Source of the DNA: Archangium violaceum
GTDB lineage: Bacteria; Myxococcota; Myxococcia; Myxococcales; Myxococcaceae
Assembly (NCBI RefSeq): GCF_016859125.1
Contig: NZ_CP069338.1
Coordinates: 1,488,001 to 1,552,000 of the forward strand
Length of the DNA stretch: 64,000 nt
Direction: 5' to 3'
A program made the position numbers and the translations under genes. A model generated the notes under the pieces. The model saw nothing but the letters and a program-made list of their open reading frames with translations. It had not been told where the DNA came from and did not search any database. Shown here piece by piece: positions 1 through 64,000 of the stretch (its first letter is position 1; every line of letters begins with the position of its first letter).

Positions 1-623
1 AGCAGCAGCGGCTGGAGCAGGCGCGGCGCGAGGAGCAGGAGCGTCAGGCCCGGCTCGACGAGGCCCAGGCGCGGATGGATCAGCTCAATGCCCAGCTCGA
101 GCAGGAGCGCCAGGCACGGCTCGAGGCCGAGCAGCGCGCCGCCCGGGCGGAGGCCGAGGCTCGTGCCCAGGCCCAGGTGGCGGAAGACCTGCGCTCCATC
201 CGGCAGGTCCAGGTGAAGGAGGAGCAACGGGGACTGGTGCTCACGCTCTCCGGAAGCGTGCTCTTCCGCTCGGGCAGCGTGGACCTGTTGCCCACGGCCC
301 GGCGGAGGCTGGATGAGGTCGCCGAGGCGCTGAAGAAGACCCAGAACCCGCTCGTCATCGAGGGCCACACCGACAGCCAGGGGACCGAGGAGCTCAACGA
401 GGAGCTCTCCTACCAGCGCGCCGAGTCCGTGAGGGACTACCTCGTCGAACGGGGCCTGGACAGCTCGCGCATCCGCATCGACGGACGGGGCGAGTCCCAA
501 CCCGTCGCCTCCAACAGGACCGCCGAGGGCCGCGCGAACAACCGCCGGGTGGAGATCGTCATCGAGCGCGGTGTGGGCGGCGCCGGCCAGCAGGAGCCCC
601 AGCAGTCCCAGCCCCGTGAATGA
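1..623 (+). CDS. OmpA-family peptidoglycan-binding protein, 3' end (5' truncated)
   Basis: The reading frame is open from base 3 at the window edge, so the start lies outside. The visible 206 residues begin with a charged Gln/Glu/Arg/Ala-rich stretch of about 65 residues with coiled-coil character. An OmpA C-terminal domain follows. Its hallmarks are VLFRSGSVDLLPTA (first strand and helix), IEGHTDSQG with the peptidoglycan-contacting Asp, the following helix ending YQRAESVRDYL, and NRRVEIVI with the conserved Arg near the end. A short Gln/Pro-rich tail closes the protein. Proteins of this type anchor the outer membrane to peptidoglycan non-covalently through diaminopimelate. The coiled-coil lead is typical of myxobacterial OmpA proteins with a long periplasmic spacer. 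What precedes it cannot be seen. Confidence 0.9.
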   Translation, partial: QQRLEQARREEQERQARLDEAQARMDQLNAQLEQERQARLEAEQRAARAEAEARAQAQVAEDLRSIRQVQVKEEQRGLVLTLSGSVLFRSGSVDLLPTARRRLDEVAEALKKTQNPLVIEGHTDSQGTEELNEELSYQRAESVRDYLVERGLDSSRIRIDGRGESQPVASNRTAEGRANNRRVEIVIERGVGGAGQQEPQQSQPRE

Positions 624-658
624 AAAAGGCCCCGCTGCCTCCCGGAGGCAACGGGGCC
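624..658 (-). terminator. Rho-independent terminator of the BMP lipoprotein gene
   Basis: GGCCCCG (628-634) pairs with CGGGGCC (652-658), and TGCCTC (636-641) pairs with GAGGCA (645-650) inside it, with one mismatch. Five A residues at 623-627 become a T run on the minus strand directly after the stem. This fits termination of the minus-strand gene that stops at 681. There is no T run on the plus-strand side. Confidence 0.75.
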
Positions 659-680
659 CGACGGCCGAGCCGCCTGCGCG

Positions 681-1886
681 TTACGGCCGGGCAGGAGCGG
701 CCGTGAGCTGCGCCGGATCGCTGGGGACCTGGATCTCCCCGGCGATGACCTTCGCGCGCAGTTCCTCGACCTTCTCGAGGAGCTCGGCCTTGTTCGGGAT
801 CTCCACGCGCACGGGGGCGTAGGTGACGCCGCCCTCCTTCAGGCCCAGCACCACGTCCCCCCCCTGCAGCTTGCCCGCGGCCAGGTCACGCACGGCCTCG
901 TAGACACCCAGGTCCACGCGCTTGAGCATCGAGGTCAGCACGGCCTCCGGAGCCAGGTGCGACTGATCCGAGTCCACGCCGATGACGAACACGTTCTTGT
1001 CGGCGGCGCGCGCCTCCTTCACCGCCTGGATGACGCCCAGGCCGTCCGAGCCGGCCGCGTGGTAGACGACATCCGCGCCCTTGTTCACCAGGTCCTGGCC
1101 CACCTGCTTGCCAGCGGCCACGTTGTCGAAGCTGCCCGTGTAGTTCACCAGCACGGTGGCCTTGGGGTTGGTGGCGGCCACGCCCGCGCGGAAGCCCGCC
1201 TCGAACTTCTTGATGAGGGGCACCTCCATGCCGCCCACGAAGCCCACCTTGTCGCCCTGGGTGACCAGGCCGGCCAGCGCGCCCACCAGGAAGCTGCCCT
1301 GCTCCTCGCGGAACGTCACCGTGCGCACGTTGGGCAGGGTGTAGGGCTTGTTGTCGGCGGAGACGATCGGGCTGTCGATGAGCAGGAACTTCGCGTCCGG
1401 GTTGCGCCTGGCCACCGTCTCCACGGCGTTCTCGAGCATGAAGCCCACGCCCACGGCCAGGGCCACGTTCTGGTCCACCAGCAGCTGCAGGTTGGGCTCG
1501 TAGTCCTCGGGCACCTTGCTCTGCAGCACCACGGGGGTGATGCCCACCGGGGCGATGTCGCGCGAGGCCAAGTCCTGCTGGAGCGTCGCCTTCAGCTCCT
1601 CCGGGGAGGCATCCTTGTAGCTGCCGCCCTCCATCTTCTTGCCCGCGCCCCACAGCTCCAGGCCGCGCAGCGCCGAGTCGTTGAAGGAGTGGTCACCCCG
1701 TCCACCCACGTCCGTCACCAAGCCCACCTTCAGGCTCTTTTCCTTCGGGGCGGCCGGAGCGGCGGCACCCTCCGAGGGCTTCGCGGCGGTGGCCTCCGGC
1801 TTCGTCTCCTCCTGCTTCTTGCAGGCGGACACGAGCACCAGGGCGGACAACAGGGACAGTCGCAGGAAGGGACGAGGAGTGGGCAT
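681..1886 (-). CDS. BMP/PnrA-type substrate-binding lipoprotein
   Basis: This 401-residue protein belongs to the basic membrane protein (Med/PnrA) family, periplasmic binding proteins that usually deliver nucleosides to an ABC importer. The N-terminus is a signal-II peptide with lipobox LVSAC followed by KK. A low-complexity Glu/Ala/Pro linker reaches about residue 50. The mature domain has family features: GLVTDVGGRGDHSFNDSA near its start, then VGVGFMLENA, VTFREEQGSFLVGALAGL, GFVGGMEVPLIKKFEAGFRAG, and a late VIGVDSDQS segment. I chose the ATG at 1886 because it starts a clean lipoprotein signal; the ORF runs 12 codons further upstream. No ABC permease or ATPase gene lies beside it. It sits last in a run behind a ROK kinase and a phosphohexomutase, so its transporter partner is unknown. 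Confidence 0.85.
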   Translation of the reverse strand: MPTPRPFLRLSLLSALVLVSACKKQEETKPEATAAKPSEGAAAPAAPKEKSLKVGLVTDVGGRGDHSFNDSALRGLELWGAGKKMEGGSYKDASPEELKATLQQDLASRDIAPVGITPVVLQSKVPEDYEPNLQLLVDQNVALAVGVGFMLENAVETVARRNPDAKFLLIDSPIVSADNKPYTLPNVRTVTFREEQGSFLVGALAGLVTQGDKVGFVGGMEVPLIKKFEAGFRAGVAATNPKATVLVNYTGSFDNVAAGKQVGQDLVNKGADVVYHAAGSDGLGVIQAVKEARAADKNVFVIGVDSDQSHLAPEAVLTSMLKRVDLGVYEAVRDLAAGKLQGGDVVLGLKEGGVTYAPVRVEIPNKAELLEKVEELRAKVIAGEIQVPSDPAQLTAAPARP

Positions 1887-1934
1887 GGCGCGCCTGTAGC
1901 AGAGGCACGCCCTCCCCATCAAGTCAGGCCCCGG

Positions 1935-2864
1935 TCAGGCCAGGAGCGCCGCGCCGATCAGGCCGCTGTCGTCACCCAGCTCGGCGTCGGTGATGAGCAG
2001 CCCCTCGCGAGCGGTCGTGGAGGCGTACGCCTGTACGCCCTCTATCACGCGCCGCCGGATACCCGGGCAGTGCGACAGCACCCCACCTCCCAGGATGAGC
2101 CGCGCCGGGTTGAGCACCGTCACCTGGTTGGCCACGGCGATGGCCAGCATGAGGCTCGCCCGCTCGTACACCTCACGCGCCTCGGCGTCGCCCGCCTCCA
2201 CCGCCTGCTCCAGCGTCACCGGCGTCACCCGGGCGGGGTCCCCGCCCGTCAGCTCCATCAGCACGTGCGAGCGTCCGGTGGCCAGCAGCTCGCGCGTCTG
2301 CGCGATGAGGTTGTGGCCGCCCACATAGGCCTCCAGGCAGCCCAGTTCGCCGCAGCCGCACCGGCGCCCATTGGGCACCACCTTGGTGTGGCCCAGCTCG
2401 CCGGCCACTCCGCCCGAGCCTTGCACCAGCCGGCCACCGGCGATGATGGCGCTGCCCACGCCCGAGCCCACGAACACGGTGTACATGTCCTGGCTGCCGC
2501 GTCCCGCACCGGCGTTGAGCTCGCCCCAGGCGGCGGCGGCCAGGTCGTTCACCACCTTGACCTCGTAACCGAGCCGCGTCTGCAGCAACGCCCCCAGCGG
2601 CACGTTGCGCCAGCCGAGGTTGGGCGCCACCGCCAACACGCCCGATTCGCCGTGGATCTGCCCGGCCGCGCCCACGCCGCAGAACTTCACGGGCGTGCCA
2701 GCCGACTCCACCGCCGCCTTGGCCGCGTGGGCGATGGACTCCACCACCGCGGAGGGGCTGCGCTCGCCGAGCGCCATCTTGGCGGACGCGACGATCTTCC
2801 CCTGCTCATCCACCACCGCCGCGCGAGCGAACGTGCCTCCGAGATCGATTCCGAGCGTGGGCAT
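1935..2864 (-). CDS. ROK-family sugar kinase (glucokinase-like)
   Basis: This 309-residue ROK protein probably phosphorylates glucose or a related hexose in the cytosol. The N-terminal phosphate loop reads GIDLGGTFARAAVV, and a second nucleotide segment FVGSGVGSAIIAGG lies near residue 135. The ROK zinc motif CGCGELGCLEAY is intact near residues 168-179, and the C-terminal RLILGGGV segment is present. There is no N-terminal helix-turn-helix, so this is a ROK kinase rather than a ROK repressor. The ATG at 2864 has a strong GGAGG six bases upstream. The gene lies 49 bases after the phosphohexomutase and 48 before the BMP lipoprotein, all on the minus strand. This suggests one transcript for hexose-phosphate metabolism. 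Substrate specificity cannot be read from the sequence. Confidence 0.9.
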   Translation of the reverse strand: MPTLGIDLGGTFARAAVVDEQGKIVASAKMALGERSPSAVVESIAHAAKAAVESAGTPVKFCGVGAAGQIHGESGVLAVAPNLGWRNVPLGALLQTRLGYEVKVVNDLAAAAWGELNAGAGRGSQDMYTVFVGSGVGSAIIAGGRLVQGSGGVAGELGHTKVVPNGRRCGCGELGCLEAYVGGHNLIAQTRELLATGRSHVLMELTGGDPARVTPVTLEQAVEAGDAEAREVYERASLMLAIAVANQVTVLNPARLILGGGVLSHCPGIRRRVIEGVQAYASTTAREGLLITDAELGDDSGLIGAALLA

Positions 2865-2913
2865 CCGTATCCTCCAATCAGCGGGGGCCCCCTGCGAGGC
2901 CCCCCTCTCTACC

Positions 2914-4284
2914 TCAGGCCCCGACCTCGCGCTGCATCTTCTCCACCGTTCCCTCGATGAGCTGGCGGATCTCCTCCAGCCGCTCGGGGGTACGGGCCTC
3001 GAAGCGCAGCACCAGGATGGGCTGGGTGTTGGAGGCCCGGATGAGGCCCCACCCGTCCGGGAAGGTCACCCGCACTCCGTCCACGTCCACCAGCGCGTGG
3101 CCCGCCTGACGCAGCCACTCGGTGGCGCGCTTGACGATCTCGAACTTCTTCTCCTCCACCGTGTCCACGCGCAGCTCGGGCGAGGCGAACGTCTTGGGCA
3201 CGTCCGCGAGCAGCTCCGACAGCTTCGCCTTCTCGTGGGTGAGGATCTCCAGCAGGCGCGCCGAGGAATAGATGGCGTCGTCGAAGCCGAAGTAGCGGTT
3301 CTTGAAGAAGATGTGGCCGCTCATCTCGCCGGCCAGCTCCGCGTGCTCCTCCTTCATCTTCGCCTTGATGAGCGAGTGGCCCGCCTTCCACATCACCGGC
3401 TTGCCGCCCTGCTTGGCGATGTCGTCGTAGAGCGTGTAGGAGCACTTCACCTCGCCCACGATGGCCGCGCCCGGGCTCTCCTTCAGCACGTAGCGGCTGA
3501 AGAGGATCATGATCTGATCGCCCCAGAGGATGTTGCCCTGGTCGTCCACCACGCCGATGCGGTCGCTGTCGCCGTCATAGGCGATGCCCACCTCGGCCTT
3601 CTCGCGCTTCACCGCCGCGATGAGGTCCTGCATGTTCTCCACCACCGTCGGATCCGGGTGGTGGTTGGGGAAGGTGGCGTCCATGTCGCAGAAGAGCGGG
3701 ACGACCTCGAAGCCCATGCTCTGGAAGAGCGGCACCGCCACCGCGCCGCCGGTGCCGTTGCCCGCGTCGATGACGATCTTCATCCCCTTGCGGCCCACCT
3801 TCACCGTCTGACGGACGAAGTGGTAGTACGGCGTGTGGATGTCGTAGGGCGTCACCGTGCCCGGCAGCGGGGACTGCTCGAAGTCGCGCGCCTCGATGAG
3901 CTTGCGCAGCGCCTGGATTTCAGGGCCGTGGAAGGTCGTCTTGCCGGCGCCAATCTTGAAGCCGTTGTACTCGGGCGGGTTGTGGCTGCCGGTGATCATC
4001 GCCAGGCCATCCACCGGCAGGGTGTTGGCGGCGAAGTAGGTCAGCGGCGTGGGCACCACGCCCACGTCGAGCACGTTCAGTCCGGTGGAGGTCAGGCCAC
4101 GGCAGAGGGCGTCGCGGAAGCGCGTGGAGGACTCGCGGCAATCACGGCCCACCACGATGGAGCGTCCACCCTTGCGCCGCACCATGGTGCCAAGCCCCTT
4201 GCCCAGTAGCTCCACCACCTCGACGGTGAGGTCCTTGTCCACCAGGCCACGGATGTCGTACTCGCGGAAGATATGCGCGTTCAT
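2914..4284 (-). CDS. phosphomannomutase/phosphoglucomutase
   Basis: This 456-residue alpha-D-phosphohexomutase interconverts hexose 6- and 1-phosphates, feeding GDP-mannose or UDP-glucose synthesis. The full family signature is present: N-terminal FREYDIRG, GRDCRESS, the catalytic phosphoserine loop ITGSHNPPEYNGFK with Ser100, the metal-binding DGDSDR at 237-242, the sugar-binding GEMSGHIFF, and a C-terminal phosphate-binding RASNTQP. The start at 4284 (MNAHIFREYD) matches the family N-terminus; an upstream in-frame extension of 29 codons looks unconserved. With ManC encoded at 12751-13815, this gene could supply GDP-mannose for the envelope glycan that the SGNH/MBOAT pair at 13934-18116 may modify. 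It heads an apparent run with the ROK kinase and the BMP lipoprotein. Confidence 0.93.
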   Translation of the reverse strand: MNAHIFREYDIRGLVDKDLTVEVVELLGKGLGTMVRRKGGRSIVVGRDCRESSTRFRDALCRGLTSTGLNVLDVGVVPTPLTYFAANTLPVDGLAMITGSHNPPEYNGFKIGAGKTTFHGPEIQALRKLIEARDFEQSPLPGTVTPYDIHTPYYHFVRQTVKVGRKGMKIVIDAGNGTGGAVAVPLFQSMGFEVVPLFCDMDATFPNHHPDPTVVENMQDLIAAVKREKAEVGIAYDGDSDRIGVVDDQGNILWGDQIMILFSRYVLKESPGAAIVGEVKCSYTLYDDIAKQGGKPVMWKAGHSLIKAKMKEEHAELAGEMSGHIFFKNRYFGFDDAIYSSARLLEILTHEKAKLSELLADVPKTFASPELRVDTVEEKKFEIVKRATEWLRQAGHALVDVDGVRVTFPDGWGLIRASNTQPILVLRFEARTPERLEEIRQLIEGTVEKMQREVGA

Positions 4285-4493
4285 GAGGCTATTTCCTGAA
4301 GCCCTCGAAAGAAGGGGGGCTGGGTCGAGGGCCGCGCACTGTACACAAGCGCGGACCCGGGGGGTATCCAAGTGGAGTCTGGCCGAACGCTGGCCCTCCC
4401 GAGCCCTTGGAGCCCGAACGAAGGGGTGTCCCCCTGCCCGGCTGCCCGAAAGGGTGTAAGTGGGTGTGAACCCTGTGAAATCCCAAGGAAATC

Positions 4494-5654
4494 CTAGCGC
4501 GTGAGATTTCGGGATTCCTGCTCGCGGTCGAAATCCACGAGTGCCTGGACGATGGCCTCCCGGGAGTCGGTGAGCAGCAGGTAGCGCGCGTAGTCCTGGC
4601 CCCGGGCGAGGTGCTCGAGCAACGGGTAGACGGGCCGCGTCCGCGTCCAGAACTCCTGGCCCAGGAAGATCATGGGGCTGACCACGCCCACGGTGTTGTA
4701 GTGGTTCTGGCAGGCGTCCTGGAAGACCTCCTGGATGGTGCCGGCGCTGCCCGGGGAGTAGATGACGCCGCCCTTCGCGATGGTGAGCAGGCCGTCCTCG
4801 CGGACGCTGTTGGCGAAGTACTTGGCGATATGGGTGGCGAAGGGGTTGGGCGGCTCGTGGCCGTAGTGCCAGGTGGGGATGCCCAGGCTCTCGCAGAAGG
4901 GGCGGTCCTCGTCACGCAGGGGCCAGGCCGCGCGAACCTCGAAGGCACGAGAGAGCCACTCCTTGTCCTTGTAGCTCGGCGCCCGGGCGAGGAGCGCGAG
5001 GGCCTCGGACAGCTCCGCCTCGCTCCGGCCCGCGAACCAGGCGCCCAGGTGCGTGGCCTCCATGGCGCCCGGTCCGCCACCGCTCACCAGGAAGAAGCCG
5101 AGGCGCGCCAGCTCGCGGGCCAGCTCCGCCACCGCGCGGTAGTCGGGCTGCCCCCGGAGCATGGAGTGGCCCCCCATGATGGCCACCACCCGCCGCGGCC
5201 GGCCCTGGCTGTGCTGGGCGAGCACATCCTCCATGGCGTCGGTGACGGCATGGTCGTGGAGCCGCTGCGCCAGCGTCTCCAACAGGGAGGGCGGATTGGC
5301 GCCGCCCCGCGAGTTCCAGTGGGCGTAGATGCGGGCGTCGGGCGTGTCCGCGTAGCTCTCGGGGCGCGCGGAGTCGAAGCCGGCGTAGAGCTCCTCCGGC
5401 GAGTAGAGGCTCCCCCGGTAGGGCGAGTAGGGCAGCCCCGAGAAGGGCGGGAAGACCATGGCTCCGTGCGCGAGCACGGCCAACAGCGCATCCTTCTCGA
5501 GCTGGCAGCCCAGGAAGATGGTGCCGGAGAGGTCGGCGCCCAGCAGCACGCGCGTCTGCGCCGTCAGGTCCAGGCCCTGGAGGATGACGTTGGCGAGGCT
5601 CCTGCCGCTCGCCAGGTGCTGCTCGAATGCCGCGAGAGTCTCAATCTCGACCAA
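4494..5654 (-). CDS. LOG-family Rossmann-fold nucleotide-binding protein
   Basis: This 386-residue protein carries a LOG (lysine decarboxylase-like) domain in its C-terminal two thirds. The domain shows VVAIMGGHS, the nucleotide-loop segment LVSGGGPGAMEATHLGAWFAG, and PGSAGTIQEVFQD in place of the usual PGGxGTxxE. The first 120 residues have a short pentapeptide-like stretch (GLDLTAQTRVLLGADLSGTIFLG) and are not part of a normal LOG protein. Family members are often cytokinin-activating phosphoribohydrolases, but this long bacterial form has no assigned substrate that I know of. The start is TTG at 5654: GGAGGT lies five bases upstream, which is better support than any later ATG offers. It is transcribed toward the phosphohexomutase, with a 209-base gap. 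Confidence 0.75.
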   Translation of the reverse strand: MVEIETLAAFEQHLASGRSLANVILQGLDLTAQTRVLLGADLSGTIFLGCQLEKDALLAVLAHGAMVFPPFSGLPYSPYRGSLYSPEELYAGFDSARPESYADTPDARIYAHWNSRGGANPPSLLETLAQRLHDHAVTDAMEDVLAQHSQGRPRRVVAIMGGHSMLRGQPDYRAVAELARELARLGFFLVSGGGPGAMEATHLGAWFAGRSEAELSEALALLARAPSYKDKEWLSRAFEVRAAWPLRDEDRPFCESLGIPTWHYGHEPPNPFATHIAKYFANSVREDGLLTIAKGGVIYSPGSAGTIQEVFQDACQNHYNTVGVVSPMIFLGQEFWTRTRPVYPLLEHLARGQDYARYLLLTDSREAIVQALVDFDREQESRNLTR

Positions 5655-5695
5655 ACGGACCTCCGGAAGCGCGATGGGCCGCCGAAGGTATCAAG

Positions 5696-6234
5696 TCAGC
5701 GCTCCCACAGGGGAGCCAACTCCAGGGCGAGTGATTCGAAGGGCTCGGCGTGGACGGTGACGTTCCCCAGGTGCGCCCCCAGCCGAGACCAGCGCCCGTC
5801 CTCCAATCGGTACACCTCCAGCATCCGCGGACCCGGGTCCACGAGCCACAGGTGCCTCACCCCACGCGATCCAGCGCCTCCGTGGAGGGCGACAACACCT
5901 CGCAGACCCAGTCAGGGGCGAGCGTCAGTGCGGTGACATCGGGCAGCTCGGGCATGCGCTCACGCCGCCACCCGGCGAGGTCTGGAACCAGCGCTTCGCC
6001 GCCCAGGTGTAGCTCGGGCTCGAAGAGGAGCACCCAACCTCCAGGGCCCTCCCCTACCGGGTTCCGATCGAACGGACCCAGTGCCCTGCCCAACCGGAAG
6101 GCGGCCCGGGCGTGCACCGTCCTGGGACGCGGGCTCACGTACAGCTCGCCTCCGACGAGCTCCCCGACGAAGTGGGGCGGGACGCGCTCCAGGTCTTCGT
6201 ACGTGGCTTCGCGCCGTGACGGCTTGTCGCTCAT
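5696..6234 (-). pseudogene. Uma2-family (DUF820) nuclease-fold gene, broken by internal deletion and frameshift
   Basis: From the ATG at 6234 the protein reads as a Uma2 domain through EVLSPSTEALDRV and then stops at 5857-5859. The rest of the domain continues in another minus-strand frame from 5860 to 5696: GVRHLWLVDPG, then a Trp/Arg-rich strand and a C-terminus ending LAPLWER. Between LDRV and GVRHLW, intact Uma2 proteins carry about eight to ten more residues, usually with a Tyr-Ala-Arg-Glu segment. A short deletion that is not a multiple of three explains both the loss and the frame change. Uma2 proteins have a PD-(D/E)xK fold, are mostly of unknown role, and occur in many copies in myxobacteria and cyanobacteria. 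The gene is probably inactive. Confidence 0.75.
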
Positions 6235-6274
6235 GCCTCCAGGATGCAGTCCCGCCCCTGTCGTCGCAACCCGC

Positions 6275-8173
6275 TCACGGCCCGGGTTGGGTGCCAAAGG
6301 ACTCGGCGCCGCGAGGCTGACGCCCGTAGGCCTCACCCGGCTTCAGCGGTGCCAGCCACAGCAAGTCCATCGCCGTCTTCCCGTCCGCCGCGAAGAGGGA
6401 CACCTCGGGGCGCCGCGGGTCGAACGTCGCGCCCAGCGACCACGGACCGGTGACGCCCTGGCTGAAGGTAACGACCTCCCCGGGCTGCACTGTCAGATCG
6501 GGCAGCGTCCACTGCTTGGGCACCCGAGTGAAGCCCGACAGGTGGAGGCCTCCCAGGGACACGGGCGTGGAGCCCCGGTTGTAGAGCTGCACCCAGAAGG
6601 CGCCGGAGGCCTCACGGCCCACCCGGTCGATGACGAGCGCCCCGCTCCCGGGCGACTCGATGTCATGCAGGTGTTGGAGCAACCACGCTCGGCGCTCGCG
6701 CACGAAGCGATGGAGGAACTCGGCGCTGAGCTCGGCGTGCGCGGGGCTGACGTACGGGTCCACCGTCCTGCCGTCCGCGCCGGGCAGGATGTACGGAGCC
6801 AGCAGCGCGTGCATGGCATCGACTCGCGCACCGATGTTCTCCTCGGTGAACCACGTGTCGAGCAACAGGCGCAGCCGGGCCACGTACCGGGCGCGCAATC
6901 CCGGATCATCGTAGAGCCGCGTGGAGAGCGTGCTCCAGAGGGGCTTCATGTCCTCCATGCCCGGGAAGGTGGCGCGGAACTCGGCGAGCTCGTACACGTG
7001 CGGATCGTAGGCGGTGAAGCTGAAGAGCGGATGGTCCGGCTTCACGCCCTGGATGACGGCGTTGGTGCGGTTGTAGAGGGACAGTGCGTTGTTCAGGTCC
7101 CACGGCACGTACGTCCACTTCCCCGTGCCAGGGTCGTGGACCAGGTAGCTGCGCGAGTCCCCCTGGAGGTCATTGTTGATGAACGTCTCCATGGCCAGCC
7201 AGGTGAGGTAGTCCTCCAGCTCCAGCCGTTTCTCGAGGAAGGAGGCGAAGCGGTGCGGTGGCGTGCGGTTGACGCCCTCGAGGAAGCTCCACAGCCCGTC
7301 CCACGGCTGCTTCTCGTTCGTCTTCTTGTCCCAGGGCTCCATGTACGGCTCCTGGGGCGGCTCGCGCAGCTCGCAGTCGTGCATGCCGCAGCGGTAGAGG
7401 TCCCCTTCCTCGTCGAAGCCATGGGCCTCCAGGAAGTCCTTGTTGACGGACTCCAGCTCGGTGAAGACGCCCTCGTACTTCGTGATGACGGAGCCATCGG
7501 CCTGCACGAGGTGGAGCTTCACGTGGACGTAGCGGGCTCGCGGCACGCGCAGGCCCATGCTCGCGGCCAGGTCGTACCAGAGCTTCTCGGTGAGGTAGCC
7601 CGCGTCCTTCCACGCCGCGAGCAGCTCGATGTTCTTCTTCCCCTCGAAGCGGTCCTCCTTGTCGAAGCGCACGTCCCACGACTTCTTCACGATGCGCGCG
7701 TCCGTCTTCGTGGAGCGTCCGCGGAATTTCAGCTCCGTCTCGTACGTGCGGCCCGCGTGGGTGAACCGGCCCATCACCTGGAACTTCTTCGAGGGAGGAT
7801 CCTGGAGGTGATCGTAGAGGGCCTGATAGTCCTGCTGCGTCAGCGTCAACTCGTACGTGGGAATGGACGTCTGCAGCCGCGGCCACTCCGGCTTCGCGGG
7901 CGAGGGCCGCGCGCCCGGAGACGTCCCGGCGTCCGGAGGCGTCCCGGCATCCGGAGAGGTCCCCGCATCCGGGGGCGTGCCGGCATCCGGGGGCGTGCCG
8001 GCATCCGGTGCTCCGGCGTCCGGAGACCCCGCGTCCGGGGATACCCCCGAGTCATCCGGGGGCGTCCCGACGTCGACGATGTTCGTGGGGTCCCTGTGTG
8101 CGTCGGGCGGTTCGCTCCGGCCGCCACAGGCCCCCAGCACGACGAGAAGTCCGGTGAGAAGTGCGGTTCTCAT
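6275..8173 (-). CDS. CotH-kinase-family lipoprotein with lamin-tail-like C-terminus
   Basis: This 632-residue lipoprotein starts MRTALLTGLLVVLGACGG, a clear signal-II peptide, chosen over an upstream ORF extension of 22 codons. A linker of Pro-Asp-Ala-Gly repeats follows (residues about 30-75). The central domain, about residues 90-450, matches CotH proteins: IPTYELTLTQQDY, LKFRGRSTKT, KKSWDVRFDK, LRVPRARYVHVKL, YEGVFTELESVNKDFL, WLAMETFINNDLQGDSRSYL and YVPWDLNNAL. CotH was found in Bacillus spores, and related proteins are atypical protein kinases. The last 120 residues resemble a lamin-tail domain (VIDRVGREASGAFWVQLYNRG). The likely site is the periplasm or cell surface. It starts 130 bases downstream of the Ser/Thr kinase gene and is on the same strand. 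Its substrate is unknown. Confidence 0.85.
   Translation of the reverse strand: MRTALLTGLLVVLGACGGRSEPPDAHRDPTNIVDVGTPPDDSGVSPDAGSPDAGAPDAGTPPDAGTPPDAGTSPDAGTPPDAGTSPGARPSPAKPEWPRLQTSIPTYELTLTQQDYQALYDHLQDPPSKKFQVMGRFTHAGRTYETELKFRGRSTKTDARIVKKSWDVRFDKEDRFEGKKNIELLAAWKDAGYLTEKLWYDLAASMGLRVPRARYVHVKLHLVQADGSVITKYEGVFTELESVNKDFLEAHGFDEEGDLYRCGMHDCELREPPQEPYMEPWDKKTNEKQPWDGLWSFLEGVNRTPPHRFASFLEKRLELEDYLTWLAMETFINNDLQGDSRSYLVHDPGTGKWTYVPWDLNNALSLYNRTNAVIQGVKPDHPLFSFTAYDPHVYELAEFRATFPGMEDMKPLWSTLSTRLYDDPGLRARYVARLRLLLDTWFTEENIGARVDAMHALLAPYILPGADGRTVDPYVSPAHAELSAEFLHRFVRERRAWLLQHLHDIESPGSGALVIDRVGREASGAFWVQLYNRGSTPVSLGGLHLSGFTRVPKQWTLPDLTVQPGEVVTFSQGVTGPWSLGATFDPRRPEVSLFAADGKTAMDLLWLAPLKPGEAYGRQPRGAESFGTQPGP
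7913..8050 (-). repeat. short tandem repeats encoding a Pro-Asp-Ala-Gly linker
   Basis: Imperfect 12- to 18-base units, each containing a form of CATCCGG or CGTCCGG, repeat about nine times. They encode SPDAG, APDAG, TPPDAG and TSPDAG units between the lipid anchor and the CotH domain. Such Asp-Ala-Gly spacers are common in myxobacterial lipoproteins and probably act as a flexible stalk. Unit number may vary between strains. Confidence 0.8.
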
Positions 8174-8303
8174 GCATCCCACCCTGGAGCAAGTGATGCG
8201 CCAGGGTCGGAGAGATGTTCCCGGGATGATGAGAGGCAACCCGCGGGAGCATGTGGAGAACCCGGCTTCCCAGGACGGGTGGAACGAGGCCCCGGGGAAG
8301 CAC

Positions 8304-10130
8304 TCAATGTGGCGCGGAGGGGAAGGTCGAAGCCTCGGCCGGGCGGGTCGTTTCCGTGCGCATCCGCTCGGTCAGCAGGTAGTAGTAGCGGTGCAGCAGG
8401 AGGTTGAGCGGATCCACGCGGAGCGCCTCGGTGTAGCGCGCCAACGCGGCGTCGAGCACGTTCTGGGCCTCCAGGACGATGCCCTCGTCGAAGAGGGCAC
8501 GCGCGCGGGCCTCCGCGTTCGGCCGGGTGGTGAGGAAGACCTGACGCAGCCGCTCCACCGCCGTCACCGGCACCCCGGCGGCAATGCAGCGGGCCACCCC
8601 CTGGAAGTTGCCCCGGGAGGCATCGAAGCGCGCGCGGGCCAGCGGCTCACCAAGCGTCCGTCTGGCGACCTCCAGCTTCCCCCGGAGCGCCTCGAGCGCC
8701 TGGCGCTGCTCGGTGGGAAGGGGCCGATGCCAGAAGGGCTCCAGCCGACGCTCGGCCTGGACCACGCGCCGCATCACCTCCGCGAAGTCCGCATGCGGGT
8801 GGATGGCCAACAGGGTGTATGGATCCTGGCTGCACGCGGCGGCGCGCGACAGGAGCCGGGCAAGCTCCGGATCCGGCGTCGGCTCCGTGGGAGGCGGCGC
8901 CAGCGCCTGGGCAACCATGCGGCGCACGTCCTCGGAGGACTCGGAGAAGCGGAGGATGTAACCCTGGCGACCGCCCCAGGTGCGAGCCTCCTCCGCGGGC
9001 AGCAGGCGCACCACGTCGCACGAGCACTCGAGCGCCCATCCATTGTGGGTGAGCTCCGCCCGCATGCGGGTGCCGAGCCGTGGCAGCTGCCCGTCCGCGG
9101 CGATGCGCATGCCCTCCTCGCTCAGGTCGTTCACGAGCACCGGTCGCAGCCCCAGGCCTTGAGGCTCCTCGAGCCTCACGCGGAAGGCCGGGGGCGCGAT
9201 GCAGCCGAAGGCGGGCCGCCGCATGGCCTCGTGCAGCGCGGCGCGGAAGGCCCGGGCGCTGGCGAAGCGGTCATCGGGACGCAGGGACATGGCCTGCATC
9301 AGCACCGCGGAGAGCGCCCGCGGCACGCGCTCCTCGATGACGTGGGGCGGCAGCGGCCGGGTGGGCTTGTGCACGAGGAGCATCTCGCCCATGCGCCCGC
9401 CTCCGCCGAAGGGCAGCCGCCCCGTGAGGAGCCGGTAGCCCAGCACCGCGAGCGCGTACAGGTCCGTGCGCCCATCCGGCTCGGCGCGCACCCACAGCTC
9501 GGGCGCGAGGTAGGCCGGACTGCCCACCACCATGCCGGCGGCGAGCTCCTCCTCGGAGAACCCCGCGGCCAGCGTGGCCGCCATGCCGAAGTCGAGGAGC
9601 TTCACGCGCCGCTCGCCGTCCCGGTCCGTGGTGAGGACGAGGTTCTCCGGCTTGATGTCGCGATGGATGACGCCCCAGGCGTGCGCGGCCTCGAGTCCCT
9701 CCAGCACCTGAGACAGCAGGAACACGGCCTCCGCGGGAGGCAGCGGCAGCGGCAGGCCCGACAGGGCGGTGCCATTGACGTACTCCATGAGGAGACAATG
9801 GTGGCCGCTGGGCGCCTGGCGCATGTCGAGCACCCGGGCCACGCTCGGGTGGACGAGGTGCTGGGCGGAGCGGGCCTCCGAGTAGAAGCGGTCGAGCACG
9901 GCCGGATTGTCGGCCATGTGCGGGTGGAGCACCTTCACGGCGAAGTGCGCGCCGCTCGACGAGTGCTCGGCGAGGTACACCGTCCCGAGCGCCCCGGCGC
10001 CCAGTTTGCGCACGAGGACGAGCGGCCCGTAGCCCATGCCGGACAGCGCCTCGCTGTCACATGGAGCACCTTCGGACCGGGTGCATGGAACGTTCGTTGG
10101 ATGTTCGGTGAAGCAGTGGTTGCAACCCAT
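8304..10130 (-). CDS. Ser/Thr protein kinase with PilZ domain and DnaJ-like/TPR tail
   Basis: This 608-residue cytosolic protein starts MGCNHCFTEH. It has Cys3, Cys6, Cys16 and Cys24 before the kinase, which could form a small metal site. The kinase (about 35-300) has every catalytic element: GAGALGTVY, Lys66 in FAVKVL, HRD at 156-158, DFG at 180-182 and LAPEL. A PilZ domain follows (about 345-440), with FRVRLEE and VNDLSEEGMRI; the usual RxxxR arginines are only partly kept, so c-di-GMP binding is uncertain. The C-terminus has a segment like a J-domain without HPD (DPYTLLAIHPHADFAEV, then a tail ending ARARFD) and a TPR-like repeat (ALARYTEALRVDPLN). There is no transmembrane segment. The start avoids a 29-codon upstream extension with unconserved composition. 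Confidence 0.9.
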   Translation of the reverse strand: MGCNHCFTEHPTNVPCTRSEGAPCDSEALSGMGYGPLVLVRKLGAGALGTVYLAEHSSSGAHFAVKVLHPHMADNPAVLDRFYSEARSAQHLVHPSVARVLDMRQAPSGHHCLLMEYVNGTALSGLPLPLPPAEAVFLLSQVLEGLEAAHAWGVIHRDIKPENLVLTTDRDGERRVKLLDFGMAATLAAGFSEEELAAGMVVGSPAYLAPELWVRAEPDGRTDLYALAVLGYRLLTGRLPFGGGGRMGEMLLVHKPTRPLPPHVIEERVPRALSAVLMQAMSLRPDDRFASARAFRAALHEAMRRPAFGCIAPPAFRVRLEEPQGLGLRPVLVNDLSEEGMRIAADGQLPRLGTRMRAELTHNGWALECSCDVVRLLPAEEARTWGGRQGYILRFSESSEDVRRMVAQALAPPPTEPTPDPELARLLSRAAACSQDPYTLLAIHPHADFAEVMRRVVQAERRLEPFWHRPLPTEQRQALEALRGKLEVARRTLGEPLARARFDASRGNFQGVARCIAAGVPVTAVERLRQVFLTTRPNAEARARALFDEGIVLEAQNVLDAALARYTEALRVDPLNLLLHRYYYLLTERMRTETTRPAEASTFPSAPH

Positions 10131-10416
10131 CGCCGCCCCCCAGCGCGCCTGCCTGCAAGGCGGCGCACCAGTGAAGCTTTGCAACCTCCATGCACCCTTG
10201 CTTCGTCGAGGATCCAACGGGGCAAGGGGCAGAAGTGCCGTGGGCGGCTCGTGGAAAGATGGGGTTGGCCTGTAATTCCTGCAGACGCCTCCCTGAAAAA
10301 AAGGGAGGAATACTGTTCTTCCTCACCCCGCCACGGGCGTCGGGACCGGGCGGGAACGCGTCGTGTCAGGCCTGAACTGGCTGGAGGAACCGTAGCCCCG
10401 GCAACACACCCGGAGC

Positions 10417-11211
10417 TCAGTGGAAGACGGCGGAGAGGGAGTCGAGAACCGGACGGCGGGTGGGCGGAGTCTGGTGCGCGTGGTCGTAGAAGCACTCGGG
10501 CCCGAGGTGCTCGATGAGCGCACGCTCCCGCTCATCGCCCCTCGGGGTGCCCGCCTCGGTGGGCGCTTCGTAGGGCTGGACGAGCACGAGTCCCTCTCCG
10601 AGCGGCCTACGACAATCCTCGGGCAGCGAGGCGAGACGCTCGCCGAACATGCGCACGAACGGAGGGCCGAAGAAGTTGCGCCAGAAGAGGCCGGGGAGAC
10701 CCTCGCTGTAGTTCCGCACGGTGAAGGTCTCGATCGAGCCGATGCCATCGTCGCTGGGAACCAGCCGTCGGGTCTTGCGCTCGGCGTCCTCGTCCAGAGC
10801 GGCCACGGCCAGAGGAGAGCTCACGAGGCGCATGACTTCAGCCACCTGCTCGGCATGAGCCGCACGCCAGGTGGGATTGGACGCCCGCCTCGCGGAGGAA
10901 TACCAGACAATGCGTCCGTTATACCGATAGGGCGGAGAATCAATGCGAGCGGGAGAGATGCTGATGAAATCGCTGTCTGTCCGGGCCGCGATGCAGAGGG
11001 ACCGATGCTCCTCGTATGTCGCGAGGAGCGCACCATGGTCGATGCGGTCGGGATCGAGCTGTTCGTCGAAGGAGGGCGTGCCTCCGTATCTCTCCGGCAC
11101 GAACCAGCGATGCTTGACGAGAACGAGCCGGAGAATCTCCTGGACCACCGTGCTCGAAGGGCGGCCTGGCGGAAGCTCGATATCGGTCGTGAGATAGCGC
11201 AGGCGAGCCAT
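10417..11211 (-). CDS. immunity-like protein (SitI/Imm52-like) paired with the nuclease lipoprotein
   Basis: This 264-residue protein has no signal peptide or membrane segment and so is probably cytosolic. It begins 9 bases after the stop of the lipoprotein toxin gene on the same strand, the classic place for a cognate immunity gene. Its aromatic-rich C-terminal half (GLPGLFWRNFFGPPFVRMFGERLASLP) recalls immunity proteins of the Imm52 type found beside nuclease toxins, though I cannot test this. Its role would be to bind and block the PD-(D/E)xK nuclease in the producing cell and its kin. The assignment rests mainly on gene order. The protein itself shows no catalytic motif. It is the last gene of the manC-toxin-immunity run. 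Confidence 0.6.
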   Translation of the reverse strand: MARLRYLTTDIELPPGRPSSTVVQEILRLVLVKHRWFVPERYGGTPSFDEQLDPDRIDHGALLATYEEHRSLCIAARTDSDFISISPARIDSPPYRYNGRIVWYSSARRASNPTWRAAHAEQVAEVMRLVSSPLAVAALDEDAERKTRRLVPSDDGIGSIETFTVRNYSEGLPGLFWRNFFGPPFVRMFGERLASLPEDCRRPLGEGLVLVQPYEAPTEAGTPRGDERERALIEHLGPECFYDHAHQTPPTRRPVLDSLSAVFH

Positions 11212-11220
11212 GGGCGATTC

Positions 11221-12741
11221 TCAGGGTGAATACCGCACGTGAGCCATACCGTCACGCTCCAGGCCCATCAATGCATTGCGTAGCGGCTGGGTCATGTATG
11301 TCTTCCCCTCGGGGTGCTTCGCGGAACGAATCCACAGCTCGATATGGCCTCCATGGTTCCGCACGTACTCGATCATGGCCTTGAGGTTGCCTGTGTAGGC
11401 CAGTTCCTGGCGTGCCTTCGCTTCCACGAAACGGTAGGGCTGGCCCCACACCAGCTCACTCGGGTTGCCACGCACCGAGTCCGGGATGAAGCCCTGCGCA
11501 TGACTGCCCGGCGGAGGCATCATCAACGCGGTGTTCTTCTCGAAACCACCTGCCTCGAGCATGCCGTCCTCGAAGACATTTCCCGCCTTTTTGTTGGCGA
11601 GGATGGAGCGGTAGCGCCGCTCCCACTCCGGGTCCACCGCGGAGGAGAAACTCCGGTACTTGTGAGGATGGCGGAACTGGTAGTCCACCCAGCGCTGGGC
11701 CATGTGCTCGGCACTTCCAGGCACCAGACGCGTGCCGTCAGGGAGCGTGCGCATCCCCAGCACGGGCAGCGCCTGCCCGGGATTCAGGGCATTGGCGGCC
11801 AGGCGCAGGGGCTGTTCCAGCGTCCCAGCCACCCGCTCGAGGAAGGCCAGCTCCGCCTCCGTCAGCGAGCCGCCCCTGTCCGCGGCTCGCTGGAGGACGC
11901 GTTCAATCTCCTTCACATCCTCGGGGCTCAAGTGGGAGGCAACGCGGGAGAGCACCCGCACCTCGTCCAGGCTCCTGCCAGTGACGAGCGCTACCCGCTG
12001 TAGCGCGGCCTCGCCGCCCTTCTTCAGCAGCTTGCCGTTGGCGAACGGCAACACCACGCCAAGGACATGGATGAACCGCTCGGGATGGCTGAGCCGATGG
12101 CCGGTGAAGCTGTAACCGGAGACGGCCGCCTCCAGGTCCGTCACCTCACTGATGAGCGGTGTGAGGCCGAGGGTCAGCTCCAGCAACAGCTCCTCCGGGG
12201 AGTACGTGTCCTCGGGGGGTGGCGTGTAGTCGAGATGGGGCGGGGCCTTCTTGCCCAGCTCGATGGCGGTGGCGAGGGCGGAGCGGCTGGCCAGCAGGTA
12301 GAGCGCGACCTCCGGGGGACTCCGACGCAGGAAGTCCGGGTCGTCCGTATGGGCGTAGGCCCAGGCGAGCGTGGCGCGCACGAGCGCATCGAGGGACTTC
12401 TCTCGCAGCGGGTGCTCGGTGAGGCGGTGGCCGGGAGCGATGCGCCGCAGGTGCGCGGCGTGCGTCTCCATCAGACGCATGCCCCACTGCAGGTACTCCT
12501 CCAGCTTCGCCTCCACCGCCGACCAGCGCGCGGCCTCCTCCGGACTCATGGAGCCACGGGAGGTGGTTCGCGGTGATGACGGAGGCTCCGAGCGCCTCCA
12601 ATCCGCGCGCTCCGGACCGGAGGAGAGGGCCCATGCCCGGGTGCGCGAGGCCCTACCGGACTCCGGCCCCGCGCAGGCCATCACCAGGAGCAGCAGGGCG
12701 CTGCCGATGATCCACCCCGGTGCGCCCCGTCCCACACGCAT
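11221..12741 (-). CDS. SitA-like lipoprotein toxin with C-terminal PD-(D/E)xK nuclease domain
   Basis: This 506-residue protein starts MRVGRGAPGW with a signal-II peptide ending LLVMAC (Cys23). A helical middle part follows. Near residue 200 the segment ISEVTDLEAAVSGYSFTG, followed by HRLSHPERFIHVLG, resembles the pre-toxin 'TG' region of polymorphic toxins. The C-terminal 120 residues look like a nuclease: GNVFEDGMLEAGG, then IPD at 419-421 and FVEAKA with Glu440-x-Lys442, matching the PD...ExK triad. A lipid anchor, variable C-terminal nuclease and adjacent immunity gene are the layout of Myxococcus SitA toxins, which pass between kin by TraA/B outer-membrane exchange. No SitB-like gene is present. 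The start is ATG 12741; a GTG lies two codons upstream. The gap to manC is 9 bases, so it may be co-transcribed with it. Confidence 0.72.
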   Translation of the reverse strand: MRVGRGAPGWIIGSALLLLVMACAGPESGRASRTRAWALSSGPERADWRRSEPPSSPRTTSRGSMSPEEAARWSAVEAKLEEYLQWGMRLMETHAAHLRRIAPGHRLTEHPLREKSLDALVRATLAWAYAHTDDPDFLRRSPPEVALYLLASRSALATAIELGKKAPPHLDYTPPPEDTYSPEELLLELTLGLTPLISEVTDLEAAVSGYSFTGHRLSHPERFIHVLGVVLPFANGKLLKKGGEAALQRVALVTGRSLDEVRVLSRVASHLSPEDVKEIERVLQRAADRGGSLTEAELAFLERVAGTLEQPLRLAANALNPGQALPVLGMRTLPDGTRLVPGSAEHMAQRWVDYQFRHPHKYRSFSSAVDPEWERRYRSILANKKAGNVFEDGMLEAGGFEKNTALMMPPPGSHAQGFIPDSVRGNPSELVWGQPYRFVEAKARQELAYTGNLKAMIEYVRNHGGHIELWIRSAKHPEGKTYMTQPLRNALMGLERDGMAHVRYSP

Positions 12742-12750
12742 GACCACGGC

Positions 12751-13815
12751 CTACAGGAACTTCTCGCGCTTGCGGGCCTTGAGGGCCTCCACCACCTTGC
12801 GCACGTCCTGGCTCTTGTCCTTGGGCACCACCAGCACCGCGTCGCCCGAGTCCACCACCACCATGTCGGTGAGGCCCACCACGGACAGCGGGCGCTTGTC
12901 GGCGATCACCACGCAGCCCTTGCAGTCCACCACCACCGCCTCGGGACCGGAGACCACGTTGCCATGCTCGTCCGCGGGACGCACCTCGGGGATGGCGGCG
13001 AAGGAGCCCACGTCCGACCAGCCGAAGTCACCCGGCAGCACCGCGATGTTGGTGGCCTTCTCCATCACACCGTAGTCGATGGAAATGGAGGGCAGCTTCG
13101 GGAACACCTTCTTGAGCACCGCCGCGAAGGTGCGCTTGCCGGCCGCCTTGCGCAGCGCGTCCAGCCCCTTCTTCATCTCCGGCATATGCTTGTCGAAGGC
13201 CTCCAGGATGGCGTCCGCCCGGAAGACGAAGATGCCCGCGTTCCACAGGTACTCGCCCGACTCCACGTAGCGCCGGGCCGTCTCCACGTCCGGCTTCTCG
13301 CGGAAGGCCTTCACCTGACGACTCCCGCCCTCCAGCGCGCCGCCCACCTGGATGTAGCCGTAGCCCGTCTCCGGGCGGTTCGGTTTGATGCCCAGCGTGA
13401 CGAGGTGCCCCTTGGCGGCCACCTGCGCGGCCTCGGCGATGGTCTTCTTGAAGCCGGCCACATCCGCCACGTGGTGGTCCGAGGGCAGGACGACCAGGAT
13501 GCCCTCGGGGTCCTTCGCGGCCACCTGCACCGCCGCCAGGGCGATGGCCGGCGCGGTGTTGCGCGCCACCGGCTCCACCAGGAGGTTCTTCTTCGGCAGA
13601 CCCTTCACCAGCTTCGCCGCCTGCTTCGCGTGCAGGGGACCGCAGACGATGAGGGTGTCCTTCACCGAGGCCAGTCCCTTGAGGCGGGAGGCGGTGTCGG
13701 TGATGAGCGGGTTCTTCGAGGCCAGGGGGAGGAACTGCTTGGGCCGCGCCTTGCGCGACAGCGGCCAGAAACGGGTGCCGGAACCACCGGCCATGATGAC
13801 GGGATGGATGTTCAT
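12751..13815 (-). CDS. manC: mannose-1-phosphate guanylyltransferase
   Basis: This 354-residue nucleotidyltransferase makes GDP-mannose from mannose 1-phosphate and GTP. The N-terminal signature IMAGGSGTRFWPLSRKARPKQF is complete (residues 7-28). Later come VLPSDHHV, ETGYGYIQVG, KAFREKPD (the FVEKP-like sugar site), WNAGIFVFRA and FGWSDVGSFAA, in the family order. The protein ends about 100 residues before the full-length bifunctional type, so it has no phosphomannose isomerase domain. The start at 13815 matches the family; the upstream extension of 23 codons does not. It is divergent from the SGNH/MBOAT genes, with 118 bases between them, and is followed without a real gap by the toxin and immunity genes. 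Confidence 0.93.
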   Translation of the reverse strand: MNIHPVIMAGGSGTRFWPLSRKARPKQFLPLASKNPLITDTASRLKGLASVKDTLIVCGPLHAKQAAKLVKGLPKKNLLVEPVARNTAPAIALAAVQVAAKDPEGILVVLPSDHHVADVAGFKKTIAEAAQVAAKGHLVTLGIKPNRPETGYGYIQVGGALEGGSRQVKAFREKPDVETARRYVESGEYLWNAGIFVFRADAILEAFDKHMPEMKKGLDALRKAAGKRTFAAVLKKVFPKLPSISIDYGVMEKATNIAVLPGDFGWSDVGSFAAIPEVRPADEHGNVVSGPEAVVVDCKGCVVIADKRPLSVVGLTDMVVVDSGDAVLVVPKDKSQDVRKVVEALKARKREKFL

Positions 13816-13933
13816 GGGGCGCGCACCATAGCGCCTCGCCTGCCGACCGCCAGGGGCACGCCTGCTCGGTTGCCCAACGAACACCGGCAGGAGTTTTGAC
13901 CGCGCCGCGAAAAGCCAGTCTCATGCCGGTGCG

Positions 13934-16690
13934 TTGGAGTCAAAGCACACATCGGTCTTGGTGACGCTCGCCCTCACGCTGGCGCTCGCTGTGGGGTTGT
14001 CCCTCGTCCCACAGCTGCCGGAGGCGTGGCGGCCCATTCCCAGCCTCGCCAAGGGGCCGGTGATGCCGCAGCTCGTCGCGCTCGTCACCACCTCCAGCGC
14101 CGCCTCCAAGCGCAAGGCCGTGGGCGTCGAGCCCGATACCGACACGAACGCGCCCGAGGTGCCCATCCTCCCCGAGGAGGATGAGCCCGAGGAGGATGCA
14201 ACCGAGGTGGCCGAGGCCGAGGGCTCCGACGCCGGAACTCCCGAGCCCGCGCCCGAGGTCGCCGAGTCCGACCCCCTGGGTCTGGCGGGCCTGGGCCCCA
14301 CCCAGCGCGCCAAGGCCCTGCGCATGGAGGCCCTGCGCGAGAAGATGGGTGCCCAGCACGTGGACCTCGAGCCCGGCTGCCGGCGCATGGGCGCCTCCGG
14401 GTGCGAGGAGAGCGGGCTCGCCCCCTTCTTCGACGCGCTGCGCGCCCTGCACGAGGGCCGCCGAACCCAGCCCGTGCGCGTGGAGCACCTGGGCGACTCG
14501 CTGATCGCCTCGGACCACATCACCGACGTGGCGCGCGTGCGGCTGCAGGATCGCCACGGCTCGGGCGGCAAGGGCTTCCTCTACATCGATCGTCCCACCC
14601 GCTCCGGCCGCGGCGTGCGCGCCGGCCAGGCCTCCCCGGGCTGGGTGTTCACCCGCATCATCGATCGCGCCCCGCCGAAGGACCGGCTGCCCTTCACGGG
14701 CGTGGCCTTCGCCGCGGGCAACGCGGGCCCCCAGGACGTGCGCTTCGCCATCGGGGACGCGCGCACGGCGGAGATCTTCTTCCTCGCCCAGCCGGGCGGC
14801 GGCTCCGTGCAGGTGCTCGTGGACGGCAAGCCACTGCAGCGCGTGCAGACGCGCTGGACGCCCGCGGAGGTGGCCTACGCGCCGGTGAAGCTGCCGGCCG
14901 ACGCGAAGACGCTGACACTGAAGACACGGGGCAAGGTGGAGCTGCACGGCGTCTCGCTGGAGAACGGCAACCCCGGCGTGGTGTACGACACCATCGGCCT
15001 GCCGGGGGCCTACGCGGGCGTCTTCCTGCGCACGCACCAGCCCTTCTTCCGCGCGCAGATGCGCCAGCGCAAGCCGTCGCTGGTGGTGCTCATGTTCGGC
15101 GGCAACGAGGCCTTCCGCCTCTCGCGCGACTGGACGAAGCCGGAGGAGATCAAGAAGGAGGCGCAGGCGCTCGTGGAGCTGGTGCGCGAGTCCGTGCCGG
15201 ACGCCGCGTGCCTCGTCTGGTCGCCCATCGACGCGGCCGTACGCACCATGGGTGGCGAGCTGGTGCCGCGCCGGGGCTCGCGACTGGTGGCGGACATCTT
15301 CCGCGACGTGGCGAAGGAAGGCGGCTGCGCCTACTGGGACGCGCTCAACGCCATGGGCGGCGAGGGCTCCGCCATCCGCTGGCTGTCGGCCGGCATGCTC
15401 AACGAGGACCTCATCCACCCGCGCGCGAAGGGCTCGGACCTGCTGGGCCACCTCTTCGACCTGGCCATCCAGCGCGCCTATGCCGCGAGCCGCCCTCCCC
15501 CCCTGGTGGCCCACGACCCTACCGGCCTCCAGAACGCCGAGAAGACCCTCACCGCCACCTTCAAGCGGATGAGCTCGCTGGAGAAGGGCGAGGAGGCCCG
15601 GCTGGGCATCCTCCAGCTCGGGGCCTCGCACACGGCCTCGCACTACTTCACCGACGTGGTGCGCAACGCGCTGACGAAGCGCTTCGGGGACGCCGGGCGC
15701 GGCTTCATCGCCGCGGGCAAGGCGTCGGATCGGCTGAAGCCCGCGGGCGTCTCGCGCGAGCTGACGGGCGAGTGGACCATCGAGGACGCGCTGCAGGCCA
15801 CCACGCCGGGGCAGGCCTGGGGCCTCAGTGGCATCCGCGCGGTGGGTGCCCCCGGCGCCGCGTTGCGCATCCGCTTCTGCGAGGGCTGCGACGCCGCCCC
15901 CACGCCTCCCGCGCGGCTCTCCCTCTATTGGCTGGATGGGCCCGGTGCCGGGCAGATGGAGGTGAAGGTGGACGGCAACGCCATGCCTCCCGAGCCGCCT
16001 CCCCCCGAGCCCTTCACCACGCCCACGGTCCGCATCCGCTCCTTCCCCGTCACCGGCACCGCCCACGAGGTGGAGGTGCTCAACAAGGGCGGCGGGACCC
16101 TCACCGTGCTGGGCGCGGCGTTGGACCTGGAGCAGCGCGGCGTCACCTACGACGCGGCGGGCCTGCCGGGCTCCACCGCCTCCACCCTGGCCAGCGAGGA
16201 TCCTCAGGCGCTCGCCGCGCAGCTCTCCTCGCGCAAGCCGCAGCTGCTCGTCTTCTGGTACGGCACCAACGAGAGCGGCCAGGCGGACCTGGACGCGGAG
16301 AAGCTGCGCTCCGAGTACGGTGAGCTCATCGCCCGCCTCAAGAAGGACGCGGGCGGCGCCGAGTGCCTCCTGATGGGCACCACCGATCGGATGCAGCAGG
16401 GCCCGGACGGCACGTGGACGGAGGCCCCCGCGCTCGCCAGGGTGCTGACGGTGCTGCCCGAGGTGGCACGCGCGCAGGGCTGCGCGTACTGGTCCGCTCG
16501 GGCGGCCATGGGTGGGGACCACGCCATGCCGCGCTGGCAGCGGGATGGACTGGGCCACACCGACGGCACCCACCTGACGCCCGAGGGCTACGAGAAGCTC
16601 GCGGGCATGTTCCTCACCGATCTGCTCGCGGCCTACGAAGCCTTCAAGGCCCAGCCGCCGGCGCTCGCCTCGGAAGTCCAAGGACGCTGA
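13934..16690 (+). CDS. membrane-anchored protein with two SGNH-hydrolase domains
   Basis: This 918-residue protein has an N-terminal membrane anchor or signal (residues 7-26) and an acidic Pro/Glu linker (65-125). Two SGNH domains follow. Domain 1 has HLGDSL with Ser189, GGNEAF at 389-394 and DLIH (Asp492, His495). Domain 2 has QLGASHTA (563-568), WYGTNES and DGTHLTPEG; the Asp after the first Gly is replaced by Ala. Each also carries a GLPG-ending strand pair of a jelly-roll-like insert. SGNH proteins beside MBOAT acyltransferases usually transfer acetyl groups onto polysaccharide, as in the AlgI/AlgX-J and PatA/B systems. The stop is one base before the MBOAT start. The start codon appears to be TTG without a clear Shine-Dalgarno, so the exact N-terminus is uncertain. 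Confidence 0.82.
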   Translation: MESKHTSVLVTLALTLALAVGLSLVPQLPEAWRPIPSLAKGPVMPQLVALVTTSSAASKRKAVGVEPDTDTNAPEVPILPEEDEPEEDATEVAEAEGSDAGTPEPAPEVAESDPLGLAGLGPTQRAKALRMEALREKMGAQHVDLEPGCRRMGASGCEESGLAPFFDALRALHEGRRTQPVRVEHLGDSLIASDHITDVARVRLQDRHGSGGKGFLYIDRPTRSGRGVRAGQASPGWVFTRIIDRAPPKDRLPFTGVAFAAGNAGPQDVRFAIGDARTAEIFFLAQPGGGSVQVLVDGKPLQRVQTRWTPAEVAYAPVKLPADAKTLTLKTRGKVELHGVSLENGNPGVVYDTIGLPGAYAGVFLRTHQPFFRAQMRQRKPSLVVLMFGGNEAFRLSRDWTKPEEIKKEAQALVELVRESVPDAACLVWSPIDAAVRTMGGELVPRRGSRLVADIFRDVAKEGGCAYWDALNAMGGEGSAIRWLSAGMLNEDLIHPRAKGSDLLGHLFDLAIQRAYAASRPPPLVAHDPTGLQNAEKTLTATFKRMSSLEKGEEARLGILQLGASHTASHYFTDVVRNALTKRFGDAGRGFIAAGKASDRLKPAGVSRELTGEWTIEDALQATTPGQAWGLSGIRAVGAPGAALRIRFCEGCDAAPTPPARLSLYWLDGPGAGQMEVKVDGNAMPPEPPPPEPFTTPTVRIRSFPVTGTAHEVEVLNKGGGTLTVLGAALDLEQRGVTYDAAGLPGSTASTLASEDPQALAAQLSSRKPQLLVFWYGTNESGQADLDAEKLRSEYGELIARLKKDAGGAECLLMGTTDRMQQGPDGTWTEAPALARVLTVLPEVARAQGCAYWSARAAMGGDHAMPRWQRDGLGHTDGTHLTPEGYEKLAGMFLTDLLAAYEAFKAQPPALASEVQGR

Positions 16691-16691
16691 C

Positions 16692-18116
16692 GTGTACTTC
16701 CACAGCCTCCAGTTCGTCTTCTTCCTCACCGTCACCTTCGCCCTCTACTGGTCGGTGCACCGCCACAAGTGGGCGCGGCTGGGCGTGTTGATGGTGGCGA
16801 GCGTCATCTTCTATTCGATGTGGACGCCGTGGCCTCTGCTGCTCTTCATCGGGGCCACGGGCATCAACCACCTGTGCATCAAGGGCTTCCGGCGCTCGGA
16901 GTCACAAGGTGTGCGCAAGGCCCTGTTGACGGTGTCCATCGTCAGCACGCTCGGCGTGCTGGTCGTCTTCAAGTACGCGGACCTGTTCCGCGAGACGGCG
17001 GTGGCGCTGCTCGGCCCGCTGGGCGTCCACGTGCGCACCGAGCGCTTCGGCCTGCTGCTGCCGGTGGGCCTGTCCTTCTTCACCTTCCAGGCCATCAGCT
17101 ACGTGGTGGACAGCTACCGGGGGGAAATCCAGAAGGAGCACACGTACTTCGAGCACCTGCTCTACCTGCTCTTCTTCCCGCACCTGGTGGCGGGCCCCAT
17201 CGTGCGCGCCTCGCACCTCATCGAGCGCTTCGACGACACGCCCTCGCTGACGGCTCAGGAGGGGGGCCAGGGCCTGTACCGCATCGCCGTGGGACTGGCG
17301 AAGAAGCTCATCATCGCGGACGTGCTGGGCAGTGGCCTGGTGGACCCCGTCTTCGCCTCGCCGGACGCCTACACCTCCGCCGAGTGCTTCATCGCGGCGG
17401 TGGCCTACAGCTTCGAGCTCTACTTCGACTTCTCGGCGTACTCGGACATCGCCATCGGCACGGCGGCGCTCTTCGGCTTCAAGTTCGAGGAGAACTTCAA
17501 CCGCCCCTACCTGGCGACGAACCTCTTCGACTTCTGGGGCCGCTGGCACATCAGCCTGTCCCACTGGCTGCGCGACTACCTCTACCGGCCGCTGGGCGGC
17601 AACCGCGTCTCCAAGCCCCGGGCGCTCCTCAACCTGATGATCACCATGGGGTTGGGCGGCCTGTGGCACGGGGCGGACTGGCGCTTCGCCATCTGGGGCC
17701 TGGCGCACGGAGCGATGGAGTGCGTCATCCGCGTGTGGTGGTGGGTGACGGGCAAGCCGCCGAAGGAAGGCCCCGTGGCCCGGGTGCGCGCGGGGTTCGG
17801 CTGGGCGGCCACGTTCCTCGTGGTGGTGCTCACGCGCATCGTCTTCCGCGCGCCGAACCTGGGGCGCGCCGGGGAGATGTACGCGCGGCTCTTCGAGGGC
17901 AGCATGGGCCTGGCCAACGTGAGCACCCTCGTCTGGTCGGTGCTGGCGGTGGCGGCGGTGAGCCACGTCACCCCGCTGAGCCTCTTCCACAAGGCGGGCG
18001 ACCTGTTCGTGAAGATGCCGGTGCCCGTGCGAGCGGTGGTGCTGGTGCTGGTGGGCCTGGGCGTGCGCCACCTGACGTCGGTGGAGACGCGCCCGTACGT
18101 CTACTTCCAGTTCTGA
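16692..18116 (+). CDS. MBOAT-family O-acyltransferase (AlgI-like)
   Basis: This 474-residue multi-pass inner-membrane protein has the AlgI pattern: FFTFQAISYVVDSYRGEI, HLVAGPIVRASHLIERF, DFSAYSDIAIGTAALFGF, NRPYLATNLFDFWGRWHISLS and the catalytic His in GGLWHGADW. The family moves acyl groups, mostly acetyl, across the membrane onto extracellular polymers. The start is GTG at 16692, one base after the SGNH gene stop, with AGGA upstream, so translation is probably coupled. The partner supplies the periplasmic SGNH transfer step. The acceptor polymer is unknown; a mannose-containing polysaccharide is an inference from the divergent manC. The gene stop faces the next minus-strand stop with only one base between. 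Confidence 0.9.
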   Translation: MYFHSLQFVFFLTVTFALYWSVHRHKWARLGVLMVASVIFYSMWTPWPLLLFIGATGINHLCIKGFRRSESQGVRKALLTVSIVSTLGVLVVFKYADLFRETAVALLGPLGVHVRTERFGLLLPVGLSFFTFQAISYVVDSYRGEIQKEHTYFEHLLYLLFFPHLVAGPIVRASHLIERFDDTPSLTAQEGGQGLYRIAVGLAKKLIIADVLGSGLVDPVFASPDAYTSAECFIAAVAYSFELYFDFSAYSDIAIGTAALFGFKFEENFNRPYLATNLFDFWGRWHISLSHWLRDYLYRPLGGNRVSKPRALLNLMITMGLGGLWHGADWRFAIWGLAHGAMECVIRVWWWVTGKPPKEGPVARVRAGFGWAATFLVVVLTRIVFRAPNLGRAGEMYARLFEGSMGLANVSTLVWSVLAVAAVSHVTPLSLFHKAGDLFVKMPVPVRAVVLVLVGLGVRHLTSVETRPYVYFQF

Positions 18117-18117
18117 G

Positions 18118-19371
18118 TCACGCCGCCCAGCGGCGCACGATGCGGTCCGTGGCCTCGGCCTGGGCCGCATCCGGCCGCAGCTCCATGCCCACGCCGTGGG
18201 CCCCGACCCGGTACACCTGACCGGCACCGGGCACCGGGCCCGAACGCACCTCGTCCGCGAGCCACAGCTCCCCACCGCTGGAGAGCACCGCCCGCCGCAT
18301 GTGCGCGTCGAACTCGGCCTCGGGCAGCAGCCGCATCTGCTCCACCAGCAGCTCCACGGTCATGTCCGCTTCCGGGCTCCGGGCATCCGGACCGGCGAGG
18401 CCGCGGAAGATCTCGGCCTGGCCGTCCTCCGGGAGGAAGGCGGCATAACCGGGCCGGAGCACCGCCACACCAGGCTCCGCGCGCTGTCCGGACCGGGCGT
18501 CCTCCAGAAGGCGCGAGGCCGGGAGCACGGACACCTCCCGCACCCGCGGCGAGCCATCCACCTCTCCAAGGAAGGGTGACCGGCGGTGGAGGTCCAGCAG
18601 CGCGGCCAGCAGGCCGGCCTGGCCCGCGTGGCGCACCGTGAGGGTCCGCTCGCCCTCGACACGCACCTCGCCCCAGGCGGGCAGCGCGGAGATGCCATCG
18701 GGGCCAATGGACTTCAGCGATACCTGCACCGGCTCGCCGAAGCGCGGCTTCCACACCAGCCGCTTCGCGGTGAGCCAGAAACGCCCCGTGCACCGCAGGT
18801 GGAAGTAGAGCGCGAGGGCGCCCCCCGCGATGAGCAACGGGACGGGCTTGCCATACCGCTCCAGCCCGTAGCGGTTGGTGATGACGAACAGCGCGAACAC
18901 CCACGAGCCGGGCCAGGACAGGAAGTTGCGCCACCCCTGGGAGCCCTCGAGCAGCACCGGCTCGTCGTGGCCGGGTGGCTGGGGCAACGGCTCGCTCATC
19001 AGGTTCTCCAGTCGGCCGAACACCTCGCCCAACGACGCGCCCTCCTGCCGGGTGAAGTGGGAGAGCCGCTTGCGCGCGAGCGCCTCCAACCGGTTGCGCT
19101 TGAGCCGCAGCAACCCGAGGGGGCAGTGGTGACCGTGGGCCAGCAGTTCCTGGACGGGGCCCTCGAGCTCGCGCGCCTCCCGCAGCCGGTCCGCGTTCGC
19201 GCGCAGCTGTCGCTTCCAGCGCGGCGAGCGCAGCGTCCGCAACAACTTGATGTAGCAGGAGAGGGCTCGAGCCATCACCTCCCAGGCCCAGCGTGCTTCG
19301 AACTCAGGACCGCCTTCATCCAAGGTGGAGGCCACGGAGTGGGGCACGCTGCGGGGGGTGGCCAGGATCAT
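18118..19371 (-). CDS. uncharacterised protein with one or two central membrane helices
   Basis: I do not recognise this 417-residue protein. Residues 20-130 are helical and rich in Arg/Leu. Near residue 150 a hydrophobic pair (NFLSWPGSWVFALFVITNRYG and VPLLIAGGALALYFHL) suggests one hairpin in the membrane. The C-terminal 250 residues are soluble and of mixed alpha/beta composition: FWLTAKRLVWKPRFGEPVQV and EVRVEGERTLTV look like a PH-like or bPH2-type strand run. No catalytic motif is visible. I chose the ATG at 19371 because GAGGA lies eight bases upstream; the ORF continues 20 codons further to a TTG. It stops back to back with the MBOAT gene and shows no operon partner. Confidence 0.65.
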   Translation of the reverse strand: MILATPRSVPHSVASTLDEGGPEFEARWAWEVMARALSCYIKLLRTLRSPRWKRQLRANADRLREARELEGPVQELLAHGHHCPLGLLRLKRNRLEALARKRLSHFTRQEGASLGEVFGRLENLMSEPLPQPPGHDEPVLLEGSQGWRNFLSWPGSWVFALFVITNRYGLERYGKPVPLLIAGGALALYFHLRCTGRFWLTAKRLVWKPRFGEPVQVSLKSIGPDGISALPAWGEVRVEGERTLTVRHAGQAGLLAALLDLHRRSPFLGEVDGSPRVREVSVLPASRLLEDARSGQRAEPGVAVLRPGYAAFLPEDGQAEIFRGLAGPDARSPEADMTVELLVEQMRLLPEAEFDAHMRRAVLSSGGELWLADEVRSGPVPGAGQVYRVGAHGVGMELRPDAAQAEATDRIVRRWAA

Positions 19372-19598
19372 GCCGGAAATCCTCTCGACGATTTCCCCTC
19401 CAAACTGCCTGGACCCGGGGGGGCAATCCAAGTCACGTCTTTCTACCGGTGCTGCAACGCTCGGGGGGCGACGGGGGAATCATACCCCTCCCCGCCCGCT
19501 CCCCGCCATGGGCCCACACCGCGGGTGCACCGGGAGCAACACTCGCGGCTCGTCCCGGTGCACCGTCTGGAAGCCGGAAATTCCGGCTCACGGCCCCG

Positions 19599-22451
19599 TC
19601 ACGGTGTGTAGTACTCGGCGGAGGACGGGTCGTCGTTGCTGGTTCCGCCCACCGCGAGCACCGTGCCGTTGCCGAGCAGCGTGGCCGTGTGCCCGTAGCG
19701 GTCCACGTTCATGAACCACGTGTCGCTCCAGGTGCCGGTGGCCGGGTCATACAGCTCGGATGAGGTGAGAATGCCCGTGGCCTCGTGGTAGCCGCCCGCG
19801 ACGAGCACCCGGCCGTCCGGCAGCAGGTTGGCCGTGTGGCGACCGCGCGGCGTCTTCATGCCGCCGGTGGCCGACCAGGTACCGGTGGCCGGGTCATACA
19901 GCTCGGCCGAGGCGCTGAGGCCCGGCTCGATACCGGCGCCGCCCGCGACGAGCACCCGGCCGCCCGGCAGCGGCGTGGCCGTGTGGTAGCCGCGGCCGAT
20001 GCCCATGGCGCCCACGGGCGAGAAGGTCCCGGTGGCCGGGTCATACAGCTCGGCCGACGCGAGCAGGTTCCCATGGCCATCGATACCGCCCGCGACGAGC
20101 ACCCGGCCATCCGGCAGCGGCGTGGCCGTGTGATGGCCGCGCGGCGTGCCCAGGGAGCCCGTGAAGGACCAGGTGCCGGTGGCCGGGTCATACAGCTCGG
20201 CCGAGGCCAGCACGCCGCCACCGTGCTCGGAGTCGTTGCCGCCCATCACCAGCACCTTGCCGTTGGGCAGCAGGGCCGCGGCATGGTGGTAGCGCTGCTG
20301 GTTGAGCTGGCCCGCCTGCCTCCACTTGCCCAGGGCCGGGACGTACAACTCGGCGGTGGCGTAGGTGAGGGGGCACTGGCCTCCGCCCGCGATGAGCACC
20401 CGGCCGTCCAGCAGCTTCGTGGCCGTGTGGCCGCGGTGGGGGGCCAGGGTGTTGCCCGTGGCGCTCCAGGTGCCCGTGGTGGGGTCGTAGAGCTCCGAGG
20501 TGAGGTTGAAGCCACCCGCCACCAGCACCCGGCCATCGTCCAGCAGGTTGGCGGTGTGCAGCATGCGCGGCAGGGCCATGCTGCCCGTCAGCGTCCACCC
20601 GCCGGTCGGCGCGGGCGCACAGACGAGGCTGAGGGTGGAGGAGGCGGCGTTGTTGCCCTCGAGGCACTCGGTCTCGCGGCCGGTGCCGGTGCCATCGTCA
20701 TCGGCCACGGCCCACACCTCGGCCGTCCCGCCCGGAGCGCTCGCGAGCGCCAGGACGGCGGTGGCCTCACCCCCCGCGGGGATGACGGAGGGCACGGTGG
20801 CCACGCCCAACAGCGTACCGCCCGAGGCCGGGTTGCCCTGGTAGAAGGCCACCTTCAGGCCCGCCGAGGCAGCGGCCTCACCGTCGTTGCGCACCCGCGC
20901 CGTCAACGTCAGCGTCAGCGTCTCGGAGTCGCACGAGGAGGCAGGCGCCGACACCACCTGCAGGTCCGACGCCGCGAAGGGGCTGGTGGAGCCAACGCCC
21001 TGGCTGTTGGAGCGGAAGGTGTTGAGGCCCGGCGTCAGCCAGTTGGTGGCCGGGTGGGCGGGGATGGTGCCGTCGTCGTTGACGTTGGTGACGGAGTAGG
21101 CGTGCTGGTTCCAGATGCGCCGCGTGTTCACCCACCCGTCGTTCTTGTCACGGAACACGCGGATGCCGGTGAACGTGTCGAAGCCGTGATAGTTGTTGGC
21201 GATCATCACGATCTCGGCGTTGTCGTCGCCGTCCACGTCCACGATGACCGGATTCTCGTAGGTGGTGCCCGAGCTGTGCGGCACCTCGAAGCGCACGGCC
21301 CCCGTGGCACCGTCGTAGATGCGCAACCGGATCTCATCGGCGTAGACCACCTCGGCCTTGCCATCGCCCTCGAAGTCGAAGGTCGACGAGCCGGTGACGT
21401 TGGAGCTGTGGTCGCGCGTGGCCTTCGACCACTTCACGGCGCCATTGGACTCGAAGACGGAGTAGGCGTTCGCCCCCGCCACGCCAATCTCCGCCTGGCC
21501 ATCGTTGTCGAAGTCCGCGATGTTCGGCGCGCCACCGTTCCCCCCGCCCGGGATGGACCGGGTCCACAGCAGCGTGCAGTTGTCATCCAGCAGGGACACC
21601 TTGCCGGACCCCACGATGGCGATCTCTCCGAAGGCATCGCCGTCGAAGTTGCCCACGCCCGCGAGGCCGTGCGCGATGGAGGTGTTGACGCACTTGAGCT
21701 TGCCGTCATGCCGGTACACGGCACGGTCGTTGACCACCTCGAGCTTTCCGTCCTGGTCGATGTCCGCGGCGAAGGACAGAGGGCCCTGGCTCCCGCCCCC
21801 CGTGCCATCGCTCCCCGTCCACTTCAGCACGCCCGTGTTGCTGTAGACCGCGTTGCCGTTGAGGATCTCCACCGTGCCGTCGCCGTCCAGGTCCGCCAGT
21901 GAGGGGCCACCCCAGCTGTTGCTCGACCCCGCCGTCCGGAACTTGAACGTGCCGTCGTGCTCGAAGCAGATGACGCCCACGCCGCTCTCCGGCACGGTGC
22001 AGAGCTCCACCTTCCCGTCGCCATCGATGTCACCGGCCGCGATGCTCGCCGCACCGCGCACCTGATAGCGCGTGTCCGTCACGGTCCACAGGTCGTGACC
22101 GTCGGCACCGCTGATGGCCCGCATGACGCCGTCGGTGGTGTACGCGCTGCCCGCGAACGCGTTGAAGATGACGTCCGGCACGCCATCCCCGCTCACGTCC
22201 ACCACCGCCGGGGTCATCATCACCTGCTTGTGGTTGGGCATCACCGTGCTGCCCGTCCACTGCCACTCCAGCTCCGGCTCGAAGCTGGGCGTGAAGGGCG
22301 GCTTCACCTCGCAGCGCCCCTCCAGTGACTCCGTGCTCCGCACGGACGTCTCACCGGACTCCGAGTGCACTTCCCCACAGCCCGCGAGCGCCAACGCCAG
22401 CGCCAGGGTGCCACCGCGGACGGCTCCGCGGTTCATCCGCTTGTCAGTCAT
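19599..22451 (-). CDS. large lipoprotein with VCBS/FG-GAP repeats, a CARDB-like domain and kelch repeats
   Basis: This 950-residue protein starts with a signal-II peptide ending LALAGC. Residues about 70-420 hold FG-GAP/VCBS-type units with calcium-binding cores ([50 protein letters not shown]), predicting a beta-propeller. Residues about 490-620 look like a CARDB adhesion domain. The rest is a run of kelch units of the form [12 protein letters not shown] with [14 protein letters not shown], about seven, forming a second propeller. The mature protein should sit on the outer membrane or surface and may bind glycan or protein partners; no enzymatic motif is seen. The ATG at 22451 has GGAGGGG upstream. 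The kelch part is highly repetitive at the DNA level too (see the 147-base repeat). Confidence 0.85.
19740..20200 (-). repeat. 147-bp tandem repeat within kelch units
   Basis: The 20-base string starting GGCCGGGTCATACAG recurs unchanged at 19740, 19887, 20034 and 20181, spaced exactly 147 bases (49 codons). A second marker, GACGAGCACCCGG, recurs at 19800, 19947 and 20094 with the same spacing. The copies encode kelch units of the lipoprotein. Confidence 0.9.
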
Positions 22452-22622
22452 ATGTCTGTCCCCCTCCGGGGGAGGTCAAGATCGACCCACACCAGCCGTC
22501 AGTGCGCTGGTGGAGGATCCATACCGGAATTCCAAGTTCTCACACAAGCAGTGAGACTCGAAATATCAGCCATAGCTGTCAGAGCCGAGCCCTTCCCGGC
22601 GCGAAGAGCCCTCCGGGCCGCC

Positions 22623-23957
22623 TCAGCCCGGGCGCCGCCGCATCCCCCCGTCCGAGGACGGCTCGTACTCGAGCAACGGCGGCACGAGCGGCAGACGGAG
22701 GGTGAAACAGGTGCCCCGGCCCGGCTCGCTCTCCACCTCGATGCGACCGCCATGGGAGCGCACGATGCCATGCACCACGGAGAGCCCGAGCCCCGTGCCC
22801 TCCCCCTCGGGTTTGGTGGTGAAGAACGGCTCGAAGAGGTGACGCTTCGTCTCCTCGGACATGCCCGTGCCGGTGTCGCGCACCTCCACGAGGATCCATT
22901 GACTGTCGCGGCGCGTGGTGACGCGCACCAGGCCTCCGGACGCGGTGGCCTGTCCCGCGTTCACCAGCAGGTTCACCAGCACCTGGACGATCTGCCGCGG
23001 GCGGCCCACCACCGTCCCCACCTCGCCCAGCTCCGTCTCCACCCGCACATGGCCGAGCTGCCCCTGCGCGATGCGCAGCGCCGTCCGCACCTCGGCGTCG
23101 AAGTCGAACGCGACATGGGCCTCGGGGTCCCCTCGCGCGAAGCGGCGCAGGTCCGCGACGATGGAGTTCACCCGCTTGATGCCGTCCAGCGTGGCCGGGA
23201 GCACGTCGTCCCGGTACTCCTTCATCAGCTCGGACAGGTGCGGCTCGTCCCTCATGTCCCGGAGCATCGAGTTGACGTTGCTCGTCACGAAGCTCATCGG
23301 GTTGTTGATTTCATGCGCCACACCCGCCGCCAGCATGCCCAGGCTGGAGAGCCGCTCCCGCTCCAGGGCGCGCTGGTGCATCTGCTGCACCTCCTGGTGG
23401 GCCTTCTCCAGCTCCGTGCGCTGCCTCAGCGCGTTGCCCAGCACCAGCCGCAGCAGCTCGGTCCGCTTCTGCGACACCAGGAAGATGGAGACACCGAACA
23501 GATCGAAGGCCAGGGCCAGCTCCACGTCGCTCCCGGTGCTCAGGGCCACCGCGTTCACCGCCACCAGGTAGAAGGCCATGCGCGGGTAGATCCAACGGTC
23601 CATCCCGTAGAACCAGACCATGTTGTACGGGACGACGGCCCACAGCAGCGGCGACCAGTGGGTGAGGACGCCCCCCAACGCGATGCCCAGCACGTTGTTC
23701 AGCGTCCGCACCGACTCGGCCGTGGCGCGGCTGAGGCGCGTGGCGAGCCACTCGGTGGTCAGCAGATGGAGCAGGCCGGAGCCCACGAGGATGGCCACGA
23801 CGCCGAGCACCACGTCCCACTGGCCCCAGAACCGGATGACGAGCGCGAGGTTGAGCGCCAGCGGGCCCAGGGACGCGACGGGCATGATGCCCCGATGGAC
23901 ATGCTCCGGGTCCATCTCCTCCCATGCCCCCTGGGCCTGCTTCGCTTCCGCTTGCAT
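22623..23957 (-). CDS. membrane sensor histidine kinase
   Basis: This 444-residue kinase has an N-terminal sensor of about five or six membrane helices (residues 28-165). A short coiled coil follows, then a HisKA domain with the phosphorylated His215 in AAGVAHEINNPMSF. The ATPase domain is complete: N box LVNLLVNAGQAT, G1 DTGTGMS, F box LFEPFFTTK and G2 GTGLGLSVV. The sensor has no periplasmic loop of size, so the signal is probably within the membrane or cytosol. It lies 20 bases after a single-domain receiver gene on the same strand, and the two most likely form a pair. The receiver would be the phosphate acceptor, with output passed to another protein. Confidence 0.92.
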   Translation of the reverse strand: MQAEAKQAQGAWEEMDPEHVHRGIMPVASLGPLALNLALVIRFWGQWDVVLGVVAILVGSGLLHLLTTEWLATRLSRATAESVRTLNNVLGIALGGVLTHWSPLLWAVVPYNMVWFYGMDRWIYPRMAFYLVAVNAVALSTGSDVELALAFDLFGVSIFLVSQKRTELLRLVLGNALRQRTELEKAHQEVQQMHQRALERERLSSLGMLAAGVAHEINNPMSFVTSNVNSMLRDMRDEPHLSELMKEYRDDVLPATLDGIKRVNSIVADLRRFARGDPEAHVAFDFDAEVRTALRIAQGQLGHVRVETELGEVGTVVGRPRQIVQVLVNLLVNAGQATASGGLVRVTTRRDSQWILVEVRDTGTGMSEETKRHLFEPFFTTKPEGEGTGLGLSVVHGIVRSHGGRIEVESEPGRGTCFTLRLPLVPPLLEYEPSSDGGMRRRPG

Positions 23958-23977
23958 CGATGACGAACGCGGACCGC

Positions 23978-24355
23978 TCAGGGCCCCGGGGTGACGGAGC
24001 CCCGTCCGTCCAGCAGGGCGCGGACGTCGGCGACGAGGCGATCATCGTCCCAGGGCTTGCTGATGAAGTGGGAGATGATCCCCGACTGAGACCCGCCGGA
24101 CAGGTCCGCGTGCCCGGAGATGAGCACCCGGACCGCCTTGGGCGCGATGCTCAGCACCCGCGCGAGCAGCTCCAGGCCATTCATCCCCCGCATGCGGAAG
24201 TCGGAGATGACGACGTCCGCCGGGAAGGTGGCGAGCTTCTCGAGGGCCTCCTCGCCATTGAGCGCCACCTCGATGGAGAAACCTTCGCGCCGCAACAGAC
24301 GGCGGAGGGCTCCGACAACATGCACTTCATCGTCGACGATGAGAATCCTGGCCAT
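23978..24355 (-). CDS. single-domain response regulator
   Basis: This 125-residue protein is a lone receiver domain. The acidic pair is Asp8/Asp9 in LIVDDE, the phospho-acceptor is Asp52 in ISDFRMRG, the switch residue is Ser80 in LISGHAD, and Lys100 in FISKPW is conserved. There is no DNA-binding or enzymatic output, as in CheY-like relay proteins. FISKPWDDD is typical of receivers grouped with hybrid or HisKA kinases. The gene precedes the membrane histidine kinase by 20 bases. The CGGAG before the ATG at 24355 supports the start. Confidence 0.92.
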   Translation of the reverse strand: MARILIVDDEVHVVGALRRLLRREGFSIEVALNGEEALEKLATFPADVVISDFRMRGMNGLELLARVLSIAPKAVRVLISGHADLSGGSQSGIISHFISKPWDDDRLVADVRALLDGRGSVTPGP

Positions 24356-24620
24356 GGGGGGCTCCGAGCCACACCGGCACGTGGATCCACGCTACACCAG
24401 CCGCTGGGAATTCCTCGTGCCAGGGCACCGCTGGGACTGGCTACCGGGCGCTCAGATGCGAGCCGGATCGACGAGCCGCCAACCAGGCTCCTTCACGGCG
24501 GAGTCAGCTGCGAGCGACGAGGACAGCGGCGAGCACGAAAGCATGGAAATCCCGATAGCAGGAGTTTGAATGGCCCCCTGTGATTCCAGGCCCGGCCAGA
24601 AAATTCAGCGACTCCTGGAA

Positions 24621-25196
24621 TCATAGCAGATCCGACGCCAGCCGCAGCAGGTTGCGGAGGATGCGTCCGGTGGCCCCCCAGATGACGTGGGAGCCGTAGG
24701 TATAGAAGTCCACCTCGTACTCCACGCCCCGGACGGTGCGACGCTCGGTGCGGCGGATGGCCGGGTCCATCAGGTGCGACAGGGGCACCTCGATGATGAA
24801 CTCCACCTCGTCGGGGTTGGGCCGGTACTCCAGACCCTGGGGGATGACGCCCACGAAGGGCTGGATGCGGAACTCGGTGAGGGTGGGCACCTCGTCCAGG
24901 GCGCCGAGCACCCGCACTCCGGACACGTCGATGCCCAGCTCCTCCCGCGTCTCGCGCAGCGCGGTGTGCAGGGGGGTGTGGTCCTCTGGATCCCTGGAGC
25001 CGCCAGGAAACGAATACTGGCCGGCGTGGTGACGCAGCGTGGTGGGACGCTTGGTGAAGAGGATGTGGGGAGCGCCCTCACGCAGGAGCAGGGGCACCAA
25101 CACCGCCGCCTCGCGCAGCACGAGCCCGGGCAGGTTGAGGGTCCGGGGCGGCCGGGAGGCCAGGTGGTTCTCGAGTGCGTCGAAGAGGGGATTCAC
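24621..25196 (-). CDS. NUDIX hydrolase, CoA pyrophosphatase type
   Basis: This 191-residue enzyme probably cleaves CoA or oxidised CoA to 4'-phosphopantetheine and ADP. The NUDIX box is intact in GSRDPEDHTPLHTALRE followed by TREELGID, and the CoAse marker YSFPGGSRDPED precedes it. VLVPLLLR and HHAGQYSFPGG also fit NudL/YeaB-type proteins. The start is GTG at 25196 (reading NPLFDALENHL), only two bases after the UppP stop; a longer ORF overlaps uppP and has no support. The two genes look co-transcribed, with uppP first. Confidence 0.88.
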   Translation of the reverse strand: MNPLFDALENHLASRPPRTLNLPGLVLREAAVLVPLLLREGAPHILFTKRPTTLRHHAGQYSFPGGSRDPEDHTPLHTALRETREELGIDVSGVRVLGALDEVPTLTEFRIQPFVGVIPQGLEYRPNPDEVEFIIEVPLSHLMDPAIRRTERRTVRGVEYEVDFYTYGSHVIWGATGRILRNLLRLASDLL

Positions 25197-25198
25197 GG

Positions 25199-26092
25199 CT
25201 ACTCCGTCAGTTGCTTCTCCACGGGGAGCTTGAAGGGCTTGTTGGCGGTGTCCGTGTTCTCCAGGCCCGACTGCGGGCGCAGCACACCCGCCTGGAGCAA
25301 CGCCAGCAGCACCACGCCCAGAGCCACCCGGTAGACGATGAAGACGAGGGTGGAGCGCTTGCGCAGATAGCTCAACAGCCACGCGATGGAGGCCATGCCC
25401 GAGGCGAAGGCCACCACCGTGCCCACCCAGAGCGCCACGGCCGAGGGCCGCTCGGTTGCCTCCAACAGGTGCTTCAGCTCGAAGATGCCGGCCAGGGTGG
25501 TGGCGGGGATGGACAGCAGGAAGGAATAACGCGCCGCGTCCTCACGCCGCAGGCCCAGCGACAGGCCTCCGGTGATGGTGGTGCCCGAGCGCGAGGAGCC
25601 CGGAATCAGGGCCAGCGCCTGCCACAACCCCACGATGAGGCCATCCCTCCAGCGCATGTCGTCCAGGGTGCGCTTGTGGGAGGCCAGACGCTCGACGACG
25701 AAGAGGATGACGGCCAGGACGATGAGGCTCGCGGAGATGACGTAGAGCGAGCGCAGCGACGTCTCGATGGTCTTCTTGAAGGCCAGCCCGCAGATGCCGA
25801 TGGGCAGGGTGCCGATGAGCACGAACCAGGCGAGGCGCGACTCGGTGGTGCCGAAGGGCTCGCGCCGCGCGAGGCCCTGGAAGAAGGCGCGGGTGAGGGT
25901 GACGAGATCCTTGCGGAAGTAGATGAGGACGGCGGCCACGGTGCCCAGCTGGATGACGGCCGAGTACGCCGCGCCAGGGTCGGGCCAGCCGAGCAGCTCC
26001 GGGACGATGCGCAGATGCGCGGTGGAGCTGATGGGCAGGAACTCGGTCAGCCCCTGCACCAGCCCGAGGACGATGGCTTGAAGAAGACTCAT
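25199..26092 (-). CDS. uppP: undecaprenyl-diphosphatase
   Basis: This 297-residue integral membrane enzyme dephosphorylates undecaprenyl diphosphate and so recycles the lipid carrier for peptidoglycan and other wall polymers. The family motifs are present: VQGLTEFLPISSTAHL near the N-terminus (with the catalytic Glu and Ser) and IPGSSRSGTTI in the middle (with the essential Arg). Several hydrophobic helices follow. The ATG at 26092 gives the standard UppP N-terminus (MSLLQAIVLG), after an upstream extension of 56 unconserved codons. The gene is divergent from the YchJ-like gene and runs into the CoA pyrophosphatase. Loss or excess of UppP affects bacitracin tolerance in other bacteria. Confidence 0.95.
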   Translation of the reverse strand: MSLLQAIVLGLVQGLTEFLPISSTAHLRIVPELLGWPDPGAAYSAVIQLGTVAAVLIYFRKDLVTLTRAFFQGLARREPFGTTESRLAWFVLIGTLPIGICGLAFKKTIETSLRSLYVISASLIVLAVILFVVERLASHKRTLDDMRWRDGLIVGLWQALALIPGSSRSGTTITGGLSLGLRREDAARYSFLLSIPATTLAGIFELKHLLEATERPSAVALWVGTVVAFASGMASIAWLLSYLRKRSTLVFIVYRVALGVVLLALLQAGVLRPQSGLENTDTANKPFKLPVEKQLTE

Positions 26093-26172
26093 ACGTGTGG
26101 GGAACCGGATGTATGCGCTACCCTGCGGGGCAGCAAGGGCCTTCCGCACGGCCCTGTCGTCTGGGAACGCCC

Positions 26173-26664
26173 ATGCCCCCTGCCCCCCCCTGCCCCTGCT
26201 CCTCCGGACTGCGCTACCGCGAATGCTGTGCCCGCTACCACCGGGGCCAGGCCGAGGCACCGGACGCCGAGGCCCTGATGCGCTCGCGCTACAGCGCCTT
26301 CGCCCTGCGTGAAGTGGAGTACCTGTGGCACACGCTGCACCCTCGGCACCCGGACCGCTCGAGGCCCAGGGAGGACGTGCTGCGCGAGCTGCGCGCCGTG
26401 GCCAGCGCGCACAAGTACCCCCGGCTGCAGGTGCTGGACAGGCAACCGCCCGACGCGACGGGCACCGCCGTGGTGCTCTTCCATGCGCGCGTCTTCGAGA
26501 AGGGCAAGGACCGCTCCTTCGTCGAGCGCTCGGAGTTCCGGCACGACGGCACCGGCTGGCGCTACCTGTCCGGCGAAGCGCTCGCGCCCGGTGCGCTCCC
26601 CGTCCCTCCCGAGTCCCTCACCCTCGCGAACTTCCCTACTGCCGCAAGGGAAGGAGGAGCGTGA
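26173..26664 (+). CDS. YchJ-like (UPF0225) zinc-motif protein
   Basis: This 163-residue protein begins MPPAPPCPCSSGLRYRECC, an SEC-C-type zinc motif (C-x-C...CC) at the N-terminus. A helical part follows with LMRSRYSAFALREVEYLWHTLHP, the hallmark of YchJ proteins. The fold is NTF2-like. The function is not established. The start at 26173 is chosen over the ORF start at 26095 because it puts the zinc motif where YchJ proteins have it. It is divergent from uppP, and its last 29 bases overlap the end of the convergent PAS histidine-kinase gene. Confidence 0.85.
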   Translation: MPPAPPCPCSSGLRYRECCARYHRGQAEAPDAEALMRSRYSAFALREVEYLWHTLHPRHPDRSRPREDVLRELRAVASAHKYPRLQVLDRQPPDATGTAVVLFHARVFEKGKDRSFVERSEFRHDGTGWRYLSGEALAPGALPVPPESLTLANFPTAAREGGA

Positions 26665-27865
26665 ACCGGGTGCCGACCCCCGGCTCCGATTCGACCGAGA
26701 TGCTGCCGCCGTGGTTCTCCACCACCTTGTGGCAGAGGGCCAGACCGACGCCGAGGCCCGGGGTGTTCGTGTCCACCTTCCTCAGCACCTCGAACACATA
26801 GTCGCTGTAGCGGTTGTCGAAGCCGAGGCCGTTGTCCGCGACGACGATGCGGGCGAAGTCGGTGTAGCGGTACTTGTCCTTCATCACCCGGAAGCTGTTC
26901 TCCTGGACGAGCTGACACTCGATGTCGATCCGCGGGTGAGTGTCGGGCTTGCGGAACTTCACCGCGTTGTCGAACAGCTCGTGGAACAGCATCATCAACT
27001 GCCGGCGCCGGCCCTGGACCATGGGCAGGGGAGCGCACCGCAGCGTCACCGAACCGGCCATGGCCGCCTCGGACACCCGCTGCCGGGCGTTGCCCACCAC
27101 CTCGAGGAGATCCACGTCCTCGACCGGCTCGTCCGTCACGTCCAACGTCACGAGCTGATGGAGCGCCGTGACCAGCTGCTCCAGCTTCACGCTGATGGAC
27201 TTGATGCGGTCGAGCGAGCGCTGGCCCGTCAACGACAACCCCTCCCGGTCCTCCCGGGTGAAGAGGCACGCGAACATGGAGAGCTTCCGGGCCGGCTCGC
27301 GGAGATCATGGGACAGGATGGTGCTCACGCGGGTGAGCTGCTGGTTCCTGCGCTCCAGCATGCGGAGCTTCTGCTCGAGCTCCCGGGCCTGCTGCTCCAG
27401 CGCCTGCCTGGCCCGGGTCAGCTCCTCGTTGCTCAGCAGCGCCTCTTCCGCCGCCCACTTCGCCTTCAGCAGCTCGTCCTCGTACTTCGCGCGCTCGCGG
27501 ACCGGCATGAACGCGCAGTGATTGACGACCCCACCCTGGCGCGCCTTGCGAACGGCGTTGACGAGCACGGGGACGGACTCGCCCGTCCTCGAGCGCAACG
27601 CGAGGGAGAGCTCCTGCGCCCTCCCGTGCATCCGGATCAGCGGGAAGAAGTGGGTCTCGTAGAACATGCGGCTCGCCAGCGAGAGGAGCTGCTCCACGTG
27701 GCGGCCCAGCAGCTCGTCACGGGCGTACCCCAACACCTCCAGCAGCGTCTCGTTGACGGCGACGAGGACTCCGTCATCGGTGAACGAGAAGAGCCCACAG
27801 GGCGCGGAGCTCAACAAGTCGTCCATGGGGTCGACCAGGGGTAGGGCCAGGGGGCTCGTCGACAT
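26636..27865 (-). CDS. PAS-domain histidine kinase paired with RsbQ-like hydrolase
   Basis: This 409-residue soluble kinase has a PAS domain (about residues 15-125: APCGLFSFTDDGVLVAVNET), a coiled-coil linker (125-180), and a HisKA domain with His186 in STILSHDLREPARKL. The ATPase domain has N box FHELFDNAVKFRK, VVADNGLGFD and GLGVGLALCHKVV. There is no membrane segment. It starts at 27865, five bases after the stop of an RsbQ-like alpha/beta hydrolase. In Bacillus, RsbQ acts with RsbP, whose sensor is also a PAS domain but whose output is a phosphatase. Here the PAS domain is wired to a histidine kinase instead. No response regulator is adjacent. The end overlaps the YchJ-like gene by 29 bases on the opposite strand. 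Confidence 0.9.
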   Translation of the reverse strand: MSTSPLALPLVDPMDDLLSSAPCGLFSFTDDGVLVAVNETLLEVLGYARDELLGRHVEQLLSLASRMFYETHFFPLIRMHGRAQELSLALRSRTGESVPVLVNAVRKARQGGVVNHCAFMPVRERAKYEDELLKAKWAAEEALLSNEELTRARQALEQQARELEQKLRMLERRNQQLTRVSTILSHDLREPARKLSMFACLFTREDREGLSLTGQRSLDRIKSISVKLEQLVTALHQLVTLDVTDEPVEDVDLLEVVGNARQRVSEAAMAGSVTLRCAPLPMVQGRRRQLMMLFHELFDNAVKFRKPDTHPRIDIECQLVQENSFRVMKDKYRYTDFARIVVADNGLGFDNRYSDYVFEVLRKVDTNTPGLGVGLALCHKVVENHGGSISVESEPGVGTRFTLLLPLRQ

Positions 27866-27870
27866 GGGCT

Positions 27871-28677
27871 TCACGAGTGGCTCAGGTAGTCCTTGATGGT
27901 TCCGCTGGTCTCTTCGGGTGCGCTCATGTGCGGGCAATGGCCCTTGGCGTTCAGGATCCGCAGCGTGCTGCGCGGCACGTTCCGATGGAGATATTCGCCC
28001 ACCCCTCTCGGGGCAATCAGATCTTCCGAGCACTGGAGGATGAGCGAGGGGACGGTCAGGTTGGGCAGATCCTGGCGGTTGTCCGAGAAGAACGTCACCT
28101 GCGCGAACCGCCGGGCGATGACCGGATCCGTGGAGCAGAAGCTCTCGGTGAGCTCCGCGCCGAGCTCCGGCCGGTCCGGGTTCCCCATGACCATGGGCCC
28201 CAGGAAGTTCGCCCAGCCGATGTAGTTCTTGTCCATCGTCGCCAGCAGCTCCTCGATGTCCCTCCGCTCGAAGCCGCCCACGTAGTGGGGCGCATCGTTG
28301 ATGTAGCGGGGCGAGGGGCTCACGAAGATGAGGCGCTGGAAGCGCTTGGGCTCCTTGATGGCGGCCAGCAGACCGATCATCCCGCTGACGGAGTGCCCGA
28401 CGAGGATGACGTCCTTCAGCTCGAGCGCCTCGCAGATGTCGAGGATGTCCCGCGCGTAGCCATTCAGGTTGGAGTAGCGCTCGGGGTTGTACGCACGGAC
28501 ATCCGACCGGCCCGAGCCGACGTAGTCGAACAGGATGAGCCGGTAGTCATCCGCGAAGGAGGGCGCCACGAATCGCCACATGTTCTGATCACAGCCGAAA
28601 CCGTGCGCGAACAGCATGGGCTGCGTTCCACGACCCATGACCTTGACGTTGTTCCTGAGGAGAATGTTCTGGCCCAT
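27871..28677 (-). CDS. rsbQ: RsbQ-like alpha/beta hydrolase
   Basis: This 268-residue protein matches Bacillus RsbQ along its whole length (269 residues there), including RNNVKV, FGCDQ, ILFDYVGSGRSD, ICEALELKD, GGFE, KNYIGWA, ESFCSTDPVIARRF, FFSDNR, PSLILQCSEDLIAP and GHCPHMS. The catalytic triad falls at Ser96, Asp219 and His247, the positions known in RsbQ. RsbQ binds or hydrolyses an unidentified hydrophobic small molecule and activates a PAS partner under energy stress; the plant D14/KAI2 hormone receptors are relatives. The start at 28677 (MGQNILLRNNV) matches RsbQ; 54 upstream codons in frame do not. A run of 11 G (28687-28697) lies just upstream. The next gene, 5 bases on, is a PAS histidine kinase. 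Confidence 0.9.
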   Translation of the reverse strand: MGQNILLRNNVKVMGRGTQPMLFAHGFGCDQNMWRFVAPSFADDYRLILFDYVGSGRSDVRAYNPERYSNLNGYARDILDICEALELKDVILVGHSVSGMIGLLAAIKEPKRFQRLIFVSPSPRYINDAPHYVGGFERRDIEELLATMDKNYIGWANFLGPMVMGNPDRPELGAELTESFCSTDPVIARRFAQVTFFSDNRQDLPNLTVPSLILQCSEDLIAPRGVGEYLHRNVPRSTLRILNAKGHCPHMSAPEETSGTIKDYLSHS

Positions 28678-28686
28678 GAGGCTCGC

Positions 28687-28697
28687 GGGGGGGGGGG
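28687..28697. repeat. homopolymer of 11 G (C on the coding strand) in the rsbQ leader
   Basis: Eleven consecutive G residues lie 9 bases upstream of the rsbQ-like ATG, where a Shine-Dalgarno would be expected. Such tracts slip during replication. Because it is outside the coding frame, a change in length would alter leader spacing rather than the reading frame. Confidence 0.85.
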
Positions 28698-28791
28698 CAC
28701 GCACCGGCGCGCACGTTCGACACCGGTTGTGCCGCGTTCCACACGCGCGGTGAATAGTCCCCTGGAACAGCTGTCGGTTGGAGACCACTTT

Positions 28792-28828
28792 CCCCTGCCC
28801 TCTCCCAGTGTTCAAGAGAGAGCAGGGG
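28792..28828 (-). terminator. hairpin after htrA, candidate terminator
   Basis: On the minus strand CCCCTGCTCTCTC pairs with GAGAGGGCAGGGG, 13 pairs with one G-U and a loop of about ten bases. It starts about 8 bases after the htrA stop (28836). There is no T run, so termination may need Rho. Confidence 0.45.
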
Positions 28829-28835
28829 AGCAAGG

Positions 28836-30461
<1,626 letters not shown>

Positions 30462-30720
30462 CAAGGGGCATCCTCCCTGGAGGGAAGATGCGGACAGCAT
30501 GTCGGCTGACAACCACACGCCCCGAAGTGGAAGACGGGCGCCATGGCCCTCGCCCGTCCGCTCCCCCACCCTCCGGGCGGGAGGTATCAGTGGATGAAGA
30601 CGTAGGCCGTGCCCAGCAGGCCGGGCTGGAAGTCGTTGAGCCGGAGCTGGTAGTCGAACGGCGCGCGCGGAAGCACGCGGCCCCGCCTCCATATTTTCCC
30701 GCCGGGTGTCGGTCTCCGCC

Positions 30721-32289
30721 CTACAGCCCGCCCATGTCGTAGCTGGAGGGCACGCTCACGTGGAAGGCGAGGTCCACGGAGCGCTGCTCGGAGGGGGCGA
30801 GCGTCAGCTTCCAGGTGACGATGCCATCCATCGCCTCGAGCGCGTAGCCGCCGGTGGTCTTCGGGTCGTCCAGCTCCACCTTCACGTCGTCGAGCTCGGA
30901 GACGGGGATGTGCTCGGCCACCTCCACCACCTCGGGGCGCGCGCGGAAGTTGCCCAGGTTGAAGCGGTAGGCGTAGTGGAAGCGGCGCCAGCCGCCGAAG
31001 AGGCCCGCGTCGCGGGCGATCTCCTGTACCACCACGCGCTCCACGCGCAGCGACTCCTCGATGCCGAATGTGAGCTGGAAGGCGCCGCCCTGTGGAATCT
31101 GCTCGAGCGACTGACGGCCGATGAAGCCCGATGCGCGGAACATGTCCACGGGGCCGGGCAGCAGCGGGAAGGGCGCGCCGTTGACGAGCCGGGCCACGCG
31201 AAACACCACGGGGTGCAGCTTGGGCACGGTGCGCCAGACGAAGGAGGACCTCATCTTCGTGCGCGCCACGCGCAGCCGCACGGACGAGCCATCCCCGGGC
31301 ACCTGCGCCAGCTCGGGCACCAGGAGCTGCACGGAGAGGCCCTGCGAGGCCACGTGCAGCGAGCCCTCGGTTTCTCCCGGCATCTGCCCTCCCGCCTGGG
31401 CATGCTGCTGCTGCTCGTCGCGCCGGACGAGCACCTTGCGCTCGGCACGCCGCTCCCAGGCATTCAACGTCAGGGGCTGAAGCTCCGGCGGCGTCGCGTT
31501 GGCGCGTGGCCGGGCGGTGGAGAGCACCAGCCGCACCCCGCTCCAGTCCTCGCCGGTGCCCTGGCTCACGGTGGCGAAGGTGGAGAGCTCCACCTGGCCG
31601 GCGGCCTCGTCGGCGCGCGCCTCGTAGGCGGGAGCCCAGCCCGCGCCTCCCACCACATACTGCAACTCCACGCGCGCACGGCCCTCGGACGGACAGGCCA
31701 GCCGCACCTCCACCCGCCGCGCCATGCGCTCGGCCGAGAAGGCGAGGAACGACTGCTTCGCTTGCAACGTCTCCAGCTCGCGCTGCGCCTCGCGCAGGCG
31801 GGCGGACCGCTCCGACAGGGTGGCGGCGGCGCGCAGCCTCGCATCCAACGCGGTGTCGAGGGCCTGAGCCCACGCACGGGTGTCCGGCTTGGGCTCGGTG
31901 AGCTCGCGCGTCACGCGCTTCACGGCCACGTCGGTGAGGCTCTCGCCGAGCCGCTGCAACGTCTGGCCCCGTGCGCGGGCGTCCACCAGCTCCGTGATTT
32001 CACGCTCCAGGGCCTCACGCTTCCCCCGGAGCGCCTCGAGCTCGGGGGCGAATTCGCTCCGCAGGGGACGCTCCTCGGACACGAGGCTCTCCACGGTGGC
32101 GTCCTCGGAGCGGGCGCGGAAGCTGGACGGATCCGCGGCGGGCGGCACGGACTCAAAGACGGCGAGCGCATGACCGGAACACGCCACCGACTCCACCCGC
32201 GTCACCAGGGCGCGGTCGGGATAGACGACGACGGAGGACACCTTCGCGGGGGCGACGAGCGCCAGCAACATCAAGGGCAGGGGGTGCAT
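30721..32289 (-). CDS. MuiA-family protein (DUF4140/DUF4139)
   Basis: This 522-residue protein has a short hydrophobic N-terminus (MHPLPLMLLALVAPA), probably a signal peptide. The DUF4140 strand region follows (VVVYPDRALVTRVESV), then an alpha-helical stretch with coiled-coil character (residues 75-185), and DUF4139 (from about 210: VELQYVVGGAGWAPAYEARAD, TGEDWSGVRLVLSTARP, FRASGFIG, FGIEESLRVERV, FNLGNFRARPEVVEV). The family name 'mucoidy inhibitor' comes from Aspergillus; the biochemical activity is unknown. It lies 12 bases after a larger paralogue on the same strand, so the two probably form an operon. The protein is likely exported. Confidence 0.85.
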   Translation of the reverse strand: MHPLPLMLLALVAPAKVSSVVVYPDRALVTRVESVACSGHALAVFESVPPAADPSSFRARSEDATVESLVSEERPLRSEFAPELEALRGKREALEREITELVDARARGQTLQRLGESLTDVAVKRVTRELTEPKPDTRAWAQALDTALDARLRAAATLSERSARLREAQRELETLQAKQSFLAFSAERMARRVEVRLACPSEGRARVELQYVVGGAGWAPAYEARADEAAGQVELSTFATVSQGTGEDWSGVRLVLSTARPRANATPPELQPLTLNAWERRAERKVLVRRDEQQQHAQAGGQMPGETEGSLHVASQGLSVQLLVPELAQVPGDGSSVRLRVARTKMRSSFVWRTVPKLHPVVFRVARLVNGAPFPLLPGPVDMFRASGFIGRQSLEQIPQGGAFQLTFGIEESLRVERVVVQEIARDAGLFGGWRRFHYAYRFNLGNFRARPEVVEVAEHIPVSELDDVKVELDDPKTTGGYALEAMDGIVTWKLTLAPSEQRSVDLAFHVSVPSSYDMGGL

Positions 32290-32301
32290 GGCGGCTCCTC
32301 G

Positions 32302-34497
32302 TTACTGGCTCTGCTCCAGGCGCCAGCCCTTGGGGTGGCGGACGGTGTACAGGAAGGACACGACCTTCTTCTCCGAGGGCGGCACCGACAGGCGCCACTC
32401 CAGCGTGCCCCGGACCGGGTCCTGTTCGGCGAAGGGCTCGGTGCGCACGAGCTTCACCTCCACGTCCTGGCTGCGTGAGAGCGGCCACTGGTCGTGGATG
32501 CGCACCGGGAGGGCGAAGGGGTACGGGTTGGCCACCTCGATGGTGACGAGGTACTCGGTGTGCTCATCCTTGCCGATGAGGCCCTTCTCGGACGTCATGA
32601 GCTTCACGTTGCGCACCGGGCGCACCGCGGAGTCGATGCCGAGCGGCAGGGTGAAGGGCTCCCCCGGGGACACCAGCGCGAGCCGGGCCTGACCGGCCGG
32701 ATCCGCCCCGACGAAGAGCTGCGCCTCGCCGCCGGGCATGACCCGCTGGGACGGGCTGCGCAGCTCCGCCACGAGGAAGGCATTGGAAGTGAGGGCGGGG
32801 TACAGCTTGCGCTCCACCTGCACGGGCCACGTCTCGGTGAAGAGAGGCACGCGCCGCTCGCCCTTGCCGCTGCGCACCGTCTCGCGGCGCTGCGAGGGGA
32901 AGGCCAGGGCATGGCCGCCCGCCAGCGAGGCCGGCAGGTCCGGATCCAGCACCGGAGGCCGCCAGCCCTCCGGCGGCGCGAGGCCCACGGAGACGTCCTC
33001 CCGCGAGGCATCGGACACGAACGCCGACTCGGGCTGCGTCGCCCCGGGCTCGAAGGAGCGCGCGGCACCGCTCCTCCCACCGGGACGGTTCACCTCGATG
33101 CGTTTGACGTAGTCCTGATCCACGCTGACGCCCGCGCTGGTCGAACCGACATCGATGGAGGGGGCGCTGGGCGCCACTTCGCTCAACTCCGTGAAGGACT
33201 CGGGAAGCAGCTCCACGTTCACGCGGAGGGTGCGACCCGGACGCAGCTGGACTTCACGTGTGAGCGACTGGAACGACTCCTTGTCGAACCGCAGCTCGTA
33301 GGGGCCCGGCGGAAGCTGGGGAATGCGGTACTGGCCCTGGGCGTCCGTCACCACGACCTGTTCACCCTGGAGATGGGGAGAGGTCGCCGTGACGAGCACG
33401 TCCGACAGGGGCTTCCTTCCATCCGCGCGCACGACGGTGCCGAGGATGACGCTGGAGCCCTGGGTCTCCGAGGCCTGCTGCTCCGACGAAGAGGGAGCCG
33501 ACCCGATGAGGGAGAGGAGGCGGGAGCGGAGCCGCGCGTCCTCGCTCGGCTCCCTGGGTGGCGAAGGAGGAGCGGAAGGAGGAGGGCGCCAGGAGTCGGC
33601 GACCGGAGCGGGCGTGGGGATGAAGCGCTCGCGCTGGCCGATCTTCCAGGTGGCGAGCTCGGGCACGGTGGTGGCGGTGGAGGGAAGAGCGGTACTGAGC
33701 GTGAGCGCCGCGTCCTCCCAGTCCTCTCCGGTCTGCTGGCTGACGCGCCCGGAGAAGGCCACCTGCACGCGGTTGGACTCGGGCTCGAGCCGCAGCTCAT
33801 AGGTGGGGAACCAGCGCGCGCCCGTGGTGACGTAGGTCAGCGTGAGGGTCGCGGAGCCCTGGCCCGAGAGGGTGGGGATGACCTCCAGGCCCGAGCGCGA
33901 CGGCACGCCCCCGAGCTGCTTCGCCTCCTGGACATGCCGCGTGAGCTCACGCTCGAGCGCATCCTCACGCAGGGCCACCTCGCGCAACTTCGCCTGGAGG
34001 CGGGCGGTGGTCTCCACCACGAAGTCGGTGGCGGCACGCCAGCCGGAGGCATCGAGCCGGGAAGGGTCCTGCCGGGAAGCCTTCGAGGAAGAGGGAGTCG
34101 AATCATCCCCCTCCTCGGAGACGACGGGCCGGACCTGACCGAGCGCGGCGAGCTGGGCGGCATAGGCCTCGTGCTCGGCGCGGACCCGGGCGAGCTGCTC
34201 ATCGAGCCGCTCGAGCTCGGTGACGAGCCGGCGGGCCTCGGCGGCGGGAAGGGCGTCGGATTGCACGGGGCGGATGTCCACGCGCGTCACCTCGGCGCCC
34301 TGGGCCTCCACGCGGATGCTGGAGGGGTCCACCGAACCATGGAGCAAGGGCAGCTCGACACGTTGAGCGCCGGAGAGGGCCACGCGAGCCGTGCGCACGA
34401 CGCGGGCCTGGTCGCTGTAGACGGTGACGGAGGTAACGGGAGCATCCACCGCCGCGAGCCAGAGCGCGCTCAGGGCCGAGAATCCGAGAACGGACAT
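32302..34497 (-). CDS. MuiA-family protein with an inserted CarboxypepD_reg/Oar-like segment
   Basis: This 731-residue paralogue of the next gene has a signal-like N-terminus, DUF4140 (VTVYSDQARVVRTARV), a helical part, and DUF4139 (from about 215: LTYVTTGARWFPTYELRLE). Between the first DUF4139 strands and the final part (RKLYPALTSNAFLVAELR) sits an insert of about 170 residues. It has VILGTVVRADGRKPLSDVLVT, a TDAQGQYRIPQLPPGPYELRF strand pair (CarboxypepD_reg fold), VNVELLPES, and then IDVGSTSAGVSV...VKRIEVNRPGG...AARSFE. That order reads like the start of a myxobacterial Oar-type TonB-dependent receptor up to its plug. The gene heads the two-gene run. The function of either part here is unknown. 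Confidence 0.82.
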   Translation of the reverse strand: MSVLGFSALSALWLAAVDAPVTSVTVYSDQARVVRTARVALSGAQRVELPLLHGSVDPSSIRVEAQGAEVTRVDIRPVQSDALPAAEARRLVTELERLDEQLARVRAEHEAYAAQLAALGQVRPVVSEEGDDSTPSSSKASRQDPSRLDASGWRAATDFVVETTARLQAKLREVALREDALERELTRHVQEAKQLGGVPSRSGLEVIPTLSGQGSATLTLTYVTTGARWFPTYELRLEPESNRVQVAFSGRVSQQTGEDWEDAALTLSTALPSTATTVPELATWKIGQRERFIPTPAPVADSWRPPPSAPPSPPREPSEDARLRSRLLSLIGSAPSSSEQQASETQGSSVILGTVVRADGRKPLSDVLVTATSPHLQGEQVVVTDAQGQYRIPQLPPGPYELRFDKESFQSLTREVQLRPGRTLRVNVELLPESFTELSEVAPSAPSIDVGSTSAGVSVDQDYVKRIEVNRPGGRSGAARSFEPGATQPESAFVSDASREDVSVGLAPPEGWRPPVLDPDLPASLAGGHALAFPSQRRETVRSGKGERRVPLFTETWPVQVERKLYPALTSNAFLVAELRSPSQRVMPGGEAQLFVGADPAGQARLALVSPGEPFTLPLGIDSAVRPVRNVKLMTSEKGLIGKDEHTEYLVTIEVANPYPFALPVRIHDQWPLSRSQDVEVKLVRTEPFAEQDPVRGTLEWRLSVPPSEKKVVSFLYTVRHPKGWRLEQSQ

Positions 34498-34582
34498 TCC
34501 CGTGTTGTAGCGTCACCACCTCCATGCAGTCACCTCCCCACGAGCGGGCGATCCACCACGGTGACGAGGTTGCGGAGCCACG

Positions 34583-34623
34583 CCCCCCACCCCTCTCCCT
34601 CTGGGAGAGGGACGGGGTGAGGG
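34583..34623. repeat. intergenic palindromic repeat, copy 1
   Basis: CCCTCTCCC (34591-34599) pairs with GGGAGAGGG (34603-34611) around a TCT loop, flanked by a CCCCAC/GTGAGGG context. A second copy lies at 60480-60519 in the opposite orientation. It resembles a REP-like unit. It sits between the DUF4139 gene and the beta-lactamase gene, close to both promoters. Confidence 0.7.
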
Positions 34624-34690
34624 TATGCGGTCCCTGGCCCACACCTTGCTCCAGTGCGCCCGAGTTCCACCCCTTTCCCCAGGAACCAAC

Positions 34691-35530
34691 ATGACCCGAG
34701 CACAACCCGCCCCCCTCCGCCGTGCGCCACTGTTCGCACTGTTCGTGACCCTCACACTGAGCCCGACCACCCGGGCCGAGACCCAACCCGCGGCCACACC
34801 AGCCAGCAAACACCCCGGCTGCTTCGTGCTGCTGGACCTGAAGACGGGGGAGCTGAAGCGCAACGACCCCGAGCGCTGCGCGAAGCGGCTGCCACCAGCG
34901 TCGACCTTCAAGATACCGCACGCGCTCATCGCGCTCGAAACGGGCGTGGTGACGGACCCGGCGGCGAAGCGCAAGTGGGACGGGAAGAAGCGGAGCGTAG
35001 CGGATTGGAACCGGGACCATTCGTTGGAGTCGGCCATCAGCGCGTCCGCGGTGTGGTTCTTCCAGGGCACGGCGAAGCAGATAGGCCGCGAGCGGATGAA
35101 GGACTGGGTGCACCGCTTCGGCTACGGCAACGAGGACACGTCGGGGGAGCTCACGGGCTTCTGGCTCGGAGGCCCGCTGCGCATCTCTCCCGAGGAGCAG
35201 GTGCGATTCCTCGCGCGCCTGTATCGCGGGGAACTGCCCGTGAGCGAGCGCTCGCGCGAGACGGTGAAGCGCATCCTGGTGCAATCACCGGACACGGCCC
35301 CGGAGCGGATGAAGCGGCTGGCGGGGCCGTGGCCGTCGGGTGCGGTGGTGAGCGGGAAGACGGGCAGCACGAACACGAAGGAGGACGGAGACGTGAGCTG
35401 GCTGGTGGGCCACGTGCGCTCGCTCCGAGGCGAGTACGTCTTCGCGAGCCTGATGACGGGCGAGCACCTCGAGGGCCCCGTCGCGCTCCATGCGGCGGTG
35501 GACGAGCTCCAGGCGCAAGGCCTGCTCTGA
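34691..35530 (+). CDS. class D (OXA-type) beta-lactamase
   Basis: This 279-residue enzyme has an N-terminal signal peptide ending TTRA-E near residue 29. The class D motifs are all in place: Ser71-T-F-Lys74 (PASTFK, where the Lys is usually carbamylated), Ser119-A-Val121 (SAVWFFQ), Tyr145-G-N147 and Lys223-T-G (SGKTGS). The role is hydrolysis of penicillins, perhaps also self-protection or wall-related activity. AGGA six bases before the ATG at 34691 decides the start against an upstream ORF start at 34625. No regulator of the BlaI/MecR kind or mobile element is next to it, so it looks like a resident chromosomal gene. It is convergent with two tRNA genes. Confidence 0.9.
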   Translation: MTRAQPAPLRRAPLFALFVTLTLSPTTRAETQPAATPASKHPGCFVLLDLKTGELKRNDPERCAKRLPPASTFKIPHALIALETGVVTDPAAKRKWDGKKRSVADWNRDHSLESAISASAVWFFQGTAKQIGRERMKDWVHRFGYGNEDTSGELTGFWLGGPLRISPEEQVRFLARLYRGELPVSERSRETVKRILVQSPDTAPERMKRLAGPWPSGAVVSGKTGSTNTKEDGDVSWLVGHVRSLRGEYVFASLMTGEHLEGPVALHAAVDELQAQGLL

Positions 35531-35560
35531 ACCCCCGGAGCCGCGAAGGTGTCGTGGAAG

Positions 35561-35633
35561 TGCACGCCCCGGGGATCGAACCCGGCGAAGTCGGTACGTC
35601 AGACCGATGCCGTCTCCAGCTGGCTCGGCGTGC
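35561..35633 (-). tRNA. tRNA-Val (GAC), unusual
   Basis: The 73-base cloverleaf has an acceptor GCACGCC paired with GGCGTGC, a TCGGT/ACCGA anticodon stem with loop CTGACGT (anticodon GAC) and a T stem CCGGG/CCCGG with TTCGATC. The D stem is only three pairs (GCC/GGC), and position 8 is G instead of the near-universal T. No CCA is encoded. A degraded or non-canonical tRNA is possible. Confidence 0.6.
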
Positions 35634-35669
35634 GGGAAACATGCGGGATGCGGACCCGCGACTGCTGAG

Positions 35670-35741
35670 TGGAGCCGCCGGGGATTGAACCCGGGACCTC
35701 TCGGATGCGAACCGAGCGCTCTCCCGCTGAGCTACGACCCC
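35670..35741 (-). tRNA. tRNA-Ala (CGC)
   Basis: This 72-base gene has all arms: acceptor GGGGTCG with CGGCTCC (one G-U), D arm GCTC/GAGC, anticodon stem CTCGG/CCGAG with loop TTCGCAT (anticodon CGC, reading GCG) and T arm CCGGG/CCCGG with TTCAATC. Position 8 is T. No CCA is encoded. Confidence 0.93.
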
Positions 35742-35865
35742 ATGTGCTTACAGCGAAGAAAGACGCTGGAGAGAATGCATCCCTGACGCACCCAGGCACG
35801 GCACTGGCGATCCCGGTGCCGCTTCGGGCACGCTGTATCCCCGGGTCCAGGGGAACAGGTGCGAG

Positions 35866-36663
35866 ATGACAGCCGGTGCGGAGATGAAGGGCTACGAGGA
35901 GCTGGCTCCGCCCGCCACCATGGCGGATGCGGTGGACGCGTTCTGGAGCTACTCCGCGCCACCGCTTGATGCCGGAACCGGGCCCGAGCGCCACCGGATT
36001 CTTCCGGACGGCTGCACCGATCTCATCTTCCATTTCCGGGACACGGGAGGCCCGGTGTGGATGGCCGACCCGTCCCTGGAGGTGGTCGGCCCCATGGAGC
36101 GCTTCGCCCTCGTCACCATCGAGCCCGGCTCGGTGAGCCTGGGCGTCCGGTTCAAGCCCGGGTGGGCGCTCCCGCTGCTCGGCGTGAGTCCCCGCGAGGT
36201 CCGTGGACTCAGTGTTCCCGTCGCGGACTGCTCGCCAGCCCTCGCCCTGCTCCAGCGGCGACTCGAGGACTGTCGCTCACCCGCGGAAGCCCAGGCCCTC
36301 CTCCAGGAGAGCGTCGCCCGGCGGCTGGCGTCCTTCCGGGAGGCGTCGCGGCCACGAGCCACCCAGGCCCTGCGCTGGCTCCAGTCCTCGGGAGGACAGG
36401 TGCGCATGTCCTCGCTGGCGCGGACGCTGGGCGTGAGCGAGCGCACCCTGCACCGGGACGTGCTGGACGAGGCGGGGGTGCCACCGAAGCTGCTGGCCCG
36501 GGTGCTCCGCTTCCAGCGAGCCGTGGCGCTGCTGCGCTCGGGCGGAGGGGAAGACCTGAGCGCCGTGGCGCTCGCGTGCGGTTACGCAGACCAGGCGCAT
36601 CTCTCGCGCGAGGTACGGGACCTGGCGGGCCTCACGCCCACGGCGCTCCAGCTCCAGGGATGA
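35866..36663 (+). CDS. AraC-family transcriptional regulator
   Basis: This 265-residue protein has an N-terminal domain with RHRILPDGCTDLIFHF and GVRFKPGWALPLLGV, the pattern of the DUF6597 sensory domain. The C-terminal 90 residues form two AraC helix-turn-helix units: MSSLARTLGVSERTLHRDVLDEAGVPPK and VALACGYADQAHLSREVRDLAGLTPT. It probably binds DNA as a dimer and responds to a ligand not evident here. AGG six bases before ATG 35866 supports the start; a second ATG is at 35884. A VOC protein gene follows in the same direction after 88 bases, so it may be a target or partner. Confidence 0.9.
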   Translation: MTAGAEMKGYEELAPPATMADAVDAFWSYSAPPLDAGTGPERHRILPDGCTDLIFHFRDTGGPVWMADPSLEVVGPMERFALVTIEPGSVSLGVRFKPGWALPLLGVSPREVRGLSVPVADCSPALALLQRRLEDCRSPAEAQALLQESVARRLASFREASRPRATQALRWLQSSGGQVRMSSLARTLGVSERTLHRDVLDEAGVPPKLLARVLRFQRAVALLRSGGGEDLSAVALACGYADQAHLSREVRDLAGLTPTALQLQG

Positions 36664-36751
36664 GCCCTGTCCGATTCCTTCAAGACAGACCGGGGCGGGC
36701 CGTGCGAATACCGCCGCACGCTGTTCCACCTGTGCATTGGAGTCCGCCGTC

Positions 36752-37141
36752 ATGAAGCTCGGCTACGTCATCCTCTACGTCGCGAACGTGCCCGCCACCG
36801 TCGACTTCTACGAGAAGGCCTTCGGCCTGCAACGCCGCTTCCTCCACGAGAGTGGCCAGTACGCGGAGATGGAGACCGGCGCGACGGCGCTGGCCTTCGC
36901 CGCGGAGGAGATGGCGAAGGACAATGGCCTCACCGTGCGCTTCAACCGGCCGAAGGAGGACGCGGCGGCGGTGGAGGTGGCGCTCGTCACGCCAGACGTC
37001 GAGGCCGCCTACGAGCGCGCGGTGAAGGCGGGCGCCCGGGCCGCGCAGCCGCCCAAGCAGAAGCCCTGGGGGCAGACGGTGGCCTACGTGAGGGACCTCG
37101 ACGGAGTGCTCGTGGAGCTCTGCACGCCGATCTCCTCTTGA
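36752..37141 (+). CDS. VOC-family glyoxalase/dioxygenase-fold protein
   Basis: This 129-residue protein has one vicinal oxygen chelate repeat pair: LGYVILYVANVPATVDFYEKAFGL, a middle strand TGATALAFA, and DPxG-like VRDLDGVLVELCTP at the end. Proteins of this kind bind a divalent metal and often act as dimers in glyoxalase, resistance or decarboxylation reactions. The substrate is unknown. I chose ATG 36752, five codons after the ORF's TTG start, because the family begins with this strand. It follows the AraC regulator on the same strand. Confidence 0.85.
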   Translation: MKLGYVILYVANVPATVDFYEKAFGLQRRFLHESGQYAEMETGATALAFAAEEMAKDNGLTVRFNRPKEDAAAVEVALVTPDVEAAYERAVKAGARAAQPPKQKPWGQTVAYVRDLDGVLVELCTPISS

Positions 37142-37226
37142 ATCGAGAGGGACCAGGCCTGCCCCACGTCAGCGGAGCAGGCCCACGGCCAGGGACACAC
37201 GCCCCTCCGGAGAGGAGCGGCGAGGC

Positions 37227-37736
37227 CTACCACTCGTACTCGTACAGGACCTCGACGGTGACCACCTTGCGCGCCGAGTGGAACACGAGCGTGTAGAAGT
37301 CACCGAAGTTGTAATAGTCGGGCGCGCTCATGTACCGCCACGAGGACACGCTGACCGTGTAGTCGTTGCCGTAGGTGCCGATGAAGCCCTGGATGGCCGA
37401 CGGGAGCTCCTCGTACTCCTTGCCAGCCAGGGCGGACGCGAACTGGGCCTGGGTGAGGGTCTGGCCCGCGCCGCCGTAGATCTGCTGGTACGACTGGGCG
37501 TCGAGCCAGTCGAAGGCGGCCAGGGCGGCGTCATCCTGGGAGACGAAGCCGGAGGACCTGACGTCGAAGGCCGTCACCGACAGCACGGTGCAGTAGTAGC
37601 ACTGGGGCTGGATGGAGGAGACCGTGGAGGCGAGCGACGAGCTGAGCGGAACCTGCACCAGCTCCACGGCCTGGGCGGGAGCGGCGAAGCCGAGCATGAG
37701 GGCCAGCGCGGCGAGAACGGGGACGAGACGCTTCAT
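37227..37736 (-). CDS. small secreted protein of unknown function
   Basis: This 169-residue protein has a signal peptide cleaved after AQA (near residue 23). The mature part carries QPQCYYCTVLSV with two Cys that could form a disulphide, then Gln/Ala/Tyr-rich sequence (QSYQQIYGGAGQ) and a Tyr-rich end (APDYYNFGDFYTLVF). I recognise no domain. AGAGG about seven bases before the ATG at 37736 supports the start. It is convergent with the VOC gene and divergent from the transhydrogenase-like gene. It is probably periplasmic or extracellular. Confidence 0.7.
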   Translation of the reverse strand: MKRLVPVLAALALMLGFAAPAQAVELVQVPLSSSLASTVSSIQPQCYYCTVLSVTAFDVRSSGFVSQDDAALAAFDWLDAQSYQQIYGGAGQTLTQAQFASALAGKEYEELPSAIQGFIGTYGNDYTVSVSSWRYMSAPDYYNFGDFYTLVFHSARKVVTVEVLYEYEW

Positions 37737-37889
37737 CAGGTACCTCTGGGTTGGGGGGGAGCCCCGTTTGCCCCAGGAGGAGAGACTGTTTCAAGCAACG
37801 GTTTCGAGAATGGGCGCCACGTGCCCCGGCCTGCTCCAACACCCGGCGCCTCTTCCACCCCACCAGACGGCTCGCATAGCGTCCCGCTC

Positions 37890-39296
37890 ATGGCTGACTT
37901 CGATCTGGTGGTGATCGGCTCGGGCCCCGCGGGCGAGAAGGGCGCGCTGCACGCGGCCCTGCACGGCAAGCGGGTGGCGGTGGTGGAGCGCGAGCCGGTG
38001 CCCGGCGGCACCGCGGCCAACACAGGCACCTTGCCTTCCAAGACATTGAGAGAGACGGCGCTATACCTCTCGGGCTTCCGTCAGCGGGGCCTGTTCGGCG
38101 TGGAGACGACGCTGCGTCGCGAGGCCACCGTCTCCGACTTCCTCTACCGCGAGCGCCGGGTGAAGGGGATGGAGCGCCAGCGGATCCTCGAGGACCTGAA
38201 GCGCCATGGGGTGGAGCTGGTGTACGGCAGGGGCGCGCTGGAGGACGCGCGCACGGTGGTGGTGCGCCGCGAGGGCGAGCCGGAGCGTCGGCTGACGGCG
38301 GACGTCATCCTGGTGGCCACCGGCTCCGCGCCCTACCGCCCGCCGATGTATCCCTTCGGGGATCCGCGGGTACACGACTCGGACGAGCTGCTGGAGCTCA
38401 CCGAGCTGCCCAACACGCTGGTGGTGGTGGGCGCGGGCGTCATCGGCTGCGAGTACGCGTGCATGTTCGCCGCGCTGGGCATCCAGGTGACGCTGGTGGA
38501 GCCCAAGCCGGAGCTGCTGTCCTTCCTGGACGATGAGATCTCCGCGCTGCTCCAACAGCGCATGGAGAAGCTCGGCGTGCGGATGAGGCTGGGGCGGACG
38601 GTGGAGGCGGTGGAGGTTCCGCCGGAGCCACGAGCGCCCATCCGGCTGACGCTGAAGGATGGAGAGCGGCTGGAGGCGGACCAGGTGCTGGTGGCCTCGG
38701 GGCGCTCGGCGAACACGGCGGGGCTGGGCCTGGAGGCGGTGGGCGTGAAGCTGGGCGCGCGAGGACAGGTGGAGGTGGGGCCCGAGTACCAGACGGCGGT
38801 GCCCGGCATCTACGCGGTGGGAGACGTCATCGGGTTCCCCGCGCTGGCGTCCACGTCCATGGAGCAGGCGCGCATCGCGGTGATGCATGCCTTCCAACTG
38901 GAGGAGCCGAACCGGATGGCTCCGGTGCTGCCCTACGGCATCTACACCATCCCCGAGGTGTCCATGGCGGGCGAGACGGAGGAGTCTCTCCGGGCCCGGG
39001 ACATCCCCTACGTGGTGGGCCGCGCCGCCTTCTCCACCAACCCGCGCGGGCAGATCATCGGCGAGGCCCACGGGCTGTTGAAGCTGCTCTTCCGCCGCGA
39101 GGATCTGCGGCTGCTGGGCGTGCACGTGCTGGGCGAGCAGGCCTCGGAGCTGGTGCACGTGGGGCTGATGGCGCTGATGACGGGCGCCAGCGCGCGCATC
39201 TTCGTGGAGACGTGCTTCAACTACCCCACCCTGTCCGAGGCCTACAAGACGGCCACCTACGACGCCATGGACAAGGTCAAAGCAAAAAGCGCGTGA
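37890..39296 (+). CDS. sthA: SthA-like FAD-dependent pyridine nucleotide oxidoreductase
   Basis: This 468-residue flavoprotein belongs to the class I disulphide-reductase superfamily and matches the soluble NAD(P) transhydrogenase group. The FAD loop is VIGSGPAGEKGALHAAL, the NAD loop VVVGAGVIGCEYACMFAALG, then YAVGDVIGFP, and a C-terminal dimerisation half with FNYPTLSEAYKTATYDA. The redox-active Cys pair is absent: the segment reads GGTAANTGTLPSKTLRE. That fits transhydrogenase rather than dihydrolipoyl dehydrogenase. Its probable role is balancing NADPH and NADH. The start is ATG 37890; the longer ORF has no supporting motif. It ends inside a bidirectional terminator shared with metK. Confidence 0.88.
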   Translation: MADFDLVVIGSGPAGEKGALHAALHGKRVAVVEREPVPGGTAANTGTLPSKTLRETALYLSGFRQRGLFGVETTLRREATVSDFLYRERRVKGMERQRILEDLKRHGVELVYGRGALEDARTVVVRREGEPERRLTADVILVATGSAPYRPPMYPFGDPRVHDSDELLELTELPNTLVVVGAGVIGCEYACMFAALGIQVTLVEPKPELLSFLDDEISALLQQRMEKLGVRMRLGRTVEAVEVPPEPRAPIRLTLKDGERLEADQVLVASGRSANTAGLGLEAVGVKLGARGQVEVGPEYQTAVPGIYAVGDVIGFPALASTSMEQARIAVMHAFQLEEPNRMAPVLPYGIYTIPEVSMAGETEESLRARDIPYVVGRAAFSTNPRGQIIGEAHGLLKLLFRREDLRLLGVHVLGEQASELVHVGLMALMTGASARIFVETCFNYPTLSEAYKTATYDAMDKVKAKSA

Positions 39297-39321
39297 GCCT
39301 TTCGGGGGCTCACGCGCTTTT
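39284..39321. terminator. bidirectional intrinsic terminator between sthA and metK
   Basis: GCGCGTGAGCC (39289-39299) pairs perfectly with GGCTCACGCGC (39307-39317). Five A precede it (39284-39288) and TTTT follows (39318-39321), so the stem has a T run on both strands. The sthA stop codon (39294-39296) is inside the left arm. It lies 24 bases after the metK stop on the other strand. Confidence 0.9.
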
Positions 39322-39344
39322 CTACATCAGGGACCGGGCCGGAC

Positions 39345-40526
39345 TCAGACGGCCTTCAGCCGGGAGCTGCCGGCCGGGCCCGCCGCCGCGTCGCGCAGGG
39401 CATCCTTCTTGTCGGTGCGCTCCCAGGTGAACTCCTTCTCCGTGCGGCCGAAGTGACCGTACGCGGCCGTCTTCTGGTAGATGGGCCGCAGCAGATCCAG
39501 GTGCTCGGTGATCTCACGTGGCTTGAGGCCGAACGTGTGGCGGATGGCCTGGACGATCTTCTCCTCGGGCACGGTGGCCGTGCCGAAGGTCTCCACCAGC
39601 ACGCTCACGGGCTCGGCCACGCCGATGGCGTAGGACACCTGCACCTCGCAACGGCGCGCGAGGCCCGCGGCCACCACGTTCTTGGCGATGTGACGGCCCA
39701 TGTACGCGGCCGAGCGGTCCACCTTCGACGGATCCTTGCCCGAGAAGGCGCCGCCACCGTGACGGCCCATGCCGCCGTAGGTGTCGACGATGATCTTCCG
39801 GCCCGTCACGCCCGAGTCCCCCATGGGGCCGCCGATGACGAAGCGCCCGGTGGGGTTGATGTAGATCTTCGTCTTGGCGTCGATGAGCTTCTTGGGCAGC
39901 GCCTTGGCGATGACGTCCTCGCGGATCGCCTCGTGGATCTTCTTGTTGGTCACGTCGTCCGAGTGCTGCGTGGACACGACGACCGCGTCGATGCGGGCCG
40001 GGCGGCCGTTGCGGTACTCGACGGTGACCTGGCTCTTGCCGTCCGGGCGCAGCCAGTGGTGCGTCTTGCGGCGCACGTCGGCCAGACGCTTGGTGAGCGC
40101 GTGGGCGTAGTGGATGGGCGCCGGCATGAACTCCGGCGTCTCGTCGCAGGCGAAGCCGAACATCATGCCCTGGTCGCCAGCGCCCTGCTCCTTCTTGTTG
40201 TCCACGCCGCGAGCGATGTCCTGGCTCTGGCCCTCGATGGCCACCATGACGCCGCAGGTGTTGCCGTCATAGCCCATGGAGCTGTCGGTGTACCCGATGC
40301 GGCAGATGGTGCTGCGAACGATCTTCGGGATGTCGACGTAACAGTTGGTGGTCACCTCACCGGCGACGATGGCCAGACCCGTCTTCACCAGGGTCTCCAC
40401 GGCCACGCGGCCCTGGGGATCCTTGGCGAGAATGGCGTCCAGCACGCCATCGGAGATCTGATCGGCGATCTTGTCCGGGTGCCCTTCAGTGACGGATTCG
40501 GAGGTGAACAGGTAGTCGGTCGGCAT
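39345..40526 (-). CDS. metK: S-adenosylmethionine synthase
   Basis: This 393-residue cytosolic enzyme makes S-adenosylmethionine from methionine and ATP. It opens [21 protein letters not shown] with the family motif, and carries [16 protein letters not shown] (ATP loop), [19 protein letters not shown] and a [19 protein letters not shown] segment. Length and motif order match MetK exactly. The start at 40526 is the family position. A likely sigma-70 promoter lies about 50 bases upstream. I see no SAM riboswitch in the 227-base gap to the divergent MlaC-like gene. Confidence 0.97.
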
Positions 40527-40574
40527 GTCTTCTTCAGGTAGGTGACGCTCACCGCAGTGGCGAGAAACGCAGGC

Positions 40575-40604
40575 ACACTAGACGTTGGGCTCTAAAGGAG
40601 TCAA
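40575..40604 (-). promoter_or_regulatory. candidate metK promoter (-35 TTGACT, -10 TAGTGT)
   Basis: On the minus strand TTGACT (40599-40604) and TAGTGT (40575-40580) are 18 bases apart. Transcription would begin about 40 bases before the metK ATG. The -35 is strong, the -10 moderate. Confidence 0.4.
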
Positions 40605-40753
40605 ACCCGGAGACACGTCGGGAAATTGCACCTGGACCCACCTGCCAGGCAGCCCGCCCCATGGGCCCCCCATCGGGTACCTCGTGAATTTCGCGCGCCT
40701 CCGGCCGTTCCTCTGGGCTACAGAAACAGCCCTCTCCCCAAGGAAGGATTTGA

Positions 40754-41329
40754 ATGAACGCCCGTCTCCATCCTCTTGCCCTGCTGGCTACCCTCGCGCT
40801 CGCCCTGCCGGCGTTCGCCGCGCCCAACGAGACCGTGGCCAAACCGGTGAAGACCGTCGTCCAGTCCGTGCGCTACAGCAAGGATGACCTGGCCCTCAAG
40901 CAGCTCGCCAACGACGAGCAGGGCCGCTTCCTGCTCGGCGAGGACTGGGAGAAGGGCACCGAGGCCCAGCGCAAGGAGTTCACCAGGCTCTTCAACAGCC
41001 TCTTCGCGAAGATCGCCTTCCCGAAGGTGCGCGAGAACTTCAAGAACCTCGCGTCCATCACCTACGAGGAGCCGGTGGTGGAGGGTGATTCGGCGAAGGT
41101 GAAGTCCGTCATCGTCATCGAGCACCCGATGAAGAAGCAGGAGATGAAGCTCCAGTACTCCCTCGTGAAGAAGCAGGGCGCCTGGAAGGTGCTGGACGTG
41201 GCGGTGCTCGGCGACTCGATGCTCACCGGCATCCGCGATGACCAGGTCCGGCCCATCATGAAGCAGGGCGGCTGGGAGCACCTGCTGACCCTGATGCGCC
41301 AGAAGGACGCCGAGCTTTCCAAGAAGTAA
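40754..41329 (+). CDS. MlaC/Ttg2D-family periplasmic lipid-carrier protein
   Basis: This 191-residue protein has a signal peptide ending AFA near residue 23. The mature part is MlaC-like: EFTRLFNSLFAKIAFPKV, FKNLASITYEEPVVEGDSAKVKSVI, KLQYSLVKKQGAWKVLDVAVLG. Family members move phospholipid (Mla), toluene-tolerance substrates (Ttg2) or hopanoids (HpnM) between membranes. AGGAAGG before the ATG at 40754 is a strong ribosome site. It is followed by a Gcr-like membrane protein and an MMPL/RND transporter. MlaC-type plus RND-type is the HpnM/HpnN arrangement, but no hopanoid genes are here, so the cargo is open. Confidence 0.85.
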   Translation: MNARLHPLALLATLALALPAFAAPNETVAKPVKTVVQSVRYSKDDLALKQLANDEQGRFLLGEDWEKGTEAQRKEFTRLFNSLFAKIAFPKVRENFKNLASITYEEPVVEGDSAKVKSVIVIEHPMKKQEMKLQYSLVKKQGAWKVLDVAVLGDSMLTGIRDDQVRPIMKQGGWEHLLTLMRQKDAELSKK

Positions 41330-41417
41330 CCGGGTGGCGGGTTCCAGGAGCAGGCGGCCAGGCGTCTGGCGTCGAAGACGGTTGGACACGCGCGGACATC
41401 GGAGGAGACTGAGGCCG

Positions 41418-43514
41418 ATGTCCGTCCCCCTCCTGCAACCAGCCCCCCTGCGTGAAGGGCGCTCCTCCCGCGAGGTGGACGCCTTCTGCGTCGAGTTCGC
41501 CCCGAGATCCCCGGGCCACCCCGCCGTCAGGGATTTGCAGCGGCTCCTGGCCGACGTGCCCGAGGAAGGCCTCGAGGCCCGGCTGGAGTGGGTGGAGCGA
41601 TGTGTCGCCTGGCTGCGCGAGCCCAAACCCGTGGTGGGGTTGGTGGAAGCCGCCGAACCCGAGGCCCCCGCGCCGGTCACACGACTGGCCCTGTTGGTGC
41701 GCGTGCTGGAGGCCCGGGCCTCGGCCCGCGAGCCCGTGGTCGCGCTGGTGCGCGAGGTGCTGTCCGGCACGAGCGGATTGAGGCTCTTCTCCCAGGTGGG
41801 CATCCCCACCCGGCAGGGCTTCTTCAGCGAGGTGTCGGACCGGCTCACCCGCCGCCTGCTGCCCTCGCCGCCCGAGGACCACCAGCTCTCGGAATTGCTG
41901 CTGCGCCTCTTTCCCGAGCCCGGAGACGCCACCTGGTTGGAGACGCTGCCACCGGCGCTGCTCGCACGGCTCTCCGCCCTGGTGGAGGGAAGCGCCCCAT
42001 CGCCCGCGCGAGCACCGGAGGTGGTGGTGCGCACCGACCTGGTGGACGCCCTGGGCCTGCTCTCCGTGCAGACGGCGGCCCTGGGGCTGGCCGAGGACGT
42101 GAGGGAGCGCTGCCCGGAGGTGTCCTTCCGCGCCTCGCCCTTCCTGAAGCTGCGCCGGATATGCGAGGGCGTGCTGGCCCGCGACGCCGCACCGGACTCG
42201 CTGCGGGAGCTGGGCGACGTGGTGGAGGAGTGCCGTCAGGTGGTGGCCATCGTCTCCAGCCACCTCGAGCAATACGGGGTGAGCGTGGACCTGGTGTACC
42301 GGCTGGAGCGCATCCGCCGGAGCCTGGAGCGCATGGAGGCCATTGCCCGGGTGCTGGGCGCGACAGCGGGCGAGGCACGTTGGAGGGAAGGCATCGCGCT
42401 GGTGGCGGACCTGGTGCGCCGGGCCCACGCGGACCACTCCATCCGCGCGCTGGTGGCGGGCAACGCGCGGCTGCTGGCACGCAAGGTCATCGAGCGCGCC
42501 GGCCACACGGGCGAGCACTACATCACCACCACGCGGGCCGAGTACCACCACATGGTGCACTCGGCGGCGGGCGGCGGGCTCATCACCGCCTTCACCGCCA
42601 TCATCAAGCTGTACACGGTCACGCTCGCGCTGGCGCCCTTCTTCTACGGGCTCGCGCTGGCGGGCAACTACGTGGCCAGCTTCCTGATGATGCAGGTGAC
42701 GGGCTCCACGCTGGCCACCAAGCAGCCCTCCATGACGGCGGCCACGCTGGGGAGCGCCATCGGCCACGGCGGCACCGCCGGGCGGCTCTCACGCCTCCTG
42801 GAGCTCATGCCCCGCCTCACCCGCTCACAGCTCGCCACGGCGCTGGGAAACATGGGCACCGTGCTGCCGGCGGCGGTGGGGCTCTCCATGGCCTTCGCCT
42901 GGTGGCGGGGACACCCGCTGCTCAACCAGGCCCAGGCCCACTACGTGGTGGACGCGCTGCACCCCTGGCACAGCGGCACCATCTTCTACGCCGCGCTGAC
43001 GGGCGTGCTGCTGTGGATGTCCAGCCTCGTGGCGGGGTGGTTGGAGAACTGGGCGGTGTACCATCGCATCCCCGAGGCGCTCGCCCATCACCGGGCGCTG
43101 CGACGGGTGCTGGGCGACTCCGGGGCGAAGAGGCTGTCGGACGTCTTCGCGAACCACATCGCCGGCCTGGGGGGCAATGTGAGCATCGGCGTGCTCCTGG
43201 CACTGCCTCCCCTGGTGGGCTCCTTCTTCGGGCTGCCCCTGGACGTGCGCCACGTGACGCTGTCCTTCGGGCAGCTGTGCCTGGCCGGGTACGCGCTGGG
43301 GCCCGAGGCCCTGCTGCGGCCGGACTTCCTCGCGGCCCTGGGAGGCATTGCCCTCACCCTGGCCATCAACTTCGGAGTATCTTTCTCGCTCGCCCTGGGA
43401 GTGGCCCTGCGCGCCCGGGACGTGCCCCTGGCCGACACGGTGCGCATGGTGCGCCTGGTGGCCGCTCGCTTCCTGAGGGAGCCCCGCGCCTTCCTGCTTC
43501 CCCCCCGGGAGTGA
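41418..43514 (+). CDS. Gcr-family ('site-specific recombinase', PF10136-like) membrane protein
   Basis: This 698-residue protein matches the family annotated as site-specific recombinase Gcr, although its sequence argues against that activity: the last 350 residues contain at least four hydrophobic helices and no integrase residues. The soluble first half is helical. Recognisable segments are ITTTRAEYHHMVHSAAGGG followed by LITAFTAIIKL, NYVASFLMMQVTGSTLATKQP and GNMGTVLPAAVGLSMAF. It is probably an inner-membrane protein of unknown role. The ATG at 41418 has GAGG upstream. It follows the MlaC-like gene by 88 bases and precedes the RND transporter by 100 bases. Confidence 0.8.
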   Translation: MSVPLLQPAPLREGRSSREVDAFCVEFAPRSPGHPAVRDLQRLLADVPEEGLEARLEWVERCVAWLREPKPVVGLVEAAEPEAPAPVTRLALLVRVLEARASAREPVVALVREVLSGTSGLRLFSQVGIPTRQGFFSEVSDRLTRRLLPSPPEDHQLSELLLRLFPEPGDATWLETLPPALLARLSALVEGSAPSPARAPEVVVRTDLVDALGLLSVQTAALGLAEDVRERCPEVSFRASPFLKLRRICEGVLARDAAPDSLRELGDVVEECRQVVAIVSSHLEQYGVSVDLVYRLERIRRSLERMEAIARVLGATAGEARWREGIALVADLVRRAHADHSIRALVAGNARLLARKVIERAGHTGEHYITTTRAEYHHMVHSAAGGGLITAFTAIIKLYTVTLALAPFFYGLALAGNYVASFLMMQVTGSTLATKQPSMTAATLGSAIGHGGTAGRLSRLLELMPRLTRSQLATALGNMGTVLPAAVGLSMAFAWWRGHPLLNQAQAHYVVDALHPWHSGTIFYAALTGVLLWMSSLVAGWLENWAVYHRIPEALAHHRALRRVLGDSGAKRLSDVFANHIAGLGGNVSIGVLLALPPLVGSFFGLPLDVRHVTLSFGQLCLAGYALGPEALLRPDFLAALGGIALTLAINFGVSFSLALGVALRARDVPLADTVRMVRLVAARFLREPRAFLLPPRE

Positions 43515-43614
43515 ACCGGGCGATCCACCCTGGTTGAAACCCGGGGCGGCCGGGCAGGCGGGGGCTCGCGCCACGCTTCTGGCGGGCGCGGTTCTCCGAT
43601 AGGGTCCGCGCCGA

Positions 43615-46269
43615 ATGAGTGACTCGACCCACAAGCCGCCGCGCCTTGCTCTCGCCTATGCCAGCCTGCTGGTCCGCCGACCCGGGCTCGTCCTCCTCGC
43701 GCTGCTCGCGCTGTTCGGCGTGTCGCTGTGGGGAACCTCGAAGCTGACCATCAACTCCAACCAGCTCGACCTCATCTCGCAGGAGCTGCCCGAGGTGAAG
43801 GAGGTCAAGCGCGTCATCGACATGGTCGGTGGCAGCGGCTACCTCATGTTGGCCCTGCGCGCCGACAGCGAGCCCACGCTCAAGAAGGTCGCCGACGACA
43901 TCGCGGCGAAGCTGCTGGCGGACAAGGAGCACGTCCGCTTCATCACCTACAAGGTGCCGGTCGAGTTCGTGCAGCAGAACATGGCCCTCTTCATCAAGAC
44001 GGAGGACCTGCTCGAGGGCAAGAGCCGCATCATGGCCTGGCTCAAGGATCAGCTGCGCCGCAACAACCCCTTCTTCATCGAAATCCAGAAGACCGAGCCG
44101 GTGAAGCTCGAGCTGACGGACCTCATCAACAAGTACAGCAGCGTCGGCAAGAAGAGCATCCGGGACGACTACTACATCTCCCAGGATCGCAAGATGATGC
44201 TCATCCTCATCAAGCCGATGTGGGACTCCAACCAGCTCGGCAAGACGAAGGCGTTCGTGGAGCACCTGCGCAAGGAGCTCGCGGCCTACTCCAAGAGCGA
44301 GCAGTCCGGCGGCGTGGAGGTGGTGGAGGACTACGACACGATGGGCAATGACAAGCTCGTGGCCTACGGCTTCACCGGCGCCTACAAGACGGCGGTGGAC
44401 GACTCGTACGCCATCGAGGAGTCGCTCGAGCCGGTGTCCCTGCTCGCCTTCGCGGCCATCTTCCTCATCACCATCCTGGCCTTCCGCAAGTGGGTGCCCA
44501 CCCTCATCGTGGCCATCGGCACGGTCGTCGGCACCATCATCACCATGGGCTTCACCTACGCCACCGTGGGCGAGCTCAACATGATCACCAGCATCCTCGG
44601 CGGCCTGCTGCTGGGGTTCGGCATCGACTACGGCATCCACTTCATCTTCCGCACGCGGCTGGAGCTGGGACAGGGCAAGCCCTATGACCAGGCCATCCAG
44701 GACGCGGTGGTGAACGCGGGCCGGCCGGCGCTGGTGTCCGCGGTGGTGACGGCGGGCTCGTTCTTCGTGCTGATGATCAGCGAGTTCCGCGGCTTCAGCC
44801 AGTTCGGCTTCCTGGCTGGCTGCGGCACCTTCATCATCGGCTTCCTGCTCTTCGCCTGGAGCCCGGCGCTGCTGGCGTTGTTGGGCCGCATCAACCCCGA
44901 GCTGCCCAAGAAGCTCATCGGCGAGATGAAGCCGCCCGCCCCGCAGAGCGTCGACACGGGCAAGGAGCTGCGCATCCCCCGGCCCGGCCTGATGCTCGTG
45001 GTGAGCACGGTCATCGTGGGCTTCATGTGCGCCTTCGCCATCCCCTGGAGCGACGTGGACGTGCCCACGGATCGCCCCGCCACCCTGGCCGAGCGCATCA
45101 AGGCCGGCGTGCGCTTCAACTACAACAGCCGCGCCCTCATCCCCGAGGGCCAGCCGTCGGTGAAGCTGCAGGATGAGATCACCACGCGCTTCGACATCTC
45201 CAGCGACCCCATCGCCGTCTACACGAAGACGCTGGAGGAGGCGAAGGCCGTCTACGACGAGCTCACCGACCCGAAGAACAAGGAGAAGTACTCCACCATC
45301 GACCAGGTGGTGAGCATCTACACCTTCGTCCCGCCGGCGGAGACAGCCGCGGCCAACGCGAAGATCCTCGCCGAGTGGAAGGAGGAGCTGAAGGACATCG
45401 ACGTGGCGGCGCTGCCTCCGGAGACCCAGGACAAGGCGGCCCTCTTCATGAAGATGCTGGAGGCCAGGCCCTTCGACGTGCACGGCGTGCCGGAGATCTA
45501 CTCCTCGCAGTTCCGCCACCTGCCGGAGACGAAGCCGGAGAACCACGGCTACCTGACGTTCATCTACCCGGCCGTGGACCTGTGGGACGGCAAGAAGATG
45601 CTCACCTTCGTGGACCAGACGAGCCACATCCCCACGCCCGAGGTGAAGGACGCCACGGGCAAGGTGCTCGCCCCCGCGATGGAGCGGCGGGCCGCGGGCG
45701 CGGCGCCCCTGTTCGCCCGGCTGGCGCGCATCGTGCTCTCCGACGGTCAGCTGACGGTGCTCCTGGTGACGCTGTGGATCCTGGTGATGCACTTCCTGGA
45801 CTTCCGCAACATGAAGCTGGCGCTGGCCTCCGTCATCCCGCTCACGGTGGGTCTGGCGATGATGCTGGGCATCATGACGCTCGGTGACCTGCACCTGAAC
45901 TTCATGAACATCATCATCCTGCCCATCCTCCTGGGCTTCGGGGTGAGCCACGGCCTCTACCTGCTGCACCGCTTCCTCGAGGGCACCTCGCCCGTGGTCG
46001 CGCTGCGCAGCGTGGGCGCCGCGGTGGCCTCGTCCACGCTGACGACGGCCGCGGGCTTCGCCGCCCTGCTGGTGGCCAGCCACAACGGCCTGAGGTCCAT
46101 GGGCGTCGTGGCGTGCATCGGCCTCATCACCACCCTGGTGGTGTCCTTCACCGTGCTCGCCGCGGTGATGCAGGTGATGTGGGACCGGCTGCCGCGCAAG
46201 CTGAAGGACGGTGTGGTGCACACGTCCTCCCAGCAGCCCTCCGACGCGTCCAAGTCCGAGGCGGCCTGA
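43615..46269 (+). CDS. MMPL/RND-family transporter (HpnN-like)
   Basis: This 884-residue transporter has the RND layout: an N-terminal helix (about 24-44), a periplasmic loop (45-260), a helix block with GFGIDYGIHFIFR, a second helix, a second periplasmic loop (about 480-680), and a second helix block with GFGVSHGLYLLHRF. Both blocks keep the Asp/His-type relay sites only partly, which fits MMPL rather than AcrB. The loop sizes and sequence resemble HpnN, a hopanoid transporter. The upstream MlaC-like protein could carry its cargo in the periplasm. The gene ends in a 13-bp hairpin shared with ureG. Confidence 0.88.
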   Translation: MSDSTHKPPRLALAYASLLVRRPGLVLLALLALFGVSLWGTSKLTINSNQLDLISQELPEVKEVKRVIDMVGGSGYLMLALRADSEPTLKKVADDIAAKLLADKEHVRFITYKVPVEFVQQNMALFIKTEDLLEGKSRIMAWLKDQLRRNNPFFIEIQKTEPVKLELTDLINKYSSVGKKSIRDDYYISQDRKMMLILIKPMWDSNQLGKTKAFVEHLRKELAAYSKSEQSGGVEVVEDYDTMGNDKLVAYGFTGAYKTAVDDSYAIEESLEPVSLLAFAAIFLITILAFRKWVPTLIVAIGTVVGTIITMGFTYATVGELNMITSILGGLLLGFGIDYGIHFIFRTRLELGQGKPYDQAIQDAVVNAGRPALVSAVVTAGSFFVLMISEFRGFSQFGFLAGCGTFIIGFLLFAWSPALLALLGRINPELPKKLIGEMKPPAPQSVDTGKELRIPRPGLMLVVSTVIVGFMCAFAIPWSDVDVPTDRPATLAERIKAGVRFNYNSRALIPEGQPSVKLQDEITTRFDISSDPIAVYTKTLEEAKAVYDELTDPKNKEKYSTIDQVVSIYTFVPPAETAAANAKILAEWKEELKDIDVAALPPETQDKAALFMKMLEARPFDVHGVPEIYSSQFRHLPETKPENHGYLTFIYPAVDLWDGKKMLTFVDQTSHIPTPEVKDATGKVLAPAMERRAAGAAPLFARLARIVLSDGQLTVLLVTLWILVMHFLDFRNMKLALASVIPLTVGLAMMLGIMTLGDLHLNFMNIIILPILLGFGVSHGLYLLHRFLEGTSPVVALRSVGAAVASSTLTTAAGFAALLVASHNGLRSMGVVACIGLITTLVVSFTVLAAVMQVMWDRLPRKLKDGVVHTSSQQPSDASKSEAA

Positions 46270-46274
46270 ACAGC

Positions 46275-46306
46275 GGCCTGACACGCCGCCCCGGGCGTGT
46301 CAGGCC
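46275..46306. terminator. 13-bp hairpin between RND gene and ureG
   Basis: GGCCTGACACGCC (46275-46287) pairs perfectly with GGCGTGTCAGGCC (46294-46306), loop of six. It lies between two convergent genes and overlaps the ureG stop (46300-46302). Neither side has a T run. Confidence 0.55.
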
Positions 46307-47028
46307 GAGCCCGTGGCCTTGCGCCAGGCTCCCAGCAGGTGGTCGATGACCTCCTGCAACCCCACGCCCTTCGTCACCTGGGTGAAGACGAAGGGCCCGT
46401 CGCCGCGCATCTTCCGCGCGTCGCGCTCCATCACCGACAGGTCCGCGCCCACGTGCGGCGCCAGGTCCGTCTTGTTGATGACCAGCAGGTCGGACTGGGT
46501 GATGCCCGGTCCACCCTTGCGCGGCACCTTGTCCCCGCCCGCCACGTCGATGACGTAGACGGTGTAGTCCGCCAGCTCGCGGCTGTACTGCGCCGCCAGG
46601 TTGTCGCCCCCGCTCTCCACGAGGAGCAGCTGCGGCTTGAGCTCCTCCATGAGCTCCTCGAGCGCCAGCAGGTTGTGGCTGATGTCCTCGCGGATGGCCG
46701 CATGCGGGCACCCACCCGTCTCCACCGCCTTGATGCGCTCGGGAGAGAGGGCCTTGTTGCGCACCAGGAACTCGGCGTCCTCCCTGGTGAAGATGTCGTT
46801 GGTCACCACGCCCAGCCGGTAGTTGTCCCGAAGCGCCCGGCACAGCGCCAGCACCAGCGCCGTCTTCCCACTCCCCACCGGCCCACCGATACCGATGGTG
46901 AAGGCCCGCTCCTTGAAGTCGCGGCGCTTGGGCTCCTCGCGCTCGTGGAAGTGCCCCGGATGGTCCCACTCCTCATGCGTATGGTCGTGGTCTTCATCGT
47001 GGCCGTGGCCGCGGTGGTCATCGTGCAT
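46300..47028 (-). CDS. ureG: urease accessory GTPase
   Basis: UreG, 242 residues, uses GTP to help insert nickel into urease. The P-loop is GGPVGSGKT (48-56). The metal-binding Cys-Pro-His motif is present ([13 protein letters not shown]), and ESGGDNLAA and NKTDLA follow. The N-terminus is His-rich: ten His in the first 28 residues, a metal-storage-like tail absent from the shorter UreG of enterobacteria. The gene is last in the ureDABCFG run. GAGGTG five bases before ATG 47028 supports the start. No ureE is present in the cluster, so this tail may take over nickel donation. Confidence 0.95.
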
Positions 47029-47036
47029 GGTTCACC

Positions 47037-47699
47037 TCAGGAGAGAAAGAGTCGCGAGTAGAGCCGGTCGTGCGTGGAGCCGAGCAGGTCCATCAACGGT
47101 GACGTCTGGGCCAACGACTCCACGCCCAGCCCGGCGCAGGCGTCGAACACCTCGTCCAGCAACGGAGCGCACAGGTGCTGGAGCTGGTGGGACTCGTGCG
47201 TGCCCACGATGCCCATCCGCACCGCCGCGGACAGCGCGCCCCTCAAGGTGAGGGACAGGTGGAGCTGCTGCGCGTCGGACAACCCCACATCCAGCGCGCG
47301 CAGCACCGCGCCGAAGAGGGGCGCGTGGTGATAGCGCAGCCCCGCCGCCCGGGCGGAGTGCCGCAGCGGACCCACGGGCTCGGGGAAGATGCGCGCGCAC
47401 GTGTCCAGGAAGGCCCGCCCCTGGGTGCGGCTCGCCCGGTTGGCCACGTGGTTGGTGAGGAACGCCTCCGCGCGAGCGTCCAGCGCCTCCAGCGAGGAGG
47501 GCTCGCGCCAGGCCTCGCTCAGCAGCGGCAGCGCGCCGTGCCCCGCCTGCCAGAGCAGCTCCCGGACGAAGCGCTCCAGCCCCTCACGGCCGCGCACCTC
47601 GCCCTGCTGCACCGCCGCCTCCAACCCCCCCGAGTGCGCGAAGCCCCCGGTGGGGAAGCCCGAGTCCGCCAGTTGCAACACCCTCCACGGGTAGCCCAT
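47037..47699 (-). CDS. ureF: urease accessory protein
   Basis: This 220-residue protein matches UreF, which regulates UreG and gates nickel delivery to the apo-urease complex. Family segments are LQLADSGFPTGGFAHSGGLE at the start, DARAEAFLTNHVANRASRTQGRAFL, and QHLCAPLLDEVFDAC near the end. Start ATG 47699 is 12 bases after the ureC stop; the gap to ureG is 8 bases. No transmembrane segment is present. Confidence 0.93.
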   Translation of the reverse strand: MGYPWRVLQLADSGFPTGGFAHSGGLEAAVQQGEVRGREGLERFVRELLWQAGHGALPLLSEAWREPSSLEALDARAEAFLTNHVANRASRTQGRAFLDTCARIFPEPVGPLRHSARAAGLRYHHAPLFGAVLRALDVGLSDAQQLHLSLTLRGALSAAVRMGIVGTHESHQLQHLCAPLLDEVFDACAGLGVESLAQTSPLMDLLGSTHDRLYSRLFLS

Positions 47700-47711
47700 C
47701 TGGCCTGGTCC

Positions 47712-49427
47712 TCAGAACAGCGAGTAGCGCTGCGCCAGCGGCAACCGGACGGCGGGCTCGCACACGAGCAGCTCGCCATCCGCGCGCACCTCGTACGTCT
47801 CGGGGTCCACCGTGAGGGCGGGCAGCGCGTCGTTGAGCTTCATGTCGCGCTTGCCGAGCCCCCGGCACCGGCGCACCGCGGAGAGCTGCTTGGACAACCC
47901 CAGGCTCCGCACCATCCCATCCGCGAGCGCACGCCCCGAGACGAAGGCGATGCTGGTGGCGCCCAGCGCCCGCCCCCGGGCCCCGAACATCGGCCGCATG
48001 TAATAGGGCTGCGGCGTGGGAATGGACGCACCCGGGTCTCCCATCTGCCCCCAGGCGATGAAGCCGCCCTTGAGCACCAGCTCCGGACGCAGGCCGAAGA
48101 AGGCGGGCCGCCACAGCACCAGGTCCGCCAGCTTCCCCACCTCCACCGAGCCCACCTCGTGCACCATGCCGTGAGCGATGGCCGGGTTGATGGTGTACTT
48201 GGCCACGTAGCGGCGGATGCGCAGGTTGTCGTTGTCCCCGCGCTCCTCGCGCAGCCGGCCGCGCTGCTCCCGCATCTTGTGCGCCGTCTGCCACGTGCGG
48301 GTGATGACCTCGCCCACCCGGCCCATCGCCTGGCTGTCCGAGGCCATCATGCTGATGGCGCCCAGGTCGTGCAGGATGTCCTCCGCGGCGATGGTGCTTC
48401 CGCGGATGCGGCTCTCCGCGAAGGCCACGTCCTCGGGAATCTCCCGGTCCAGGTGGTGACACACCATGAGCATGTCCAGGTGCTCATCCAGCGTGTTCAC
48501 CGTGTACGGACGCGTGGGGTTCGTCGAGCTGGGCAGCACGTTGGGCTGGCCGCACACCCGGATGATGTCCGGGGCGTGTCCGCCACCCGCCCCCTCCGAG
48601 TGGTAGGTGTGGATGGTGCGGCCCTTGAAGGCGGCCATGGAGTCATCCACGAAGCCGGACTCGTTCAACGTGTCCGTGTGGATGGTGACCTGCACGTCCT
48701 CGCCCTCGGCCACCGACAGGCAGGTGTCGATGGCGGCCGGCGTGGTGCCCCAGTCCTCGTGCAGCTTCAGGCCGATGGCCCCCGCGGCGATCTGCTCCAG
48801 CAGGCCCTCGGGACGCGAGGTGTTGCCCTTGCCGGTGAGGCCGATGTTGAGCGGCAGCGAGTCCGTGGCCTCCAGCATGCGCCGGATGTTCCACGCGCCC
48901 GGCGTGCAGGTGGTGGCGTTGGTGCCCGTGGCCGGCCCCGTGCCTCCGCCCACCCAACTGGTGATGCCGCTGGCGATCGCCTCGTCCGCCTGCTGCGGGC
49001 AGATGAAGTGGATGTGCGAGTCGATGCCGCCCGCCGTGACGATGAGCCCCTCGCCCGCGATGGCCTCGGTGGTGACGCCCACCACCATGCCCGGCGTCAC
49101 CCCCGCCATCACGTCCGGGTTGCCCGCCTTGCCGATGCCGGCGATGCGCCCACCCTTGATGCCGATGTCCGCCTTGTAGATGCCCGTCCAGTCGATGATG
49201 AGCGCGTTGGTGATGACGCAGTCCAGGGCCTCGGCGTCACCCACCCCGGCATTCTGGCCCATGCCCTCGCGCAGCACCTTGCCGCCGCCGAACTTGCACT
49301 CGTCTCCGTAGACGGTGAGGTCCTTCTCCACCTCGGCCAGCAGCCCCGTGTCCCCCAGCCGGACCCGGTCGCCCGTGGTGGGACCGAACATGTCCGCGTA
49401 GTGACGGCGATCCATCTTCCGGCTCAT
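47712..49427 (-). CDS. ureC: urease subunit alpha
   Basis: UreC, 571 residues, is the catalytic subunit that hydrolyses urea to ammonia and carbamate at a di-nickel centre. The ligands are all present: His138 and His140 (SHIHF), the carbamylated Lys221 (GLKLHED), His250, His276 and Asp364. The mobile flap Cys323-His324 ([10 protein letters not shown]) is kept. Each is offset by four from the Klebsiella numbering. The start overlaps the ureAB stop by four bases (ATGA), so translation is coupled. The C-terminus ends YSLF. It should assemble with the UreAB fusion into a trimer of heterodimers. Confidence 0.98.
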
Positions 49428-50191
49428 GCGCCCTCCTCGTGTCCGAAGCCCCGCTCGGCCACCTGGCCCAGGGCGCGTTGCTGGTTCTCTGGAGACACCG
49501 GTCCGGAGCCCAGCGCGTTACCGCCCTGAACCACCCGCGCCCCGGCGATGGCCACCAGCGATACCGTCTTCTTCTCTCCGGGCTCGAAGCGCACCGCCGT
49601 GCCCGCCGGGATGTCCAGCCGCCGCCCGTACGCCTTGGCCCGGTCGAAGACGAGCGCGCGGTTCGTCTCGAAGAAGGGATAGTGGCTGCCCACCTGCACC
49701 GGACGATCTCCCCGGTTGGTGACCTCCACGGTGACGGCGTCGCGGCCCTCGTTGAGCACCAGCTCGCCCGGCTGCACGAACACCTCGCCCGGCCGCACCG
49801 CCTCGTGTTGAGGGGCCCGCGTGAAGCGCTCCAGCGGCGGCACGGGGAGGAAGCTCCCGTAGAGCGCCAGTGACAGGTCGCCGTGCTCGGCCTCGATGGG
49901 GTGATGCACCGTCACCAGCTTCGAGCCGTCCGGAAAGGTGCCCTCCACCTGCACCTCCGCCACCATCTCCGGCACGCCCTCCATCACCTGCGCGCGCCCC
50001 AGGAACTTGCGCCCTAGGTCCATCAGCTCGGCCACGCTCCGGCCGTCGCGAATGAACTCCAGGAGCTGGGTGGCGATGAGGGCCACTGCCTCGGGGTAGT
50101 TGAGCCTCAACCCCCTCGCCAGGCGCTTCTGGGCCAGGAAGCCCGCGCCGTGAAGCAGCAGCTTGTCGATTTCCCGCGGCGACAGATGCAT
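49424..50191 (-). CDS. ureAB: urease gamma-beta fusion subunit
   Basis: This 255-residue protein joins the gamma subunit (residues 1-100: [32 protein letters not shown], and [21 protein letters not shown]) to the beta subunit (about 132-255: [52 protein letters not shown]). A linker of about 30 residues joins them. Fused gamma-beta subunits are known in Helicobacter and some other bacteria; in most proteobacteria they are separate ureA and ureB. GGAGGG before ATG 50191 supports this start, not the much longer ORF. ureC overlaps its stop by four bases, and ureD lies 91 bases upstream. Confidence 0.95.
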
Positions 50192-50282
50192 GCACCCTCC
50201 GGGTGGTCCCCGCCCAGGCCGGAGCCGGGCGGTTCGGAGCACCCTACCGCGATGCGTCATCCACTGCCAGAACCGCCGGGCT

Positions 50283-51134
50283 TCACCCCCTGCGGGTCCA
50301 GGGGTCATCCCCGAGCAGGGCGGGGAGGAAGGACAGCCACTCGCGAGCGGTACGCACGAGGGCCTCGGCGGAAGAGGCCGCCACCCGGAGCACCAGCCCA
50401 TCCGGCCCGAGCGGGCTGGCGGAGCAGACGAGCCCGGCCCGAGGGGTGACGGGCAGGGCCCCCACGTGCGCGGCGAGCGCCTCGCGGGCGGCGTCCAGTG
50501 CGGGCCCCACCAGGAGCACGGTGCCGATCGCGTCGAAGCGGCCCAGCCGCGCGGGGAGCGCCCCGTGGGAGGGGTCGAGCAGCCAGCGCTCATCGAGCAG
50601 GGCCCGGCCCTCGCGGTGGACGCGGAGCGTGGAGGCGTACCGCGAGAAGGCCCACCGCTCGCCGTTGGCGCTGCGGCCAGCGGTGACCAGGTCCATGAGC
50701 ACGAGCGAGGCGCCCGGGGCGAGCTGGACGTCCTGGCGCTGCGCGAACCGGGCGCCCGTGAAGCACATGGTGGGGTCCGGCGCGAGCACGAGCAGCGCGC
50801 CCTCCTCCACCCGCGCCGACAGCTCGCTGCGGCAGCCACGAGGCGAACGGTAGACCCGGGTGGAGCCCTGGCTCGACAGGAGCGCGGTGGCACCTGGGGC
50901 CACCGCGATGTCCACGGCGAGGTGGTCTCCATCCACCAATCCCCCTCCGAGCGAGCTGGTGTAGACCCAGGCGGCGTGCCCGTGGTTGCGCGGCGTCAAC
51001 AGCCGCAAGGGGCTGTGTGCGCGCGCGGTGCGCACTACGGTGCGAGGACCCACGCGCTCGAAGGCGAGCCGCGCGTCCCCTTCGCGGTGGGCCCGAGGGA
51101 CTCCAGGATGATGGATGGGCTCACTCTGAATCAT
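50283..51134 (-). CDS. ureD: urease accessory protein
   Basis: This 283-residue UreD (UreH) forms the platform on apo-urease for UreF and UreG. Characteristic segments are [61 protein letters not shown] and [14 protein letters not shown]. Start ATG 51134 has AGGTG six bases upstream; a 35-codon in-frame extension is rejected. The gene heads the urease run. Its start lies 20 bases after the stop of the receiver-nuclease gene on the same strand. Confidence 0.92.
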
Positions 51135-51154
51135 GGGTGCACCTGGCCAGAGGT

Positions 51155-52087
51155 CTACTCTGAATCCTTGGCGCTGGCCATGAGCGCGCGGGCGTGAAGC
51201 TCCTTCAGCTTCGCATTGCGGTCGCGTGCCTGCACCCACTCATCCAGCCGCGCGGCATCCAGCACGACGACGAGCACCTCGCCCGAGCGCTCTGCCGCCA
51301 ATCCACTCTCGAATCCCTTGGCGAAGCCGCCGAGCGAAATGAAGAACCCGAGCCGGCAGCGGCCATAACGCCGTTCAATCTTCTTGAGGAAGACGTCGAG
51401 TTCCTTGCGCTCGACCGGTTTCGACCAGTTCTTGCACTCGCCCAGAATGTATTGCGACTGCGCCTGCAGCCAGAAAGGGTCCGTCGACTCGTTGGGAATG
51501 ATGATGTCGATCTCCTCGTCCAGGCTCTTGCGATTCGTCTGGGTGCGCTCGAAGCCAGCAATCGACTTGAACAAGAGCGCGACCAGATCTTCGAGCAGTG
51601 CCCCCTTCTTGAACGGATCGCGCTCGGTCCGAACCCCGTGCCACAGCTCACGGATGGTCTCTTCCCGCTTGCCATTCGCGAGCGCCGCCATCCGCCGCTC
51701 GCGCGCCGCTTCCAGCGCGTGACGCACCTTCACCTTGAGGATGGCCTCGAAATAGGCGTTCTTCTCGAGGTAGTCGTAGGCCCCCGCCGTAAAGGCGCGA
51801 TTCACCGAGTCCGAGTCGGCGATCCCCGTCACGAGGATGACCTTTGCTTCTGGCGCCCGCTGCCGGATGGACTGGATGAGGTCCAGACCCGTGTCCGGCC
51901 CGTAGCGGCCCTGGAGCTTGCGGTCGAGCAGCACCAGGTCCCACCCCGGCTGCTCCAGCTTCGCAAGTGCCGAGGGACCGTCCGTGGCCGCGTCCACGGA
52001 GTACCCCTCGGTCGCCAGAATGGTGCGGTAGGTCTCGAGGAACGCCGGCTCATCGTCGACGAGGAGGATTCTTCCGGTGGGGTTCAT
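51155..52087 (-). CDS. response regulator fused to an Mrr-like PD-(D/E)xK nuclease domain
   Basis: This 310-residue protein has a receiver domain (1-120) with Asp11/Asp12 in LVDDEP, phospho-acceptor Asp55 in LLDRKLQG, Thr87 in LVTGIAD and Lys109. The second domain (about 150-290) has a restriction-endonuclease-like core: Glu166 in LLEDLVALLF, Asp194 in DEEIDIIIP, and Glu217-x-Lys219 in LGECKNW, followed by RRYGRCRLGFFISLGGFAKG. This is the Mrr-type PD...ExK pattern. No DNA-binding helix-turn-helix is seen. The four-base overlap (ATGA) with the upstream histidine kinase makes them one unit. A receiver wired to a nuclease fold suggests phosphorylation-controlled DNA or RNA cleavage, unlike a normal transcription regulator. 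Activity is inferred only. Confidence 0.82.
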   Translation of the reverse strand: MNPTGRILLVDDEPAFLETYRTILATEGYSVDAATDGPSALAKLEQPGWDLVLLDRKLQGRYGPDTGLDLIQSIRQRAPEAKVILVTGIADSDSVNRAFTAGAYDYLEKNAYFEAILKVKVRHALEAARERRMAALANGKREETIRELWHGVRTERDPFKKGALLEDLVALLFKSIAGFERTQTNRKSLDEEIDIIIPNESTDPFWLQAQSQYILGECKNWSKPVERKELDVFLKKIERRYGRCRLGFFISLGGFAKGFESGLAAERSGEVLVVVLDAARLDEWVQARDRNAKLKELHARALMASAKDSE

Positions 52088-53694
52088 GGCCGCTCCATAC
52101 CAGTGGTGGATATCCGCATCACGAAGCGCGCTCCCCCCAGGGGTGAGGCGTCACAGGCAACCAGGCCCTTCATCTCCTTCTCGATTACCTCTCGAACGAG
52201 GGCAAGTCCAAGCCCACTGCTGCCCCGTAGGGAGATCCCCTCCTCGAAGACCGCCCTCCGCATCTCCTCGGGGACTCCAGGACCGTTGTCCTCGATGGAG
52301 ATCCGCACAGCACTGGCCCCCTCGAGCGCCTCGGCCCGCAGCCGGATGACGGGGGACTCGGATGGAACGGACTGCGCTGCATTGCGCAGCACGTTGGTGA
52401 GAGCCAGGACCACACGCGCCCGGTGACCAGAGACCGGGGGCAGCGTGGCCGGCAGCACCTGCTCTATGCGTTGCCTCGACTCGCTCTCGACAGCCGAGAC
52501 CGCATCGCGAATCGCGGATAGCAGCTCGAAGGGCTCGGGCGGTGTTCCCGCGAAATTCGAAAGCTCAACGAGTTGGCTGATGAAGCGGAAGACGGAGTCT
52601 ATACCTCGATCGATTTCTTCCCTCCTCCGAGCAACCACCCCGCCCGGCTCACTCGCCAATAGAACCTCCCGATACAGCGCGCCCACCGCCGTTTTCACCG
52701 GGACGAGCATGTTACGGACTTCGTGAGCGACCATCCGCGAATGGCGAGCCGTGGCTTCGGCAACAGCGCTGGCCTGCACATGGGCCACACTCCCGGTCGT
52801 TCGACCGGCAACTTCGTTTGCCGCGGACAAGGTGAGATCCGCGATGAGTGAGCTGGCCAGAACCGCCATCGCTGATTCTTCCGGCCTTGAGATCTCGGCG
52901 AGCAACTCCAGCCCCATGGGGAGAACCTCGATCCAGCTTCGTTTAGCCTCATCACTTCTGCGGAAGGCTACGAGTCCGAGAAACTCCAGCCGCTCGATCG
53001 ATGCCCAGGAGTACGGAAATTCCGAAGCCTCAATCCCATCGAATGACCAGGTCCGAATCCGCACCAACTCGCTCGCGGTCTGGCGACTCACCCGCCATGG
53101 GTCATTGGGACCGAATGACTGCTCTGCCTCGACATGCAGCAACCAGCGAATGGCGTCGCGCCCCGCAAGCTCAAGAAAGACACGACCAATTGGCGTCAAG
53201 GTCTTCCCGTCACCAACGCCTCGCGTCGCCCGAATCGCCGCAGCATACGCAGCAGCATCAGCATATCCGGAGTGCCCCACAGAGGCCTCGGTTCGCGCAA
53301 TACCCGCGAGCCGATCGAGTTCCAAAGTACGAATCAAACTGGAAAGACCGTCACGCAGACCGATCTGCCGAGCAATGGCCAGCTCTACCCATGCCTCTAT
53401 GTCCTTGTCCGAAGCGTCCCTGCCAATACTCTCGCGCAGGAGTTGCGCCATGCGATTGGCGAAACGAACGACCAGATCCTGTTGCTGCCACTCCATAAAG
53501 AGGTCTTCCGGACTCCGCACAAGCCTGCGTGCACCAGGCCTCGCTGGTTCCTGCTCCAGTCGCTCCAAAGCACGAACAAGAGCGTTCCGCGCGAAGGCCG
53601 GGTCGATGGACACCGAAGGCGAAGATGTCTTCGGCCGACCAGACGGCAGCTCCACTTGCCGAAGGTGACCGCTCAACTCGTCGATGAATGACAC
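52084..53694 (-). CDS. histidine kinase of the receiver-nuclease pair
   Basis: This 536-residue soluble kinase has an N-terminal part (1-300) with no domain I recognise: LTPIGRVFLELAGRDAIRWLL (163-190) and YSWASIERLEFLGLVAF look like winged-helix or sensor helices. The kinase core has His324 in MVAHEVRNMLVPVKTAV, N box TNVLRNAAQSV, DNGPGVPE and SGLGLALVREV. No membrane segment is present. Base composition is lower in GC than neighbours: the row starting at 53281 is about 55% against roughly 70% around it. The start is GTG 53694 with AGGGG nine bases upstream. It precedes the receiver-nuclease gene with a four-base overlap. Foreign origin is likely. Confidence 0.85.
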   Translation of the reverse strand: MSFIDELSGHLRQVELPSGRPKTSSPSVSIDPAFARNALVRALERLEQEPARPGARRLVRSPEDLFMEWQQQDLVVRFANRMAQLLRESIGRDASDKDIEAWVELAIARQIGLRDGLSSLIRTLELDRLAGIARTEASVGHSGYADAAAYAAAIRATRGVGDGKTLTPIGRVFLELAGRDAIRWLLHVEAEQSFGPNDPWRVSRQTASELVRIRTWSFDGIEASEFPYSWASIERLEFLGLVAFRRSDEAKRSWIEVLPMGLELLAEISRPEESAMAVLASSLIADLTLSAANEVAGRTTGSVAHVQASAVAEATARHSRMVAHEVRNMLVPVKTAVGALYREVLLASEPGGVVARRREEIDRGIDSVFRFISQLVELSNFAGTPPEPFELLSAIRDAVSAVESESRQRIEQVLPATLPPVSGHRARVVLALTNVLRNAAQSVPSESPVIRLRAEALEGASAVRISIEDNGPGVPEEMRRAVFEEGISLRGSSGLGLALVREVIEKEMKGLVACDASPLGGARFVMRISTTGMERP

Positions 53695-53875
53695 CGAATG
53701 CACCCCTGGGTGGAACCGCCGAACATAGCAGGCTCCCCAGGACCCCAGGGGCCGACGAGCACGGCCGGATGCAGGAAGACCTGTCGGCCCCGAACCGGCG
53801 CGGCTTTCCGATAGACAACGCTTGTAGCCCAAGGTTACTGGCCCACTCCTGGCTCCGGCTCGTTACATTACCCAC

Positions 53876-55477
53876 GTGCCCACTTCAGCCAACGCGTCCA
53901 TCCTGGCGATCGATCTCGGAACCTCGGCCGTCAAGCTGGCGGTCGTCACCCTCCGGGGGAAGATCCTCGGCGGCGATGTCGAACCCATCCAGCTCGAGCT
54001 GCTGCCCGACGGCGGTGCCGAGCAGGACCCCGAATCCTGGTGGACCGCCATCATCCGTGGCACCCGCCGCCTGATGGACAAGGGAGTCATCTCCGCCGAG
54101 GACATCATCGGCATCAACGTCAGCTCCCAGTGGTCCGGCACCGTCGCCGTCGACGAGCGGGGCAAGCCCCTGCGGCCCGCCATCATCTGGATGGACTCGC
54201 GTGGGGCGCCGCACGTCCGGCGCGTCGCCAACGGCCTCATCCCCATCGAGGGCTATGGCCTCGCCCGCCTGCTCACCTGGGTGCGGCTGACCGGCGGGGC
54301 GCCCACCCTCTCGGGGAAGGACCCGCTCGGCCACATCCTCTACCTCCAGAGCGAGCACCCCGAGCTCTACCGCAACACCTACAAGTTCCTCGAGCCCAAG
54401 GACTGGCTCAACCTGCGGCTCAGTGGCCGCTTCGCGTCCTCCTACGACTCCATCACCCTGCACTGGGTCACCGACAACCGGGACCTCAAGCGCATCACCT
54501 ACGACGAGCGCCTGCTGCAGATGACGGGCATGCCGCGCGAGAAGCTGCCGGACCTGGTGCCCGCGGCGACCGTGCTCGGCCCCCTGCAACCCGAGGCCGC
54601 CCGCGCCCTGGGGCTGAGCGACAAGGTCCAGGTCATCACCGGCGCCCCGGACATCCTCGCGGCCGCCGTGGGCTCGGGCGCGGTGCGCGACCACGAGCCC
54701 CACCTGTGCATCGGCACGTCCTCCTGGCTGAGCTGCCATGTGCCGTACAAGAAGACGGACGTCCTGCACCAGATGGGCACCCTGCCCTCCGCGCTGCCCG
54801 GCCGCTACCTGCTCACCAACGAGCAGGAGTCCGCCGGCATCTGCCTGTCCTTCCTCAAGGACAACATCCTCTTCGGCCACGAGGAGCTCTCCAACAGCGG
54901 CAACGACCAGGAGTCGGTGGACCTCTACAAGGTCCTCGAGAAGGAGGCCGAGCGCATCCCCGCCGGCAGCGACCAACTCATCTTCATGCCCTGGCTCAAC
55001 GGCGAGCGCAGCCCGGTGGACGACCAGCGACTGCGCGGCGGCTTCTTCAACCAGTCACTCAAGACGACGCGCGGGCACATGGTGCGCGCCGTGCTGGAGG
55101 GCGTGGCCTACAACTCGCGCTGGCTCCTCACCTACGTGGAGAAGTTCGTCGGCCGCAAGCTGGACTCCATCCGCATCATCGGCGGAGGCGCCCGCTCGAG
55201 GCTGTGGTGCCAGACGGTGGCGGACGTGCTGGACCGGCGCATCCTCCAGGTGGACGAGCCCGTGCTGGCCAACGCGCGAGGCGCGGCGTTCCAGGCGGCG
55301 GTGGCGCTCGGACACCTCAGCGTGGACGAGATTCCCTCGCTCGTCCCCATCGCCCACACCTTCGAGCCCAACCCGAAGAACCGCGAGCTCTACGACGAGC
55401 TCTTCCGTGAATTCGTGAACCTCTACAAGTGCAACAAGGCCATTTTCGCTCGGCTCAACCGGTCCCGGAGTGCCTGA
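53876..55477 (+). CDS. FGGY-family carbohydrate kinase (xylulokinase-like)
   Basis: This 533-residue kinase uses ATP to phosphorylate a sugar or polyol. The FGGY fold is marked by [14 protein letters not shown] at the start, ISSQWSG-type [48 protein letters not shown], the ATP-binding [21 protein letters not shown], and [15 protein letters not shown]. It resembles xylulokinase or related kinases more than glycerol kinase. The start is GTG 53876 with no good Shine-Dalgarno. The next gene, a PLP-dependent lyase, begins one base after the stop. The two could act in sequence, the kinase making the phosphorylated substrate of the lyase. The true sugar is unknown. Confidence 0.85.
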
Positions 55478-55478
55478 C

Positions 55479-57056
55479 ATGAAGAATGAAATGAACGCGG
55501 CAGGACAGTCTCAGGAGCGAAAGAACACCATGGATCTGCCAGAGCTCGGAACGAGCCTCCTCAACCACGTCCCCCCCCGGCTGCTCTCGACGGCGGAGCG
55601 CTATCTCAAGAACATCCCCCTGCTGCGCAACCGGCTGGCGAAGGAAACGGATTCGATGCTGGCCGAGTTGGAGGGAGGTCTGAAGCCCTACCGGGGCCAG
55701 ACCCGCACCTTCGACCAACTGCCGGCCCAGGGCCTCTCGCGCGAGGAGGTGCTGCGCGAGATGGAGCGCATGAAGGACAAGGAGGAGGACCGGTGGAAGG
55801 AGGGCCTCGTGTCGGGGGCCGTGTACCACGGCGCCGACGAGCACATCGACTTCCTCAACCGCGTGTATGCCATCAACTCGCAGAGCAACCCGCTGCACGC
55901 GGACCTCTGGCCGAGCGCCACCAAGTTCGAGGCCGAGGTGGTGGCCATGACGGCGAACATGCTCGGCGCCGCCGAGGCCAACGCCGGCCGCGCCCCGGAC
56001 GAGCACATCTGCGGCTCCCTCTCGTCGGGCGGCACCGAGAGCATCATGCTCGCCATCAAGACGTACCGGGACTGGGCGCGCGAGACGAAGGGCATCACCC
56101 GGCCGGAGATGGTGGCGCCCTCCAGCGCGCACCCCGCCTTCGACAAGGCCGCGCACTACTTCGGCGTCAAGATGGTCCGCGTGCCCGTGGGGCCGGACTA
56201 CCGCGCCGACGTGAAGGCCACGCGCAAGGCCATCAACCGCAACACCATCGTGCTCATCGGCTCGGCGCCGGGGTTCCCCCACGGTGTCATCGATCCCATC
56301 GAGGAGCTGTCGGAGCTGGCGCGCAAGCGGGGCATCGGCTTCCACACCGACGCGTGTCTGGGTGGCTTCGTGCTGCCCTGGGCGCGCAAGCTGGGCTACC
56401 CCGTGCCGGACTTCGACTTCCGGCTGCCCGGTGTCACGTCCATGTCCGCGGACACGCACAAGTTCGGCTATGCCGCCAAGGGCACGTCCGTGGTGCTGTA
56501 CCGGGGCTCCGAGCTGCGCTCGCACCAGTACTTCACCGCCACCGAGTGGCCCGGCGGCATCTACTTCTCGCCCACCTTCTCCGGCAGCCGGCCCGGCGCC
56601 CTCATCGCCGCGGCCTGGGCCTCGCTGGTGTCCATCGGCGAGGAGGGCTACCTGGACGCCACCCGCCGCATCCTGGAGGCGGCCGACACCATCAAGCGCG
56701 GCATCCGCTCCATCCCCGGCATGCACGTGCTCGGCGAGCCGCTCTTCGTCATCGCCTTCGGCTCGAGCGACGTGGACATCTACAAGGTGATGGAGCGCAT
56801 GGGCGCGAAGGGCTGGAGCCTCAACGGCCTGCACAAGCCCGCCGCGGTGCACCTGTGCGTCACCCAGCGGCACACGCAGCCCGGCGTGGCCGAGCGCTTC
56901 CTCGAGGACCTGAAAGCCGCCATCGAGCACGTGCGCGCCAACCCGGGCGAGAAGGGCACCATGGCGCCCGTCTACGGCATGGCGGGCACGGTTCCCTTCC
57001 GCGGGCTGATCAGCGACCTGCTCAAGAAGTACATGGACCTGCTCTATAAGGTTTGA
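55479..57056 (+). CDS. PLP-dependent lyase, sphingosine-1-phosphate-lyase-like
   Basis: This 525-residue enzyme has the group II decarboxylase fold. The Schiff-base Lys328 lies in [13 protein letters not shown], the phosphate-binding [11 protein letters not shown] precedes it, and [12 protein letters not shown] carries the Asp that pairs with the PLP nitrogen. The overall order matches sphingosine-1-phosphate lyase, including [22 protein letters not shown]. There is no N-terminal membrane helix as in the eukaryotic enzyme. Function would be C-C cleavage of a phosphorylated long-chain or sugar-like amino substrate. The start at ATG 55479 has GGAG eight bases upstream; ATG 55530 is an alternative. 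Myxobacteria make sphingolipids, so a lipid role is possible. Confidence 0.8.
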
Positions 57057-57065
57057 TGTGTCCGG

Positions 57066-57099
57066 GGCGGGCTTGTCACGAAAGTGTCACAAGCCCGCC
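57066..57099. terminator. hairpin after the PLP-lyase gene, overlapping a Pho-box-like repeat
   Basis: GGCGGGCTTGT (57066-57076) pairs with ACAAGCCCGCC (57089-57099). CAC (57077-57079) and GTG (57084-57086) can add three pairs around a GAAA loop, leaving two bulged bases. It lies 10 bases after the stop at 57056. No T run follows. Confidence 0.4.
57073..57090 (+). promoter_or_regulatory. Pho-box-like direct repeat
   Basis: TTGTCAC (57073-57079), four bases GAAA, then GTGTCAC (57084-57090): two seven-base repeats with an 11-base period, as in PhoB boxes (CTGTCAT-N4-CTGTCAT). It is 36 bases before the receiver gene. It overlaps a hairpin, so the repeat may be fortuitous. Confidence 0.45.
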
Positions 57100-57126
57100 C
57101 GACAAGCGCCATACAGTCCGCCGCGC

Positions 57127-57534
57127 ATGCCGCACATCCTGATCGTTGACGACGAGCCGGACCTCGCGGAACTGTTGGCATACAACCTTGGAAGGGTCGG
57201 CTTCGCCACCACCCTGGCGCACACCGGGGAGGAGGCCCTCGCGCGGGTACGCACCACCGCTCCGGACCTCATCCTGCTCGACCTGATGCTGCCCGATATC
57301 GACGGGGCCGACCTGTACCGTCAGCTCCGGGCCGACCCGGCCACGAGCCACCTGCGCATCCTGGTCCTCTCGGCCCGTCCGGATGCCCACAGCCGGGTCA
57401 GCGGAGTGGAAATCCTCCTCAAACCCTTCAAGGTGCAAGAGGTAGTCGCGCGGGTGAGCACCCTGGTCCAGGACCCCTCCGTGCCCCCCGAGCGGGCAGT
57501 CTTTCGTGCTGGCACTTATCCCCAGGTGTTGTAG
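57127..57534 (+). CDS. single-domain response regulator, PhoB-receiver-like
   Basis: This 135-residue protein is a receiver without output domain. It has Asp8/Asp9 in LIVDDEP, phospho-acceptor Asp52 in LLDLMLPD, Ser82 in LVLSARPD and Lys99 in LLKPF. The sequence around the acceptor resembles PhoB-type receivers. Upstream in-frame codons are not used: ATG 57127 gives the usual MPHILIVDD start. It lies 70 bases after the PLP-lyase gene and 56 before the phosphate-transport genes, with Pho-box-like repeats on both sides. A role in phosphate signalling is possible. No kinase is adjacent. Confidence 0.88.
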   Translation: MPHILIVDDEPDLAELLAYNLGRVGFATTLAHTGEEALARVRTTAPDLILLDLMLPDIDGADLYRQLRADPATSHLRILVLSARPDAHSRVSGVEILLKPFKVQEVVARVSTLVQDPSVPPERAVFRAGTYPQVL

Positions 57535-57571
57535 TCACGGCCCGGAAACGGACGGGTCACGGATGTGTCAC
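57532..57571 (+). promoter_or_regulatory. second Pho-box-like repeat array, before the DUF47 gene
   Basis: TAGTCAC (57532-57538), GGGTCAC (57554-57560) and GTGTCAC (57565-57571) lie on an 11-base period (starts 22 and 11 apart). The last two form a 7-4-7 unit with GGAT between. The array ends 19 bases before the ATG at 57591, which is close for an activator site. Confidence 0.45.
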
Positions 57572-57590
57572 GTCCGTCAGGAGAAGCGCG

Positions 57591-58217
57591 ATGCTCGAGA
57601 AGCTGATGCCCAAGTCGGACGAGTTCTTCGACGACTTCGATGCCCAGTGTGCCGTCACCGTGGAGGGCGCGCGCATGCTGCACGCGCTGCTGAGTGACTA
57701 CCGGGACGTGGCCGCCAAGGTGCAGGCGCTCAAGGAGGTGGAGCACAAGGGCGACGAGGTGACTCACACCGCCTTCAACCGGCTGCACAAGCAGTTCATC
57801 ACCCCGTTCGACCGGGGGCAGATCCACTCGCTGCTGTCGCGCATCGACGACGTGCTGGACCTGACCAACGCCGCGGCGGCCCGGCTGCACTACTACGAAA
57901 TCCAGACGAGCCTGCCGGACGCCACCGAGCTGGCGCGGTTGCTGGTGCTCTGCACCGAGAAGGTGCGGGAGGTGGTGGCGGCGCTGCGGCTCATCAAGAA
58001 GCCCGAGCAGATCCTCGCCGGCTGCAAGGACATCAAGCGCCTGGAGTCGCAGGCGGACGAGGCGCTGCGCTCGGGGCTGGGCCGGCTCTTCAAGAGCGGA
58101 GCGGACCCGCTGACGATCATCAAGTGGAAGGAGATCTACGACTTCATCGAGACGGCCACGGACAAGTGTCAGGACGTGGCGAACGTCATCGAAGGCGTGG
58201 TCCTGGAGCACTCCTGA
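57591..58217 (+). CDS. DUF47/PhoU-like phosphate transport regulator
   Basis: This 208-residue helical protein belongs to the DUF47 group, which accompanies and modulates Pit phosphate transporters. Typical segments are KSDEFFDDFDAQC, VEHKGDEVTHTAFNRLHKQFITPFDRGQ, HSLLSRIDDVLDLTNAAAARL and KEIYDFIETATDKCQDVANV. AGGAG just before ATG 57591 supports the start. Its stop overlaps the pit start (TGATG), so expression is coupled. Confidence 0.93.
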   Translation: MLEKLMPKSDEFFDDFDAQCAVTVEGARMLHALLSDYRDVAAKVQALKEVEHKGDEVTHTAFNRLHKQFITPFDRGQIHSLLSRIDDVLDLTNAAAARLHYYEIQTSLPDATELARLLVLCTEKVREVVAALRLIKKPEQILAGCKDIKRLESQADEALRSGLGRLFKSGADPLTIIKWKEIYDFIETATDKCQDVANVIEGVVLEHS

Positions 58218-59242
58218 TGTTGCTCGCCGCTGTCATCCTGATCGTCGCCGTCGCGCTCGTCTTCGACTTCATCAACGGCTTCCACGACGCGGCCAACTCC
58301 ATCGCCACGGTGGTGGGCACGCGCGTGCTGTCGCCGAACCTGGCCGTGGCGTGGGCCGCCTTCTTCAACTTCGTCGCCGCATTCGGAGGCGGAGTGAAGG
58401 TGGCCAACACCATGGGCAAGGGCATCATCAACTTCGAGATGCTGCGAGCCCAGGGTCCGCAGGCCGTGTTGATGGTCATCTTCGCCGCCCTGATGGGCGC
58501 CATCGCCTGGAACCTGCTGACGTGGTGGTGGGGCCTGCCCTCCTCGTCCTCGCACGCGCTGGCGGGGGGAATGATTGGCGCCACGCTGCCGGTGCTCGGG
58601 TTCGCGGGGCTGGTGGGCTCGGGCATCGCGAAGATCGCCGCCTTCATCGTGCTCTCGCCGCTCATCGGCATGGTGTTCGGCACGATGCTGATGCTGGCGA
58701 GCACGTGGACGGTGCACAAGCAGACGCCCCTGAAGGTGGACACGTGGTTCCGGCGCCTGCAGCTCGTGTCGTCCGCCATCTTCTCCTACAGCCACGGCAC
58801 CAATGACGCACAGAAGGTGATGGGCATCATCGCGGTGGTGCTCTTCGGCACCATCTGGAGGGACCGGCCCTTCCACATCGACTGGTGGATGATCATCTCG
58901 TGCCACGCGGCCATCGCGATGGGCACCTTCTTCGGCGGCTGGCGCATCGTGAAGACGATGGGCCACAGCCTCACGAAGCTGGCGCCCATCGGCGGCTTCG
59001 CCGCGGAGACGGGTGGAGGTGTCACTATCATCGCGCTGGCGAAGCTGGGCATCCCCGTGTCCACCACGCACACCATCACGGGCGCGATCGTGGGCGTGGG
59101 CTCCACGAAGGGCTGGCGCGCGGTGAAGTGGGGCGTGGCCGGCCGCATCATCTGGGCGTGGGTGTTCACCATCCCCGCCTCGGCGCTCATGGCGGTGCTG
59201 GTCTACGGGCTGTCCAGGCTGGTGGTGATGGCGGTGGAGTGA
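58217..59242 (+). CDS. pit: Pit-type inorganic phosphate transporter
   Basis: This 341-residue membrane protein imports phosphate with a cation. The two PiT signature halves are FDFINGFHDAANSIATVVGTR at the start and SYSHGTNDAQKVMGIIAVV in the middle. WWWGLPSSSSHALAGGMIG and GIPVSTTHTITGAIVG are further markers. The start ATG shares bases with the DUF47 stop (TGATG). About ten membrane helices are seen. It forms a unit with the upstream regulator. Confidence 0.95.
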   Translation: MLLAAVILIVAVALVFDFINGFHDAANSIATVVGTRVLSPNLAVAWAAFFNFVAAFGGGVKVANTMGKGIINFEMLRAQGPQAVLMVIFAALMGAIAWNLLTWWWGLPSSSSHALAGGMIGATLPVLGFAGLVGSGIAKIAAFIVLSPLIGMVFGTMLMLASTWTVHKQTPLKVDTWFRRLQLVSSAIFSYSHGTNDAQKVMGIIAVVLFGTIWRDRPFHIDWWMIISCHAAIAMGTFFGGWRIVKTMGHSLTKLAPIGGFAAETGGGVTIIALAKLGIPVSTTHTITGAIVGVGSTKGWRAVKWGVAGRIIWAWVFTIPASALMAVLVYGLSRLVVMAVE

Positions 59243-59341
59243 GCAGTTCTCGCGACGGGAGTGCGCTCCACGCCCTCGCGTGGTGTAGAAGACGGGCGCC
59301 CCTGTCCCGTGCCGGGCGCAGGGCCGGAGAGGAAACCGACC

Positions 59342-59935
59342 ATGAACCGACTCGCGCTCGTACTGGGACTCGTGCTGCTCGCCGGCTGCTCCGCGGTGAA
59401 ACACAGCCGCGTCCGCCCCGACTACGAGGCCGTGGACAAGACCCAGGTCAAACGGCTCGTCGTGGTCACCCAGCCCCTCCCCGACGGCAAGAAGGAGGTC
59501 GGCGAGCTGTGGAGCCTCATCGCCCGCCGCTACGTCAACCAGAACCGCGACTTCATCGCCAAGGCCAACGTCGCCCTCGACGGCAACCCCGAGGACATCT
59601 CCTTCAAGGGCCTGTGCGTCGAAGACCTCGAGGGCGTCCTCTGGCTCGCCCCCGATGTGAAGCGCACCGGCAAGGGCGTGGAGTCCTCCGTGAAGGCCCA
59701 GCTGCTGCGCTGCCGCGATGGTCAGGAAGTCTGGGCCGCCGAGGCCGCCGGAAGCTGGCCCTCCGAGGACGAGCGCTACAAGGAGCTCAGCGTCCAATAC
59801 ACCAGCGAGCTCGGCCCCGAGGTCACCCCCTACGTCGCCCCCTCCTTCCGACTGCTGAGCGCCACCCTCAACACCCTCCCCCGTCCGACGCTCAACGAGG
59901 CCGAGGTCGAGGAGAAGATCGAACTCGGGGAGTAG
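59342..59935 (+). CDS. lipoprotein of unknown function
   Basis: This 197-residue protein starts MNRLALVLGLVLLAGC, a clear signal-II peptide. The mature part is charged: YEAVDKTQVKRLVVVTQPLPDG, RRYVNQNRDFIAKANVAL, FKGLCVEDLEGVLWLAP, and ending PTLNEAEVEEKIELGE. It resembles a small lipoprotein family seen in myxobacteria and Leptospira, but no activity is assigned. The ATG at 59342 is used; the ORF extends 27 codons upstream without support. It is six bases before the MgtC-like gene, so probably one transcript. Confidence 0.75.
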   Translation: MNRLALVLGLVLLAGCSAVKHSRVRPDYEAVDKTQVKRLVVVTQPLPDGKKEVGELWSLIARRYVNQNRDFIAKANVALDGNPEDISFKGLCVEDLEGVLWLAPDVKRTGKGVESSVKAQLLRCRDGQEVWAAEAAGSWPSEDERYKELSVQYTSELGPEVTPYVAPSFRLLSATLNTLPRPTLNEAEVEEKIELGE

Positions 59936-59941
59936 GCACGC

Positions 59942-60478
59942 ATGTTGGACCAGAGCACGACCCTCGTCCGGCTCCTCATCGCCTTCGGGCTCGGGTTCGC
60001 GCTCGGCTTCGAGCGCGAGATACGGGGGCAGGACGCCGGTCTGCGCACCCATATCCTCGTCTGCCTCGGCGCCTGCCTCTTCACGCTGTGCAGCCTCCTC
60101 GTCGAGCAACCGCTCGAGGCCAACCTGCACCAGCAGGAGGTCCGCGCCGACGTCAGCCGCATCGCCAGTCAGGTCGTCGTCGGCATCGGCTTCCTCGGCG
60201 GCGGCGCCATCCTCCGCCACGGCGCCACCATCAAGGGACTCACCACCGCCGCCAACCTCTGGCTCACCGCCTCCGTGGGCCTCGCCGTCGGCATCGGCTT
60301 TCCCCTGCTCGCCGCCGCCGCCACGGGACTCGCGCTGGTGGCGCTCGCCGGCCTGCGTCTGCTCGAGCGCGCCATCCACCGCTTCCGCAGGGAACATGGG
60401 GTCATCCCGGATCGGGACATCTCCACACGGTCTCCGCCGGGGAACAGGGAGGACGTGGAGAGGCCTCGGAATCGCTAG
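59942..60478 (+). CDS. MgtC/SapB-family membrane protein
   Basis: This 178-residue protein has the MgtC N-terminal domain: LIAFGLGFALGFEREIRGQDAGLRTH, VGIGFLGGGAILRHGATIKGLTTAANLWL. About four membrane helices are visible. The family is linked to magnesium limitation and virulence in other bacteria. The C-terminal 25 residues are polar and unconserved. Start ATG 59942 follows the lipoprotein gene by 6 bases. A palindromic repeat follows the stop. Confidence 0.9.
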   Translation: MLDQSTTLVRLLIAFGLGFALGFEREIRGQDAGLRTHILVCLGACLFTLCSLLVEQPLEANLHQQEVRADVSRIASQVVVGIGFLGGGAILRHGATIKGLTTAANLWLTASVGLAVGIGFPLLAAAATGLALVALAGLRLLERAIHRFRREHGVIPDRDISTRSPPGNREDVERPRNR

Positions 60479-60479
60479 A

Positions 60480-60519
60480 CCCTCACCCCGTCCCCCGCCC
60501 AGGGGGAGAGGGGGTGGGG
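60480..60519. repeat. intergenic palindromic repeat, copy 2
   Basis: CCCTCACCCCGTCCC at its left end matches the reverse complement of the right end of copy 1 (34583-34623), and a GGGGGAGAGGGG arm follows. It lies between the convergent MgtC-like and ptsI genes and may also act as a terminator. Confidence 0.7.
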
Positions 60520-60520
60520 C

Positions 60521-62284
60521 TCACGCCAGGTCCGCGAGGCGCCGGTCCATCTCCGTGCGGATGAAACGCTCGATCTCCTCCGCCGTCGTCAGGTCCATCG
60601 CCGTCTCGAGCATCCGCTGCGCATCCTCCCGGCTCGACTGCCGGATGATGCTCTTCACCGTCGGAATCTGCCCCGCCGTCATCGACAGCTCGTCGAAGCC
60701 CAACGCCAGCAGCACCAGCGCGTAGACGGGGTCTCCCGCCATCTCCCCGCACATGGCCACGGGAATCCCCGCGTCCTTCGCCGCCGTCACGATGTTCTTC
60801 AGCGAGCGCAGCACCGACAGGTGCAGGGGCTTGTACAGGTACGCCACGTCCCGGTTCTGCCGGTCGATGGCCAGCGAGTACTGGATGAGGTCGTTCGTCC
60901 CCACCGAGAAGAAGTCGGCCTCCTGCGCCAGCCGGTCCGCGATGAGGGCCGCGCTCGGCGTCTCCACCATGATGCCCACCTGGAAGCGCTTGCCGAGCGG
61001 AACGCCCGCGCGCCCCAGCTCCGTACGACACGCCTCCAGCTCGCTCCGGGCCTCGCGCAGCTCGCTCATGCCGCAGATGAGCGGGAACATCATCCGCATG
61101 TTGCCGTGCACGCTCGCTCGCAGCAGCGCCCGCAGCTGGACCCGGAACAGCTCCCGGTTGGCCAGGCAGTAGCGGATGGCCCGCAGCCCCATGGCCGGGT
61201 TGGGCTCCTTCTCGTGCTTGCCCTTCCCCGGCACCTTGTCCCCGCCCAGGTCCAGCGTGCGGATGGTCACGGGCCGGTTGCCCATCGCCTCCAGCACCTG
61301 CCGGTACGCCCGGTACTGCTCCTCCTCACCCGGCGGGCTCTTGCGGTCCAGGAACATGAACTCGGTGCGGTACAGGCCGATGCCCTCCGCTCCGTGCGAC
61401 AGCAGTGACTGGATCTCCTCCGGGAACTCGATGTTCCCCACCAGGCGGATGCGGAAGCCGTCCGTGCTCTGCGCGGGCAGGTCCTTGGCTTCCAGCGCCC
61501 GAGCCTCGAACTCCTGGTGCCGGCGCATCGTCTCGTGGAAGAGCGCCAGTTGGTCATCCGTGGGGTTCACCAGGATGAGGCCCCGCGTCCCGTCCAGGGC
61601 CACCAGGTCTCCCGGGGAAATCTGCTCGCTGGCGCGCCCCGCGCCCACCACCGCCGGCGTGGAGCGGGCGCGCGCGACGATGGCCGTGTGGCTCGTCTGG
61701 CCTCCCAGGTCCGTGACGAAGCCCGCCACCCGCCCGGTGCGGGCCATCAGCGCCGCGTCCGCTGGCGACAGGTCGTGCGACACCACCACCGCGTGGTCCG
61801 GCAGCACCACCTCCTCGTCCACCACCTGCCCCATCAGGTTGCGCACCACCCGGTCCGCCACGTACTCCACGTCCGAGCGCCGCTCGCGGAAGTACTCGTC
61901 CGGGATGTTGTCGAAGAGGTGCTTGAGCTTGCGCGCCACCCGCCGCACCGCCCACTCCGCGTTGATGCGGTCCTCCACGATGAGCCGGTTCACCTCGTCC
62001 ACGAACATCGGATCGTGGAGCATCAACCGGTGCGCCTCGAGGATGAGGGCGTGCTCGGGGCCCTCCGTCTTCGAAATCTGATCCTTGAGATCGGAGAGCT
62101 GGCGGTCGGACAGGTCCAACGCCGTCTTCATCCGCATGCGCTCGGGATCGACCTCGGCCTCGGCCAGCCGCAGCTTGGGGGTCCGCACCCGCTTGCGATC
62201 CAGGATGTAGGCGTGGCCCACCGCCACGCCGGGCGAGGCGCCGATGCCCTTGAGGTTCAACGTGGGGGTGGCCTGGCTGCTCAC
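60521..62284 (-). CDS. ptsI: PTS enzyme I (phosphoenolpyruvate-protein phosphotransferase)
   Basis: This 587-residue cytosolic enzyme takes phosphate from PEP and gives it to HPr. The phosphohistidine is His199 in GGQTSHTAIVAR. The PEP-binding half carries EGIGLYRTEFMFLDR, ALLRASVHGNMRMMFPLI, FFSVGTNDLIQYSLAIDR and the catalytic Cys in AMCGEMAGD. The start is GTG 62284 with AAGGA upstream; the longer ORF overlaps ptsH. The gene is last in the PTS run, 41 bases after ptsH. Confidence 0.95.
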   Translation of the reverse strand: MSSQATPTLNLKGIGASPGVAVGHAYILDRKRVRTPKLRLAEAEVDPERMRMKTALDLSDRQLSDLKDQISKTEGPEHALILEAHRLMLHDPMFVDEVNRLIVEDRINAEWAVRRVARKLKHLFDNIPDEYFRERRSDVEYVADRVVRNLMGQVVDEEVVLPDHAVVVSHDLSPADAALMARTGRVAGFVTDLGGQTSHTAIVARARSTPAVVGAGRASEQISPGDLVALDGTRGLILVNPTDDQLALFHETMRRHQEFEARALEAKDLPAQSTDGFRIRLVGNIEFPEEIQSLLSHGAEGIGLYRTEFMFLDRKSPPGEEEQYRAYRQVLEAMGNRPVTIRTLDLGGDKVPGKGKHEKEPNPAMGLRAIRYCLANRELFRVQLRALLRASVHGNMRMMFPLICGMSELREARSELEACRTELGRAGVPLGKRFQVGIMVETPSAALIADRLAQEADFFSVGTNDLIQYSLAIDRQNRDVAYLYKPLHLSVLRSLKNIVTAAKDAGIPVAMCGEMAGDPVYALVLLALGFDELSMTAGQIPTVKSIIRQSSREDAQRMLETAMDLTTAEEIERFIRTEMDRRLADLA

Positions 62285-62325
62285 GGTTCCTTCTTCTTCC
62301 GCGGCCTCTCGCCGCACGCTTGGCT

Positions 62326-62604
62326 TCACTTCGACTCGCCAAACCGGTTGGCGATGAGCTTCTGGATCTCCTGGAGGCACGCCTCGGCGTCCTCGCCCTT
62401 GCACGTCACCGTCACCTGCATGCCCTGCGCCGCCGCCAGCATCAGCACACCCATGATGGATTTGGCGTTGGCCTTCTGGCCCTCGCACATGAGCGACACC
62501 TCGCTCTTGTAGCGATTGGCCACCTGGACCAGCTGTGCCGCGGCCCGGGCATGCAGCCCGAGCGCGTTGATGATCTCGAATGTCCCTTCGGCCATGCTCG
62601 ACAT
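62326..62604 (-). CDS. ptsH: HPr phosphocarrier protein
   Basis: This 92-residue protein carries phosphate from EI to PTS permeases. His18 in GLHARAA is the phosphorylated residue. Ser49 in AKSIMGVLML matches the regulatory Ser46 of Gram-positive HPr, so HPr kinase control is possible, but no hprK is in view. Start ATG 62604 has AGGGA upstream; ATG 62595 is a second choice. It lies between the IID and EI genes. Confidence 0.95.
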   Translation of the reverse strand: MSSMAEGTFEIINALGLHARAAAQLVQVANRYKSEVSLMCEGQKANAKSIMGVLMLAAAQGMQVTVTCKGEDAEACLQEIQKLIANRFGESK

Positions 62605-62628
62605 TGCCAGTCCCTGTTCTCCCCTCTT

Positions 62629-63396
62629 CTACAAGAAGGCACCCGCCGCACAGGCCAGTCCCGCGGCGAGGTAGAGCACCACGTAGTTAGGAACCCGACG
62701 GGCGACCAGGAGGTAGGACACCACCCCCAGGGCCAGACAGCCCAGGGACAGCAGGGGTGCATAACGGCCCCCCGCGTTGGCCCCGAAGGTGGCGGCCAAC
62801 CAGGCCGCCAGTCCGCCCGCACACGCCGCCGCCACCGACCGCAACTTCGCTCCCCGGGAGGGGAGATTGGCCCTCGCCACCGCCTCCACCAGCCTGTCGC
62901 CCAACGACAGGCCCAGCAAGTACAGCCGGGCCCGGAGCGTCAGGTGGACGAGGTTGTAGAGGACGAGGAAGAGCACCGCCGCCCACGCCGCCAGCACGGG
63001 CACCAGCGCCGCGCACACCGCGCCCGTGGCCGGCTTGAGCGACAGCCAGAAGAAGCCATCGCCCAGCGCCGCCAGCGGCCCCATGAGGGCCGCCTTGAAG
63101 GCCACCACCCTGTCCGGCGGCTCCTCGCCCCGGGCCACGCGCTGCTCGTGGTAGAGGACGCCGCCCACGATGGCCGCCGCCACGTAGGGGTGGGTGTTGA
63201 AGAAGACGAGGTGCCGGCGCACCGCTGCCTCCAGCGCCTGCTTCTCCGGGTAGAGCTGCTCCAGCGCCGGGTAGATGGCGTACGCCAGCCCCAGGTTCTG
63301 CATGCCCTGTGGATTCCACGAGGCCTGCAGGAAGAGCGAGCGCAGGAAGACGCGCAGCAGCACTCCGCGGGAGAGGGGCGGGCTGACGGCGCTCAC
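62629..63396 (-). CDS. PTS mannose/fructose/sorbose-family IID component
   Basis: This 255-residue membrane protein matches EIID of the mannose-type PTS: FLQASWNPQGMQNLGLAYAIYPAL near the N-terminus, NTHPYVAAAIVGGVLYHEQR, and GPLAALGDGFFWLSLKPA. Membrane helices fill the C-terminal half. The start is GTG 63396, overlapping the IIC stop by four bases (GTGA). No IIA or IIB is visible in the window; they may lie beyond 64000. Without them the system could be regulatory rather than a sugar importer. Confidence 0.88.
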   Translation of the reverse strand: MSAVSPPLSRGVLLRVFLRSLFLQASWNPQGMQNLGLAYAIYPALEQLYPEKQALEAAVRRHLVFFNTHPYVAAAIVGGVLYHEQRVARGEEPPDRVVAFKAALMGPLAALGDGFFWLSLKPATGAVCAALVPVLAAWAAVLFLVLYNLVHLTLRARLYLLGLSLGDRLVEAVARANLPSRGAKLRSVAAACAGGLAAWLAATFGANAGGRYAPLLSLGCLALGVVSYLLVARRVPNYVVLYLAAGLACAAGAFL

Positions 63397-64000
63397 AACC
63401 GCTCCTTCAAGGTGAAGAGGAGCACGGCCACGCTGACGGCCACGGCGCCCAGGCCCGCGAAGAAGGGGGCACGCCGGGCATGGCTGCCCCGCGCGGCGAT
63501 GGAGGCCGCCACCGAGGCCATGGCCGGGTAGGCCCAGGCCAGCCCCCGCAGCAGCGGCAGCGGCAGGCGCTCCAACAGCGGCCCGAGGAAGAAGCCCGCC
63601 AGCGCGCACGCGGAGGTGATCATCCCGAAGAGGACGAAGTGCGGCCACATGCCCCACAGGTTCTGCCGCATCGCCCGGGTGAGCTGACCCGACTCGGCCG
63701 AGGCCATGGCCTTGCGGGCCAGCCGCGCCGAGTAGCGCTCCAGCGCCCGGTCCACCAACTGCCCCACCCGGCCCAGCCCCACGAAGAGGAGCACGGCGAG
63801 CGACCAGAGGGCGGGAGTGGAGCCCGCGCCGGTGGCCGCCGCCATGGTGGCCGCCGCCGCGGAGGTACCGGTGGCCGACAGCGTGTCGTTGTCCGGCAGC
63901 GAGGCGCCCAGGTTGGCAGTCCCCAGGTGGAAGAGCTCCAGCAGCATGCCCACGAAGAGCCCCGAGGCCACGTCGTTGAGCAGCATCCCCATGGCCGTGG
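63393..64000 (-). CDS. PTS mannose/fructose/sorbose-family IIC component (5' truncated)
   Basis: The visible part, about 200 residues, is a membrane permease of the IIC type with DVASGLFVGMLLELFHLGTANLGASLPDND at the start of the view and several hydrophobic helices. The N-terminus lies outside the window. The gene overlaps the IID start by four bases and heads the visible PTS run. Confidence 0.85.
   Translation of the reverse strand, partial: TAMGMLLNDVASGLFVGMLLELFHLGTANLGASLPDNDTLSATGTSAAAATMAAATGAGSTPALWSLAVLLFVGLGRVGQLVDRALERYSARLARKAMASAESGQLTRAMRQNLWGMWPHFVLFGMITSACALAGFFLGPLLERLPLPLLRGLAWAYPAMASVAASIAARGSHARRAPFFAGLGAVAVSVAVLLFTLKERL

Follow-up and report, generated by a model that had tools for sequence, protein, structure and literature searches.

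A hypervariable sensor kinase and a conserved receiver-nuclease form a candidate phosphorylation-gated defence module in myxobacteria

A 64,000-nucleotide stretch of the Archangium violaceum genome (GCF_016859125.1, NZ_CP069338.1, positions 1,488,001-1,552,000 of the forward strand; hereafter the window, whose numbering is used throughout) carries a two-gene unit in which a sensor histidine kinase is paired with a response regulator that ends in a Mrr-type nuclease domain. We favour, with reasonable though not high confidence, the explanation that this pair is a compact, self-contained and immune-like module in which a soluble kinase switches a DNA-cutting response protein by phosphorylation; its task would probably be to serve as a last resort against invasion by phages or other DNA. 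Three observations take the case beyond the original prediction of such a switch: the insertion site is empty in two relatives, gene trees conflict with genus boundaries and decayed copies are found, and a hypervariable sensor stands beside a conserved effector.

Results

A recurrent, translationally overlapping gene pair in GC-depressed DNA

The observed pairing of kinase and receiver-nuclease is confirmed. Both genes lie on the reverse strand, and open reading frames, Pfam matches and alignment define a kinase of 536 amino acids (52084..53694) and a response regulator of 310 amino acids (51155..52087). The GTG at 53694 is the most likely kinase start, as homologues begin MSF. Inspection of the reading frames bears out the four-base overlap originally described, an ATGA shared by the end of the kinase gene and the start of its partner, and this overlap is kept in the window and in 14/14 scan loci checked (ATGA, with GTGA once). 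Intact pairs number 19 in Myxococcota, 14 of them, window included, in the window's order. The other five (L053, L055, L058, L062 and L063, the last entering a masked stretch beyond the nuclease) came from a scan of 84,980 species, which found receiver-REase fusions of this family in Myxococcota only. Because the same gene order recurs with the same four-base overlap at the loci checked, the pairing is more than chance.

The lower GC content reported for this DNA (about 55% in one row against roughly 70% nearby) is real, and the true values are lower still, with the poorest 60-base row at 48%. The 2.67 kb insert described below has a GC content of 63.0%, compared with 68.9 +/- 1.8% for 2.6-kb windows, at the bottom end of the range in the window. 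The depression is centred on the kinase sensor: the kinase gene as a whole stands at 61.9% GC with a GC3 of 0.68, and GC3 climbs from 0.64 in the sensor through 0.73 in the kinase core and 0.82-0.87 in the response regulator to about 0.95 in neighbouring genes.

The receiver-nuclease retains both active sites

The response regulator begins with a receiver domain (residues 1-122, 51722..52087, reverse strand; Response_reg, 1.3e-23 at residues 7-117) bearing the phospho-acceptor Asp55, and ends with a Mrr_cat PD-(D/E)xK domain (residues 140-310, 51155..51670, reverse strand). The latter scores 8.4e-9 against PF04471 over residues 165-284, at 36 bits versus a 21-bit cut-off, and Mrr_cat is matched in 13/14 relatives. 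The acceptor residues (D11, D12, D55, T87 and K109) and the nuclease residues (E166, D194, E217 and K219), both said at the outset to be kept, prove invariant in each of the 14 pairs that are intact in the window's order. Thus the kinase H, N and G boxes described below, together with the acidic pocket, Asp, Thr and Lys of the receiver, place the pair among two-component systems, and score and the E...D...ExK set place the effector in the PD-(D/E)xK, Mrr_cat group.

An AlphaFold2 model of the protein (pLDDT 84.6) shows a (beta-alpha)5 receiver followed by long linker helices (113-135 and 141-154). DSSP assignment of the nuclease part gives helix 158-174 carrying E166, strand 183-186, strand 192-198 with D194, strand 213-219 with E217 and K219, helix 227-239 and strand 244-251, such that the core alpha-beta-beta-beta-alpha-beta topology is present with catalytic residues on the expected elements. 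Neither a missing nuclease fold nor loss of the catalytic residues, the outcomes against which the original prediction had staked itself, was therefore found. Searches of the REase domain or its profile against sequences of solved structures returned no relative, and comparison of the whole model with known structures speaks to the receiver part, as receivers filled the match lists of Foldseek and VIA. Likewise, the PADLOC matches of the protein (SduA, PDC-M43A and PDC-M60C) involve the receiver part only. DNA cutting, gated by phosphorylation, is a prediction from sequence and model.

The same domain might instead serve as a DNA-binding or repair module in the control of transcription or recombination, in which case the pair would be a conventional two-component regulator apart from its unusual output domain. 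Response regulators usually join a receiver to a DNA-binding output, and Mrr-like folds can bind DNA; binding alone, however, needs no retention of an active site, and this one is kept in 14/14 proteins even as REase-domain identity drops to 36-40%. Moreover, no linked target operon recurs beside the module, and we regard this alternative as quite improbable.

A soluble kinase with a dedicated sensor

The catalytic boxes of the kinase are complete, as first proposed. Pfam identifies HATPase_c at 2.2e-15, and alignment places the H box, the N box (LRNAAQ), G1 (EDNGPGV) and G2 (SSGLGLA) within 52087..52770. The phosphorylatable His324 (52723..52725) sits in an HExxN box found in 20/20 kinases; in HisKA kinases, HExxN is tied to phosphatase activity. 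These and the sensor elements below are all encoded on the reverse strand. No transmembrane segment is indicated (peak 19-residue hydropathy, 1.54), consistent with a soluble, cytoplasmic protein.

The N-terminus of roughly 300 residues had been called unrecognised, and Pfam indeed returns no family in the first ~308 residues; this region nonetheless appears to contain a winged helix. In its AlphaFold2 model (pLDDT 84.3, helical), a fast-evolving, all-helical part (residues 1-175, 53170..53694) precedes a segment (residues ~175-275, 52870..53172) arranged in the H-H-H-E-E order of winged helices. A profile match to a PadR-like regulator (E 0.0047) and VIA alignments to TubR (Z 6.6, rmsd 2.9, 78 aligned) and RosR (Z 6.1, rmsd 3.0, 79 aligned) point the same way, and Foldseek found nothing for the sensor model at E <= 0.001. 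The top VIA rows, to TFIIH p52 (Z 8-9), were taken to reflect the common winged-helix arrangement only. Such middling matches (Z 6-9) are fold-level hints; they suggest a winged helix within the sensor, a fold that is itself no proof of DNA sensing or binding.

A profile of the sensor is present in 15/195 genomes, in a search that scored 11 candidates per genome, so that highly divergent copies may have escaped it. Each occurrence is at a receiver-nuclease locus, which suggests a sensor reserved for this effector.

The sensor diverges while the effector is conserved

Pairs occupying the same site in different genomes differ chiefly in the sensor. Between L031 and L032, protein identity is 0.46 in the sensor, compared with 0.80 in the kinase core, 0.94 in the receiver and 0.89 in the nuclease; between L038 and L040, the sensor stands at 0.78 versus 0.94, 0.99 and 0.99 for the same three regions. 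At the DNA level, L031 and L032 share 47-57% identity across most of the sensor, with the flanks and response regulator mostly at 75-95%. Sensors commonly change faster than the core among kinases generally; two other kinases at these loci, the two genes that make up our control, are broadly even along their length (0.83-0.88 overall), and a comparable drop is absent.

The ratio dN/dS in the sensor is 0.16-0.45; being below 1, it does not show positive selection. In most pairs dS, too, is higher in the sensor (2.12 versus 0.51-0.78 elsewhere in L031/L032), a pattern that suggests exchange with divergent alleles. Taken together, these two properties mean that relaxed constraint or recombination could explain the divergence of the sensor.

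The module is inserted at an otherwise empty site and is patchily distributed

Homology to the flanks stops at 51134 and restarts at 53802, delimiting the whole inserted module to 51135..53801. Two congeneric genomes (G045 and G047) have an empty site, with ~71 bp where the window has 2.67 kb holding only the two genes; no transposase gene was seen between the insertion breakpoints. In the window, the insertion lies between ureD and a sugar kinase gene, both present in 6/6 genomes of the genus and adjacent to one another in G045 and G047. At 53876-57056, near urease genes, this FGGY sugar kinase gene overlaps a gene resembling PLP-dependent decarboxylases and lyases (PF00282).

Trees of the two proteins recover the same two clades, one holding the window with g6, g7 and g19 and the other G046 with g19 and g5, so that the window's genus and g19 are split. 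Both trees group the window with other genera and not with its genus-mate G046, yet UreC is 93% identical between the two. We conclude that the two-gene module is mobile in myxobacteria. The window's genome holds no second copy, its remaining matches being receivers, and no plasmid record covers 80% of the receiver-nuclease. Viral contigs yielded REase relatives only, which match mainly the nuclease part in short open reading frames that have no receiver.

Several copies have decayed. L029 retains the nuclease alone, its active-site residues kept and the receiver missing; an intact active site in this setting means that the free nuclease domain may be non-toxic, or may go unmade. L034 has suffered a deletion that runs from the sensor into the nuclease. 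L057 (6656-7597), of Sorangium So0157-2, has a stop codon between receiver and nuclease through which tblastn reads (52% identity, residues 1-305). Other arrangements of related domains were also encountered. In Paraliomyxa, a receiver-REase (L060:6647-7573) has D11 replaced by G and no recognised kinase, in a genome that also carries the intact pair L062, and in the congeneric G046 a related REase domain ends an ATPase-like protein with the P-loop GGYGYGKT (L045:8573-10273).

These results bear on whether the nuclease might serve the host's own programme and not defence: phospho-regulated, it would bring about programmed cell death during the development of multicellular myxobacteria, or cut their DNA under stress. 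Myxococcota are a group with developmental lysis; restriction of the receiver-REase fusions to this phylum in the scan of 84,980 species and control by an in-house kinase, which fits an internal signal, speak for such a role. A core developmental gene, however, should be widespread and have a stable sensor. The REase domain is matched in only 18/145 genomes of the order and is without a match in 127/145, the unit is inserted in one genome at a site that is empty in two relatives, and its sensor is hypervariable. We therefore consider a developmental or stress role unlikely.

Neighbouring genes are mostly housekeeping

Where the original prediction looked to defence islands around homologues, recurrent linkage to defence genes proved absent among 106 neighbour proteins, which are mostly housekeeping. 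Strong, non-generic PADLOC matches (Septu, methylases) amount to one or two proteins each of the 106. Matches to ZorB are probably OmpA/MotB-like proteins (8 are OmpA by Pfam), and those to PD-T4-6 trace to a generic kinase in L063. No methylase recurs among the neighbour proteins, making protection by modification unlikely.

The module resembles Detocs in its proposed logic and differs from it in composition

Detocs comprises a kinase, DtcA, a phosphate-absorbing protein, DtcB, and a response-regulator effector (PMC11728103). Compared at the level of this description, the module shares with Detocs a histidine kinase paired with a receiver that is fused to a destructive effector, and the same proposed phosphorylation logic. 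It differs in having two genes instead of three, DtcB being the one missing, in using a Mrr-type nuclease where the best-described Detocs effector is an ATP-cleaving PNP, and in a sensor with a predicted winged helix. As the original prediction had it, the extra receiver gene is lacking: no stand-alone receiver lies beside intact pairs, and 2/106 neighbour proteins contain a receiver, a count that covers linked genes at the loci examined and leaves room for an unlinked copy elsewhere in the genome. By analogy, phosphatase activity linked to HExxN could take the role that DtcB plays in Detocs.

The module might still be a true Detocs, of the REase-effector subtype, whose DtcB gene was lost or relocated. 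The kinase-to-receiver-effector logic is the same, but the scarcity of receivers beside intact pairs argues against it, and we judge it very unlikely. A PF18178 search of the phylum found no Detocs. We conclude that the module seems to work like Detocs and is not shown to be Detocs. In the ssb-yjcB hotspot of E. coli, three sampled insertions (L123-L125) were all Avs4 with integrases, not Detocs.

Other nuclease systems share single elements. Mrr-type (PF04471) type IV restriction endonucleases have the same Mrr_cat domain and E, D, E-x-K active site, and differ in carrying an N-terminal recognition domain where the module's nuclease has a fused receiver and a linked kinase gene. Shedu SduA, a nuclease with variable N-terminal domains, gives a weak PADLOC match (9.8e-6), suggesting that the model takes in receiver proteins. 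This match covers receiver residues 5-103 only, and Pfam gives Mrr_cat and no DUF4263, so that the protein does not belong to Shedu. On a Phycisphaerales chromosome, three consecutive genes (L066:5470-7480) encode a small kinase, a free-standing receiver and a related REase, which may be the same principle in unfused form; there, receiver and REase are separate and the kinase is without the module's sensor. A literature search of partial coverage did not find a description of the kinase/receiver-nuclease pair.

Discussion

The original reading, a nuclease switch triggered by stress or phage, is supported in part. Sequence, conservation and model topology strongly support the kinase/receiver/nuclease switch. 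A phage or mobile-element trigger is supported indirectly, by the dedicated hypervariable sensor, the clean insertion at an empty site, the patchy and tree-incongruent distribution and the decayed copies.

From the gene pair, the conserved residues, the predicted folds, the insertion and the sensor hypervariability, we infer the following course of events. At rest, a kinase that carries an HExxN box and is translationally coupled to its partner would hold the receiver dephosphorylated. The sensor's ligand may be foreign DNA, from a phage or another source, or a complex of DNA and protein; once it is bound, the kinase would phosphorylate Asp55. The receiver would then act through the long linker helices to dimerise or unlock the PD-(D/E)xK domains, which would cut DNA. 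As a recurrent methylase partner is absent, the outcome would probably be abortive infection or the destruction of unusual DNA.

A bolder interpretation, which we advance tentatively, is that the two genes represent a new class of bacterial immune receptor. The kinase, in the cytosol, would carry a winged-helix-containing sensor that, while the chromosomal site stays the same, is swapped or diversified in the manner of restriction specificity domains or immune receptors, and would relay phosphate to a conserved receiver-gated nuclease. If this is true, a single signalling chassis could be reused, retargeted to new invaders.

Response regulators act almost always on transcription or second messengers. 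A receiver-nuclease under a dedicated soluble kinase would place DNA cutting under reversible phospho-control, with no methylase. The fixed effector and hypervariable sensor together offer a natural allele set for probing what such sensors recognise, in a group, the myxobacteria, whose phage defences have received little study.
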